Program-made: the position numbers and the translations under genes
The notes under the pieces: generated by a model
The model's database searches: none
The model's input: the letters and a program-made list of their open reading frames with translations, nothing else
Told to the model about the DNA's origin: nothing
Source: a virus
Virus record (IMG/VR): IMGVR_UViG_3300038528_000004
Coordinates: 1 to 37,475 of that record
Strand: one strand, 5' to 3'
DNA: 37,475 bases
Shown: positions 1-37,475 of the stretch, piece after piece
How positions within the stretch are numbered: position 1 is the stretch's first letter
Layout of the letters: every line of letters begins with the position of its first letter

Positions 1-17
1 TTTAAGTCTTTGTGCAT
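1..17 (-). other. possible start of a leftward gene cut by the window edge
   Basis: A leftward ATG lies at 17-15, with a GGAG Shine-Dalgarno at 27-24 and a sigma70-like promoter at 48-76 whose start would fall near 41. That spacing is right for a real gene start, but only five codons are inside the window. If the window is circular the frame closes after about 22 codons at the far end, which would make it a very small peptide or nothing. It is listed so the signal is not lost. Confidence 0.2.
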
Positions 18-47
18 GACATTCTCCGTTGCGCTATTCGTGCGTTA

Positions 48-76
48 ACAATAAATCAAGTCTGCGTTAATGTAAA
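48..76 (-). promoter_or_regulatory. leftward sigma70-like promoter
   Basis: Reading the minus strand, -35 TTTACA (76-71), a 17-nt spacer and -10 TATTGT (53-48). The -35 sits in AGTGTTTACA, the same ten bases as in the leftward promoter at 37326-37354. It would transcribe leftward off the window edge. Confidence 0.45.
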
Positions 77-81
77 CACTT

Positions 82-1422
82 TTACTTTGGTTTTAACGCA
101 AAAAGTAGCGCGTTTTGGGTTTCTCCTTTTTTATTCAACGCGTCAATGACCCGCTCATCGATGCAACCAGACGCAACGATGTGGACAACACGAACGGGCC
201 TAGTCTGCCCTTGGCGGTGTAGCCTGCCGTTGAACTGCTGATAAAGCTCTAGCGACCAATTCAGGCCAAACCAAACCAACATTGACCCTCCTTTTTGCAA
301 ATTCAACCCATGCCCAGCACTGGCAGGGTGTGCCAACATCATTTGAATTTCTCCCCGGTTCCAACGGTCGATAGTTTCCTGTTGCTTATCCATAACAACG
401 GCATCAGGGAACCTTACTCGCAAGCGTTCAAGGTCTGTTTTGTAGTTGTAGGCTACCAGCATATTTTCACTTGGATTTTGTTCGACAAGATCCGTCAATG
501 CGTCGAGCTTTACGCTGTGCAATTCTGACCAGTTGCCAAGGCTATCTGTATACGTTGCCCCGTTTGACCACTGCAACAATTTATTGGCAAGACCAGCCGC
601 ACTAATTGCTTCAATTTCTTGCCCATCATCCAACTCGGCAAGCAGCGTTCTCTCAAACTCCTGGTATTGTGAAAAGACTTTTGGCGGCAGCTCGACACGC
701 TCCACAAGGTCTATCCGGTCTGGTACTTGTAGGTAATCTTCAGCCGACATACTCAACACCTTGTCAGACAAAAGGCGGTGTATGGCTTCTGAGGAACCTT
801 GGCGAGGCGTAAACTTGTAGCCCATATAATCAGACTCGAAAAACCTCTGTTTATAGCCGGTCATCGTTTTGCCGAGACGCTCACCGAAATCAACAAGATA
901 CATTTGTGACCACAAATCCAAAAGGCCGTTTGGCGATGGCGTACCCGTTAACAGCACCACGTAATCAGTAAACGGTAGCACCCGTTTTAAAGCCTTGAAT
1001 CTTTGAGAAGATGGGCTTTTAAAGCTACTGGACTCGTCAACAATAACCGCATCAAAAGGCCATTTTTTGCCATACAATTTAACAAGCCAGGGGGCGTTTT
1101 CTCGGTTTATTGTGTAAATGTCTGCATCACGCTGTAGAGCTGCCATGCGTGTGCGCTCGTTGCCAGTGCAAACCGACACGCGCAAATGAGAAAGGTGCGT
1201 CCACTGTTTTGTTTCTTGTGCCCATACGCTATTGGCAACACGCAAGGGGGCAATCACAAGAACCTTGGCCGCGGTCATACTGTCCAAAGCATCCGACATC
1301 GCTGTAAGGCTGGCGGTTGTCTTACCCATACCTAGCCCGAGAAAAAGACCGCAGCGTTTCTTTGACTTTATAAATTCAATAGCCCTGTTTTGGTAGTCGT
1401 GTAAATCATCACGTGAAAGCAT
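82..1422 (-). CDS. SNF2-family DNA helicase/ATPase
   Basis: A superfamily 2 ATPase of the SNF2/RAD54 type (446 aa) as found in phage replication modules, expected to remodel or translocate on double-stranded DNA. Motif I (Walker A) is GLGMGKT at residues 29-35, motif II is VDES at about 127-130, motif III is LLTGTP at about 157-162, and motif VI is the QFNGRLHRQGQ segment near residue 395. The start overlaps the end of the VRR-NUC gene by 14 nt, so the two are translationally coupled at the end of the leftward operon. The helicase plus VRR-NUC pairing is common in phages and suggests joint work on branched or recombining DNA. Family assignment is firm; the exact substrate is inferred. Confidence 0.9.
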   Translation of the reverse strand: MLSRDDLHDYQNRAIEFIKSKKRCGLFLGLGMGKTTASLTAMSDALDSMTAAKVLVIAPLRVANSVWAQETKQWTHLSHLRVSVCTGNERTRMAALQRDADIYTINRENAPWLVKLYGKKWPFDAVIVDESSSFKSPSSQRFKALKRVLPFTDYVVLLTGTPSPNGLLDLWSQMYLVDFGERLGKTMTGYKQRFFESDYMGYKFTPRQGSSEAIHRLLSDKVLSMSAEDYLQVPDRIDLVERVELPPKVFSQYQEFERTLLAELDDGQEIEAISAAGLANKLLQWSNGATYTDSLGNWSELHSVKLDALTDLVEQNPSENMLVAYNYKTDLERLRVRFPDAVVMDKQQETIDRWNRGEIQMMLAHPASAGHGLNLQKGGSMLVWFGLNWSLELYQQFNGRLHRQGQTRPVRVVHIVASGCIDERVIDALNKKGETQNALLFALKPK

Positions 1423-1678
1423 TTGCGGCCTCTACTGTATCAATAACGCGAACATCACAGTCAAGGGTGCGCCGCCGGTTATGATCACGTTGTTGTAGGT
1501 CTGTTGCTGGTTTGCCTGGCGCTTTCAACTCCACAAAAATTATGCAACCACCCGGTAATGTGACCAAACGATCAGGCACCGAGCGCCTGCCTGGTGATGT
1601 GAACTTTTCACACATTCCGCCCAATTCTTTCACGCGCTTGCATAGCGCTTTTTCTACGTTACGTTCCAACATGGCCAA
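1409..1678 (-). CDS. VRR-NUC domain nuclease
   Basis: An 89-residue stand-alone VRR-NUC domain, a minimal PD-(D/E)xK nuclease of the kind phages use as structure-specific or Holliday-junction nucleases. The signature is visible: PDR at residues 35-37 with D36, then PGG and FVELKAPG giving the E51-x-K53 catalytic pair, then a conserved LQQ near 61-63. The start overlaps the 3' end of the polymerase gene by 20 nt and the end overlaps the helicase start by 14 nt, so the three are tightly coupled. Length is normal for the free-standing phage form. Junction cleavage is inferred from the family. Confidence 0.85.
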   Translation of the reverse strand: MAMLERNVEKALCKRVKELGGMCEKFTSPGRRSVPDRLVTLPGGCIIFVELKAPGKPATDLQQRDHNRRRTLDCDVRVIDTVEAANAFT

Positions 1679-3440
1679 CTTCCTTTAATAGTGTTTTGGC
1701 CGCCTTTATATAATAGTCGCGGTCAATATCTGACAGGTCTGCTTCTGCGAGATCCATAACGGGGACACAGCCCGCCGACTTGGGGACGCGGTTGCCGTTG
1801 GTCGCGTAGGTTAGTCCGGCACCAAGAGCGAACGTTTTTGAGTGGTAAAACCTCACCGCCTTGCCAACAGCGACACCTTCATACATGGCACCGCCGCGCA
1901 CCTGCCGAACAGTTACGAACTCTCGCATTTCATTACACTGGTTTATAGTTTGCTCAATGTCGGCACCAGTAGCCAAAAAATCACACACAGCTTTTGAAAC
2001 GATGATGGCGTCTGGGTTTTTCTGCAAACTGGCAGGGGCAAAGATACCCTTTCCCTTTGTCTTCCCGTTCACCATCACAGCGCAATAATTATTCACATTG
2101 GCGCTTGAGATAGAACGGTAGTCTGTGCGCTCAAGTTCATAGGTTGTTTTCAGCATCCAATCAAACGCTATGGTTTCCATTTCGCGCTCTTTTGACTTGT
2201 TGCAGTGAATCACAATACCATCTGTGTTCGCGCTCTTTACGGATATGCCAGCAGCTTCCATTCTTTCGATCAACATCAAAAGAGCAAGCTGGCCTGTGAT
2301 TGTTGTTTGTATCAAAAGGTCTGGTGAGTACAGGACACTGTACTTGCTTCCGAGCTTCCCAAAGCTGCCGTTTATGGCAATCTTTAATGTTGCGTCGGCC
2401 ACCTTGTCGCCCTTTCTTTTAGCAGCAATTCGTCGGTTTACGATAGACTCATAAACTTTTAAGAATGGCTCGCCTAGAGATTTTGGGGCAAGTTTCTGCT
2501 GTAGTATGATATTCGGGTAAAATGCAGCAACATCCAACTCAAAAAGCAAATAGTCGTCATTTTTCTCAATATGCTGAAATTTCTCCACGCTGTGAAGGCC
2601 GCCAATGCCCATTTGATACCGTACCCCTGCCAACTCTATGCGTTCTGCTTTAAGCCATTCAGGCATTGCTACAGTGCCACTTGTGGCAAGTGTGTAATTC
2701 GTGTTTAAAATTCGTTCAAATACGCTGTTTAACTGGTGGCTTTTGAACATTACTATGCCGGGGTCTTGATACCGGAAGCTATAGCCCTTTTCTAGTTTTG
2801 GCGACCTGTATGTCTTGCCTGTCAAATTGTGAAGCTCGGAAGTGATTACAGTTTCTGCAATTTGTGCATCTGACTTGCTGCGAAGATCCATACCGTATTG
2901 GTCAGACATTGTTTTGCGAAGGTCTATCTGTTTTTCAAGCGCTTTGTAAAGCAATTCCGTTGTGTCTAGGTCATTAGCACAATACGTTCGGAGGGAATCA
3001 CGATCTGCTGGGGTTATCCGTTGGCTTGGCGCTATTGGCAAGTCTTGCATTTTTATTGCATGAAGCCGTCCGCCGTAAATCTTCAAGCCGCTTTGGCCTG
3101 GCGCTACCTGCATAATATCAATGTGATCCCAACTGGCTGGCGCGTGTAAATTAGCGTCCCTGATTATTCGCCATACTGGTTCACCGCTGGTAATGATTTT
3201 ATCTGAAAGAGCTTTTAGCTGCTCATTGTTATAGCCTTCTATAGCTGCAACAAGCATAGGCAAGTCATACCCGTTGCCGTTAAAACTTATCGTGGTGTAC
3301 TGGCCCATAAGGGCGCGTAGCTGTTTAGTGTTAAGGGGTTTGCCTTCATACAATTCGACATTGGCGACCTGGCGGGTTTTCATATTGCGGAATGATGCAA
3401 GAAAGTAATTGGGGAAACACTCCGTATCTACAATTAGCAT
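1659..3440 (-). CDS. family B DNA polymerase with 3'-5' exonuclease domain
   Basis: Replicative DNA polymerase, 593 aa. The exonuclease motifs are present: Exo I DTE at residues 5-7, Exo II NGNGYD at 54-59, Exo III YCAND at 153-157. The polymerase motifs are family B: motif A LDVAAFYPN at about 302-310, motif B beginning K353 with NGSFG at 357-361, and motif C ANTDG at 405-409. Motif C differs from the usual DTDS, with Asn for the first Asp and Gly for Ser; the key second Asp (D408) is kept. Only about 40 residues separate motifs A and B, so there is no room for the TPR2 insertion of protein-primed enzymes. That agrees with the primase encoded in the same window. An AAGGG Shine-Dalgarno precedes the ATG. 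It lies downstream of the HNH gene. Confidence 0.88.
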   Translation of the reverse strand: MLIVDTECFPNYFLASFRNMKTRQVANVELYEGKPLNTKQLRALMGQYTTISFNGNGYDLPMLVAAIEGYNNEQLKALSDKIITSGEPVWRIIRDANLHAPASWDHIDIMQVAPGQSGLKIYGGRLHAIKMQDLPIAPSQRITPADRDSLRTYCANDLDTTELLYKALEKQIDLRKTMSDQYGMDLRSKSDAQIAETVITSELHNLTGKTYRSPKLEKGYSFRYQDPGIVMFKSHQLNSVFERILNTNYTLATSGTVAMPEWLKAERIELAGVRYQMGIGGLHSVEKFQHIEKNDDYLLFELDVAAFYPNIILQQKLAPKSLGEPFLKVYESIVNRRIAAKRKGDKVADATLKIAINGSFGKLGSKYSVLYSPDLLIQTTITGQLALLMLIERMEAAGISVKSANTDGIVIHCNKSKEREMETIAFDWMLKTTYELERTDYRSISSANVNNYCAVMVNGKTKGKGIFAPASLQKNPDAIIVSKAVCDFLATGADIEQTINQCNEMREFVTVRQVRGGAMYEGVAVGKAVRFYHSKTFALGAGLTYATNGNRVPKSAGCVPVMDLAEADLSDIDRDYYIKAAKTLLKEVGHVGT

Positions 3441-3455
3441 AGGGAATAGCCCTTT

Positions 3456-4061
3456 TTAAAGTTTTCCTGCTTTGGATCGGTTTTCGCTTTTCCAAAGAGG
3501 TTGAAGGTTCTTGTAATGAGTTAGCTTTATAACATCATCCACTGTTTTTGCCGATGCATATGGAACGATGTGGTCAATTTCCCATTGTCCCCTATTATCC
3601 CACGACATTCCGACTTTGAATTGAGATTCGATGTGCGTTTTTACAGTCTGCCAAGACGCACCCAGCAAAGTTTCCGTTTTCCCTAGTTTGGTATACCCCA
3701 TAATTTTAAAAGCATACGTTGTTCTTCTTCTAAGCCTATCTTGAATATTCAAAACAGGGCATTCAGAAAGCTTCTTTCGCCTATATTCATTTGTGCGATC
3801 TCTGTTTTCCTTATGGTACTCTGCGATTGTCTCTTTATTTTTACTGTAATATGCACGTTGATTTTCGTTTATAAGATCTCTGTTTTTTTCATTGTATTCT
3901 TGGACCCTTGCTAAAATATAATCCCTCTTTTTTCTGTACCTAATTTTCTCTTTTTCAGAAACGCAAATTTTACAACTCGAAGACGTGCCAGCAGCCCGGT
4001 TACTGCGAACATGGAAATCACTTATATTTTTGTTGGCTTTACAGATTGAACATTGTTTCAT
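3456..4061 (-). CDS. HNH homing-type endonuclease with zinc finger
   Basis: A 201-residue free-standing HNH endonuclease. The N-terminus has two CxxC pairs (C4/C7 and C30/C33) forming a zinc ribbon. The middle is a highly charged Lys/Arg/Asn/Glu-rich helical segment likely to bind DNA. The C-terminal 45 residues carry the HNH core: WEIDHIVPY, then HYKNLQPLW and the final EN-S-K signature. The gene is visibly more A/T-rich than its neighbours. It has its own promoter and a strong AGGGGA Shine-Dalgarno, and sits just downstream of a terminator. It therefore looks like an inserted selfish gene placed between the ssDNA-binding protein and polymerase genes. Its target site is unknown. Confidence 0.85.
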   Translation of the reverse strand: MKQCSICKANKNISDFHVRSNRAAGTSSSCKICVSEKEKIRYRKKRDYILARVQEYNEKNRDLINENQRAYYSKNKETIAEYHKENRDRTNEYRRKKLSECPVLNIQDRLRRRTTYAFKIMGYTKLGKTETLLGASWQTVKTHIESQFKVGMSWDNRGQWEIDHIVPYASAKTVDDVIKLTHYKNLQPLWKSENRSKAGKL

Positions 4062-4087
4062 GCGATTCCCCTATTGGATGCAAAACA

Positions 4088-4116
4088 ATAATACTACGAA
4101 AAGAACAGGGAAGCAA
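4088..4116 (-). promoter_or_regulatory. promoter of the HNH gene (leftward)
   Basis: On the minus strand, -35 TTGCTT (4116-4111), a 17-nt spacer and -10 TATTAT (4093-4088). It lies between the terminator at 4121-4138 and the HNH start at 4061, so it can drive the HNH gene and the downstream polymerase operon independently. Confidence 0.6.
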
Positions 4117-4138
4117 AGAAAACCGCCCTAAGGCGGTT
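4115..4138 (-). terminator. rho-independent terminator (leftward)
   Basis: A perfect 7-bp stem, AACCGCC at 4121-4127 and GGCGGTT at 4132-4138, with a 4-nt loop. On the minus strand it runs into TTTTCTTT. It follows the ssDNA-binding protein gene (stop at 4161). Confidence 0.75.
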
Positions 4139-4160
4139 AAGTTTAATCAAAAATCAGATG

Positions 4161-4685
4161 TCAAAACTCGTCTACTGGATCGAACGCATCATATTCGTCG
4201 AACTCGTCAGCGGTAATTCCAGCGTCACCGAACGGCTCACCGTCGGCGTAGAACTGTACACCGTCGAGCTGGGCGTTAACACGCTTGCCGTAGCGATTGT
4301 CCTGCGGCCAAATGCTAACAATCATGTTTACATAACAGCCAGCATAAGGCTTGTTGTCTGCTTCGGCCAAAGGCGCTTTGTCGCGGTCAATAACAACAGG
4401 GCGCTTTTTGGTGCTGGCCTTGAGTGTCATCTTACCTTCAAACTCAGGGCGACCAATTTCATCACCGTCCTTTAGGCAAAGTTTGTCATCACCAAGCTTT
4501 GTTTTTAACTCTTCCTTCATCAGCTTGTTAATCTGAGCCTGGATAGACTTGATGATTTCGGCGTGTTCAACCTTGTCGAATACAAAGGTAGCTTCATATT
4601 TTCCGGTATCTTCATCTCCAAACTGTGCTGTGCGGAATAAAGAAGGGAATGACAAGCGTACGTTTTTAGCTTTGATCTTAGACAT
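4161..4685 (-). CDS. single-stranded DNA-binding protein (DUF2815 family)
   Basis: A 174-residue protein matching the DUF2815 phage family, regarded as single-stranded DNA-binding proteins. Family features visible here are the N-terminal NVRLSFPSLF segment, KYEATFVFDK, a central KDGDEIGRPEFEGK loop followed by short beta strands, and a YAGCYVN segment. The C-terminus is strongly acidic (DEFDEYDAFDPVDEF), the tail type used by SSBs to recruit partners. An AAAAGG Shine-Dalgarno lies 9 nt before the ATG. The gene is headed by its own promoter overlapped by a palindrome and closed by a terminator, so it can be expressed separately from the polymerase genes, as suits a protein needed in high amount. 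Confidence 0.85.
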   Translation of the reverse strand: MSKIKAKNVRLSFPSLFRTAQFGDEDTGKYEATFVFDKVEHAEIIKSIQAQINKLMKEELKTKLGDDKLCLKDGDEIGRPEFEGKMTLKASTKKRPVVIDRDKAPLAEADNKPYAGCYVNMIVSIWPQDNRYGKRVNAQLDGVQFYADGEPFGDAGITADEFDEYDAFDPVDEF

Positions 4686-4733
4686 TTTATAATACCTTTT
4701 CGCAGTTTAAGTTTTGGTTTTGCCTTTCAGCGA

Positions 4734-4766
4734 GTTAAGAATGACTTAACTATAACAAGATGTCAA
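4734..4766 (-). promoter_or_regulatory. promoter with palindromic operator before the SSB gene
   Basis: On the minus strand a consensus -35 TTGACA (4766-4761) is followed after 17 nt by a weak -10 CATTCT (4743-4738). A perfect palindrome, GTTAAG-N5-CTTAAC at 4734-4750, covers the -10. The same GTTAA-centred 6-5-6 design recurs at 6204-6220. A phage repressor such as the Cro-like protein could bind both, which is inference. Confidence 0.55.
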
Positions 4767-4771
4767 CGCCC

Positions 4772-5884
4772 TTAATCAAAATCGTCTGCTGTTATTGTGA
4801 TCGAAGGGCGCTTGTCGCTTTCTGGAGCCAGAGTCGGCTTACCTTCTGGCTTAACGATCAGGTCTTTGATCTTCACAGCGTCTTTTTTGCCCAGGGCCTT
4901 TTCAGCTTGGGCAGGGCTTACCAGCGTTTTCTTGTATGCTTCCTCGCCTAGCAAATCTTTAAGCGCTTTTGCGGCCTTCTCAGAGTCTCCCCAATTGCGT
5001 AAGGATCTACCGGCCACCAGCTTGTAGCCTAGGAAGCCGCCCTTCTCTACGCGCTCTTTAATGTGCTGCTCAACTGCATCCAGCCATGACACGATCAGTT
5101 TTTTAGAATCCAGCGCTGCCTTTAGCTGATCATCTGTTAGGTGTGCTGGTGTCGGACTATCAATTTCGTCAAAGTCCGACATGATTACTTTTTGCGTGTG
5201 CTGCTGTAATGCTGGGCAGGTCGCCTTTGCTTTGCACCATAAGCACTGTGCATTCCCCGGCACACGTTCAGCATCAGGTTCCAGACACATTTCAGCGCGC
5301 TGGCTTGCCCATTCCCCCCACTTGAGAAGGTCGGGAAGGCTGATTTCCCAAGTATCAATGTGGTCAAGACGGGGCTGTACAATGTGAACGACAACGCGCT
5401 TGATGTCATAAATCATTCCATAATCACTGTATGCACCAAGGCCGTAGAGCATCGCTTGCGGGTTTTCTTCGGCAAATATCTGCAACCCTTTGCCGAATTT
5501 CAAATCAATAGCGTGCAAAGTATCGCCGTCAATTATAATTGCGTCCGAAGTTCCGAACCCTTCTGGTACCCAGTCGCTAAAATCTACGCGTTGTTCGTAT
5601 GCGTGTTCGCCTTTAAACGACAACACATAATCGACGTACTCCTGTACGTGCTCTGCCATTTCCTGATCGACTGTCCATTCATTGTTTTCGATAAGCGTCT
5701 TGCCTACCCAGTCAAAACACGTTCCTCCATTCACCAGCACGATTTCTGCAAGCTCATGTGCGCATGTTCCCTCATGGGCCGCTGAGCTGCTACGGTCTGA
5801 AATACCTTTTTCAGCGCTTACACTACCAGGGCAGGCCAGCCAACGGGATGATCCGCTGGCTGACAATTTCGCATGTGCAGACAT
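4772..5884 (-). CDS. DUF2800 RecB/Cas4-like nuclease
   Basis: A 370-residue PD-(D/E)xK nuclease of the DUF2800 family, phage proteins related to the RecB/Cas4 nuclease domain and probably used in recombination or end processing. The catalytic segment is visible: GTSDAIIIDG with D114, then AIDLKFGKG giving D127-x-K129. Cysteines C18 near the N-terminus and C214, C217, C223 (CxxC-x5-C) fit the four-cysteine Fe-S cluster layout of AddB/Cas4 nucleases. The start overlaps the stop of the upstream 99-aa gene in a TAATG arrangement. Next downstream is the SSB gene, a common pairing in phages. Fe-S binding is inferred from spacing only. Confidence 0.85.
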   Translation of the reverse strand: MSAHAKLSASGSSRWLACPGSVSAEKGISDRSSSAAHEGTCAHELAEIVLVNGGTCFDWVGKTLIENNEWTVDQEMAEHVQEYVDYVLSFKGEHAYEQRVDFSDWVPEGFGTSDAIIIDGDTLHAIDLKFGKGLQIFAEENPQAMLYGLGAYSDYGMIYDIKRVVVHIVQPRLDHIDTWEISLPDLLKWGEWASQRAEMCLEPDAERVPGNAQCLWCKAKATCPALQQHTQKVIMSDFDEIDSPTPAHLTDDQLKAALDSKKLIVSWLDAVEQHIKERVEKGGFLGYKLVAGRSLRNWGDSEKAAKALKDLLGEEAYKKTLVSPAQAEKALGKKDAVKIKDLIVKPEGKPTLAPESDKRPSITITADDFD

Positions 5885-6183
5885 TATAGCGCCTCCAATG
5901 CGGTTTTAAGATCACCCAACTTATCAGCCGGAACGTCTTTGACAAGCGTCGCGCCAAACGTGCTTAACGTTTTTTTGATGGCCGTTTTTTTGTTGCGGTC
6001 GTCTCGCACGATTGCCAGGCACATGCTCTGGATCTCTTCGCGTGTTATTGATTGTTCTGGCGTGGCTGGCGCTTCCTCTTCTGTTTTTGCGCTATCAACA
6101 GGTGAGGATTCAATGGCTGTTAGCCTGTCCGTCAGGTCAACAATTGCGGCGGTTAGCGTTTCAATTTTGGCTTCCAATGACAT
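5884..6183 (-). CDS. hypothetical early protein, first gene of the leftward operon
   Basis: A 99-residue protein with no family I recognise. The first 28 residues form a heptad-like amphipathic helix (LEAKIETLTAAIVDLTDRLTA), followed by a Pro/Glu-rich linker and a compact helical C-terminal half. That suggests an oligomerising or partner-binding protein. It is the first gene of the leftward replication operon, directly after the promoter at 6219-6247, and its stop overlaps the nuclease start. A role helping the nuclease or SSB is a guess from position. Confidence 0.7.
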   Translation of the reverse strand: MSLEAKIETLTAAIVDLTDRLTAIESSPVDSAKTEEEAPATPEQSITREEIQSMCLAIVRDDRNKKTAIKKTLSTFGATLVKDVPADKLGDLKTALEAL

Positions 6184-6203
6184 TTTAGTTTCTCGCTTTG
6201 TGT

Positions 6204-6220
6204 GTTAATGTGTTATTAAC
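6204..6220. promoter_or_regulatory. 17-bp palindromic operator candidate
   Basis: A perfect palindrome GTTAAT-N5-ATTAAC lies between the divergent leftward and rightward genes and touches the -10 of the leftward promoter. It has the same half-site and spacing as the palindrome at 4734-4750. Confidence 0.55.
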
Positions 6221-6247
6221 TTTAACAACGTGAACACGAGGTGTAAA
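6219..6247 (-). promoter_or_regulatory. main leftward early promoter
   Basis: On the minus strand, -35 TTTACA (6247-6242), a 17-nt spacer and -10 TAAAGT (6224-6219). The start would fall near 6212, within the palindrome at 6204-6220. It drives the replication operon ending at 82. No equally clear rightward promoter is visible in this 66-bp gap. Confidence 0.6.
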
Positions 6248-6249
6248 GC

Positions 6250-6948
6250 ATGATTGAAAAACTTATACATCATTTTGGGGGCCACACTGGTTTGGCGATG
6301 TCCCTTGGAGTGAGTGTGGCTGCTGTTAGCCAGTGGGTCACTCACAAGAAAATACCTGCTGAAAGGGCGATAGAAATAGAAGCGATAACCGCTGGCAAAT
6401 TCAAAGCTCGCGAGCTGACAAGAAAAGGCAGGTTCCCAGATGAGCGAAAGCCCATAAAGATTATCGGCGACATTGCTGAAATAGATCTTGGAAGAGGGTA
6501 CACCGCCATAGTAGACGCCAGTGATGTTGAGCGTTTGGAAAAATATCAATGGCACGCCATGGCTAACAAGCACACCGTTTATGCGTTCAGAAACAAGCCC
6601 AAAAAAACCAAGGGGCTTTTCCACGGTTATATGCACCGTCTGATTATGGACGCTCCGGCAGGCATGGACGTAGACCACCGTGATGGAGATGGGCTGAACA
6701 ACAGGGCGGGTAATCTTCGCGTATACACCAGGTCTGTAAACATAAACAACAGGAGCGTCACAAACATACCGTACCGGAACAACACTACCGGGTATAAAGG
6801 TGTCAGGAAAAGCAGGACTGCCGGAAAGTGGATCGCTGTAACAACCATAGATGGGAAGTCCAAACACATTGGCACGTTCGATAACCCAGAAGACGCAAAC
6901 AGGGCGTATTGCGAAACGCTTGACATTGTGAAAGGGGCGGAAGAATGA
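6250..6948 (+). CDS. Cro-like repressor fused to HNH/AP2 homing endonuclease
   Basis: A 232-residue chimera. Residues 1 to about 60 form a complete small Cro/YdaS-type helix-turn-helix domain, with the LGVSVAAVSQW recognition segment and an IPAERAIEIE helix. Residues from about 70 match free-standing HNH_3 homing endonucleases. They begin KIIGDIAEIDLGRGYTAIVD, carry the HNH core at MHRLIM, VDHRDGDGLNN and NLR, and end in an AP2-like DNA-binding domain (GYKGVRKS to GTFDNPEDANRAY). The reading frame is open throughout. The stop overlaps the primase start as ATGA. A normal Cro is about 70 aa and would end where the endonuclease begins, so the endonuclease appears to have been added at the 3' end of cro. 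Whether the repressor half still functions is not shown. Confidence 0.85.
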   Translation: MIEKLIHHFGGHTGLAMSLGVSVAAVSQWVTHKKIPAERAIEIEAITAGKFKARELTRKGRFPDERKPIKIIGDIAEIDLGRGYTAIVDASDVERLEKYQWHAMANKHTVYAFRNKPKKTKGLFHGYMHRLIMDAPAGMDVDHRDGDGLNNRAGNLRVYTRSVNINNRSVTNIPYRNNTTGYKGVRKSRTAGKWIAVTTIDGKSKHIGTFDNPEDANRAYCETLDIVKGAEE

Positions 6949-9200
6949 CATTAACCATATTCCCTCTACGCTCTGACAAGTCACCAGCGGTAGGCAAGGG
7001 CGTAGACTGGAAAACATACAAAGGTGAAGCAAAGACCCCAATGGTCGGCATTGTGGTTCCCTCAGGGGCGTATGTGATAGACCTTGATCTGTATAAAGGT
7101 GTAACTCCTGCTGCTGTCGATAAGTTTCTCGGATGTTCAATTGCTTGGAAAGAAGCAGAAATACAAGAAACCAAGGGTGGAGGAAAACATTACGCCTTTA
7201 AAGTAGATCCCGAAAGCCGAATGAAGCAAGGCGCTGATCTTTTTGGGATTGTTGGTTTTGACACCAGGGCAGCCGGACGCGGTTATATTGCCACCGGGGA
7301 AGGCTACAAAGACGCAACGCTTTTCGGAATTGAAGAAACGCTTTCAGATGTTGAAGACTTGCCAGAGTTGCCCCTTGAGGCAGTCGCCATTTTACTAGAT
7401 GGTGCTGAAACGGGCGATAGTGATTTTGACGACCTTGCTCAAGCCGTTGCATCACAACCCGAAGGAATGACGCTTGTAGAAATAAAGGCGTATCTCGATC
7501 TGATACCAAGCGATGCTGCGGGATGCCCTGATCGTTGGTGGCGCATAGGCATGGGAATTTGCCACGAAACTCAAGGGTCTGAGGAAGGTTGGCAACTGTT
7601 TGATAATTTCAGCAAACGCGCCCCTGAAAAATACGACCAGCAAAAGAACCGCACAAGGTGGGATTCTTTCGGGAAAAGTTCACGTGAAAACCCAATAACA
7701 ATAGGGACAGTACGTGAGTTGGCTGGTGGGCAGGAAGCCCGCAAAACGGTGACTGGCGAAGTTGTAAAACAAGGTCTTGATGCTGCCGAAACACTTGATG
7801 ACATTAAGGTTGAACTTAAACGCTTGGCAAGCGTTCAGCTTGATGGGATGGCCCTTGACGTTGCGCTAAAGGCTGTACAAGCAAAGTATGGCGTTATAAC
7901 TGGCTCCAAACCGTCCCTAGTGTCAATTCAGAAAGAGATCCGCAAGATGCGCGGCAACGGTGAAGTTGGTACATACTTTGAGGGTTACGTGTTCTGTACG
8001 GCTAGTGCTGAGTACGTACACAGAGAAACAAAAGCAGTCATGGGGCCAAGGGCGTTTGACGTAAAGCACACACGGGACACGCCAAACGACGGTGAAGGTA
8101 ATCCGCAATCTGCGGGCATGTGGTCAAACGACAAAATAGAAGTTGTCGAAAACACAATGTATTTCCCCAAAGCAGGGGAGGTGTTCACGCACGATGAGCT
8201 TGATTATTTGAATAGCTATGTGCCCTCTAGGCTGCGGCGCATTCGAGAAGGAACTACAGATATTGTGGCTCGTATCAGGGGACACATAGCACATCTGTTG
8301 GTTAGCGAAGAAGAGCAAGATATTGTCATCAATTACCTAGCGCACAACGTCCAATACCCAGGAGAGAAAATAGCATGGTCGCCAGTGTTGCAGGGGGTAC
8401 AAGGTGACGGGAAATCCCTGCTGGCGGAAATGATGCAGCATGTTTTGGGTATCAGTAACGTGCGCATAATGAACGTGCAGACGCTTGAAAGCTCTTTTAC
8501 CGGATGGGCAACAGGGCAGTGTATGACGTTTATCGAAGAGCTAAAGCTGGACAACTTCCGAAAATATGAAGTGTTGAACAACCTAAAGCCTTATATTTCA
8601 AACCCAACCGTAGAAGAAACCAAGAAAGGAAAAGACCCGCGCACAGTTATCAACACTACCAACTATTTTGCGCTAACCAACTTTAAGGACGCCATACCGA
8701 TAGACTCCACAGATCGCAGGTATTGCATTATGTTCAGCCAGTGGCAATCAAAGGAAGCGTTGGAAGCGTTTATGGATGATCACCCTGGGTACTACCCCGA
8801 CCTGTATGACGCCATGAGAAATCATACTGGCGAGATCCTCGATTGGCTTTTAAATCTGCATATTCCAGAGGCGTTTTTCGGTACCACACGCGCACCACAT
8901 ACCGAAGCAAAAAGCCGGATGGAAGAGTTGAGCAAAAGCCCCGAAGCTCTCGCCCTGGAAGATGCGATTTCTATGTTTTCTGATCAGATAAAGGACGAAA
9001 CTGGACAAATAAACGTGACTATTTTACAGCAATTAGTGAGGGAACATGATGAAAATGACTTTGATGATTCTACTTTTGAAGACTTCCCGAGCACCCGGGC
9101 GCTGAAAAACGCCATGATGAGAATGGGGTATCAACCTGAAAAAAGAAGGAAAGCAGAATGTAACGGCACTTACAGAAACTGTACTTTTTATAGCAAATGA
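6945..9200 (+). CDS. bifunctional primase-helicase (prim-pol plus SF3-like helicase)
   Basis: A 751-residue replication protein. The N-terminal primase-polymerase domain shows D46-x-D48 in YVIDLDLYKG, GGGKHYAF with H82, and GFDTRAAGRGYI. Residues about 175-240 look like a PriCT-type primase C-terminal helical domain (IPSDAAGCPDRWWRIGMGI). The C-terminal helicase has Walker A GDGKSLL near 489-495, Walker B MTFIEEL near 526-532, a sensor segment NYFALTNFKDAIPID near 572-586 and an arginine-finger-like TDRR just after it. This is the phage primase/D5-like DUF5906 architecture. It starts by ATGA overlap with the Cro-HNH gene. The iteron-like block begins three bases after its stop, which suggests this protein acts at that site. 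Confidence 0.9.
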   Translation: MTLTIFPLRSDKSPAVGKGVDWKTYKGEAKTPMVGIVVPSGAYVIDLDLYKGVTPAAVDKFLGCSIAWKEAEIQETKGGGKHYAFKVDPESRMKQGADLFGIVGFDTRAAGRGYIATGEGYKDATLFGIEETLSDVEDLPELPLEAVAILLDGAETGDSDFDDLAQAVASQPEGMTLVEIKAYLDLIPSDAAGCPDRWWRIGMGICHETQGSEEGWQLFDNFSKRAPEKYDQQKNRTRWDSFGKSSRENPITIGTVRELAGGQEARKTVTGEVVKQGLDAAETLDDIKVELKRLASVQLDGMALDVALKAVQAKYGVITGSKPSLVSIQKEIRKMRGNGEVGTYFEGYVFCTASAEYVHRETKAVMGPRAFDVKHTRDTPNDGEGNPQSAGMWSNDKIEVVENTMYFPKAGEVFTHDELDYLNSYVPSRLRRIREGTTDIVARIRGHIAHLLVSEEEQDIVINYLAHNVQYPGEKIAWSPVLQGVQGDGKSLLAEMMQHVLGISNVRIMNVQTLESSFTGWATGQCMTFIEELKLDNFRKYEVLNNLKPYISNPTVEETKKGKDPRTVINTTNYFALTNFKDAIPIDSTDRRYCIMFSQWQSKEALEAFMDDHPGYYPDLYDAMRNHTGEILDWLLNLHIPEAFFGTTRAPHTEAKSRMEELSKSPEALALEDAISMFSDQIKDETGQINVTILQQLVREHDENDFDDSTFEDFPSTRALKNAMMRMGYQPEKRRKAECNGTYRNCTFYSK

Positions 9201-9202
9201 CC

Positions 9203-9514
9203 AAAAGGCCACAATGAACGCCCGAAAGGCCACAATAAACCCATAGTTAAAAACATTGTGGCCTTTTGTAAGTTACTGATATTGCTATTAAATACTACTA
9301 AAAGGCCATAATACCCATAATAAAATAGAAATAGGTATGTAGAGATTCATTTTATAGTTTTACGTGTTCTCTTTTTACGCACACACACTGTAATGGTTTT
9401 CGTTTTATTGTGGGTATTCTGGCCTTTTTCCTCTCAAACCGTTGGGAGAGTAAGCGGGAAGCGCAGGCCACAATGTTTTTAACTATGGGTTTATTCCGGC
9501 CCATTGTGGACTTT
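9203..9514. repeat. iteron-like array with nested inverted repeats; candidate replication origin
   Basis: The 395-bp gap between 9200 and 9596 has no plausible gene. It holds seven copies of a 12-mer, consensus AAAGGCCACAAT. Direct copies are at 9204, 9225 (21 bp apart, two helical turns), 9301 (one mismatch) and 9465 (two mismatches); inverted copies are at 9255-9266, 9416-9427 and 9503-9514. Two long inverted repeats embed them. The outer arms, 9234-9264 and 9465-9495, are a perfect 31-bp match. The inner arms, 9300-9325 and 9403-9428, match at 24 of 26. The centre is A/T-rich. Position directly after the primase-helicase gene fits an iteron origin. A MITE-like insertion is the alternative. 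Confidence 0.6.
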
Positions 9515-9527
9515 ACCCCTTCTGGGC

Positions 9528-9555
9528 TTGCACCCTCCCAAATCTGTGTTATTGT
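9528..9555 (+). promoter_or_regulatory. sigma70-like promoter
   Basis: -35 TTGCAC (9528-9533), a 16-nt spacer and -10 TATTGT (9550-9555), in the context GTGTTATTGTTAACTCAT. The same architecture and downstream context occur at 20333-20360. It drives the small accessory genes at 9596 and 9813. Confidence 0.6.
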
Positions 9556-9595
9556 TAACTCATCGAAGCAACCAAACCACAAAAAGGAAATCACC

Positions 9596-9787
9596 ATGTA
9601 CGCGCCAAGGCAAGAGAAAGTCAAAGCGTCCTGCCCAGCCTGCCAGGCCACCGTTACAAGCTGGCACGAAGAGGAGTTTATCGGGTGGATGGGTCATTGC
9701 GCAGATTGTGAGGTGCAGGCAGTGCAGGACACCACACAGGCCACGAACACCGATTACCCTTGGCAACCCCACACACAAAACCAATAG
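9596..9787 (+). CDS. small zinc-ribbon protein
   Basis: A 63-residue protein with two CxxC pairs (C13/C16 and C35/C38) spaced as in a zinc ribbon, and a tail rich in Thr, Gln and Pro. The frame is open further upstream, but the start at 9596 is preferred because AAAAGGAAA precedes it at good spacing and the promoter at 9528-9555 lies just before. It is the first gene of a two-gene unit with the 157-aa gene at 9813. Function is unknown; a small DNA- or protein-binding role is typical of such ribbons. Confidence 0.6.
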   Translation: MYAPRQEKVKASCPACQATVTSWHEEEFIGWMGHCADCEVQAVQDTTQATNTDYPWQPHTQNQ

Positions 9788-9812
9788 CCCGCACAGGGCA
9801 CAGGAGAACGAT

Positions 9813-10286
9813 ATGAGCAATCCAGATTGGACACAGGCACCCACCGAAGCAAGCCACTACGACACCTACGCAAATTGTTTTTGTGACGTTAACGGCTGGT
9901 GGCGACTGGGCAGGTATCAAGTATTGAAAAACCAAAACGAATGGGGGACAGAGCGATACACTCCCCGGCCTGTAGAGCCAACAGCAAGCGACTGGGTAGA
10001 CGGCTGGCCACCTGTTGGCTGGCAGGGGGAGTGCCGGTGGGGGTCAAGCGTAGACTGGTATAGATGTATGATAATCCCTGACATCAACGTAGTCGTTCAG
10101 GGTTCGGCGGGGAACTGGAATGTGGTGAGTGATCTGAAAGAATATGATTATATCTTTCGTGACACCCCAGAAGCCGACCAGGCTGATCGGATCCTGCTAA
10201 CTGGAATCCTAAATTATATGCGCAGAGAATCCGACGTTGGCGTGATAGCTGATAAAATCATTGAACTAGGCTTCACGACTGCGTAA
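9813..10286 (+). CDS. hypothetical accessory protein, Trp-rich
   Basis: A 157-residue protein starting at an ATG preceded by AGGAGA. The frame also reads open upstream to 9504, but that part overlaps the zinc-ribbon gene in another frame and is not credible coding. The N-terminal third is rich in Trp and aromatic residues (GWWRLGRY, WVDGWPPVGWQG, VDWYR) and the rest looks alpha-helical and acidic. The opening pattern resembles many uncharacterised phage early proteins. No enzymatic motif is seen and there is no membrane segment. It follows the zinc-ribbon gene by 25 nt. Confidence 0.7.
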   Translation: MSNPDWTQAPTEASHYDTYANCFCDVNGWWRLGRYQVLKNQNEWGTERYTPRPVEPTASDWVDGWPPVGWQGECRWGSSVDWYRCMIIPDINVVVQGSAGNWNVVSDLKEYDYIFRDTPEADQADRILLTGILNYMRRESDVGVIADKIIELGFTTA

Positions 10287-10310
10287 GAGTAATGTTAAGA
10301 TAACCCTAAC

Positions 10311-10539
10311 ACGGCCCTGATCCTGCGAAAGCTTGCTGAGGGGTTATTTACTACACCGATAAGGGCTTCGGGCCAGAGTGTCGCTGACGTTGAAAGCGTG
10401 TTCTTGAAGCGACAATATTCCCAAAGTCTTTTTCCATGTAGTGAGTGTCGACAGCCTGCCGCGGGCGATCTACGCGGATGCGTTTTCCGGAAATAGCGCA
10501 TCACCAACCGGACTTTGCCCTCCTAGTGAGGGTTTTTTT
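10311..10539 (+). ncRNA. candidate structured RNA upstream of rha
   Basis: The 328-bp gap 10287-10614 has no convincing gene. It does have a run of potential stems: GGCCC 10313-10317 with GGGCC 10370-10374; GTCGCT 10380-10385 with AGCGAC 10408-10413, plus an inner ACG/CGT; CCGCG 10459-10463 with CGCGG 10473-10477; and ATGCG 10478-10482 with CGCAT 10497-10501. The run is closed by a clean terminator at 10518-10539. This spacing of hairpins is what a small non-coding RNA or long structured leader looks like. No promoter is obvious; TAAGAT near 10298 is a weak -10 candidate. I do not recognise a known RNA family. Confidence 0.35.
10518..10539 (+). terminator. rho-independent terminator before rha
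   Basis: Stem CCCTC/GAGGG with a 5-nt loop, followed by seven T. Stem, tail and following ATG match the terminator at 11121-11142. Confidence 0.8.
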
Positions 10540-10558
10540 ATGGACGGAAGTTCGCAAC

Positions 10559-10586
10559 TTGCAACTCATAATTAGAGGTGTATAAT
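10559..10586 (+). promoter_or_regulatory. strong promoter of rha
   Basis: -35 TTGCAA (10559-10564), a 16-nt spacer and consensus -10 TATAAT (10581-10586). It uses the same -35 and spacer as the promoters at 9528 and 20333, with a better -10. Confidence 0.75.
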
Positions 10587-10589
10587 TTA

Positions 10590-10608
10590 AACCTCATCCA
10601 TTGAGGTT
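10590..10608 (+). promoter_or_regulatory. palindrome at the rha transcription start (operator or leader hairpin)
   Basis: A perfect inverted repeat AACCTCA-N5-TGAGGTT lies directly downstream of the -10 and 6 nt before the rha ATG. It could be an operator at +1 or a hairpin that hides the ribosome site; no good Shine-Dalgarno other than the TGAGGT inside it is visible. Confidence 0.5.
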
Positions 10609-10614
10609 AGCACC

Positions 10615-11106
10615 ATGAACGACCTAGTAGAAATGAAGCAAGGCAAGGTAGTTGTTAGCAGTAAAGATGTGGCAGAAAAGTTTAATAAGCCTCACAGATA
10701 TACTTTGATAAAAATTCGTACACTTTCTGAACAAATTGGCGAAGAATTAGGAGAGCAAACTTTTTGTCTGTCCTCGTATGTATCTGAGCAGAATAAAGTT
10801 TTGCCTTGTTACGACATTACAAGGGATGGCTTTACCCTGCTTGCAATGGGTTTTACCGGAAAAGAGGCGCTGCAATGGAAAATTAAGTACATGCAGGCAT
10901 TTAATAAAATGGAAGCCATGCTCTCGGGAGAAAAAAGCGTAATGCAATCCCTGAACGAGGCGCTAAGACTGATGGAGGATGATAAAAAGGTTGCTAGCGT
11001 CTGTGGCAAAGGACTGGCACAGTGGAAGGCCACAAGAGTAGAGCACATTGAGCGGGTTACTAGCCTGCACAAAGAGGCGCAAATGTTGCTAGGCTTTACC
11101 TCATAG
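10615..11106 (+). CDS. rha: Rha-family phage regulatory protein
   Basis: A 163-residue Rha protein (pRha family), known from lambdoid phages as a regulator that interferes with phage growth in some hosts. Family features are SSKDVAEKFNKPHRYTLIKIR near the N-terminus, the central YDITRDGFTLLAMGFTGKEALQWKIKYMQAFNKME block, and a C-terminal helical region. It stands alone between two matching terminators with its own consensus promoter, the arrangement of a moron expressed independently of lytic genes. Rha is more usual in temperate phages, yet no integrase or CI repressor is visible in this window. Confidence 0.88.
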   Translation: MNDLVEMKQGKVVVSSKDVAEKFNKPHRYTLIKIRTLSEQIGEELGEQTFCLSSYVSEQNKVLPCYDITRDGFTLLAMGFTGKEALQWKIKYMQAFNKMEAMLSGEKSVMQSLNEALRLMEDDKKVASVCGKGLAQWKATRVEHIERVTSLHKEAQMLLGFTS

Positions 11107-11120
11107 CAATAAGTTCAGAG

Positions 11121-11142
11121 CCCTCTCAGTGAGGGTTTTTTT
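11121..11142 (+). terminator. rho-independent terminator after rha
   Basis: Stem CCCTC/GAGGG, 5-nt loop, seven T. It is nearly the same sequence as the terminator 603 bp upstream. Confidence 0.85.
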
Positions 11143-11160
11143 ATGTTCAAAAGGTTTTTA

Positions 11161-11169
11161 TGCTAAACT
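11161..11169 (+). promoter_or_regulatory. possible extended -10 promoter
   Basis: TGCTAAACT resembles an extended -10 (TGn followed by TAAACT), just downstream of the rha terminator and upstream of the virion genes. No clear -35 is seen. Confidence 0.3.
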
Positions 11170-11919
11170 TTGCTTTCAATAATACTTTTCGGAGCGCCCG
11201 TTACGTCCTCACTGATCTCAAACAACGCCGCTTCGACGCTGGCAAGCTCAATAACGGATGCTGACACTAATCTTGTGTTAGCAACAGGTGACGGCGCTCT
11301 GTTTCCTTCACCCACCGGAATTGAGTGGTTCCCGCTGACCCTGCAAAGCTCCGCAGCGATTGAGATACTTAAAGCAACCGCAAGATCCGGCGACTCTATA
11401 ACGGTAGAGCGGGCTCAGGAAGGCACCACCGCGATGGCGTTCTCTGCTGGCGACCGAGCAGAGTTGCGATTTACTGCCGGGGTGCACGAGACCTATGCTC
11501 AAGTGTCTGAGCTTTTGACTGCAAGCGGAACCGGCGTGTTAGCCAGTTATGTCGCAAGCGTCGTTGAGGGCGGAACCACTTTCAACGTGCCCGCGATTGA
11601 AGGCGAGATAAGCGGCGATCAGGGTTACTTTCGCATATCGTATGCCGGGACCACAGGGGTCGAGATTGATAATGTTTCTGGCACATCAACGTATGTTTAC
11701 CTGGACAAAGACGGCGACCTTCAACAACAGACCACTGCTCCAACAAGAGAGGATTTAATTCGTAAAATATTCCTTATGCGCGTTGAAGTGGTAGATGCGA
11801 CAAGCAGTACGCCGTTATTCTTCTTTGAGTTTTCAAGCGGCCAGACGGCGGGTGATGGTACGCCATTTAACGTGACCTTTGACGCCTCTGGTATTGCTAC
11901 GTTTAATGCGGCTGCTTGA
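11170..11919 (+). CDS. putative virion-associated protein upstream of terminase
   Basis: Up to 249 residues. The block from residue about 18 (SNNAASTLASSITDADTNLVLATGDGALFP, then EILKATARSGDSITVERAQEGTTAMAF) matches a beta-rich repeat-like domain found at the start of many phage tail or fibre-associated proteins. The rest is Gly/Thr/Ser-rich with predicted beta strands. Start choice is a problem. The only standard start is TTG at 11170, which has no Shine-Dalgarno and lies on the promoter candidate. A good GGAG at 11191-11194 points to an in-frame ACG at 11203. It is separated by 41 nt from the terminase small subunit gene. Virion role is inferred. Confidence 0.65.
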   Translation: MLSIILFGAPVTSSLISNNAASTLASSITDADTNLVLATGDGALFPSPTGIEWFPLTLQSSAAIEILKATARSGDSITVERAQEGTTAMAFSAGDRAELRFTAGVHETYAQVSELLTASGTGVLASYVASVVEGGTTFNVPAIEGEISGDQGYFRISYAGTTGVEIDNVSGTSTYVYLDKDGDLQQQTTAPTREDLIRKIFLMRVEVVDATSSTPLFFFEFSSGQTAGDGTPFNVTFDASGIATFNAAA

Positions 11920-11960
11920 TCGGTTTTTATTTTGATTTTTATTATTGGTTGGAGTGATAA

Positions 11961-12491
11961 ATGAAATCCGGGAGTGAGAAATCAAAAAGCAAATTGACGC
12001 CCCGGCAATCTCGGTTTGTGGATGAGTATATGGTTGATCTTAATGGCACTCAGGCTGCGATAAGGGCAGGCTATAGTAAAAAAACCGCAGATTCTCAATC
12101 TGCCCGCCTGTTAGTAAATGTCAAGGTTCAAGGCACTATTCAGGGGCGCATGAACCGGCGCTCAGATCGCACAGAAATTACCTCTGATTTTATTCTTAAC
12201 GGTATCAGAAAGAACATTGAGCGATGCGAACAAGCGGCACCAGTATTGGACCGAGAAGGCAATCCAGTTATGACAGCCAACGAAGATGGGGAGCTTGCTG
12301 CGGCTTACAAATATGACGCCACCAACGTGTTCAAAGGGTACGAGCTGCTAGGAAGGCACTTGAAGCTGTTCACAGACAAGCACGAGCACACTGGCCCGAA
12401 CGGCGGACCCATACAAACCATTACCAAGAACATGACCCCACAGGAAGCCGCTGCCGCTTATGCCGACACCCTCAACAGCAATAAGTCATAG
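11961..12491 (+). CDS. terS: terminase small subunit
   Basis: A 176-residue terminase small subunit of the Terminase_2/XtmA type, which recognises phage DNA for packaging. The N-terminal helix-turn-helix is visible as LTPRQSRFVDEYMVDLNGTQAAIRAGYSKKTADSQSARLL (residues about 11-51, read in sections), followed by central helices for oligomer assembly and a tail of TITKNMTPQEAAAAY. A GGAG lies 7-10 nt before the ATG. It overlaps the large subunit gene by 32 nt, which is normal for this pair. Confidence 0.88.
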   Translation: MKSGSEKSKSKLTPRQSRFVDEYMVDLNGTQAAIRAGYSKKTADSQSARLLVNVKVQGTIQGRMNRRSDRTEITSDFILNGIRKNIERCEQAAPVLDREGNPVMTANEDGELAAAYKYDATNVFKGYELLGRHLKLFTDKHEHTGPNGGPIQTITKNMTPQEAAAAYADTLNSNKS

Positions 12492-14109
12492 CTGGCCGCC
12501 TAATTACACGGATGTCTTTGCTGAGCGGCAGAAGCGGCTCCTAAGCCTTAGGTCAAGGCCCGTACTGCTTTACGGAGCAAAGGAATATTACCGCACCCGC
12601 CCGGTGGAATTTATTGAGCACTGGGTTACAACCTATGACCCGCGAAACAGTGGCGGTGATGTTCCGGCAAAGATGCCCTTCATATTGTTCCCCAGGCAAC
12701 AGCAACTTGTTTACTTTTTGCTGGCATGTATGGACGGCAAAGAGCATGGCCTGATAGAGAAGTGCCGGGACATGGGCGCGTCATGGGTGTGCTGCGGTGT
12801 GTCGGTTTGGCTGTGGATGTTTTACCCGGGCGCTGCGGTTGGATGGGGTTCGCGCAAAGAGCAGCTTGTTGACCGCATTGGCGACCCAGATTCTATTTTT
12901 GAGAAGATGCGTCTGATTATTATGGGCCTGCCGTCTGAGTTGTGGCCCATCGGGCTATCGCCCAAAGAACATATGACCTATATGCGATTTGTGAATCCCG
13001 AAAATGGGTCAACGATTACGGGCGAAGCCGGTGACAACATTGGGCGGGGCGGGCGTAAGCTGATTTATTTCAAAGACGAAGCGGCTCACTTTGAGCGCCC
13101 GGAGAAGATTGAGGCAGCACTGGCCGACAATACCAATGTTCAGATTGACATATCAAGCGTCAACGGCCTCGGTAATGTCTTCCACCGTCGACGTGAGTCA
13201 GGCGTCGAATGGGAAAGCGGAACCGCGCACAAGGGCGTCACAAACGTCTTCATAATGGACTGGCGAGATCACCCGGCAAAAGATCAGGCATGGTACGATG
13301 CCCGGAAAAAAAAGGCAGAAGCGGACGGCTTGCTACACGTCTTTGCGCAGGAGGTTGATCGCAACTACGCCGCATCCGTCGAAGGAGTTATTATTCCGGC
13401 AGAGTGGGTGGCCGCTGCAATTGACGCGCATATAAAGCTCGGAATTGATGATTCAGGCGGCTATTGCGCAGCTTTGGACGTTGCAGACGGTGGCGGCGAT
13501 AAAAACGCCTATGCAGGCCGTAAGGGAATCACTCTGCGGCATCTTGCTGAATGGGGCGAGCGTGACACAGGATTAACGGCACGCAGAGCCATAGGGCACG
13601 CCAGCAACTGTGGAAGCATTGAAGTGCATTACGACTGCATTGGCGTAGGGTCCGGCGTTAAGGCCGAAACCAACCGGCTAAACGATGAGGGTCTAATGCC
13701 GTCAGGTATTCGGTTTGTGCCATGGGATGCCGGGGCAGCAGTGCAAAATCCCAATCAAAACGTCGAGCCGCACGATAAAGATACGCCAATCAATAAAGAC
13801 TTTTACACTAACCTGAAAGCACAAGGATGGTGGCAACTTCGTAGACGCTTTGAAAAGACTTACCGGGCTGTCAGTGAAGGCGTTAGATTTGACCACAATG
13901 AACTAATTAGCTTGCCGTCTGATCTGCCATTATTGCGGACTTTGCAGAAAGAGCTTTCACAGCCGACAGCATCAAAGGGTGCCCGGATGAAACTTATTGT
14001 TGATAAGTCTCCATCTGGAACGAAATCACCTAATGTCGCGGACGCTGTAATGATGTGCTACTGGCCGGTGCAGTCTGCCGGTTACGATATGATGTCTGTT
14101 TACTCTTGA
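12460..14109 (+). CDS. terL: terminase large subunit
   Basis: A 549-residue packaging ATPase/nuclease. The ATPase has a Walker-A-like KCRDMGASW at 101-109 and a Walker B at about 201-208 (LIYFKDEA). The C-terminal RNase H-like nuclease is marked by ALDVADGGGDKNA with D340 and D343 and by YDCIGVGSG further on. Length is typical. The start at 12460 lies inside the small subunit gene with only a distant AGGAAG, so translational coupling is likely. Packaging mode (cos or headful) cannot be read from this sequence alone. Confidence 0.92.
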   Translation: MPTPSTAISHSWPPNYTDVFAERQKRLLSLRSRPVLLYGAKEYYRTRPVEFIEHWVTTYDPRNSGGDVPAKMPFILFPRQQQLVYFLLACMDGKEHGLIEKCRDMGASWVCCGVSVWLWMFYPGAAVGWGSRKEQLVDRIGDPDSIFEKMRLIIMGLPSELWPIGLSPKEHMTYMRFVNPENGSTITGEAGDNIGRGGRKLIYFKDEAAHFERPEKIEAALADNTNVQIDISSVNGLGNVFHRRRESGVEWESGTAHKGVTNVFIMDWRDHPAKDQAWYDARKKKAEADGLLHVFAQEVDRNYAASVEGVIIPAEWVAAAIDAHIKLGIDDSGGYCAALDVADGGGDKNAYAGRKGITLRHLAEWGERDTGLTARRAIGHASNCGSIEVHYDCIGVGSGVKAETNRLNDEGLMPSGIRFVPWDAGAAVQNPNQNVEPHDKDTPINKDFYTNLKAQGWWQLRRRFEKTYRAVSEGVRFDHNELISLPSDLPLLRTLQKELSQPTASKGARMKLIVDKSPSGTKSPNVADAVMMCYWPVQSAGYDMMSVYS

Positions 14110-14160
14110 TGGACCTTATTGCCACACAAAATTCAGTTACAAGACACAAAAGAAAACAGA

Positions 14161-14169
14161 TGGTATACT
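14161..14169 (+). promoter_or_regulatory. extended -10 promoter before portal gene
   Basis: TGGTATACT, an extended -10 (TGn-TATACT), in the 124-bp gap between terminase and portal. The same TGn-TATACT motif occurs at 21826-21834 and 23294-23302. Confidence 0.45.
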
Positions 14170-14233
14170 TGCAGAAATAGAAATTGGAAAAGTCACAAAT
14201 GTTAAGGGGCTATAAAATGCTGGCGGTCTATTC

Positions 14234-15538
14234 ATGAGCAACTGGTTCTCCGATGTATCACGCGGCCTAGTTAACGCGATGTCCAACTTGGGCAGCGAGA
14301 AAGACAAAGGCGCTCAGGGCAACTGGTATTTCACGCCATTAGATCAGCAGCAAGCCGAGAACGCATATCGATCTAACTGGATGTCCAGAAAAGCCATAGA
14401 CATTCCTGCGCTTGATATGATGCGCGAGGGCTGGGCTTGGCAGTGTAGCAAAGAAGAAATTGCACTAATTAAAGCCGAAGAAAAAAGGCTACAGGTTTAC
14501 AGCCGAGTATTCAAAGCCATAAAGCAAGCACGTTTGTTGGGCGGTGCCGGGATCATTATCAGCGACGGCAAAGACAACAACGATCAGCCCTTGGTGCTGA
14601 GCAGCATAAAAAAGGGCGGCGTGCAATTTATAAGAGTAATGGACCGATACCAGTTATCAAGCGGCCTGCTAGACTTTGACCCCATGAGCCCTACTTACAT
14701 GGAGCCTATTTATTACGATCTGATCGGCGCTGCTGGCGGCACTATTCGCATTCATCCGTCGCGTGTTGTTCGGTTCCTGGGCAACGAACTGCCGGTTGAT
14801 TCGCAGATTCTTTACGACCGATGGGCAGACAGCATTCTTGATTCTATCGAGATTGCAATTCGTGACGCCACCGCAGGCCAGCAGGGCATCGCGGCTTTGG
14901 TTCAAGAGGCCAAAGTTGACGTTTATCAGATTGACGGCTTTATGGAAGGGATGAAAAGTGAGGTCTATAAACGGGCGGTTGTGGAACGGTTTAGCCTAGT
15001 GCAGAGCATGAAATCAACTGTTAATGCGCTGGTTTTGGACAAGAACGACACTTACCAGCAGAAGTCAGTCAATTTTGCACAGCTCCCAGAAGTACAGCGC
15101 CTGCAGCTACAGATTGTATCCGGTGCCGCTGACATCCCTGCAACCCGGTTTCTTGGTCAATCACCTGAGGGTATGAACTCGACGGGTGATGGTGATCTAA
15201 GGAATTACTACGACAGGATCAGCGCAGAGCAAGAGCTGCATTTACGCGAGCCACTAGAAAAACTTATGGACGCGGTTGTACGTTCGGCGTTAGGTGATAG
15301 GACAAGCGACTGTCAATTTCGCTTTCGCCCTCTGTATCAAATGAGCGAGAAAGACAAAGCCGACATATTCAAGACAAAGGCAGACGCGGCAAGGGTTCTT
15401 GCAGGTGGCGGCGATGACTTGCCGTTGGTTCCGGTGGAGGCGCTATCCGACAGCCTAATTAACTCATTTATTGAAGCAGGCGACTTGCCGGGGCTTGAGG
15501 CGGCAATGCAAGAACTAGAGGGCGGCGAAGATGAGTAG
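14234..15538 (+). CDS. portal protein (DUF1073/phage_portal_3 family)
   Basis: A 434-residue portal protein, the dodecameric DNA gate of the capsid vertex. It matches the DUF1073 portal family: an N-terminal YRSNWMSRKAIDIPALDMMREGW, a ARLLGGAGIIIS core, IHPSRVVRFLGNELP, and a C-terminal GMNSTGDGDLRNYYDRISAEQ segment. Database names for this family often mention anti-CBASS Acb1, because some members carry that enzyme fused; this protein is portal only. It follows terminase and precedes the protease, the standard packaging-head order. Confidence 0.88.
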   Translation: MSNWFSDVSRGLVNAMSNLGSEKDKGAQGNWYFTPLDQQQAENAYRSNWMSRKAIDIPALDMMREGWAWQCSKEEIALIKAEEKRLQVYSRVFKAIKQARLLGGAGIIISDGKDNNDQPLVLSSIKKGGVQFIRVMDRYQLSSGLLDFDPMSPTYMEPIYYDLIGAAGGTIRIHPSRVVRFLGNELPVDSQILYDRWADSILDSIEIAIRDATAGQQGIAALVQEAKVDVYQIDGFMEGMKSEVYKRAVVERFSLVQSMKSTVNALVLDKNDTYQQKSVNFAQLPEVQRLQLQIVSGAADIPATRFLGQSPEGMNSTGDGDLRNYYDRISAEQELHLREPLEKLMDAVVRSALGDRTSDCQFRFRPLYQMSEKDKADIFKTKADAARVLAGGGDDLPLVPVEALSDSLINSFIEAGDLPGLEAAMQELEGGEDE

Positions 15539-15556
15539 AGCAAAAGGAGGCTTGCA

Positions 15557-16672
15557 ATGCAGTTTGTAGACAAAGTTTCGATTGACGAAAGCACAGTCAA
15601 GCGCACAGTCGACGGCTACTTGGTTGCATCGTCTCGGGTCAGTCGCGCCGGCAATGTCCAACTGTATACCGGCGATGAGATGAAACAGCCGGGAATGGAG
15701 TTTGTTCGTGTGCTCCGGCCAGAGTCCGAAGTGTTCTCCACTGACTCAATGGCCAGCATCGCGCATAAGCCGATGACGAACAATCATCCCGCGGCAAGCG
15801 TTACCGCTGACACTTGGAAGCTAGATTCCATAGGCCAGATGGGTGATGAGGTTACACGCGACGGTGAATATATCCGCGTGCCGCTGATTATGATGGACGG
15901 CACCGCAATCAAAGATTACGAAGGCGGCAAGCGCGAACTCTCCCTTGGCTACACTGCCGACGTTGAGATGGTGAGCGGCCTCACAGACAGCGGCGAAGCA
16001 TACGACGCGATACAGCGAAACATACGAGTTAATCACGTTGCACTTGTCGATCAGGGCAGGGCAAATCAGGAATTACGCATCGGGGACGGTGCGCAAGCAT
16101 GGGGCTTTGTCCCACTCAACCACGACCAGAAAATTAAAGGATCAGCCATGACTATGTTAACAGTGGTTCTGGGCGACAAGGCGGTGCAAGTTGCCGCTAC
16201 CGACGCCCCGGCGATTGAAGCGTTTAAAGTAAAAATGGCCGACGCCGAGGCCAAGTTAATCAGCGACCGTTATGATATGAAGATGGAAATGGACGCGATG
16301 ATGGGTCGGATGCAGGCTGAGATCGACGACTTGAAAGACAAAATGATGGATGAAGACGAAGTAGATAAGCGGGTAATGGATCGCGCTGAGCTGATCGGCA
16401 AGGCAAAGTTGATTGCAAAAGACCTGGCTATTGCTGGCCTAAGCGATGCAGATATTCGCAAAGCTACCGTTGTGGCCAAGCTGGGTGATTCAGCAGTCAA
16501 GGATAAATCAGCGGCGTACATCGACGCACGCTTTGACATCTTAGCAGAAGACTCAGCAACCACCACTGACCCGCTGCGCAACATTGGCCAAGTCCAATCC
16601 AACGACGGCGCAGGTAGTTGGAGCGATTCCACTTTTGCCTCTGCTGGCATCAAAATGAAGAAGGGAGCGTAA
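15557..16672 (+). CDS. head maturation protease/scaffold fusion (DUF2213)
   Basis: A 371-residue protein. Residues 1 to about 190 match the DUF2213 head-protease family (VDGYLVASSRVSRAGNVQLY, HKPMTNNHPA, GKRELSLGYTADVE, RVNHVALVDQGRA). Residues from about 198 form a Met/Asp/Lys-rich helical region (KMEMDAMMGRMQAEIDDLKDKMMDEDEVDKR) typical of scaffolds. Protease followed by scaffold in one frame is the lambda C/Nu3 arrangement. An internal start with a strong Shine-Dalgarno lies at 16148. An AAAAGGAGG-type ribosome site (15541-15548) precedes the ATG. Four bases separate it from the decoration gene. Confidence 0.85.
   Translation: MQFVDKVSIDESTVKRTVDGYLVASSRVSRAGNVQLYTGDEMKQPGMEFVRVLRPESEVFSTDSMASIAHKPMTNNHPAASVTADTWKLDSIGQMGDEVTRDGEYIRVPLIMMDGTAIKDYEGGKRELSLGYTADVEMVSGLTDSGEAYDAIQRNIRVNHVALVDQGRANQELRIGDGAQAWGFVPLNHDQKIKGSAMTMLTVVLGDKAVQVAATDAPAIEAFKVKMADAEAKLISDRYDMKMEMDAMMGRMQAEIDDLKDKMMDEDEVDKRVMDRAELIGKAKLIAKDLAIAGLSDADIRKATVVAKLGDSAVKDKSAAYIDARFDILAEDSATTTDPLRNIGQVQSNDGAGSWSDSTFASAGIKMKKGA
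16148..16672 (+). CDS. internal in-frame scaffold protein (nested start)
   Basis: ATG at 16148, in frame with the protease gene at residue 198, is preceded by AAAGGA at 16136-16141, six bases upstream. Translation here would give a 174-residue protein consisting only of the helical scaffold half. Lambda makes its scaffold Nu3 in just this way from within gene C. The start signal is seen in the sequence; separate expression is inferred. Confidence 0.55.
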   Translation: MTMLTVVLGDKAVQVAATDAPAIEAFKVKMADAEAKLISDRYDMKMEMDAMMGRMQAEIDDLKDKMMDEDEVDKRVMDRAELIGKAKLIAKDLAIAGLSDADIRKATVVAKLGDSAVKDKSAAYIDARFDILAEDSATTTDPLRNIGQVQSNDGAGSWSDSTFASAGIKMKKGA

Positions 16673-16675
16673 AGA

Positions 16676-17059
16676 ATGGCAACTCTACAGAAACGCCAAG
16701 CAACAGCGTCGTTTATTGTCAGCGAGTCTAACGGCTTCCGATCACGCGATGACGTAACCGTGACCGTTCCCGCAGACACCACCCTATCTGCCGGCACTGT
16801 CTTAGGCAAGATTACCGCCACTGGAAAGTTTGTGCGTCACAATGTCGCGGCAACTAACGGATCGCAGAACGAGGCGGGCGTACTATTTGAAACCATCGTG
16901 AACACCACTGCCTCGGGCGTTGATTATGCAAGCGTTAACTTTGCACGCGATGCCGAGCTTAATGGTCACGAACTGACCTATGAGGTTGGTGCAGACTCCG
17001 CCCAAATCATCGCATCCAACCTTGCCCTAAAGGCACTCGGCATCATCGTTCGTCGATAA
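16676..17059 (+). CDS. head decoration protein (lambda gpD family)
   Basis: A 127-residue HDPD/gpD-type decoration protein that would sit as trimers on the expanded capsid and stabilise it. The pattern VTVTVPADTTLSAGTVLGKIT, NEAGVLFETIVNTTASGVDYASVNFARDAELN and the closing LKALGIIVRR is typical. It lies between the protease/scaffold and the major capsid gene, the lambda C-D-E order. Expression should be about equal to the capsid protein, and only 11 bases separate the two genes. Confidence 0.88.
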   Translation: MATLQKRQATASFIVSESNGFRSRDDVTVTVPADTTLSAGTVLGKITATGKFVRHNVAATNGSQNEAGVLFETIVNTTASGVDYASVNFARDAELNGHELTYEVGADSAQIIASNLALKALGIIVRR

Positions 17060-17070
17060 AGGAAAAAATC

Positions 17071-18090
17071 ATGGCTTCAATGAACGTTTTCAATAACAGT
17101 GCTTTTTCGATGACATCTTTGACAGGTGTCAGTAACAAAATGGATTTCAAACCTCAACTTCTAGGCGAGCTTGGCCTATTTGAGCCTATGCCCGTCCGCA
17201 CCCGGACAATTTTTGTAGACCGTCGCGATGGCGTTCTCAACCTCATCCCGACTAGCCCTATCGGTGGCGCAACGTCTGAGCTCAAAGAAGACGACCGCGA
17301 TGCGGTGCCACTGCGCACTGTCCGGCTGGCCAAGGGCTTCACGCTTTACGCTGAAGAAATCCAAGGCATTCGTGCGTTTGGTTCTGAGACTGAGCTGATG
17401 CAGGTACAAGCCGAGTTCTTGCGACGGTTTGCACGCACCCGCGCAGACGTAGAGCTGACCCAGGAGTTTCACCGCTTGGGCGCATTGCAGGGCAAGTTGC
17501 TGGACGCTGACGGTTCAAGCGTGATTTACAATTATTTCGACCAATTCGGTGAGGCGGAAACAACGGCCATTAACTTTGCGCTGACCACCAACGCCACCGA
17601 CGTGCGCGGCGTTTGTAACGGCGTCGTCCGTGCGATGGCTCGCTCTGCTAAGGGTGCTTTTACTACAGCAACAACCGTGCACGCGCTTGTCGGTGACACG
17701 TTCTACGACTTGCTGATTAACCACCCGAAAGTGCGTGATACCTTCCTTGGCTATGCCGCTGCGGGTGACCTTCGCCAGGGTAATGCTTTTCAAGCCTTCA
17801 CATTCGGCGGCATCACCTTCCACAACTACCGTGGAACTGATGATAACTCAGCCGTTGCAATCGCACCGACTGAAGCCAAGTTCTTTCCAATCGGCGCAGA
17901 AGGCGTTTTCAAGCAAGCCATTGCGCCTGCGGAGTTTGGTCCCTTTGTTAATACTTTGGGCGTAGACACATACGGCCTGAACATTCCTGACAGGGATCGC
18001 CAAGCCTTTACTCGCGGCGAGATTTACAGCTACCCGCTTTTCCTGTGCTGTGCTCCTCGTGTGTTGCGTCGTGGCGTGTCTAACGCTTAA
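17071..18090 (+). CDS. major capsid protein (lambda gpE family)
   Basis: A 339-residue capsid protein of the Phage_cap_E family. Visible family features are the N-terminal NVFNNSAFSMTSLT, FEPMPVRTRTIFVDRRDG, IPTSPIGG, the PLRTVRLAKGFTLYAEEIQGIRAFG block and the C-terminal PDRDRQAFTRGEIYSYPLFLCCAPRVL. Length is that of lambda gpE (341). A terminator follows directly, which would raise capsid transcripts above those of the downstream connector genes. Confidence 0.92.
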   Translation: MASMNVFNNSAFSMTSLTGVSNKMDFKPQLLGELGLFEPMPVRTRTIFVDRRDGVLNLIPTSPIGGATSELKEDDRDAVPLRTVRLAKGFTLYAEEIQGIRAFGSETELMQVQAEFLRRFARTRADVELTQEFHRLGALQGKLLDADGSSVIYNYFDQFGEAETTAINFALTTNATDVRGVCNGVVRAMARSAKGAFTTATTVHALVGDTFYDLLINHPKVRDTFLGYAAAGDLRQGNAFQAFTFGGITFHNYRGTDDNSAVAIAPTEAKFFPIGAEGVFKQAIAPAEFGPFVNTLGVDTYGLNIPDRDRQAFTRGEIYSYPLFLCCAPRVLRRGVSNA

Positions 18091-18103
18091 ACTGAATGAA
18101 TAG

Positions 18104-18127
18104 GCGGGGCTACGGCCTCGCTTTTTT
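18104..18127 (+). terminator. rho-independent terminator after capsid gene
   Basis: A 7-bp stem (one G-U pair), GCGGGGC at 18104-18110 and GCCTCGC at 18115-18121, loop TACG, then six T. It is followed at once by AGGAG of the next gene, so it probably acts as a partial terminator. Confidence 0.75.
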
Positions 18128-18139
18128 AGGAGCGTCACA

Positions 18140-18358
18140 ATGTCAGCGTACCAGGTTAAAAATAACTCATCACGTGACAAGGCCATACGAGTCTTCGGTG
18201 GAACGCAAACCGTAAGAGCCGGGGCTTCTGTCATTCTTGAAAACGCCTTGCAATTAAGCGAAGCGCAGATCAAAGATTTCGCCGATATGGGTGTAATAAT
18301 TACCGTGCCAATCATTCCAAAACCTGCCAAGAATCAATCCAAATTTAACAAGGGGTAA
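18140..18358 (+). CDS. small conserved head-region protein, unknown
   Basis: A 72-residue protein with a strong AGGAG before its ATG. The sequence reads as a small beta-sandwich-like core (YQVKNNSSRDKAIRVFGGTQTVRAGASVIL) followed by a helix (SEAQIKDFADMGVIITV) and a Lys/Pro tail. Similar short proteins lie between capsid and connector genes in lambda-like phages, where they may be minor head or neck components. Function is not known to me. Confidence 0.65.
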   Translation: MSAYQVKNNSSRDKAIRVFGGTQTVRAGASVILENALQLSEAQIKDFADMGVIITVPIIPKPAKNQSKFNKG

Positions 18359-18361
18359 CGT

Positions 18362-18838
18362 ATGCCCGGCTACGGCACAGATATCGGCTTTGCAGACTAC
18401 ATTGAAGCCAACGGCCTAGAGATACCCGCTGGCACTGTAGCCGCTGCCCGCTTGCGTGGGTCTGTGTATCTTGACGGCCATTATTACCAGCGGTTCCCCG
18501 GCCAACCCACAGGCGGCATAGATCAGGAGCGATCATGGCCCCGTAAAAGCGCCATTGATCGCTTTGGCAATTCAATCCCTGATAGTTCTGTTCCGGTACG
18601 CGTGGTCAGCGCATCTTATGAGGCAACACTTCTTGAACTGCAAACACCGGGATTTTTTGCTAAGACATTTACCGAGTCAGAGCAGAAAGTGTTGACAAAA
18701 GTGCAATCAATATCTTTCACGTATATTGGAAGCAACAAGGGCGACAGGTCCTCATCGCCAACGGTCACAGCAATTGACAATCTTCTGTCATCTATCTTGA
18801 CACCGGATGACCTACCTGCCGCGTTGATCGTATCGTGA
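18362..18838 (+). CDS. head-tail connector/adaptor, DnaT-like fold
   Basis: A 158-residue protein. The pattern YGTDIGFADYIEANGLEIP, then RGSVYLDGHYYQRFPGQPTGGIDQERSWPR, resembles the phage proteins named DnaT-like ssDNA-binding, now thought to be head-tail adaptors. Position directly after the capsid module and before the closure protein fits an adaptor attached below the portal. The stop overlaps the next GTG start. Confidence 0.75.
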   Translation: MPGYGTDIGFADYIEANGLEIPAGTVAAARLRGSVYLDGHYYQRFPGQPTGGIDQERSWPRKSAIDRFGNSIPDSSVPVRVVSASYEATLLELQTPGFFAKTFTESEQKVLTKVQSISFTYIGSNKGDRSSSPTVTAIDNLLSSILTPDDLPAALIVS

Positions 18839-19230
18839 GCATAAACTGGGCAGAGATCGCCGCCGAAGTAAACGCCGCTATCAAGTCGGTTGCGTCGACC
18901 GATGAAGGCTACCCCGCAACCATCCGCCAGCAGTCTGGAAGCGGCGGTGACCCTTGGGATCCGGTAACGTCACACTCCTATACAACAGTAAGCATACTTG
19001 AAGACAACCGTCGCGTTATGGCCGCAGATGGCACGTACGTTGAAACCATAAATCGAACCCTGACTATGGCCGCGACACCGGGGTTTGCTCCAAAGAAAGC
19101 AGATGATGTTGCGGTAGGCATTACAAGAAGCCAAGCGACCTCTGGCAGTGATTGGATAAGCATCACTAAAGTTCGCACCCTAGCCCCCGCAGGCGTTGCT
19201 GTGCTGTACGAACTGGACTTGTCAGCCTAA
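18835..19230 (+). CDS. head closure/neck protein (putative)
   Basis: A 131-residue protein starting at GTG 18835, which overlaps the previous stop (GTGA). It is mostly beta strands (YPATIRQQSGSGGDPWDPVTSHSYTTVSILEDNR), as in head closure (stopper) proteins of siphophages. The position between the adaptor and the F-like morphogenesis gene supports this, but the sequence alone does not settle it. Its stop overlaps the next ATG by one base. Confidence 0.6.
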   Translation: MSINWAEIAAEVNAAIKSVASTDEGYPATIRQQSGSGGDPWDPVTSHSYTTVSILEDNRRVMAADGTYVETINRTLTMAATPGFAPKKADDVAVGITRSQATSGSDWISITKVRTLAPAGVAVLYELDLSA

Positions 19231-20276
19231 TGGCAACCGTCAAATTAAACGGCATCACAAAAGAGCAGGAGGCGGCTTTTCGCAAGGCGTTCTCTGACTC
19301 TGTTGCTAAGCTAAAAAACGATGCCGTCATTAAGGATCTGATCGACCGTATTGCCGTGGGTGATATTGATGGTGTACTAACGGCAATCGGAATTAGTGAG
19401 GCGTCGCTCGGGTCCATTGAGCAGGCCATTCAGAACGCCTACCGCAAAGGTGGCGATACTGCGGCAAGTCAAGTTGGCCGTGTTCCTGCGCCCGGCAGTG
19501 ATGTGTCGTTTGCGTTTGCGTTCAATGTCCGCAACACCCGCGCTGAGCAGTGGCTACGGCAGAACTCATCCAGCTTGATTGTTGAGATTACGGAAGGCCA
19601 ACGTGAGATGGTCCGCCAGCAGCTTACCGCCAGGTTATCTGAGGGCGTTAACCCCAGGCAGTCGGCGCTTGATCTTGTGGGCAGAAAAAACCGCGTAACC
19701 GGGCGGCGTGAAGGTGGGTTCATTGGGTTGACTGAGCAACAGGCAAGATGGGTAAGCGATGCGCGGCTGGAACTAGAGTTTGTACATCTCACGAAAGGAA
19801 CGGATTACCTTAGCCGCAAACTGAGAAACAAACGATTCGATGCAATGGTCAAGCGGGCCAACAAATCCGGCAAGCCACTGACCGCTGTGCAGATTCAACG
19901 TGCGATAACAGCACTACAGAGCCGTACGCTGAAATATCGCGGTGACGTAATAGCGCGTACCGAATCTATAGACGCACTGCGGGCAGGCCATCACGAAGCA
20001 TTGCTCCAGGCTACCGAAGCGGGCGAAGTTGTAGACGATGACGTGACGCGGGAGTGGGACTCAAGCGGTGACGCACGCACGCGAGAGACGCACGCTAGGG
20101 CAGACGGCCAGAAGCGCCAGGGCAATGCGCCGTTTGATGTTGGCGGCTACCAGATGCTCTATCCGGGGGATTCTACGTTGGGTGCGCCGGGTGAGGAAAC
20201 CATACAATGCCGCTGTATTGAAACTACATCTATCGACTTTGGCGCACGCGTTGCTCGGATTGAAGGCTTTGGCTAA
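19230..20276 (+). CDS. Mu gpF-like head morphogenesis protein
   Basis: A 348-residue protein. The C-terminal third carries the phage Mu F-like/SPP1 gp7 head-morphogenesis signature: IARTESIDALRAGHHEAL, REWDSSGDARTRETHARADGQ, a MLYPGDSTLGAPGEETIQCRC ending. The N-terminal two thirds are charged helices. Family members are minor capsid proteins that go into the head and may be ejected with DNA. Here it lies after the neck genes and not beside portal, which is unusual but seen. A weak terminator follows. Confidence 0.8.
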   Translation: MATVKLNGITKEQEAAFRKAFSDSVAKLKNDAVIKDLIDRIAVGDIDGVLTAIGISEASLGSIEQAIQNAYRKGGDTAASQVGRVPAPGSDVSFAFAFNVRNTRAEQWLRQNSSSLIVEITEGQREMVRQQLTARLSEGVNPRQSALDLVGRKNRVTGRREGGFIGLTEQQARWVSDARLELEFVHLTKGTDYLSRKLRNKRFDAMVKRANKSGKPLTAVQIQRAITALQSRTLKYRGDVIARTESIDALRAGHHEALLQATEAGEVVDDDVTREWDSSGDARTRETHARADGQKRQGNAPFDVGGYQMLYPGDSTLGAPGEETIQCRCIETTSIDFGARVARIEGFG

Positions 20277-20296
20277 AAAATCGACGCTTTACAATG

Positions 20297-20320
20297 ACCT
20301 GCTAAATAGTGGGTTTTTTT
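20297..20320 (+). terminator. weak rho-independent terminator
   Basis: Stem ACCTGCT/AGTGGGT with G-U pairs, 4-nt loop, and a run of seven T. It shares the CCTGC...GTGGG stem design with the terminator at 23235-23256. Confidence 0.55.
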
Positions 20321-20332
20321 GTGTCTAGGGTG

Positions 20333-20360
20333 TTGCAATGCTGCGGTAGTGTGTTATTGT
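20333..20360 (+). promoter_or_regulatory. promoter of small-gene cassette
   Basis: -35 TTGCAA (20333-20338), a 16-nt spacer, -10 TATTGT (20355-20360). The context GTGTTATTGTTGAGTCAT is nearly the same as at the 9528-9555 promoter. Confidence 0.6.
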
Positions 20361-20402
20361 TGAGTCATAGAGAGACACCAACCACACGAAAGGAATACAA
20401 AC

Positions 20403-20576
20403 ATGGCCACATACAACGTAGTAATCAACGACGACACCACCGGCACCATCGACGACAGCACATTGGACGGCCAGCACGCTGACGACTTTCTGGGCGAGAT
20501 GATGACGGTCCATGCACACGACGAGAACGGGAACCCTGTTGAGCATTACGGTCGACTTACCGAAGTTCTGTCATAA
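20403..20576 (+). CDS. small acidic protein, unknown
   Basis: A 57-residue protein, strongly acidic (many Asp, few Lys). It starts MATYNVVINDDTTGTIDD and ends YGRLTEVLS. GAAAGGAA precedes the ATG at good distance, and the promoter at 20333-20360 lies just upstream, so this is the first gene of the accessory cassette. A GGCCC-TTCG-GGGCC hairpin follows its stop. Such small acidic early proteins are common in phages and sometimes act as inhibitors of host proteins; no specific function can be given. Confidence 0.6.
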   Translation: MATYNVVINDDTTGTIDDSTLDGQHADDFLGEMMTVHAHDENGNPVEHYGRLTEVLS

Positions 20577-20586
20577 ACAATAACAA

Positions 20587-20600
20587 GGCCCTTCGGGGCC
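20587..20600 (+). other. UUCG hairpin after the 57-aa gene
   Basis: GGCCC-TTCG-GGGCC, a stable 5-bp stem with a UUCG tetraloop and no T-run. It is more likely an mRNA end-protecting or attenuating hairpin than a terminator. Confidence 0.5.
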
Positions 20601-20634
20601 AATCATCAACCACGTCACCGAGTAATGAATTATT

Positions 20635-20709
20635 ATGGATAATCAAGTGGCAGCAGTAAAAAAATCTAATAAAATTCATAACCCTGAAACAGGTGCGTGG
20701 AGATTATGA
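20635..20709 (+). CDS. possible 24-aa peptide
   Basis: ATG at 20635, stop at 20707-20709, giving a basic 24-residue peptide (MDNQVAAVKKSNKI...). There is no good Shine-Dalgarno. It ends next to the following gene start and may act only as a coupling leader. Support is weak. Confidence 0.2.
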   Translation: MDNQVAAVKKSNKIHNPETGAWRL

Positions 20710-20712
20710 GAA

Positions 20713-20952
20713 ATGAGAGATAAGGTTAACGTGATAGAGGTAGAGGTTAGGGGATCGTGTGGCATAGGTAAAAGTGAGGCGCTGGAGGTTATCGCCAAGG
20801 CGCTTAATGATTTTTATCGGACGGGATCATCCACGGTAGTTGCTGGAAGTCTATGTAATGGCGCAATCTCAGATGCGAAAATAACGGGCCAGACTGCAAA
20901 GAATAAAAACACTGTTTTCTTTTTGTCTGAAAAGATGCCGGGGCAAGCATGA
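20713..20952 (+). CDS. mini P-loop protein
   Basis: A 79-residue protein with a Walker-A-like GSCGIGKS (residues about 15-22) set after a beta strand and before a helix (EALEVIAKALNDFY), the normal P-loop geometry. The rest is too short for a full NTPase, and no Walker B is clear. Similar tiny P-loop proteins occur in phage early regions, function unknown. GGAGA lies about 9 nt before the ATG. The stop overlaps the next ATG (ATGA). Confidence 0.6.
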   Translation: MRDKVNVIEVEVRGSCGIGKSEALEVIAKALNDFYRTGSSTVVAGSLCNGAISDAKITGQTAKNKNTVFFLSEKMPGQA

Positions 20953-21116
20953 CCCAATCAACCCCAGTCTGGGAGTACATAACAACCCGGCACGCTGGCA
21001 ACGTCACCCACGCGGCGTCAGCACTAGGAGTTGACCCGTCTACGTTGCACAGGGTTATGAACAGCGGGTATGTCATCAACGGAAGGCTTTACACAATAAA
21101 AAGGAAAGCGAAATGA
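20949..21116 (+). CDS. small helix-turn-helix protein
   Basis: A 55-residue protein. Residues about 14-40 (AGNVTHAASALGVDPSTLHRVMNSG) fit a Fis/NinH-type helix-turn-helix, followed by a short beta hairpin and a basic end. Size fits a Cro-like or NinH-like DNA-binding regulator. ATGA overlaps join it to the P-loop gene before and the 80-aa gene after, so the three are co-translated. Its DNA target is unknown. Confidence 0.6.
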   Translation: MTQSTPVWEYITTRHAGNVTHAASALGVDPSTLHRVMNSGYVINGRLYTIKRKAK

Positions 21117-21355
21117 GCACAGATAACGGTAATAGCCCAGCAATGCCGCAGGAATGGCAGTCTTATGTAGAAGCTGCGCCTGTGGGCCTGACTAAGCGAG
21201 AGTATTTTGAGGCACGAGCAATGCAGGGTATTTTGTCTAACCCCGCAATGATTACATTTGAAATGGCCGCGACAGACCAAGTTAAATTATTTGAGCTAAT
21301 TGCCAATCTTGCAAGGCAGGGTGCAGAAGCTCTTTTAAATGGCTCGGACCTCTAA
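21113..21355 (+). CDS. conserved phage hypothetical protein
   Basis: An 80-residue protein, mostly helical. The stretch GLTKREYFEARAMQGILSNPAM resembles a widespread uncharacterised family of small phage proteins beginning with a loop and carrying a TKREYFA-type motif. AAAGGAAAGCG precedes the ATG, which also overlaps the previous stop. No enzyme motif or membrane segment is seen. Confidence 0.7.
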   Translation: MSTDNGNSPAMPQEWQSYVEAAPVGLTKREYFEARAMQGILSNPAMITFEMAATDQVKLFELIANLARQGAEALLNGSDL

Positions 21356-21376
21356 CCCCACAGTAAGGAAAGCAAA

Positions 21377-21682
21377 ATGAAAACACTAACAGCCCTAATT
21401 CTAGCCATTCTAATGGCCCTATCAACCACAGCCGCAGCAGACGTGTGCAAAAGCAAAGCTGACATTGCTGCACAGCTTATGGGTGTACGCCAGATGGGCG
21501 TGCCTATGGCCGATGTGATGGCTGTTTTGCCGGAAGGCACCGTTGAACGTATTATGGCCGTGGAAGCCTACGAGACGCCTAGGTACATCACCAAGGAAAT
21601 CCAAGAAAGGCAAATCGCCAAGTTACGGGACAAATGGTATATGCTTTGCTACAAAGTGAAGGCTGAAAAAACAGAGTCTTGA
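21377..21682 (+). CDS. exported small protein with signal peptide
   Basis: A 101-residue protein with a clear Sec signal peptide: MKTL, a hydrophobic core of about 13 residues, and a TTAAA-D cleavage site near residue 21. The mature part has two cysteines (C24 and C91) that could pair, and is helical and charged. TAAGGAAAG precedes the ATG. It is the last gene of the cassette. A periplasmic role such as superinfection exclusion is possible but only a guess. Confidence 0.65.
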   Translation: MKTLTALILAILMALSTTAAADVCKSKADIAAQLMGVRQMGVPMADVMAVLPEGTVERIMAVEAYETPRYITKEIQERQIAKLRDKWYMLCYKVKAEKTES

Positions 21683-21689
21683 ACAACCG

Positions 21690-21827
21690 AACAAGCCCAG
21701 GCAGTAGTGGCGCTAATAACTATTGTCAGCCAGAGCTCGCCGCATCTCCTAGTAGTACGATTTAGGCGGGTGATCTGGACGGAGAAGCTACGAGACAGCT
21801 AGTCCCGCAAGGTGCGGGCATTTTTTG
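21690..21827 (+). other. structured intergenic region, possible small RNA or leader
   Basis: The gap 21683-21863 has no gene. Stems seen are TGGC/GCCA around 21712-21733, GGAC 21777-21780 with GTCC 21802-21805 enclosing AGCT 21786-21789 with AGCT 21797-21800, then the terminator stem CCCGC/GCGGG. The GTCC and terminator stems overlap, so they could be alternative folds. Confidence 0.3.
21804..21826 (+). terminator. rho-independent terminator of the accessory cassette
   Basis: Stem CCCGC (21804-21808) and GCGGG (21814-21818), 5-nt loop, then CA and six T (21821-21826). Confidence 0.75.
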
Positions 21828-21834
21828 CTATACT
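21826..21834 (+). promoter_or_regulatory. extended -10 promoter for tail genes
   Basis: TGCTATACT (TGn-TATACT) directly after the terminator T-run and 30 nt before the tail-completion gene. Confidence 0.45.
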
Positions 21835-21863
21835 CCAGAAACAGAAAATAACAGGTGATGGGA

Positions 21864-22256
21864 ATGGCTAACGTAACCATAGATCAATGGGTTGCTAAGT
21901 CTCAGGCTAGACTTGAAGCCGTCTGGAAGACTGCGGCGCAGGATATTGCTAAAGAAATGCAAACGCCGAGAGCTAAAAACGGAAAATTACCGTTGGACAC
22001 CGGCTTTCTTCGAAACAGCTTTTCCGCAGACGTGAACAAGATCCCCAGCGGCAACGGAAGCTCAGCGTACACTGCCGGGCCAATTAGCATTGTGATAAAC
22101 CGGGCCAAGATTGGCGACCAAGTTGTATTCGGATGGGCTGCAAATTACGCAATATACATGGAGGTGCGTTACAGCTTTTTAAGATCAGCAGCACAAAACT
22201 GGCAGCAGATTGTCGATAAGGCAGCACAAAAAGTTAGAGCGAGGGTAGAGGGATGA
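21864..22256 (+). CDS. tail completion protein (HK97 gp10-like)
   Basis: About 130 residues. The segment KEMQTPRAKNGKLPLDTGFLRNSFSAD is the hallmark of HK97 gp10-like tail-completion proteins, which join the finished tail to the neck. Three in-frame starts exist (GTG 21855, ATG 21858, ATG 21864). ATG 21864 is preferred because ACAGG at 21851-21855 lies at the right distance. The stop overlaps the next start (ATGA). Confidence 0.8.
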   Translation: MANVTIDQWVAKSQARLEAVWKTAAQDIAKEMQTPRAKNGKLPLDTGFLRNSFSADVNKIPSGNGSSAYTAGPISIVINRAKIGDQVVFGWAANYAIYMEVRYSFLRSAAQNWQQIVDKAAQKVRARVEG

Positions 22257-22540
22257 CTATTAAAATTGTCTTGCCAGAAGGCAACGGCCCAAAGTCATCA
22301 TGGGGCACAAAGATTTTTACAGAATCTGGCCACGAGATTAAAGGCGTGACCAGAATAAATATAGAGATTCTTCCAGATTGCATCGTACAGGCACAGTTTA
22401 CAGTAGAGGTCAGCAACCTTGAAAACTTTGAAGGAATTGAAGGCGCTTACAGGGTAGAAAATTTCCCGGCAAAGAAAGTTTGCAGCGGGATTGATCGGAT
22501 AATGAAGCGGATTCGCCGGGGGAACCATGAGCACAACTAA
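22253..22540 (+). CDS. hypothetical protein inserted in the tail-completion module
   Basis: A 95-residue protein with beta-rich composition (IKIVLPEGNG, EIKGVTRINIEILPDCIVQAQFTVEVSN) and a basic C-terminus. No known family. It starts by ATGA overlap with the gp10-like gene and overlaps the next gene by 14 nt. In lambda-like phages the tail-completion and tail-terminator genes are adjacent, so this gene and the next look inserted between them. Confidence 0.65.
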   Translation: MTIKIVLPEGNGPKSSWGTKIFTESGHEIKGVTRINIEILPDCIVQAQFTVEVSNLENFEGIEGAYRVENFPAKKVCSGIDRIMKRIRRGNHEHN

Positions 22541-22787
22541 CACAGCATCGCAATCCCTGTTCACAAAGATTGTCAATAAAATTCGGCAAGGGAGCGCCAA
22601 AAATCAGCGCATAGCTTTGGCTCAATCTAAAAGCTATAAACTTGTTCTAGCGGACTGCTCAGCTGGAATATTTGCAAAAGTTTATGCGCCAAACGGTGAA
22701 GAATTGCCGGGGGTTCTTGGTTATGAAATTTGGCCTTGTGCCGATGGAACGCATAACATTTTTATTACTTTGAAGATGCGGGAATAA
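22527..22787 (+). CDS. hypothetical protein with a tail-terminator-like N-terminus
   Basis: An 86-residue protein. Its first 17 or so residues (MSTTNTASQSLFTKIVN) resemble the start of the tail-terminator protein encoded next (MPTPTNTAIAQALFTKLAA), and the DNA shares a CCCTGTTCACAAAG block. The remainder is a different beta-rich sequence. This suggests a partial duplication made when the upstream gene pair was inserted. No function is recognised. Four bases separate it from the next ATG. Confidence 0.65.
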   Translation: MSTTNTASQSLFTKIVNKIRQGSAKNQRIALAQSKSYKLVLADCSAGIFAKVYAPNGEELPGVLGYEIWPCADGTHNIFITLKMRE

Positions 22788-22790
22788 ATC

Positions 22791-23192
22791 ATGCCAACAC
22801 CAACTAATACAGCAATAGCACAAGCCCTGTTCACAAAGCTTGCGGCTGCATCTCTCGGCTATCCCATTTCCTATCCCGGCCAAGAATTTACGCCGCCAAA
22901 CTCAGGAGTGTGGCTAGAGCTTATGGTCATGCCTAACACCGGCATAGACAATGGCTTAGCCCAAACAGACGAAACAGTACCTCAGGGTTTGTTTCAGGTG
23001 TCCGTGTTTAACAGGCCCGGACCCGGCGCTTATATCGTAACCAGCAGGGCAGCGGATGAGGTCAAGGCGGCATTCTTGAAGAACGCGACAATCACAGGAC
23101 TGGTTCGAGTGCAGCGCAATCCGTACAGCTTTGAGATACAGCCTGAGGATGATCGACTGGCGGTTATTGTCACCATTCCATATACAGGTTAG
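22791..23192 (+). CDS. tail terminator (lambda gpU-like, DUF4128)
   Basis: A 133-residue protein matching the DUF4128/gpU-like tail terminator family, which caps the tail tube and sets its final length. The pattern is an N-terminal helix (TAIAQALFTKLAA), VWLELMVMPN, GLFQVSVFNRPGPGAYIV and a closing ADRLAVIVTIPYTG-like strand. It lies between the completion protein and the tail tube gene, the expected place. A terminator and promoter follow. Confidence 0.78.
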   Translation: MPTPTNTAIAQALFTKLAAASLGYPISYPGQEFTPPNSGVWLELMVMPNTGIDNGLAQTDETVPQGLFQVSVFNRPGPGAYIVTSRAADEVKAAFLKNATITGLVRVQRNPYSFEIQPEDDRLAVIVTIPYTG

Positions 23193-23234
23193 AATGCTTG
23201 ATTGGCTCGTCGTGATGACGCCCTGTTTTATCTG

Positions 23235-23256
23235 CCCTGCTTATGTGGGGTTTTTT
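23235..23256 (+). terminator. rho-independent terminator after tail terminator gene
   Basis: Stem CCCTGC/GTGGGG with G-U pairs, loop TTAT, then six T. Confidence 0.7.
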
Positions 23257-23293
23257 GCGTCTAGAGCTACGCTATTTTCCTCGCCCGCGCATG

Positions 23294-23302
23294 TGCTATA
23301 CT
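23294..23302 (+). promoter_or_regulatory. extended -10 promoter of the tail tube gene
   Basis: TGCTATACT (TGn-TATACT) 64 nt before the tail tube ATG and downstream of the terminator at 23235-23256. It gives this highly expressed gene its own transcript. Confidence 0.5.
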
Positions 23303-23365
23303 ACCCTCAGCAGTTTCTAGGACTGCCCGTCGTGATGACGAATTATCCAAATTTGGAGCACAGCA

Positions 23366-23821
23366 ATGCCGCAAATCACCAGTACAGGCACGATCTTTTC
23401 TATAGTAGCGGGTGACCCCGCAACCTTTGACGAAGCCGGTTACGATGCAATGACTTTTGTCCTTGTTGGCGGAGTTATTGACCTGCCCGAATATGGCCCA
23501 ACCGTTCAGGTCGTAGAATCAAACCCTCTTGCTACTGGCGTGACTGAGAAGTTTAAAGGCTTTATCAACAACGGCAGTCAGTCAGTTGGCCTTAACTTCG
23601 ACTCCGAAGACGCTGGCCAGACGGTCCTCAGAGATGGCACTGAAGGCTCAACCAAAAACCAGCAGCACGCTGTAAAGATTGAGTATCAAGACGGCTCTGT
23701 TGACTTTTACAGCGCCCGAATCTTCAGCTACACCAAGGCCCCAGGTTCCGCCAACAGCATGGTAGGATCAACCGCAAACCTAGAAATCAACACGGTTATT
23801 GTGCGCGTTGCAGCGTCTTAA
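23366..23821 (+). CDS. major tail (tube) protein
   Basis: A 151-residue tail tube protein, with Gly-rich beta strands throughout (TGTIFSIVAGDPATFDEAGYDAMTFVLVGGVIDLPEYGP and a closing strand TANLEINTVIVRVAAS). The position between tail terminator and the G/T chaperones is diagnostic. A TTGGAGC site precedes the ATG. It should be a major virion band. Its own promoter, and hairpins on both sides, fit strong expression. Confidence 0.82.
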   Translation: MPQITSTGTIFSIVAGDPATFDEAGYDAMTFVLVGGVIDLPEYGPTVQVVESNPLATGVTEKFKGFINNGSQSVGLNFDSEDAGQTVLRDGTEGSTKNQQHAVKIEYQDGSVDFYSARIFSYTKAPGSANSMVGSTANLEINTVIVRVAAS

Positions 23822-23834
23822 GTTTTAACCAGTT

Positions 23835-23886
23835 TTGACGGGCTAGGGCAACCGAAAAGCGGCTTCATCCACCGCCTGCCCGTCAA
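23835..23886 (+). promoter_or_regulatory. large hairpin between tail tube and chaperone genes
   Basis: Perfect 9-bp stem TTGACGGGC (23835-23843) with GCCCGTCAA (23878-23886). The 34-nt loop contains a further GCGG/CCGC stem. There is no T-run, so it is more likely an mRNA processing or stability element than a terminator. Confidence 0.5.
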
Positions 23887-23921
23887 CCTAAATCCCGGAT
23901 GCTTATCGCAAGGCATGAGAT

Positions 23922-24350
23922 ATGAAACTCGCAAAAGACGAATCCAATATTCTACAAATGTTTGACACCGAATCAGCATCTGAAACCGGCTCGTGGTTGC
24001 ATCTAACCAAGCCCGGCACTGATGGCGATTTGGCGTATGCCGAAAAAGGCACAGACAAACCCCTACGCATCAAGCTCAAAGGCCCAGACTCCGGCACATG
24101 GACAGCATTCCAGCGCAAAGCAATGAAGGGTAGCGGCAAGAAAGACACACGCACGGCAAAAGAAATTGCCCGCGAAGATGCAAACCTGTTTGCGCGGATG
24201 ACGCTGGAAACCGAGAACATTCCCGGCTATCAAGACGCTGACGAAGCCGCGCTGATTGATATGTTTGTCAAGTACAAAGACATCCGTATGCAAGCTTTGC
24301 GCTGGGTGATGAATCAGGAAAATTTTACTCAGCTGGCCGAGACAGATTAA
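23922..24350 (+). CDS. tail assembly chaperone (lambda gpG-like)
   Basis: A 142-residue protein located between the tail tube and tape measure genes, where siphophages encode chaperones that coat the tape measure during tail assembly. Residues about 38-55 (YAEKGTDKPLRIKLKGPDSG) and the helical C-terminal half are in keeping. Near its end the sequence A-AAT-TTT at 24320-24326 is read in frame as a -1 slippery heptamer, leading into the next frame. AAGG lies 9 nt before the ATG. Confidence 0.75.
   Translation: MKLAKDESNILQMFDTESASETGSWLHLTKPGTDGDLAYAEKGTDKPLRIKLKGPDSGTWTAFQRKAMKGSGKKDTRTAKEIAREDANLFARMTLETENIPGYQDADEAALIDMFVKYKDIRMQALRWVMNQENFTQLAETD
24320..24326 (+). other. -1 programmed frameshift site
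   Basis: Heptamer A-AAT-TTT, in the X-XXY-YYZ phase of the chaperone reading frame (codons GAA AAT TTT). After a -1 slip the new frame runs without stop through 24377 to 24796, making a G-GT fusion. Confidence 0.6.
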
Positions 24351-24376
24351 AGCTCTGGGCTGGACAGATTGGATGG

Positions 24377-24796
24377 ATGCACTCAGTACCACAGCGGGCG
24401 CGCAAAGAGGACAAGCGCAATCGTTACGAGCAGTACGGCGAAGGGCATCCCTACACTTGCACCCCTGAGATCAGGGGGCTGGAGTACCTGGCAAGCGCAG
24501 TGCAAGAGTTAGGGTTAGTTGGGCAGGGGGGTATGTCAATCAGCCCGACTAGCTGGCAAGAGATCGAGAGCTACATCCGGCTAACAGGATCATGGCTTTC
24601 TAGCTGGGATGCGCAGATGCTGATGGAAATGTCTAGGGCGTATGTCAATTGGCGCAACAAAGGCAGCGAGCAGTCCGACATTGCAGACGACGTGCCCTAC
24701 ATTGAGCGCAACGAGGAAACATTGGCGGCTATGCAGGCGCACTTGATCGACAGCAGAGACAGATCAGCCGATTTGGCGGCGCAAGCAACAAAGTAA
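24377..24796 (+). CDS. tail assembly chaperone T part (made by -1 frameshift)
   Basis: The downstream frame, 139 residues from ATG 24377, lies in the -1 frame relative to the upstream chaperone and is open back to the slippery site. No Shine-Dalgarno is visible before ATG 24377, so it is expected as the C-terminal part of a GT fusion and not as a separate protein. Residues such as RYEQYGEGHPYTCTPEIRGLEYLASA and the helix EIESYIRLTGSWLSSWDAQMLMEMSRAY fit the T part that contacts the tape measure. The tape measure start follows 13 nt later. Confidence 0.75.
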   Translation: MHSVPQRARKEDKRNRYEQYGEGHPYTCTPEIRGLEYLASAVQELGLVGQGGMSISPTSWQEIESYIRLTGSWLSSWDAQMLMEMSRAYVNWRNKGSEQSDIADDVPYIERNEETLAAMQAHLIDSRDRSADLAAQATK

Positions 24797-24809
24797 CCGG
24801 AGTAATTGC

Positions 24810-27800
24810 ATGGAAGACCTCGCGAGTCTCGGCTTCAGAATCGATAGCTCCGGCCTTCGTCGTGCCACTGGCGACCTTGACCGCCTTGACCGACAAAGCC
24901 AAACCACCACTTCTACAGTGCAGAAACTTGGCGTCGCATTTGGTGCGCTTGGCATCGGCGCTGCACTGCAAGGCTCGCTTGCTTCATTTGCAAACTTTGA
25001 GCGCGGATTGATTGGCGTTGGCAAGACCAGCGATATTACCGGCGCTGCGCTGACCGGATTGGGTCAAAGCATTCAGGAGCTATCTCGTGACCTGCCTGTA
25101 ACGTCTGCTGAGCTGCTCGCCATTGCACAGAGTGCCGGGCAGCTAGGCGTTAGCGGAACAGACAACATTCTTCGCTTTACTGAGACCGTTGGAAAGCTAG
25201 GTCTAGCGTCTGACCTGTCTGGCGAACAAGCGGCAACATCTTTGGCGCGAATCCTTACGGTCACAGGCACAGCAATCAGCGAAGTTGACCGGCTTGGTTC
25301 AACTATTGTCCAGCTTGGAAACAACTTTGCTGCAACTGAATCAGAAATTGCAGCCGTAGCAACCCGTGTTGCGCAGTCTACTAGCCAGTTTAGAGTTAGT
25401 GCTGCCGACGTGCTTGGCATATCCACAGCACTAAAAGCCGTAGGCGTAGAAGCCGAATCAGGCGGCACACAAATCGGTCTATCTTTCCAGGCTATCAACG
25501 ACGCGTTAAGAAATGGCGGCGAAGAACTAAATCGTCTGCAAGAAATTACCGGGCGTACCGGCGATGCGTTGCGCCAAGACTTCTTCAACGGAGAATCAGC
25601 TAAAGTTTTTGAGGACTTTGTAAAAGGCTTGGGCAACATACAGGCATCTGGCGGCGATGTGTCAGCGGCCCTGAACTCGCTAGGGTTAAGTGGCAGTCAA
25701 TCAATGCAGGTTCTCAGCACACTAGCCACACGCACCGACGTGCTCTCAGATGCCCTGTCGCAGGCTAACACCGAATATGAAGACAACGTGGCTCTTAACA
25801 AAGAAGCGGCGGTTGCCTCTACTTCTTTTAGCTCACAGCTTCAGCTAGCAGGCAATGCCGCAGACGAAGCCGCAAGCGCGATTGGCTCTATTATTGCACC
25901 CGCTGCACTAGAGGGACTGAGCGCGTTCCGTGATGCGTCAATTGCTGTTGCTGAAAACATTGATACAGTTGCGGATGCCGCCGCAGTGTTGGCCATTGTG
26001 TTTGGTGCAAGAGTGTCCAGCGGTTTGTTAATTGCAGCGCAGGCGCAGCTTGTCTACACGTCTCAGGTAGTAAGGGGATCATCTCTAGCCCTAGCCGCCG
26101 AAGCACAAATAGCCCTCGCATTAAAAACCACAGCCATTGCGGCGTCGCAAAGATCAGCGGCAGCACTGGTGATTGCTCAGTCAGAAAACGCTGCATCGGT
26201 AGCTGTTTTAAACTCGGTTCGATCTGAGGTGCAGCTAGAGTCTGTTAGGTTGCGCTCACAGATGACAGCGCAAGAAAGAGCGGCAACTGTTTCTAGGCTT
26301 GTCTCTGCCCGCCTAGTTTTGGCGAACGCAACTAGGGCGCTTTCTGCATCCGAGGTGGTGCTGGCAGAGGCGACCACCGTTGCAGCAGCAGCAGAAGCCA
26401 CGGCCACAGTAACAACCACAGCACACGCTACAGCTTTAGCAAGAACCACCGTAACCGCTAGGGCTGCGGCCTTGGCAATGCGTGGGCTAAGAGCTTCAGT
26501 CGCGTTTCTTGGAGGACCACTAGGTATATTGCTGATAGCAGCCGGTGCTGCTTACTATTTCCGGGACGCTCTTTTTGACACTAAGCAGAAAACTGTTGAC
26601 CTGACTGACGACACCAAAAACCTCGTGGCTGAGTTAGGGAAGGCCACGGAGGCGCAGCGCCAGTTTATAAATGTTCAGTTTGCCCAAAGGGTGCAGGAAC
26701 AAAAGACGGCAATTGTTGATGCGCAAGAAGTAATAGCATCAATCGCCAGAAGGATTGAATCCTTTACCAGCCGCATGGGTGACGCAGAAAGAGCATTTTT
26801 TGAAACCAGCTCTATGGCCCAAGGGTTCAGCGATGACATCGACGCTGCAAGGCTTACCATTGATAACGCCAATGGCGCAATAGAATTAATTACGCAAAGT
26901 CAAAAAGACTTCTGGAAAGAACTTGGGCAAACAAGCACTAATACTATTGATCTAAACTACACAACTCAGGCTTTAACAGAGTCTATAAAGATGGAGCTTG
27001 GATTTTTGCGCTTACAAAATGCGCTTGTTCTGGCCGGGATTCCTGCAACAGAAGCCGAAATCGCAATCATGGAAACCAAGCGCGAGTTAATGCTTGAGTC
27101 TAAGGGGCTTACTGCCGAGCAAGCCGTCGAGATGGTAGCGCTTGAGAAAGCAATAGCCCTGTCTCTCAGTGCCCAGCGCGAAGAAGACCAGATGCTGCAA
27201 AGCCTGCAAGACAAATACGGCGATACCACCAAAGCCGCGCAAAACTTTACTGACCAAGTAAAACTATTGTCTGACCTGCTACTAGCAACGGGCGATCCAG
27301 AATACGCACGGATGCTAAAGCGCCTTTCTGATGACTTTAACAACGCGGGCGAAGACGCAGCCAAAGAATTTACAAACCCATTTGAATCTGCGGCCCAAAG
27401 TGTATCCCAGTCACTGCAAGACGCTATTGCATCGGGCGACTTTGGCAGCTTAGGCGAGGGTGTGGGCAATGCGTTTGCAGCATCTTTCAGCGCGGTAGTG
27501 AGCAAGACCGTAACCGATAGTCTGTCGGAGGGTCTGACCAAAGACAGCGCGGCCATCTCTCAAATCAGCGCAGCGTTTGCCGGGCCTATCGCCGGCGCGG
27601 TTGTGGGCGGACTGGTGCAGTTGGCGGTGTCTAAGTTGGGTGACTTCTTTAGCGGTAGCGACTTTGATCCAACTGAAGACCGGCAAGATGCGCAGGGAGC
27701 CGGTACAGTCCTTGGCTCTATCGATGCGAAATCAGACAGCATCGCAAAAGCTACAGAGATAACGGCCAGCACTAACGAAGAGCTGGTCAACATAAACACT

Positions 27801-30422
27801 GGGATGCTTCAGGCATTAAAGAGCGTGAACGCTGGGATTTTAGGCGCGTCCGCAATGATTGCCCGGGCACAGGGCAACGTGAACTTTCAAACCCAAAACG
27901 AATTCAGTCAACAGCAACAGGCGGGCCAAGCAGCCACGGCTTTAACTGGCGGCACGATAGGCGGACTTTTCGGAGCGGGAGCTGGTCTTGTTTTGGGCAC
28001 TGCTGCGGGCGTTGCGACACTAGGTGCCGTTGGTGCCATTGTTGGGTTTGGTGTTGGCGCTTTAATTGCTCCAATTGCCTTGCTTTTGGATGATCTTCTT
28101 GGCGGCATTGTCAGTAGTGCCGTAGGGTTCCTGGACAACCTGACCGGCGGCCTGCTCTCCAGTATTGGCAGCTCTGTGTTCGGTGGTGACCAAAAAATAG
28201 TTGACGAAGGTATAAACATCGTTGGCGGGCAAATAACAGATTTAATCAATGATGTGATGGTTCGGTCTTTTGCCGAAATCAAAACCGATGGCGGCTTTTT
28301 CAGCAGCGACGACTATGACACTGAGTTTGCAGCCCTTCCCGACGAGATCAGAAACCAATTCAGTCTAGTGTTTGAAGGCATCGTTGATTCTGTAAGCGCT
28401 GGCGCTGCTGCAATCGGCCTGCTACCCGCAGACATCCAGTCAGCGCTTAACCAGTTTAGAGTTGAATCGCAACTAATCAGCCTTGAAGGGCTAAACGCAG
28501 GCGAGCAAACAGCTGCCATTCAAGAAGTCTTCGGCACCATCTTCGACAACCTGGCCACCTCAGTCGTGCCCTTCCTTGACGACTTCCAGCGGGCTGGTGA
28601 AGGCTTAGGTCAGACTCTGGCGCGTGTGGCCACACAAGTACAGCTCACAGAAGAAGCGGCCTTGTCGCTTGGCCTAGCACTGAATACATCCGTTGGGCCT
28701 GAGCAAATAGCCAGAATATCAGGTTCACTCGTGGATCTAGTTGGCGGAGTAGAAGCTTTTGCCAGCGCGATTACATCGTTTGAGTCAAACTTCTTTAGCG
28801 AGTCAGAACAGTTTGACGTAAACGCCCGCCGATTGACTCAGGCAATGGGCGATCTGCCATTGGCCGATACTAGGCAGGGCTTTGTTGATCTACTACAAGC
28901 TCAGGACATTACGACTGCCAGCGGGCGCGAGGCGGTGGCTACACTGTTGCGCCTGCAAAGTTCTGCCGACGAATATTACACCGCATTGGAAGACGGGGCA
29001 GACGCCGCATTGTCAGCACTACGGGCAAGTGTAGACGCTGAAATATCCGCAATACGTGCGCAGCGCCAGGCGCTTGAATCATCCCTCACGTCTTCACAGA
29101 GCTCTACAGATCAGGTATTAAACTCTCTGGCAGCACTGGCAGGGGCTGAAAAGCAGGCGGCAAAGGATAGACTAGACATTACTACCGCTGCAATTAATGA
29201 AGAAAACAGCGTCAGAATGTCTGCCAACAAAATGGCTCTTGACGCAGCTCAAGATGGACTATCTGCCATTGCAGAAGAAGCCGGGCTGCTTAAATCTGCC
29301 TTTGACTCACTTACTGACGCAATCATTCCGCAGTCAGTTCAGTTTGAGCAGGCCATCGCAAGGCTTCGTAATGCCTTGCGCACAGGCGACCTAGCGGGGG
29401 CCGGTGTTGCCGCAACTGAAGCCGCTGGCGTATCTTCTGAGGGCTTTGCTACACGGGCAGATTTCGCAGTGGCGCAAGGCCAGGCGGCGTTTTTGGTGAG
29501 CCAGCTAAACGATCAGGCTCAAGGGCAATTAAGCACAGCAGAACAAACAATTCAGCGGCTTGAGGCACAAACTGATGTCATTCGCACAAGCTCAGATGCT
29601 CAGATAGAAAGCGCAAACCTGATCTATGAAAACGAAGTGCTCAGGCTTGACGGCATTCTCGAAAGCGCCCGCTCTCAAATAGAAATACAGCGCGGCACAA
29701 ATGAAACATTGCTGTCAGTTGATAAGGCAATCGCCGCGCTTGAGATTTCTTTGCTTGCAGAATCTGCGGCACAAAAAGAGCTAGACGCATTTACCGGTCA
29801 GCAGCAGATTGAAAGTCTGAATCTGATTTATGACAACGCACTGAGCCAGCTTAATGCTTTGCTGGGAATTGACAGCAGCGTAATGGGTGTGCAGCAAGCT
29901 TTAGGCGCGTTCAATGCTGCACTTAATCGCAGAGCGCCAACCCCGACCCCGACCCCAACCCCAGAACCTACGGTCGTGGACGATGGACGGCTTTATGGTC
30001 TGGCCGGCTTGTATCAAGAGTTGCTGGGACGGGGGGTCGACGAAAGCGGGTCCGCGTTCTATGGAGACGCATTGGCCTCTGGCGCGATGACCCTAGATGA
30101 CGTGCGATCCGATATGCTAGGTAGTGATGAGTACAGATCCAGAGTGCCAGGCTTTGCAGGCGGCGGTATGCACTCAGGCGGATTGCGCATTGTAGGCGAA
30201 CGCGGGCCTGAACTTGAGGCTACCGGCTCCAGCAAGATAATGAGCAACTTCGAGTTAATGTCATCGCTTGGCGGCAATCAGAAGCTAGCGTCTGAAATGA
30301 AATCCATGCACTCTGATATGATGCAAGGGCTTAATGTGATTGCGAAGAATACAAACAAGGGGAGCCGCCAGCTAGAACGCTGGGACTTGACCGGCCTGCC
30401 AGCTGCTAGGGAGTTTGTATGA
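24810..30422 (+). CDS. tape measure protein with C-terminal DUF4214-like domain
   Basis: At 1870 residues this is the largest gene, and its length would set tail length (very roughly 280 nm by the usual 0.15 nm per residue rule). The N-terminal part matches TP901-type tape measures (SIQELSRDLPVTSAELLAIAQSAGQLGVSG, LKAVGVEAESGGTQIGLS). Long Ala/Gln-rich helices follow, with hydrophobic segments near residues 561-584 and 1047-1100 that may enter the host membrane at ejection. Near the C-terminus a PTPTPTPTPEP linker (about 1710-1720) leads to a DUF4214-like segment (LAGLYQELLGRGVDESG, about 1724-1780), then the GERGPELEATGSSKI motif common to tape-measure ends. GGAG precedes the ATG. Its stop overlaps the next ATG. 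Confidence 0.92.
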   Translation: MEDLASLGFRIDSSGLRRATGDLDRLDRQSQTTTSTVQKLGVAFGALGIGAALQGSLASFANFERGLIGVGKTSDITGAALTGLGQSIQELSRDLPVTSAELLAIAQSAGQLGVSGTDNILRFTETVGKLGLASDLSGEQAATSLARILTVTGTAISEVDRLGSTIVQLGNNFAATESEIAAVATRVAQSTSQFRVSAADVLGISTALKAVGVEAESGGTQIGLSFQAINDALRNGGEELNRLQEITGRTGDALRQDFFNGESAKVFEDFVKGLGNIQASGGDVSAALNSLGLSGSQSMQVLSTLATRTDVLSDALSQANTEYEDNVALNKEAAVASTSFSSQLQLAGNAADEAASAIGSIIAPAALEGLSAFRDASIAVAENIDTVADAAAVLAIVFGARVSSGLLIAAQAQLVYTSQVVRGSSLALAAEAQIALALKTTAIAASQRSAAALVIAQSENAASVAVLNSVRSEVQLESVRLRSQMTAQERAATVSRLVSARLVLANATRALSASEVVLAEATTVAAAAEATATVTTTAHATALARTTVTARAAALAMRGLRASVAFLGGPLGILLIAAGAAYYFRDALFDTKQKTVDLTDDTKNLVAELGKATEAQRQFINVQFAQRVQEQKTAIVDAQEVIASIARRIESFTSRMGDAERAFFETSSMAQGFSDDIDAARLTIDNANGAIELITQSQKDFWKELGQTSTNTIDLNYTTQALTESIKMELGFLRLQNALVLAGIPATEAEIAIMETKRELMLESKGLTAEQAVEMVALEKAIALSLSAQREEDQMLQSLQDKYGDTTKAAQNFTDQVKLLSDLLLATGDPEYARMLKRLSDDFNNAGEDAAKEFTNPFESAAQSVSQSLQDAIASGDFGSLGEGVGNAFAASFSAVVSKTVTDSLSEGLTKDSAAISQISAAFAGPIAGAVVGGLVQLAVSKLGDFFSGSDFDPTEDRQDAQGAGTVLGSIDAKSDSIAKATEITASTNEELVNINTGMLQALKSVNAGILGASAMIARAQGNVNFQTQNEFSQQQQAGQAATALTGGTIGGLFGAGAGLVLGTAAGVATLGAVGAIVGFGVGALIAPIALLLDDLLGGIVSSAVGFLDNLTGGLLSSIGSSVFGGDQKIVDEGINIVGGQITDLINDVMVRSFAEIKTDGGFFSSDDYDTEFAALPDEIRNQFSLVFEGIVDSVSAGAAAIGLLPADIQSALNQFRVESQLISLEGLNAGEQTAAIQEVFGTIFDNLATSVVPFLDDFQRAGEGLGQTLARVATQVQLTEEAALSLGLALNTSVGPEQIARISGSLVDLVGGVEAFASAITSFESNFFSESEQFDVNARRLTQAMGDLPLADTRQGFVDLLQAQDITTASGREAVATLLRLQSSADEYYTALEDGADAALSALRASVDAEISAIRAQRQALESSLTSSQSSTDQVLNSLAALAGAEKQAAKDRLDITTAAINEENSVRMSANKMALDAAQDGLSAIAEEAGLLKSAFDSLTDAIIPQSVQFEQAIARLRNALRTGDLAGAGVAATEAAGVSSEGFATRADFAVAQGQAAFLVSQLNDQAQGQLSTAEQTIQRLEAQTDVIRTSSDAQIESANLIYENEVLRLDGILESARSQIEIQRGTNETLLSVDKAIAALEISLLAESAAQKELDAFTGQQQIESLNLIYDNALSQLNALLGIDSSVMGVQQALGAFNAALNRRAPTPTPTPTPEPTVVDDGRLYGLAGLYQELLGRGVDESGSAFYGDALASGAMTLDDVRSDMLGSDEYRSRVPGFAGGGMHSGGLRIVGERGPELEATGSSKIMSNFELMSSLGGNQKLASEMKSMHSDMMQGLNVIAKNTNKGSRQLERWDLTGLPAAREFV

Positions 30423-31312
30423 GAATTGTCACGCCGTACATCGTAAATGCTGGGCAGCTTACAACGACCAATGTGGTTAACTCCGAGACGGACTGGTCGT
30501 CGGGCACTTATGATTTAGGTGAGCAAGCCGTAGATGACAACCAGGTATATAAAGTTGTCGCAGATCCCAGCACAACAGATCAGCCGAGTGTGGGCGCTGC
30601 CGCCAGTCCGCCAACATGGGTGCTGATGGGCTGGTCTAACCAATACCGCATGTTCCGAGATGGGCGCGATAGCTTCTCAAGCCGCGATGAATCAATCGAC
30701 GTTACCCTTAACTTTTCGGAGGTTGTTACAACCGTCGGGGCACTTGGCCTGCAAGGCATATCAGCCACGTTAACAGTTGTCGATTCAGTAGAAGGCACTG
30801 TTTACGATGAAACCATTTCGCTGGTGGATATAGGCGTTGACGATTGGTGGGGCTATTTCTTTTCACCGTATGAATTTAACGACACAGCGATCTTTGACGG
30901 GCTGCCGCCGTATGCCGGGGCTGATATTAATTTGAGCGTAGATAGCGCGACGGCAGGTGACGAGACGCGGGCGGGCCGAATCATAGCGGGTTTTGAACAA
31001 CCGCTTGGCGTGACCAATTACGGCGTGACTGTTTCAATACTGGACTATTCAACGAAAGAGCGTGACGGTTTTGGTAATCTGATACTGGTGCTACGCCGAA
31101 CGGTTCGGCTAGTTGATTACGATGCAAAGGTTCCGACTGCGCAAGTTGATTTTGTTGTTCGCGCACTTGAGCGAATAGCCGCAACGCCCACGTTATTTAT
31201 CGGCGATGAGTTATACTCTAGCTCAATCACGTTCGGGGTGTACCGCGACTTCACGCAAGGCATTGACACACCATCTATTTCTGACTTAACGATTCAAGTC
31301 GAGGAATTTTAA
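30419..31312 (+). CDS. tail tip/minor tail protein (putative)
   Basis: A 297-residue protein starting by ATGA overlap with the tape measure gene. The N-terminal region (NSETDWSSGTYDLGEQAVDDNQVYKVVADPSTTDQPS) resembles small carbohydrate-binding modules with a W...Y-G-x-V...Y pattern. The following GWSNQYRMFRDGRDSFSSRDESIDVTLNFSE segment recurs in tail proteins of other phages. The remainder is beta-rich. It probably belongs to the tail tip; glycan binding is inferred from the pattern. Confidence 0.6.
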   Translation: MRIVTPYIVNAGQLTTTNVVNSETDWSSGTYDLGEQAVDDNQVYKVVADPSTTDQPSVGAAASPPTWVLMGWSNQYRMFRDGRDSFSSRDESIDVTLNFSEVVTTVGALGLQGISATLTVVDSVEGTVYDETISLVDIGVDDWWGYFFSPYEFNDTAIFDGLPPYAGADINLSVDSATAGDETRAGRIIAGFEQPLGVTNYGVTVSILDYSTKERDGFGNLILVLRRTVRLVDYDAKVPTAQVDFVVRALERIAATPTLFIGDELYSSSITFGVYRDFTQGIDTPSISDLTIQVEEF

Positions 31313-31314
31313 AT

Positions 31315-33021
31315 ATGGCTATACCAGCAAAACCAACGCTAACAACGCCACCGACTGCTCCGGTTCGGGGTGAGGATCGGGCAACGTTTGCTACCAAGGC
31401 GAACGCCTATGTAGTTTTTATCGGCACCAACGTAACCGATTTGACGGCGGCTATTGACTGGCAGAATACGGTTTTTACTGCTACAGAAACGGAAGCCACA
31501 AGCGCGGCAACCTCGGCATCTACTGCAACCACAAAATCTGACATAGCAGTAGCCGCAGCGGCAGCCGCAGTTGCAACTGCTAACGCGGCAGCTTGGGTGT
31601 CCGGCGCTTCTTATGACATAAACGACAACGCAATTTCCCAGATTAATTTTAAAACTTACAGAGCGAAGTCTACTTTTACTGGCCAGACGACCGACCCAAG
31701 CGCAGACGAAACGCGATGGGCCGACTTAGCGCCTGATCCTGATGCAATCTTAACGCCGGTAAACGTTTCGCCGGCAGACAATGCCACAGATGTAGGCGGC
31801 GGGCCTCTACTGACCGGCTCGCCCTTCTACAGCTTGTACGGCTTGCCTATGGTTGCTGGCCAATGGCAAGTGTCTACAGATGAAACCTTTGCTACCACGG
31901 TTATTGATACGGGTGACGTTGCTGGTTCGTCTATTAGCTTTACAGCGACTGGGCTTCTGGTATCAACGACTTACTATTGGCGGCTGCGCTACAAAGACAA
32001 CGCAGGAAACTACTCCCTATATTCCCCATCCATCGAGTTTGCAACGTCGAGTTCGTTTTTTCCGGAAAACGAGGTAGCTAAGCTGATGGCGTCGGATGCG
32101 GTGGATGGTGACAACTTCGGTTGGTCAGTGGCGGTGTCCGGCGATACGGCGGTGATCGGCGCCCGATATGAGGACACCGGAGGATCGTACGCCGGCGCAG
32201 CGTACGTCTTTACCCGCTCCGGTGGAGCATGGGTGGAGCAGGCTAAGCTGATGGCGTCGGATGCGCAGTCGAGTGACTACTTCGGTGGTTCAGTGGCGGT
32301 GTCCGGCGATACGGCGGTGATCGGCGCCCGCCTCGAGGATACCGGTGGCAGTGGCGCCGGTGCCGCGTACGTCTTTACCCGCACCGGGGGGTCCTGGACG
32401 CAGCAGGCTAAGCTGATGGCGTCGGATGCGCAGTCGAGTGACTACTTCGGTGGTTCAGTGGCGGTGTCCGGCGATACGGCGGTGATAGGCGCCTACGCCG
32501 AGGCCACCGGAGGATCGACCGCTGGCGCAGTGTACGTCTTTACCCGCACCGGGGGGTCCTGGACGCAGCAGGCTAAGCTGATGGCGTCGGATGCGCAGGC
32601 GTATGACAACTTCGGTGGTTCAGTGGCGGTGTCCGGCGATACGGCGGTGATAGGCGCCTACGCCGAGGCCACCGGAGGATCGACCGCTGGCGCAGTGTAC
32701 GTCTTTACCCGCTCCGGCGGAGCATGGACACAGCAGGCTAAGCTGCTGGCGTCGGATGCGCAGGCGAATGACTACTTCGGTTACTCAGTGGCGGTGTCCG
32801 GCGATACGGCGGTGATAGGCGCCTACCGGGAGGACACCGGAGGATCGAACGCTGGCGCAGTGTACGTCTTTACCCGCTCCGGTGGAGCATGGGTGGAGCA
32901 GGCTAAGCTGATGGCGTCGGATGCGCAGACTAATGACTACTTCGGTTACTCAGTGGCGGTGTCCGGCGATACGGCGGTGATAGGCGCCTTAAACGCTGAC
33001 GCCGCGTACATCTTTGAATAA
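31315..33021 (+). CDS. tail fibre with FG-GAP-like tandem repeats
   Basis: A 568-residue fibre or receptor-binding protein. Residues 1-100 form a fibre N-terminus with an Ala/Thr-rich helical stretch. About 145-245 is a fibronectin-III-like domain (NVSPADNATDV, QWQVSTDETF, STTYYWRLRYKDNAGNYS). From about 255 to the end there are five full 55-residue repeats and a partial sixth, each with KLMASDAQ, FGGSVAVSGDTAVIGA, TGGS-AGAVYVFTR and GAWTQQA, matching FG-GAP_2 beta-propeller blades. The DNA repeat is exactly 165 bp. Being last in the tail module and before the lysis genes fits a host-range protein. Confidence 0.8.
   Translation: MAIPAKPTLTTPPTAPVRGEDRATFATKANAYVVFIGTNVTDLTAAIDWQNTVFTATETEATSAATSASTATTKSDIAVAAAAAAVATANAAAWVSGASYDINDNAISQINFKTYRAKSTFTGQTTDPSADETRWADLAPDPDAILTPVNVSPADNATDVGGGPLLTGSPFYSLYGLPMVAGQWQVSTDETFATTVIDTGDVAGSSISFTATGLLVSTTYYWRLRYKDNAGNYSLYSPSIEFATSSSFFPENEVAKLMASDAVDGDNFGWSVAVSGDTAVIGARYEDTGGSYAGAAYVFTRSGGAWVEQAKLMASDAQSSDYFGGSVAVSGDTAVIGARLEDTGGSGAGAAYVFTRTGGSWTQQAKLMASDAQSSDYFGGSVAVSGDTAVIGAYAEATGGSTAGAVYVFTRTGGSWTQQAKLMASDAQAYDNFGGSVAVSGDTAVIGAYAEATGGSTAGAVYVFTRSGGAWTQQAKLLASDAQANDYFGYSVAVSGDTAVIGAYREDTGGSNAGAVYVFTRSGGAWVEQAKLMASDAQTNDYFGYSVAVSGDTAVIGALNADAAYIFE
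32077..33018 (+). repeat. 165-bp tandem repeats inside the tail fibre gene
   Basis: Repeat units begin at 32077, 32242, 32407, 32572, 32737 and 32902, each exactly 165 bp except the last (117 bp). Much of each unit is identical even at synonymous sites, including GTGGCGGTGTCCGGCGATAC, so the copies are recent or kept alike by recombination. Confidence 0.9.
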
Positions 33022-33032
33022 GGAGAGAGATC

Positions 33033-33518
33033 ATGAAATGCTTAGTTGAAAATGGCGAAGTGACGCAGTGGCCGCTTAATGAAACGCACATCAGAAACCG
33101 GGGGCTTAGGCCGCCGCAGGTGCGCGAGATAACGCCTACGCAAAAACCTGCTATAAACGCATTGCTTCAGGCTGTCTATGAGCGCAAGCCGCTCATGCAG
33201 GACGGCGATCCGGTACAGGTGTGGGAGGTTGTGGACTTCACAGAAGCGGAGCTAGCCGTAAAGCTAGAAGCTAGACGCGCCCTAATGGTCGTCACAATGC
33301 GCCAAGCCCGGCTGGCATTGCTGCAGCAAGGGCTGTTGGCCAGCATACAGCCCGCAATTGACGCACTGGATGAACCGCACAGGTCAGGGGCTAACATCGA
33401 GTGGGAGTACTCTCAAGAAGTTGAGCGCAACCGGTCATTTGTTGAGCTGCTTTCTCAGGCGCTGGGGTTGACCGATGACGACCTTGACGCGCTATTTGAA
33501 TTGGCCGCAACGCTATGA
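33033..33518 (+). CDS. tail fibre-associated protein/possible assembly chaperone
   Basis: A 161-residue protein with AAGGAGAG before its ATG. The N-terminal third is a short beta region (MKCLVENGEVTQWPLN, VWEVVDFTEAELA) and the rest is long charged helices (LEARRALMVVTMRQARLALLQQGLLASIQPAID). This composition and the position right after the fibre gene are typical of phage fibre assembly or tail-accessory proteins. The stop overlaps the following ATG. Confidence 0.65.
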   Translation: MKCLVENGEVTQWPLNETHIRNRGLRPPQVREITPTQKPAINALLQAVYERKPLMQDGDPVQVWEVVDFTEAELAVKLEARRALMVVTMRQARLALLQQGLLASIQPAIDALDEPHRSGANIEWEYSQEVERNRSFVELLSQALGLTDDDLDALFELAATL

Positions 33519-33931
33519 TGGTTCACTTCCTAAAATCGCACACGGTGAGCGGCTGGATAATCCGCACCTTCACATTCTCACAATGGAACCACGTTGCGAT
33601 TGAGATTGACGGGCAGGTGTACGAGTCAACTGGCATAAGCGGAGTTACCCGTTGCAGCGCCAAGGGATACCTAAAGGGCTGGGCAAAGAGCGCAACGATT
33701 GAAATCAACGCACCTTCGCCCGCGTCGGCTGTCATATTCCTTGAGGCGCAGCTTGGCAAGGGCTACGACTACGGCGGCATATTTGCGCTGCCATTTCGCA
33801 AGCCTTGGCACGGGGTATCAAAATGGTTTTGTTCTGAGCTGGTCGCGGCGGCTTTGCTTGCTGCTGGGCTGCCTAAAATGCGGGTAGAGGCTCACCGGGT
33901 GACGCCTCGTGATTTGTGGATACGGCTTTAA
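33515..33931 (+). CDS. NlpC/P60-like (YiiX-type) cysteine peptidase
   Basis: A 138-residue permuted papain-like peptidase of the YiiX/NlpC-P60 clan. The permuted order is visible: catalytic His in WNHVAIEI (H26) comes first and catalytic Cys in WFCSELVAAAL (C106) comes last, with GYDYGGIF between. Such enzymes in phages cut peptidoglycan peptides or act as tail-tip hydrolases. Being next to the M15 endolysin places it with the lysis genes. It overlaps the previous gene (ATGATG), and no signal peptide is seen. Confidence 0.75.
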   Translation: MMVHFLKSHTVSGWIIRTFTFSQWNHVAIEIDGQVYESTGISGVTRCSAKGYLKGWAKSATIEINAPSPASAVIFLEAQLGKGYDYGGIFALPFRKPWHGVSKWFCSELVAAALLAAGLPKMRVEAHRVTPRDLWIRL

Positions 33932-33945
33932 TAATGGAGAACGCT

Positions 33946-34296
33946 ATGACAACTGAAACGCTTGGCCAGAAGCAGCGGCGATTTACTGGCATGGTTGCGC
34001 AGCTAATTGCGTTCGCCTATGCGAGCGGCTACGAGCTTACCATGGGGGACGCCTACCGCGATCCGCGTGTACACGGCAAGGTTGGCGAAAGGCTGTCTTA
34101 TAGCAGCGCTAACAGCTTGCACAAGAGCCGCCTGGCAATAGATTTTAACCTATTCAAAGACGGCATATTTATGACCCAGACGGAAGACCACAAAGCGCTT
34201 GGCGAGTTCTGGGAGTCTATCGGCGGAACTTGGGGTGGGCGCTTTAGCAATCCTGACGGAAATCATTATTCTGTAGAACACAACGGGCGCAAGTAG
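33946..34296 (+). CDS. endolysin, M15 zinc peptidase (L-alanyl-D-glutamate type)
   Basis: A 116-residue endolysin of the peptidase M15 family. Zinc ligands are visible as H59 and D66 in SLHKSRLAIDFNL and H107 in PDGNHYSVEH, with the YRDP segment near 37-40 typical of phage M15 endolysins. The start at 33946 is chosen because GGAGA lies 6 nt before it; the upstream in-frame ATG at 33934 or 33916 would place the start inside the previous gene or over the ribosome site. It has no signal peptide, so release needs the holin. A holin-like gene follows. Confidence 0.85.
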   Translation: MTTETLGQKQRRFTGMVAQLIAFAYASGYELTMGDAYRDPRVHGKVGERLSYSSANSLHKSRLAIDFNLFKDGIFMTQTEDHKALGEFWESIGGTWGGRFSNPDGNHYSVEHNGRK

Positions 34297-34317
34297 CGCC
34301 ACACTGGAGCAATAAAA

Positions 34318-34500
34318 ATGTTAGAAACAATCGCAACGCACATACCCGAGCTGCTGCAAATCTGCACCTTGATAGTGGCGCTGGCCGCATCCATTGCTGC
34401 GCTGACACCCACACCGAAAGACGATGGCATCGTAAAGAAGATCCGCAAAGTCATCGACTTCCTAGCGCTGAACTTTGGCAATGCTAAAAACCGCGATTAA
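34318..34500 (+). CDS. holin (putative, single membrane segment)
   Basis: A 60-residue protein with one clear transmembrane segment (LLQICTLIVALAASIAAL, about residues 12-29), a TPTPKDDG loop and a basic/amphipathic C-terminal helix (IVKKIRKVIDFLALNFGNAKNRD). Size, position between endolysin and spanins, and topology fit a small class III-like phage holin. GGAG precedes the ATG. It overlaps the next gene by 20 nt. No experimental type can be assigned. Confidence 0.6.
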   Translation: MLETIATHIPELLQICTLIVALAASIAALTPTPKDDGIVKKIRKVIDFLALNFGNAKNRD

Positions 34501-34687
34501 AATCCTGTCCGCATTGTTGGCGATTGTACGGAGCTGGCAGTTGCGGCGGGAACTGGAGGAGCAACAACGTGCTGCGGACGAGCTGGCGAATGATCCTGTG
34601 GATTGGTATAACAGCCACTTTGATGGGATGCATGACGACAAATCAGATGATGCCGACAAAGCCGACACTGACAGCGATAAGCAATAA
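34481..34687 (+). CDS. inner-membrane spanin (Rz-like, putative)
   Basis: A 68-residue protein with an N-terminal membrane anchor (TAIKILSALLAIVRSW), a charged helix (LRRELEEQQRAADELA) and an acidic tail. Position and form fit a short i-spanin. The start ATG at 34481 lies inside the holin gene. The o-spanin gene overlaps its second half in another frame, the classic Rz/Rz1 layout. It is shorter than lambda Rz (153 aa), so confidence is moderate. Confidence 0.55.
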   Translation: MLKTAIKILSALLAIVRSWQLRRELEEQQRAADELANDPVDWYNSHFDGMHDDKSDDADKADTDSDKQ

Positions 34688-34766
34688 CGGAATGGTGTGC
34701 TTTTCGGAGGCTGACGCGATCCTGCTGGGTCGGTACATACTTGATCTTGAGCGTGCTGCAAAATAG
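34590..34766 (+). CDS. outer-membrane spanin lipoprotein (Rz1-like)
   Basis: A 58-residue lipoprotein with a signal peptide and lipobox LMGC at residues about 11-14 (cleavage before the cysteine), a short Met/Thr/Pro linker and a helical end (SEADAILLGRYILDLERAAK) of the type found in o-spanins. The frame is open further upstream, but the ATG at 34590 directly precedes the signal peptide. It overlaps the Rz-like gene by 98 nt. Together the two would fuse the inner and outer membranes at lysis. Confidence 0.7.
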   Translation: MILWIGITATLMGCMTTNQMMPTKPTLTAISNNGMVCFSEADAILLGRYILDLERAAK

Positions 34767-34783
34767 CAAGTAAGAGCCATGGC

Positions 34784-34792
34784 TGATATAAT
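34784..34792 (+). promoter_or_regulatory. extended -10 promoter with consensus TATAAT
   Basis: TGATATAAT, a TGn plus consensus -10, 33 nt before the ATG at 34825. It would give the last rightward gene its own transcript. Confidence 0.55.
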
Positions 34793-34824
34793 GCCGGTAA
34801 ATCAACTAACAGCGGACGTTCTCA

Positions 34825-35145
34825 ATGCCCGAGCAGACAGATTTAATTCCAGCGCGGGTCAATGTTCTAGAAAAGGATATGCACACTGTGCAACACCGGA
34901 TCTTGCAGCTTGAGAACCTTCCTCCAAAAGTTTCGGAGCTAGAAAGGGCGCTTAGCGTGATGGACACAAACTTGACTCACATCAAAGAGAACGGCGCTGA
35001 AACAAAAAGGCTTCTGTATGAGCTGAACAACAACCAAAAAAAGTTAATGGGAAAACTGGAAAGCTACCCCGGTGCTTTGAAGCTATTCACGGGGCTAATT
35101 GTTCTTGGTGGTGTTGGCGTCTCTGTTGTTTTGTTCTTTCAGTAA
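34825..35145 (+). CDS. coiled-coil membrane-anchored protein (XhlA-like)
   Basis: A 106-residue protein with a long heptad coiled coil (residues about 10-75) and a single C-terminal membrane segment (LFTGLIVLGGVGVSVVLFF). This tail-anchored form resembles XhlA-type phage proteins that help holins. It lies beside the lysis genes but has its own promoter, so a separate role such as superinfection exclusion is also possible. Shine-Dalgarno is weak. Its end overlaps the convergent leftward gene by 7 bp, with no terminator between. Confidence 0.55.
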   Translation: MPEQTDLIPARVNVLEKDMHTVQHRILQLENLPPKVSELERALSVMDTNLTHIKENGAETKRLLYELNNNQKKLMGKLESYPGALKLFTGLIVLGGVGVSVVLFFQ

Positions 35146-35573
35146 TACGGCTGTGCAGGCCCAGGTGATGTCGTTATCGGCTGCGTATACATGCGATGGA
35201 AGGCGCTTGGCTTAGACCGTTTAACTGGCTTGCCGTCCCTGACGTGCCGAGCGTAGATATTCCTGACCGTGTTGTGTGAAACTCCTAAGTCTTCCGCAAT
35301 CACTTTTGGTTGATCCGTGTCCATTAGCTTTCCAATCCTTAGCCCTTCTTTGTGTTCTGCCCTTATCTGCGCAACTATTTCATCACTCAGGCTGTTGGAC
35401 TCCCAGCCATGAGCAAGTCTGTTCACTGTGGAGTTGGCTATGCCGTGCCGGTATGCCAAGTTATTCAGGCTGTATGGCCGGCGCATCTCTGAATGTTTCG
35501 AGTAGCGTTTGCAGCGCCGGATTATTTCGGCTGCTTTGTCTAAGGGCGTTGGTGATCTTCTTTTGTTGGTCAC
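35139..35573 (-). CDS. double helix-turn-helix DNA-binding protein
   Basis: A 144-residue basic protein with two helix-turn-helix segments: LNNLAYRHGIANSTVNRLAHG (residues about 36-56) and KVIAEDLGVSHNTVRNIYARH (about 90-110). It probably regulates transcription of the leftward genes or another phage promoter. The start is GTG at 35573, overlapping the previous stop (GTGA). The C-terminal 30 residues are basic and Pro-rich. It is last in the leftward right-end operon. Confidence 0.7.
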   Translation of the reverse strand: MTNKRRSPTPLDKAAEIIRRCKRYSKHSEMRRPYSLNNLAYRHGIANSTVNRLAHGWESNSLSDEIVAQIRAEHKEGLRIGKLMDTDQPKVIAEDLGVSHNTVRNIYARHVRDGKPVKRSKPSAFHRMYTQPITTSPGPAQPYY

Positions 35574-36034
35574 TGGGGTTGCTCCTGATCGTCAAGTAAC
35601 ACTCTCGCTTCTTTCACTACAATCAGATCACGCTCAATGCGTCGGTCAAGATCGCCATACCTGCGGGCTTCAATCTCGTTTTCCAGATCATCAGCAAGCT
35701 CTTTCATAGTTGTGCGCCATTCTTCCGGCACATCGGCGCTGGCAGGGTGGGTGTAGAGCGCTGTGTATATCCTCAAATCTTGCGGGCTTCTATGTACTGG
35801 GTCGCCTGCAATCTCCGATGCCTTACCGTTAACGTCTGTGAAAACCCACGTAAACGGCTTAACATCAAGAGACTGGCGGCTGGCCTGCCATGCCCGCCAT
35901 GACGACTCTGCTGCCTTTGTTGCGTACGTCCATCCGCCGTGACCCGTTGGCATAGCTAAAGACAAATCTAGCCCTCCTGTAAAATGCTTCATTGTGGAAA
36001 CTGCCCACGCCTCAAACTCTGCTCTGCTATCCAT
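35570..36034 (-). CDS. conserved phage early protein, unknown
   Basis: A 154-residue protein of a pattern common in proteobacterial phages: MDSRAEFEAWAVSTM at the start, then ESSWRAWQASRQSLDV, and a VYTDxNGK-like middle (FTWVFTDVNGKASEIAGDP) leading to ALYTHPASADVPEEW. The last 50 residues are an acidic/basic helix (LADDLENEIEARRYGDLDRRIERDLIVVKEARVLL). The family has no assigned function. The start overlaps the previous stop (TAATG). Confidence 0.75.
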   Translation of the reverse strand: MDSRAEFEAWAVSTMKHFTGGLDLSLAMPTGHGGWTYATKAAESSWRAWQASRQSLDVKPFTWVFTDVNGKASEIAGDPVHRSPQDLRIYTALYTHPASADVPEEWRTTMKELADDLENEIEARRYGDLDRRIERDLIVVKEARVLLDDQEQPQ

Positions 36035-36366
36035 TAGAAATACTCCCGCTGATATTCGTCAATTTCTTTGCTGCTCATACCCTTAGCCATCTCGAAAAAC
36101 TTTTCTGACAGCCAATTGCGCCAAGTTTCGGCCATGTCGAAATCGGGATTAGTCAGCGCCGAGAACAGGTATCCCTCAAGCTGCGTACTTTCCTCGCCAA
36201 GCCACTCGGCAACCTGCCAGCTTAGCTTATGGTTGTCCTCTAAATACTCCTGCATTAGCTTCTCGGCAAACTCTGCGCGGTATGTATCAAGATCCGCGTC
36301 TTCGTCTGCCAGTTGGTCAACTATGCCTTGATAGTGGTCAAGGGCGGCTGTGTGGTGGTCGGTCAT
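36034..36366 (-). CDS. hypothetical acidic helical protein
   Basis: About 110 residues, acidic and nearly all helical (YQGIVDQLADEDADLDTYRAEFAEKLMQEYLEDNHKLSWQVAEWLG). The start at 36366 forms an ATGA overlap with the endonuclease stop and has GGGA seven bases upstream; an earlier ATG at 36378 is in frame. No family is recognised. The overlap means its translation is coupled to the endonuclease gene. Confidence 0.65.
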   Translation of the reverse strand: MTDHHTAALDHYQGIVDQLADEDADLDTYRAEFAEKLMQEYLEDNHKLSWQVAEWLGEESTQLEGYLFSALTNPDFDMAETWRNWLSEKFFEMAKGMSSKEIDEYQREYF

Positions 36367-37100
36367 TTGCATTCCCATGTGCTCAGGTTGTTGTAGACTT
36401 CTGGATGAATGTCGGCTCGGTACTGCTCGGCCATTTCTTTCAAGTAATTTTCTTTTGCTTTTTTGTAGATGATGCTGGCAGCTTCTGGCGTAGAGTGCGT
36501 GCCTAGCAAAACGACAGACCCTCTTACGCTTATTGATGCTCTAAAGCCAAGGTAATGAGACGTTACCCCTTGCGGGTAAATTCCTCTTAAAGCCCCTCTA
36601 TCATTTAATACAACGTTTATTTGTAAGGGCATAAAGCTGCACGCTTCTTTACAGTATATTTTATTGCCAATAATTCTTAGGTCTTTGTCAATCTGAAAGC
36701 CTTTTTTTTGGCTGTTGCCTTGTGAGTAAAACCACTCAGCGTAGTTTTGATAATTCTGCCATTCCTCAGAAACTTTGCATCCATTATAAGTTGGCTTAAT
36801 TTTAAGATATTTTGGATCGTATGCTCGCTGCATCATGCTATGCCAAGATCTGTAAGCAGGATCATGCCTTTCATTTCTTTTTGCTTTATATTTACCAGCC
36901 CCTAAAAAGCCAACACCATAAACGCTCTTTTTGTAAGGATTTTTAATTCGGCCTAATCTTAAAGACTGAGCTGTCTTTTTTTGCAAATGCAGATGATTGT
37001 CGTTGCTTATTACCATAATTGACTCGCAGCCATTTATCTCTACTACGGTAACGCTTCCGCCCTCATTGGCCTGAAAAATATCATCTACTTTAATTATCAT
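36363..37100 (-). CDS. HNH-type homing endonuclease with AP2-like C-terminus
   Basis: A 245-residue protein matching a family of phage homing endonucleases: AYRSWHSMMQRAYDPKYLKIKPTYNG, then VSEEWQNYQNYAEWF, IDKDLRIIGNKIYCKEACSFMPLQIN, and an AP2-like tail (RGIYPQGVTSHYLGFRASISVRG to HSTPEAASIIYKKAKENYLK). The gene is markedly richer in A/T than the genes on either side. It is the third selfish endonuclease of the window. Its start overlaps the upstream 69-aa gene by 11 nt. Confidence 0.8.
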   Translation of the reverse strand: MIIKVDDIFQANEGGSVTVVEINGCESIMVISNDNHLHLQKKTAQSLRLGRIKNPYKKSVYGVGFLGAGKYKAKRNERHDPAYRSWHSMMQRAYDPKYLKIKPTYNGCKVSEEWQNYQNYAEWFYSQGNSQKKGFQIDKDLRIIGNKIYCKEACSFMPLQINVVLNDRGALRGIYPQGVTSHYLGFRASISVRGSVVLLGTHSTPEAASIIYKKAKENYLKEMAEQYRADIHPEVYNNLSTWECK

Positions 37101-37299
37101 TTAGTTCGCACTCCCCGTACCCTGGCAAAGATGGCCACCCGTAAGATCCGCCGCTGTCACTGTGTATCTGTCGCATCTCGCAGTAGTTGGCCTGCTTGCC
37201 TGCTAGATCATCGTTGGCATCTGTAGCGCCTAATATCAGAGCGATAAAGATGACGCCGGCAAGAATTCTGATTGCGGGTACTGGCTGTATGTTTGTCAT
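37090..37299 (-). CDS. small membrane-anchored or exported protein
   Basis: A 69-residue protein with a hydrophobic N-terminal segment (AIRILAGVIFIALILGAT, about residues 9-26) that may be an uncleaved anchor, then a mature part with two cysteines (YCEMRQ and GECE) around a GWPSLPGY motif. This form is seen in uncharacterised small phage proteins. It is first in the leftward right-end operon, directly after the promoter at 37326-37354, and AAGGA lies upstream of the ATG. Confidence 0.65.
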   Translation of the reverse strand: MTNIQPVPAIRILAGVIFIALILGATDANDDLAGKQANYCEMRQIHSDSGGSYGWPSLPGYGECELNDN

Positions 37300-37325
37300 G
37301 TTTCATTTTTCCTTAGTGTTGTGTT

Positions 37326-37354
37326 ACCATATACTCATACTGACTAACTGTAAA
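37326..37354 (-). promoter_or_regulatory. leftward promoter of the right-end operon
   Basis: On the minus strand, -35 TTTACA (37354-37349), a 17-nt spacer and -10 TATGGT (37331-37326). An 8-bp inverted repeat, TTAGTGTT (37313-37320) and AACACTAA (37353-37360), flanks it and may be an operator. Confidence 0.6.
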
Positions 37355-37373
37355 CACTAAAAAGGAATAAATT

Positions 37374-37475
37374 ATGAGATTGAAGGTCTATCTTCTGCTG
37401 GCGCTGGCACATTACTGTGGCATTCAACAGGGCACTCTCCAGAAAGCATCTGGGCTTGGCGCCAACCCCCTTAGC
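37374..37475 (+). CDS. partial rightward gene at the window edge, unknown
   Basis: An ATG at 37374 with AAAAGGAA eight bases upstream opens a frame that runs off the window after 34 codons (MRLKVYLLLALAHYCGIQQG...). If the sequence is circular, the frame continues exactly in phase to a stop at 46-48, giving 49 residues. The segment has no clear signal peptide or motif. The ribosome site is good, so it may be real, but no rightward promoter is evident. Confidence 0.4.
   Translation, partial: MRLKVYLLLALAHYCGIQQGTLQKASGLGANPLS

Follow-up and report, generated by a model that had tools for sequence, protein, structure and literature searches.

Does the block of short repeats that directly follows the primase-helicase gene of the viral record IMGVR_UViG_3300038528_000004 mark the place where the phage starts to replicate its DNA, and which protein would recognize it? 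The record is a single viral contig of 37,475 bases, and "the window" is used below for this whole stretch. An original prediction, made from the letters of the window, had read the block as an iteron origin, with a mobile repeat as the alternative. From the comparison of sequences, the block is very probably the phage DNA replication origin, because related phages keep the same mirror layout at the same place with different repeat sequences.

Repeat Anatomy of the Gap After the Primase Gene

The block lies in a non-coding gap and begins 3 bp past the primase stop codon, as it likewise does in most relatives (Table 1). Open reading frames that overlap the gap look spurious, because relatives carry indels there. 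Iterons were called at no more than 2 mismatches to the 12-mer AAAGGCCACAAT, and the original prediction had counted seven copies, four direct and three inverted, together with a perfect 31-bp outer inverted repeat, a second inverted repeat pairing at 24 of 26 positions and a 21-bp distance between the first two direct copies. All of these coordinates were confirmed, with the small correction that the pattern is one of eight sites. Once the degenerate copy is counted, the iteron order (++-+ followed by -+--) is fully mirror-symmetric about a centre near position 9364, with four iterons in each half flanking an AT-rich centre.

Table 1. Positions of the repeat block, its parts and the candidate iteron-binding genes in the window.
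Feature	Position	Strand	Remarks
Non-coding gap holding the proposed origin block	9201–9596		396 bp, between the primase stop (9200) and the next likely start codon (9597)
Iteron 1	9204–9215	+	AAAGGCCACAAT
Iteron 2	9225–9236	+	AAAGGCCACAAT; 21 bp after iteron 1
Iteron 3	9255–9266	-	exact; inverted relative to iteron 2
Iteron 4	9301–9312	+	1 mismatch; inner left
Iteron 5	9416–9427	-	1 mismatch; inner right
Iteron 6	9463–9474	+	2 mismatches; core AGGCCACAAT exact
Iteron 7	9493–9504	-	degenerate, 8/12, reads ATGGGCCGGAAT; mirror partner of iteron 2
Iteron 8	9503–9514	-	1 mismatch; mirror partner of iteron 1
Outer inverted-repeat arms	9228–9264 / 9465–9501	+ / -	37 nt, 95%; perfect over 31 bp (9234–9264, exact reverse complement of 9465–9495)
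Inner inverted-repeat arms	9300–9325 / 9403–9428	+ / -	24/26 paired
AT-rich centre, proposed melting region	9313–9415		69% AT, against 50% for the record
IHF consensus WATCARNNNNTTR, here TATCAGTAACTTA	9269–9281	-	centre lies about 90 bp to the right; the record has 3 exact matches
Primase-polymerase/SF3 helicase, proposed initiator	6945–9200	+	751 aa; AEP-type motifs
Cro/YdaS-like HTH gene, rival iteron binder	6250–6948	+	fused to HNH-AP2 extension

Repeat statistics set the block apart from the rest of the record. Its 9-mers form 39 inverted and 11 direct pairs, compared with shuffle means of 0.6 and 0.5, and none of 500 shuffles matched these counts. When inverted 9-mer pairs were counted per 400-bp interval, the block topped the whole record, the next-best interval having 6. 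The core AGGCCACAAT, at no more than 1 mismatch, is found seven times in the block and once elsewhere in the record. Cumulative GC skew, a check named in the original prediction, has its minimum near 6.2 kb and not at 9.36 kb; this minimum coincides with a switch in gene direction and therefore does not discriminate between the readings.

Two other repeats were seen in the record. Positions 9545–9589 and 20350–20395 are 81% similar, each just ahead of a different small gene (leader and ribosome-binding region), and possibly represent a duplicated expression signal. Very dense direct repeats at 32251–33050 lie inside an open reading frame at 31315–33021 (568 aa; 58–63% GC), whose product is probably a repetitive tail or fibre protein.

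Conservation in Near Relatives

Three near-relative IMG/VR contigs, with primases 93–97% identical to that of the window, keep the block at the same place and at 98–99% identity; it is thus neither absent nor replaced in close relatives. All ten variable columns among them fall outside the iterons and arms (0 of 157 columns inside, 10 of 158 elsewhere; Fisher p = 0.0017), which identifies iterons and arms as the constrained parts.

These searches also bear on the mobile repeat. Nested terminal-type inverted repeats would fit a MITE-like or other inserted element, and such elements are expected in multiple copies at unrelated sites. In IMG/VR, however, the arm was found only at this locus in the three near relatives; it was in no GTDB species genome, which answers the search of unrelated chromosomal sites that the original prediction had called for, and the block was in no plasmid. 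Other phages, moreover, carry unrelated sequences in the same layout at the same place. The insertion reading was rejected as extremely improbable.

The gene content right after the block (past 9597 in the window) differs among the near relatives L005, L006 and L007, and this point is a possible insertion hotspot.

Iteron Blocks in Distant Relatives

About 20 loci whose primases are 30–73% identical, from two Vibrio phages, Casjensviridae and IMG/VR contigs, have an iteron block in the gap after the primase, usually with another iteron. The Vibrio phages LP.1 and 1.017.O (41% primase identity) have the gene order of the window and share its replication module, which comprises an SNF2 helicase, VRR-NUC, polymerase, SSB and DUF2800 nuclease, then a divergent HTH or small gene, and the primase. 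In both, the primase is followed by a non-coding gap of about 500 bp with different iterons in both orientations, and the gap of LP.1 is the top inverted-repeat interval genome-wide. An alignment-based scan gave 53 IMG/VR loci, 18 of them with full-length primase similarity (30–73% identical). The highest repeat density lay directly past the primase stop in 12 of these 18, and 4 further loci had their densest block close to the stop, a second peak, or the top inverted interval. The Casjensviridae JS26, AH2, BcepNazgul, phiAxp-2 and a Klebsiella phage likewise carry a repeat block after the primase, with three CCTACGCAAT copies opposite three inverted copies in JS26 and 14 copies of AGGTCCGAAT in AH2.

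The iterons themselves turn over. Among other loci, the window has AGGCCACAAT, L047 TGTGCAGGTA, L068 CCAACTAAAT, L055 TGATCCAAAT, 1.017.O GTATCCGAAC and L060 GGTGCGCAAT. AH2 and BcepNazgul share one iteron at 53% primase identity (positions 1–600), whereas the window and L047 differ at 73%, and over all pairs iteron similarity correlated neither with primase identity nor with identity of the primase C-terminus. Direct DNA similarity to the block was not found in the phage collection, because iterons diverge. No bacterial genome contigs encoding the primase were found, and simple k-mer counts in L026 were not above shuffles. The same inverted pair in L009, an unrelated phage contig without the primase, was discarded as a chance match.

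The arrangement is not universal among the relatives: in some of them no block was found, and in others the richest block lies elsewhere. In the Curvibacter phage PCA1 and in two Aeromonas phages, the rich repeat blocks occupy other sites near the primase (L038 7201–7600; L043 1901–2300; L040 1–400). In the more distant prim-pol relatives L071–L091, dense mixed-orientation repeats lie about 0.3–1 kb upstream of the gene, not downstream (e.g., L087 4301–4700; L085 3301–3700), a possible sign that the origin moved together with the module. The AH2 block (L033 4792–5322; L046 189–206) runs across the ends of the linear record, where the cos site lies; a putative origin and cos are therefore adjacent in AH2.

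Conserved Geometry and the IHF Consensus

Blocks of 13 loci were superposed on their own symmetry points, with site calls from a loose profile and with some loci interrelated (e.g., L061/L064). Relative to the centre, one strand carries sites at -46 to -62 and, farther out, at -122 to -170; between these two groups, at -104 to -122, the sites are on the other strand. The right half mirrors this order. The inner iteron and the inverted one are spaced by about 57 bp in several phages; in others the distance is 46–49 bp, shorter by roughly one helical turn. The best site overlap, summed over all pairs of the 13 loci, reached 280; the null was 232.6 (sd 4.9), the highest of 200 null values being 247. 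The block of L047, at 73% primase identity, has other iteron letters in the same position, strand order and spacing: all 7 sites of the window superpose on those of L047 within 2 bp and on the same strands, which none of 500 randomisations reached. Taken one by one, the signal is weaker; the mirror test was significant only for L047, L060 and JS26, and the overlap of the window with several single loci was not significant individually.

IHF sites were sought with the E. coli consensus, which may not be that of the host. Of 23 blocks, 11 contain the motif WATCARNNNNTTR (null mean 1.4, maximum 5), and where a centre could be assigned it lies 88–114 bp away, on the minus strand if left of the centre and on the plus strand if right. 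In the window, IHF would bind at the corresponding match (Table 1).

A further reading is a structured RNA, or a transcription terminator of the primase operon with the long inverted repeats as stems, and the block strand does fold much more stably than its shuffled versions (z -11.3). This excess follows from the inverted iterons, however, and what the relatives keep is the strand and spacing of short repeats and not a shared stem; direct copies are numerous in LP.1 and AH2. An Rfam search of the block gave no family above threshold. The promoter and terminator scan found nothing in the block, including any intrinsic-terminator-like site, in agreement with the earlier statement that this is not an ordinary terminator. 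We consider an RNA function very improbable.

Candidate Iteron-Binding Proteins

Two genes upstream of the block encode plausible binders. The primase-helicase has a PriCT_2 domain (residues 180–260) and a DUF5906/SF3 domain (482–592) with the Walker A motif GVQGDGKS. Directly 5' of it, in most relatives examined, lies the gene of the Cro/YdaS-like HTH protein, and the iterons could be operators or partition sites of this protein, the block then serving transcription or segregation; repressors and ParB-like proteins can indeed use repeated sites. On the other hand, the HTH gene and its divergent promoter are without iterons in 14 of 15 loci, the fifteenth having one 1-mismatch match. The HTH allele is also swapped among near relatives: between the window and L005–L007 the protein is roughly half identical, as judged by eye, while primases are 93–97% identical and the iterons unchanged. 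An IHF site and an AT-rich centre, furthermore, suit an origin better than an HTH operator. A role as HTH sites is accordingly judged quite improbable, and the difference in HTH allele without iteron change, together with the lack of iterons at the HTH promoter, favours the primase-helicase as the putative iteron-binding protein.

The HTH gene with the HNH-AP2 extension (232 aa) is present in the window and in L008 (4348–5004), and L005–L007 (4816–5004) have another allele, a short version of 62 aa. This locus has undergone either a recent replacement or the insertion of a homing-endonuclease-like domain.

The C-terminal domain of the primase is among its least conserved parts (28–47% identity vs. 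42–60% in the SF3 part), with a conserved pattern across 16 relatives. Its AlphaFold2 model (pLDDT 81) has the helix-helix-strand-strand order typical of a winged helix. Foldseek gave no significant PDB match for this model, and a profile search of PDB and Pfam with the domain returned nothing. The structure model of the full-length primase was poor (pLDDT 49) and was left out.

Comparison With Known Replication Origins

The block most resembles the origins of PICI and SaPI islands. Fillol-Salom et al. placed PICI origins 3' of rep and described an AT-rich region with an iteron set on either side; in 2018 they claimed that no other known bacterial replicon had this organisation (PMC6092414). 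Two helicases, SaPI Rep and Cch2, bind iterons that directly follow their own genes, and do so through a C-terminal domain (PMC7581432). In the parts of these two reports drawn on here, the origins of EcCICFT073, SaPIbov1 and SaPI5 are, like the block, directly 3' of a helicase gene, often that of a primase-helicase, and as in the phage blocks two sets of element-specific iterons flank an AT-rich region (PMC6092414; PMC7581432). In the islands, a helicase that loads itself serves as initiator, whether or not a primase is fused to it; PriCT_2, DUF5906/SF3 and AEP motifs are present here, and self-loading is putative. Fixed spacing within a mirror layout and an IHF consensus that recurs are features of the phage blocks, and are not noted for the islands in the same parts of those reports (PMC6092414; PMC7581432). 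PICI and SaPI are satellite islands; the window, by contrast, belongs to a tailed phage and encodes a DNA polymerase, a terminase and a portal protein of its own. For this reason we say that the block appears to work like a PICI/SaPI origin and is not a member of that class. The putative SCCmec Cch2 origin is similar in having iterons just downstream of a helicase gene, bound by the Cch2 C-terminal domain (PMC7581432), and differs in having only three AAGTG direct-repeat iterons and another protein set.

Satellite phage P4 offers a different reading. Its ori and crr also have short iterons in both orientations and a primase-helicase initiator. The region immediately 3' of the alpha gene, which encodes the primase-helicase, is crr with its type I iterons, and ori lies past the opposite end of alpha at a distance of more than 2 kb. 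The block could by analogy have an accessory role, needed in cis and bound by the primase-helicase, with replication starting at a second site. However, P4 needs two separate clusters in cis that share their iterons, while the window, in a record that may be incomplete, has one cluster and a single stray 1-mismatch match; the LP.1 cluster is also single, with two such stray matches. The P4 crr consists of two direct repeats of 120 bp, unlike the mirror-inverted block with its AT-rich centre, and no IHF consensus was found in P4 ori or crr. We regard an accessory role as unlikely and the origin reading as preferable.

By sequence, the closest solved relative of the initiator is the NrS-1 primase-polymerase (6k9c/6k9e, residues 406–597, E ~4e-10), which has the same prim-pol, helix-bundle and SF3 domains. 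The NrS-1 enzyme primes at GTGG or GTG, with GTGG favoured (PMC8718748), and the window iteron reads ATTGTGGCC on the other strand, containing GTGG. As a general rule this priming motif was rejected; it is not conserved in the iterons of other relatives. NrS-1 has two recognition sites mid-genome (PMC7102993) and, unlike the window, is without an iteron array.

Iteron plasmids and lambda-type origins likewise have repeated initiator sites by an AT-rich region, often with IHF; in the phage block the iterons are mirrored, not only direct, and lie outside the initiator gene. The DnaA box TTWTNCACA, expected in RepA/pi-type iteron plasmid origins, was absent from 15 blocks. A search of the open-access literature found no paper naming this origin in Casjensviridae or in these phages, although an earlier description may be missed.

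Proposed Model and Implications

Considering the results above, we have proposed a plausible model for replication initiation in this phage, in which replication would start at the block. The original prediction of an origin is strongly supported by the constant place after the same gene, the geometry kept despite iteron turnover, the fixed location of the IHF consensus and the AT-rich centre. The block would form two platforms of four iterons each, ++-+ and its mirror image, with the AT-rich segment between them. The prim-pol/SF3 helicase encoded upstream would bind the iterons, most likely through its winged-helix-like C-terminal domain, and one helicase hexamer would assemble per side, with IHF bending the DNA between outer and inner iterons. 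The paired helicases could then melt the AT-rich centre and load in opposite directions, giving presumably bidirectional replication, and the phage DNA polymerase (gene at 1659–3440) may extend primers that the AEP domain makes at both forks.

On a wider scale, the evidence is about evenly balanced as to whether these blocks represent a widespread and apparently unannotated class of tailed-phage origins, Casjensviridae included, with two mirrored platforms at fixed helical spacing, bent by IHF and coupled to a prim-pol/SF3 helicase, in which iterons turn over fast and geometry stays. For many phages, the comparison provides a precise map of iteron letters, site positions, centre and IHF site. 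Two questions thereby become open to testing: how the DNA specificity of an initiator shifts within a constant geometry of the complex, and whether iteron specificity mediates competition between satellites and phages.

Mirror-image origin design has until now been described mainly for satellites that parasitise phages. A PICI-like organisation is now seen in ordinary tailed phages of several lineages, including the well-known BcepNazgul and AH2, which suggests that satellites and phages share an origin design. If the blocks do form a widespread class with fast iteron turnover, the PICI origin would lose its claimed uniqueness, and many mutually exclusive replication specificities would exist among phages and satellites.
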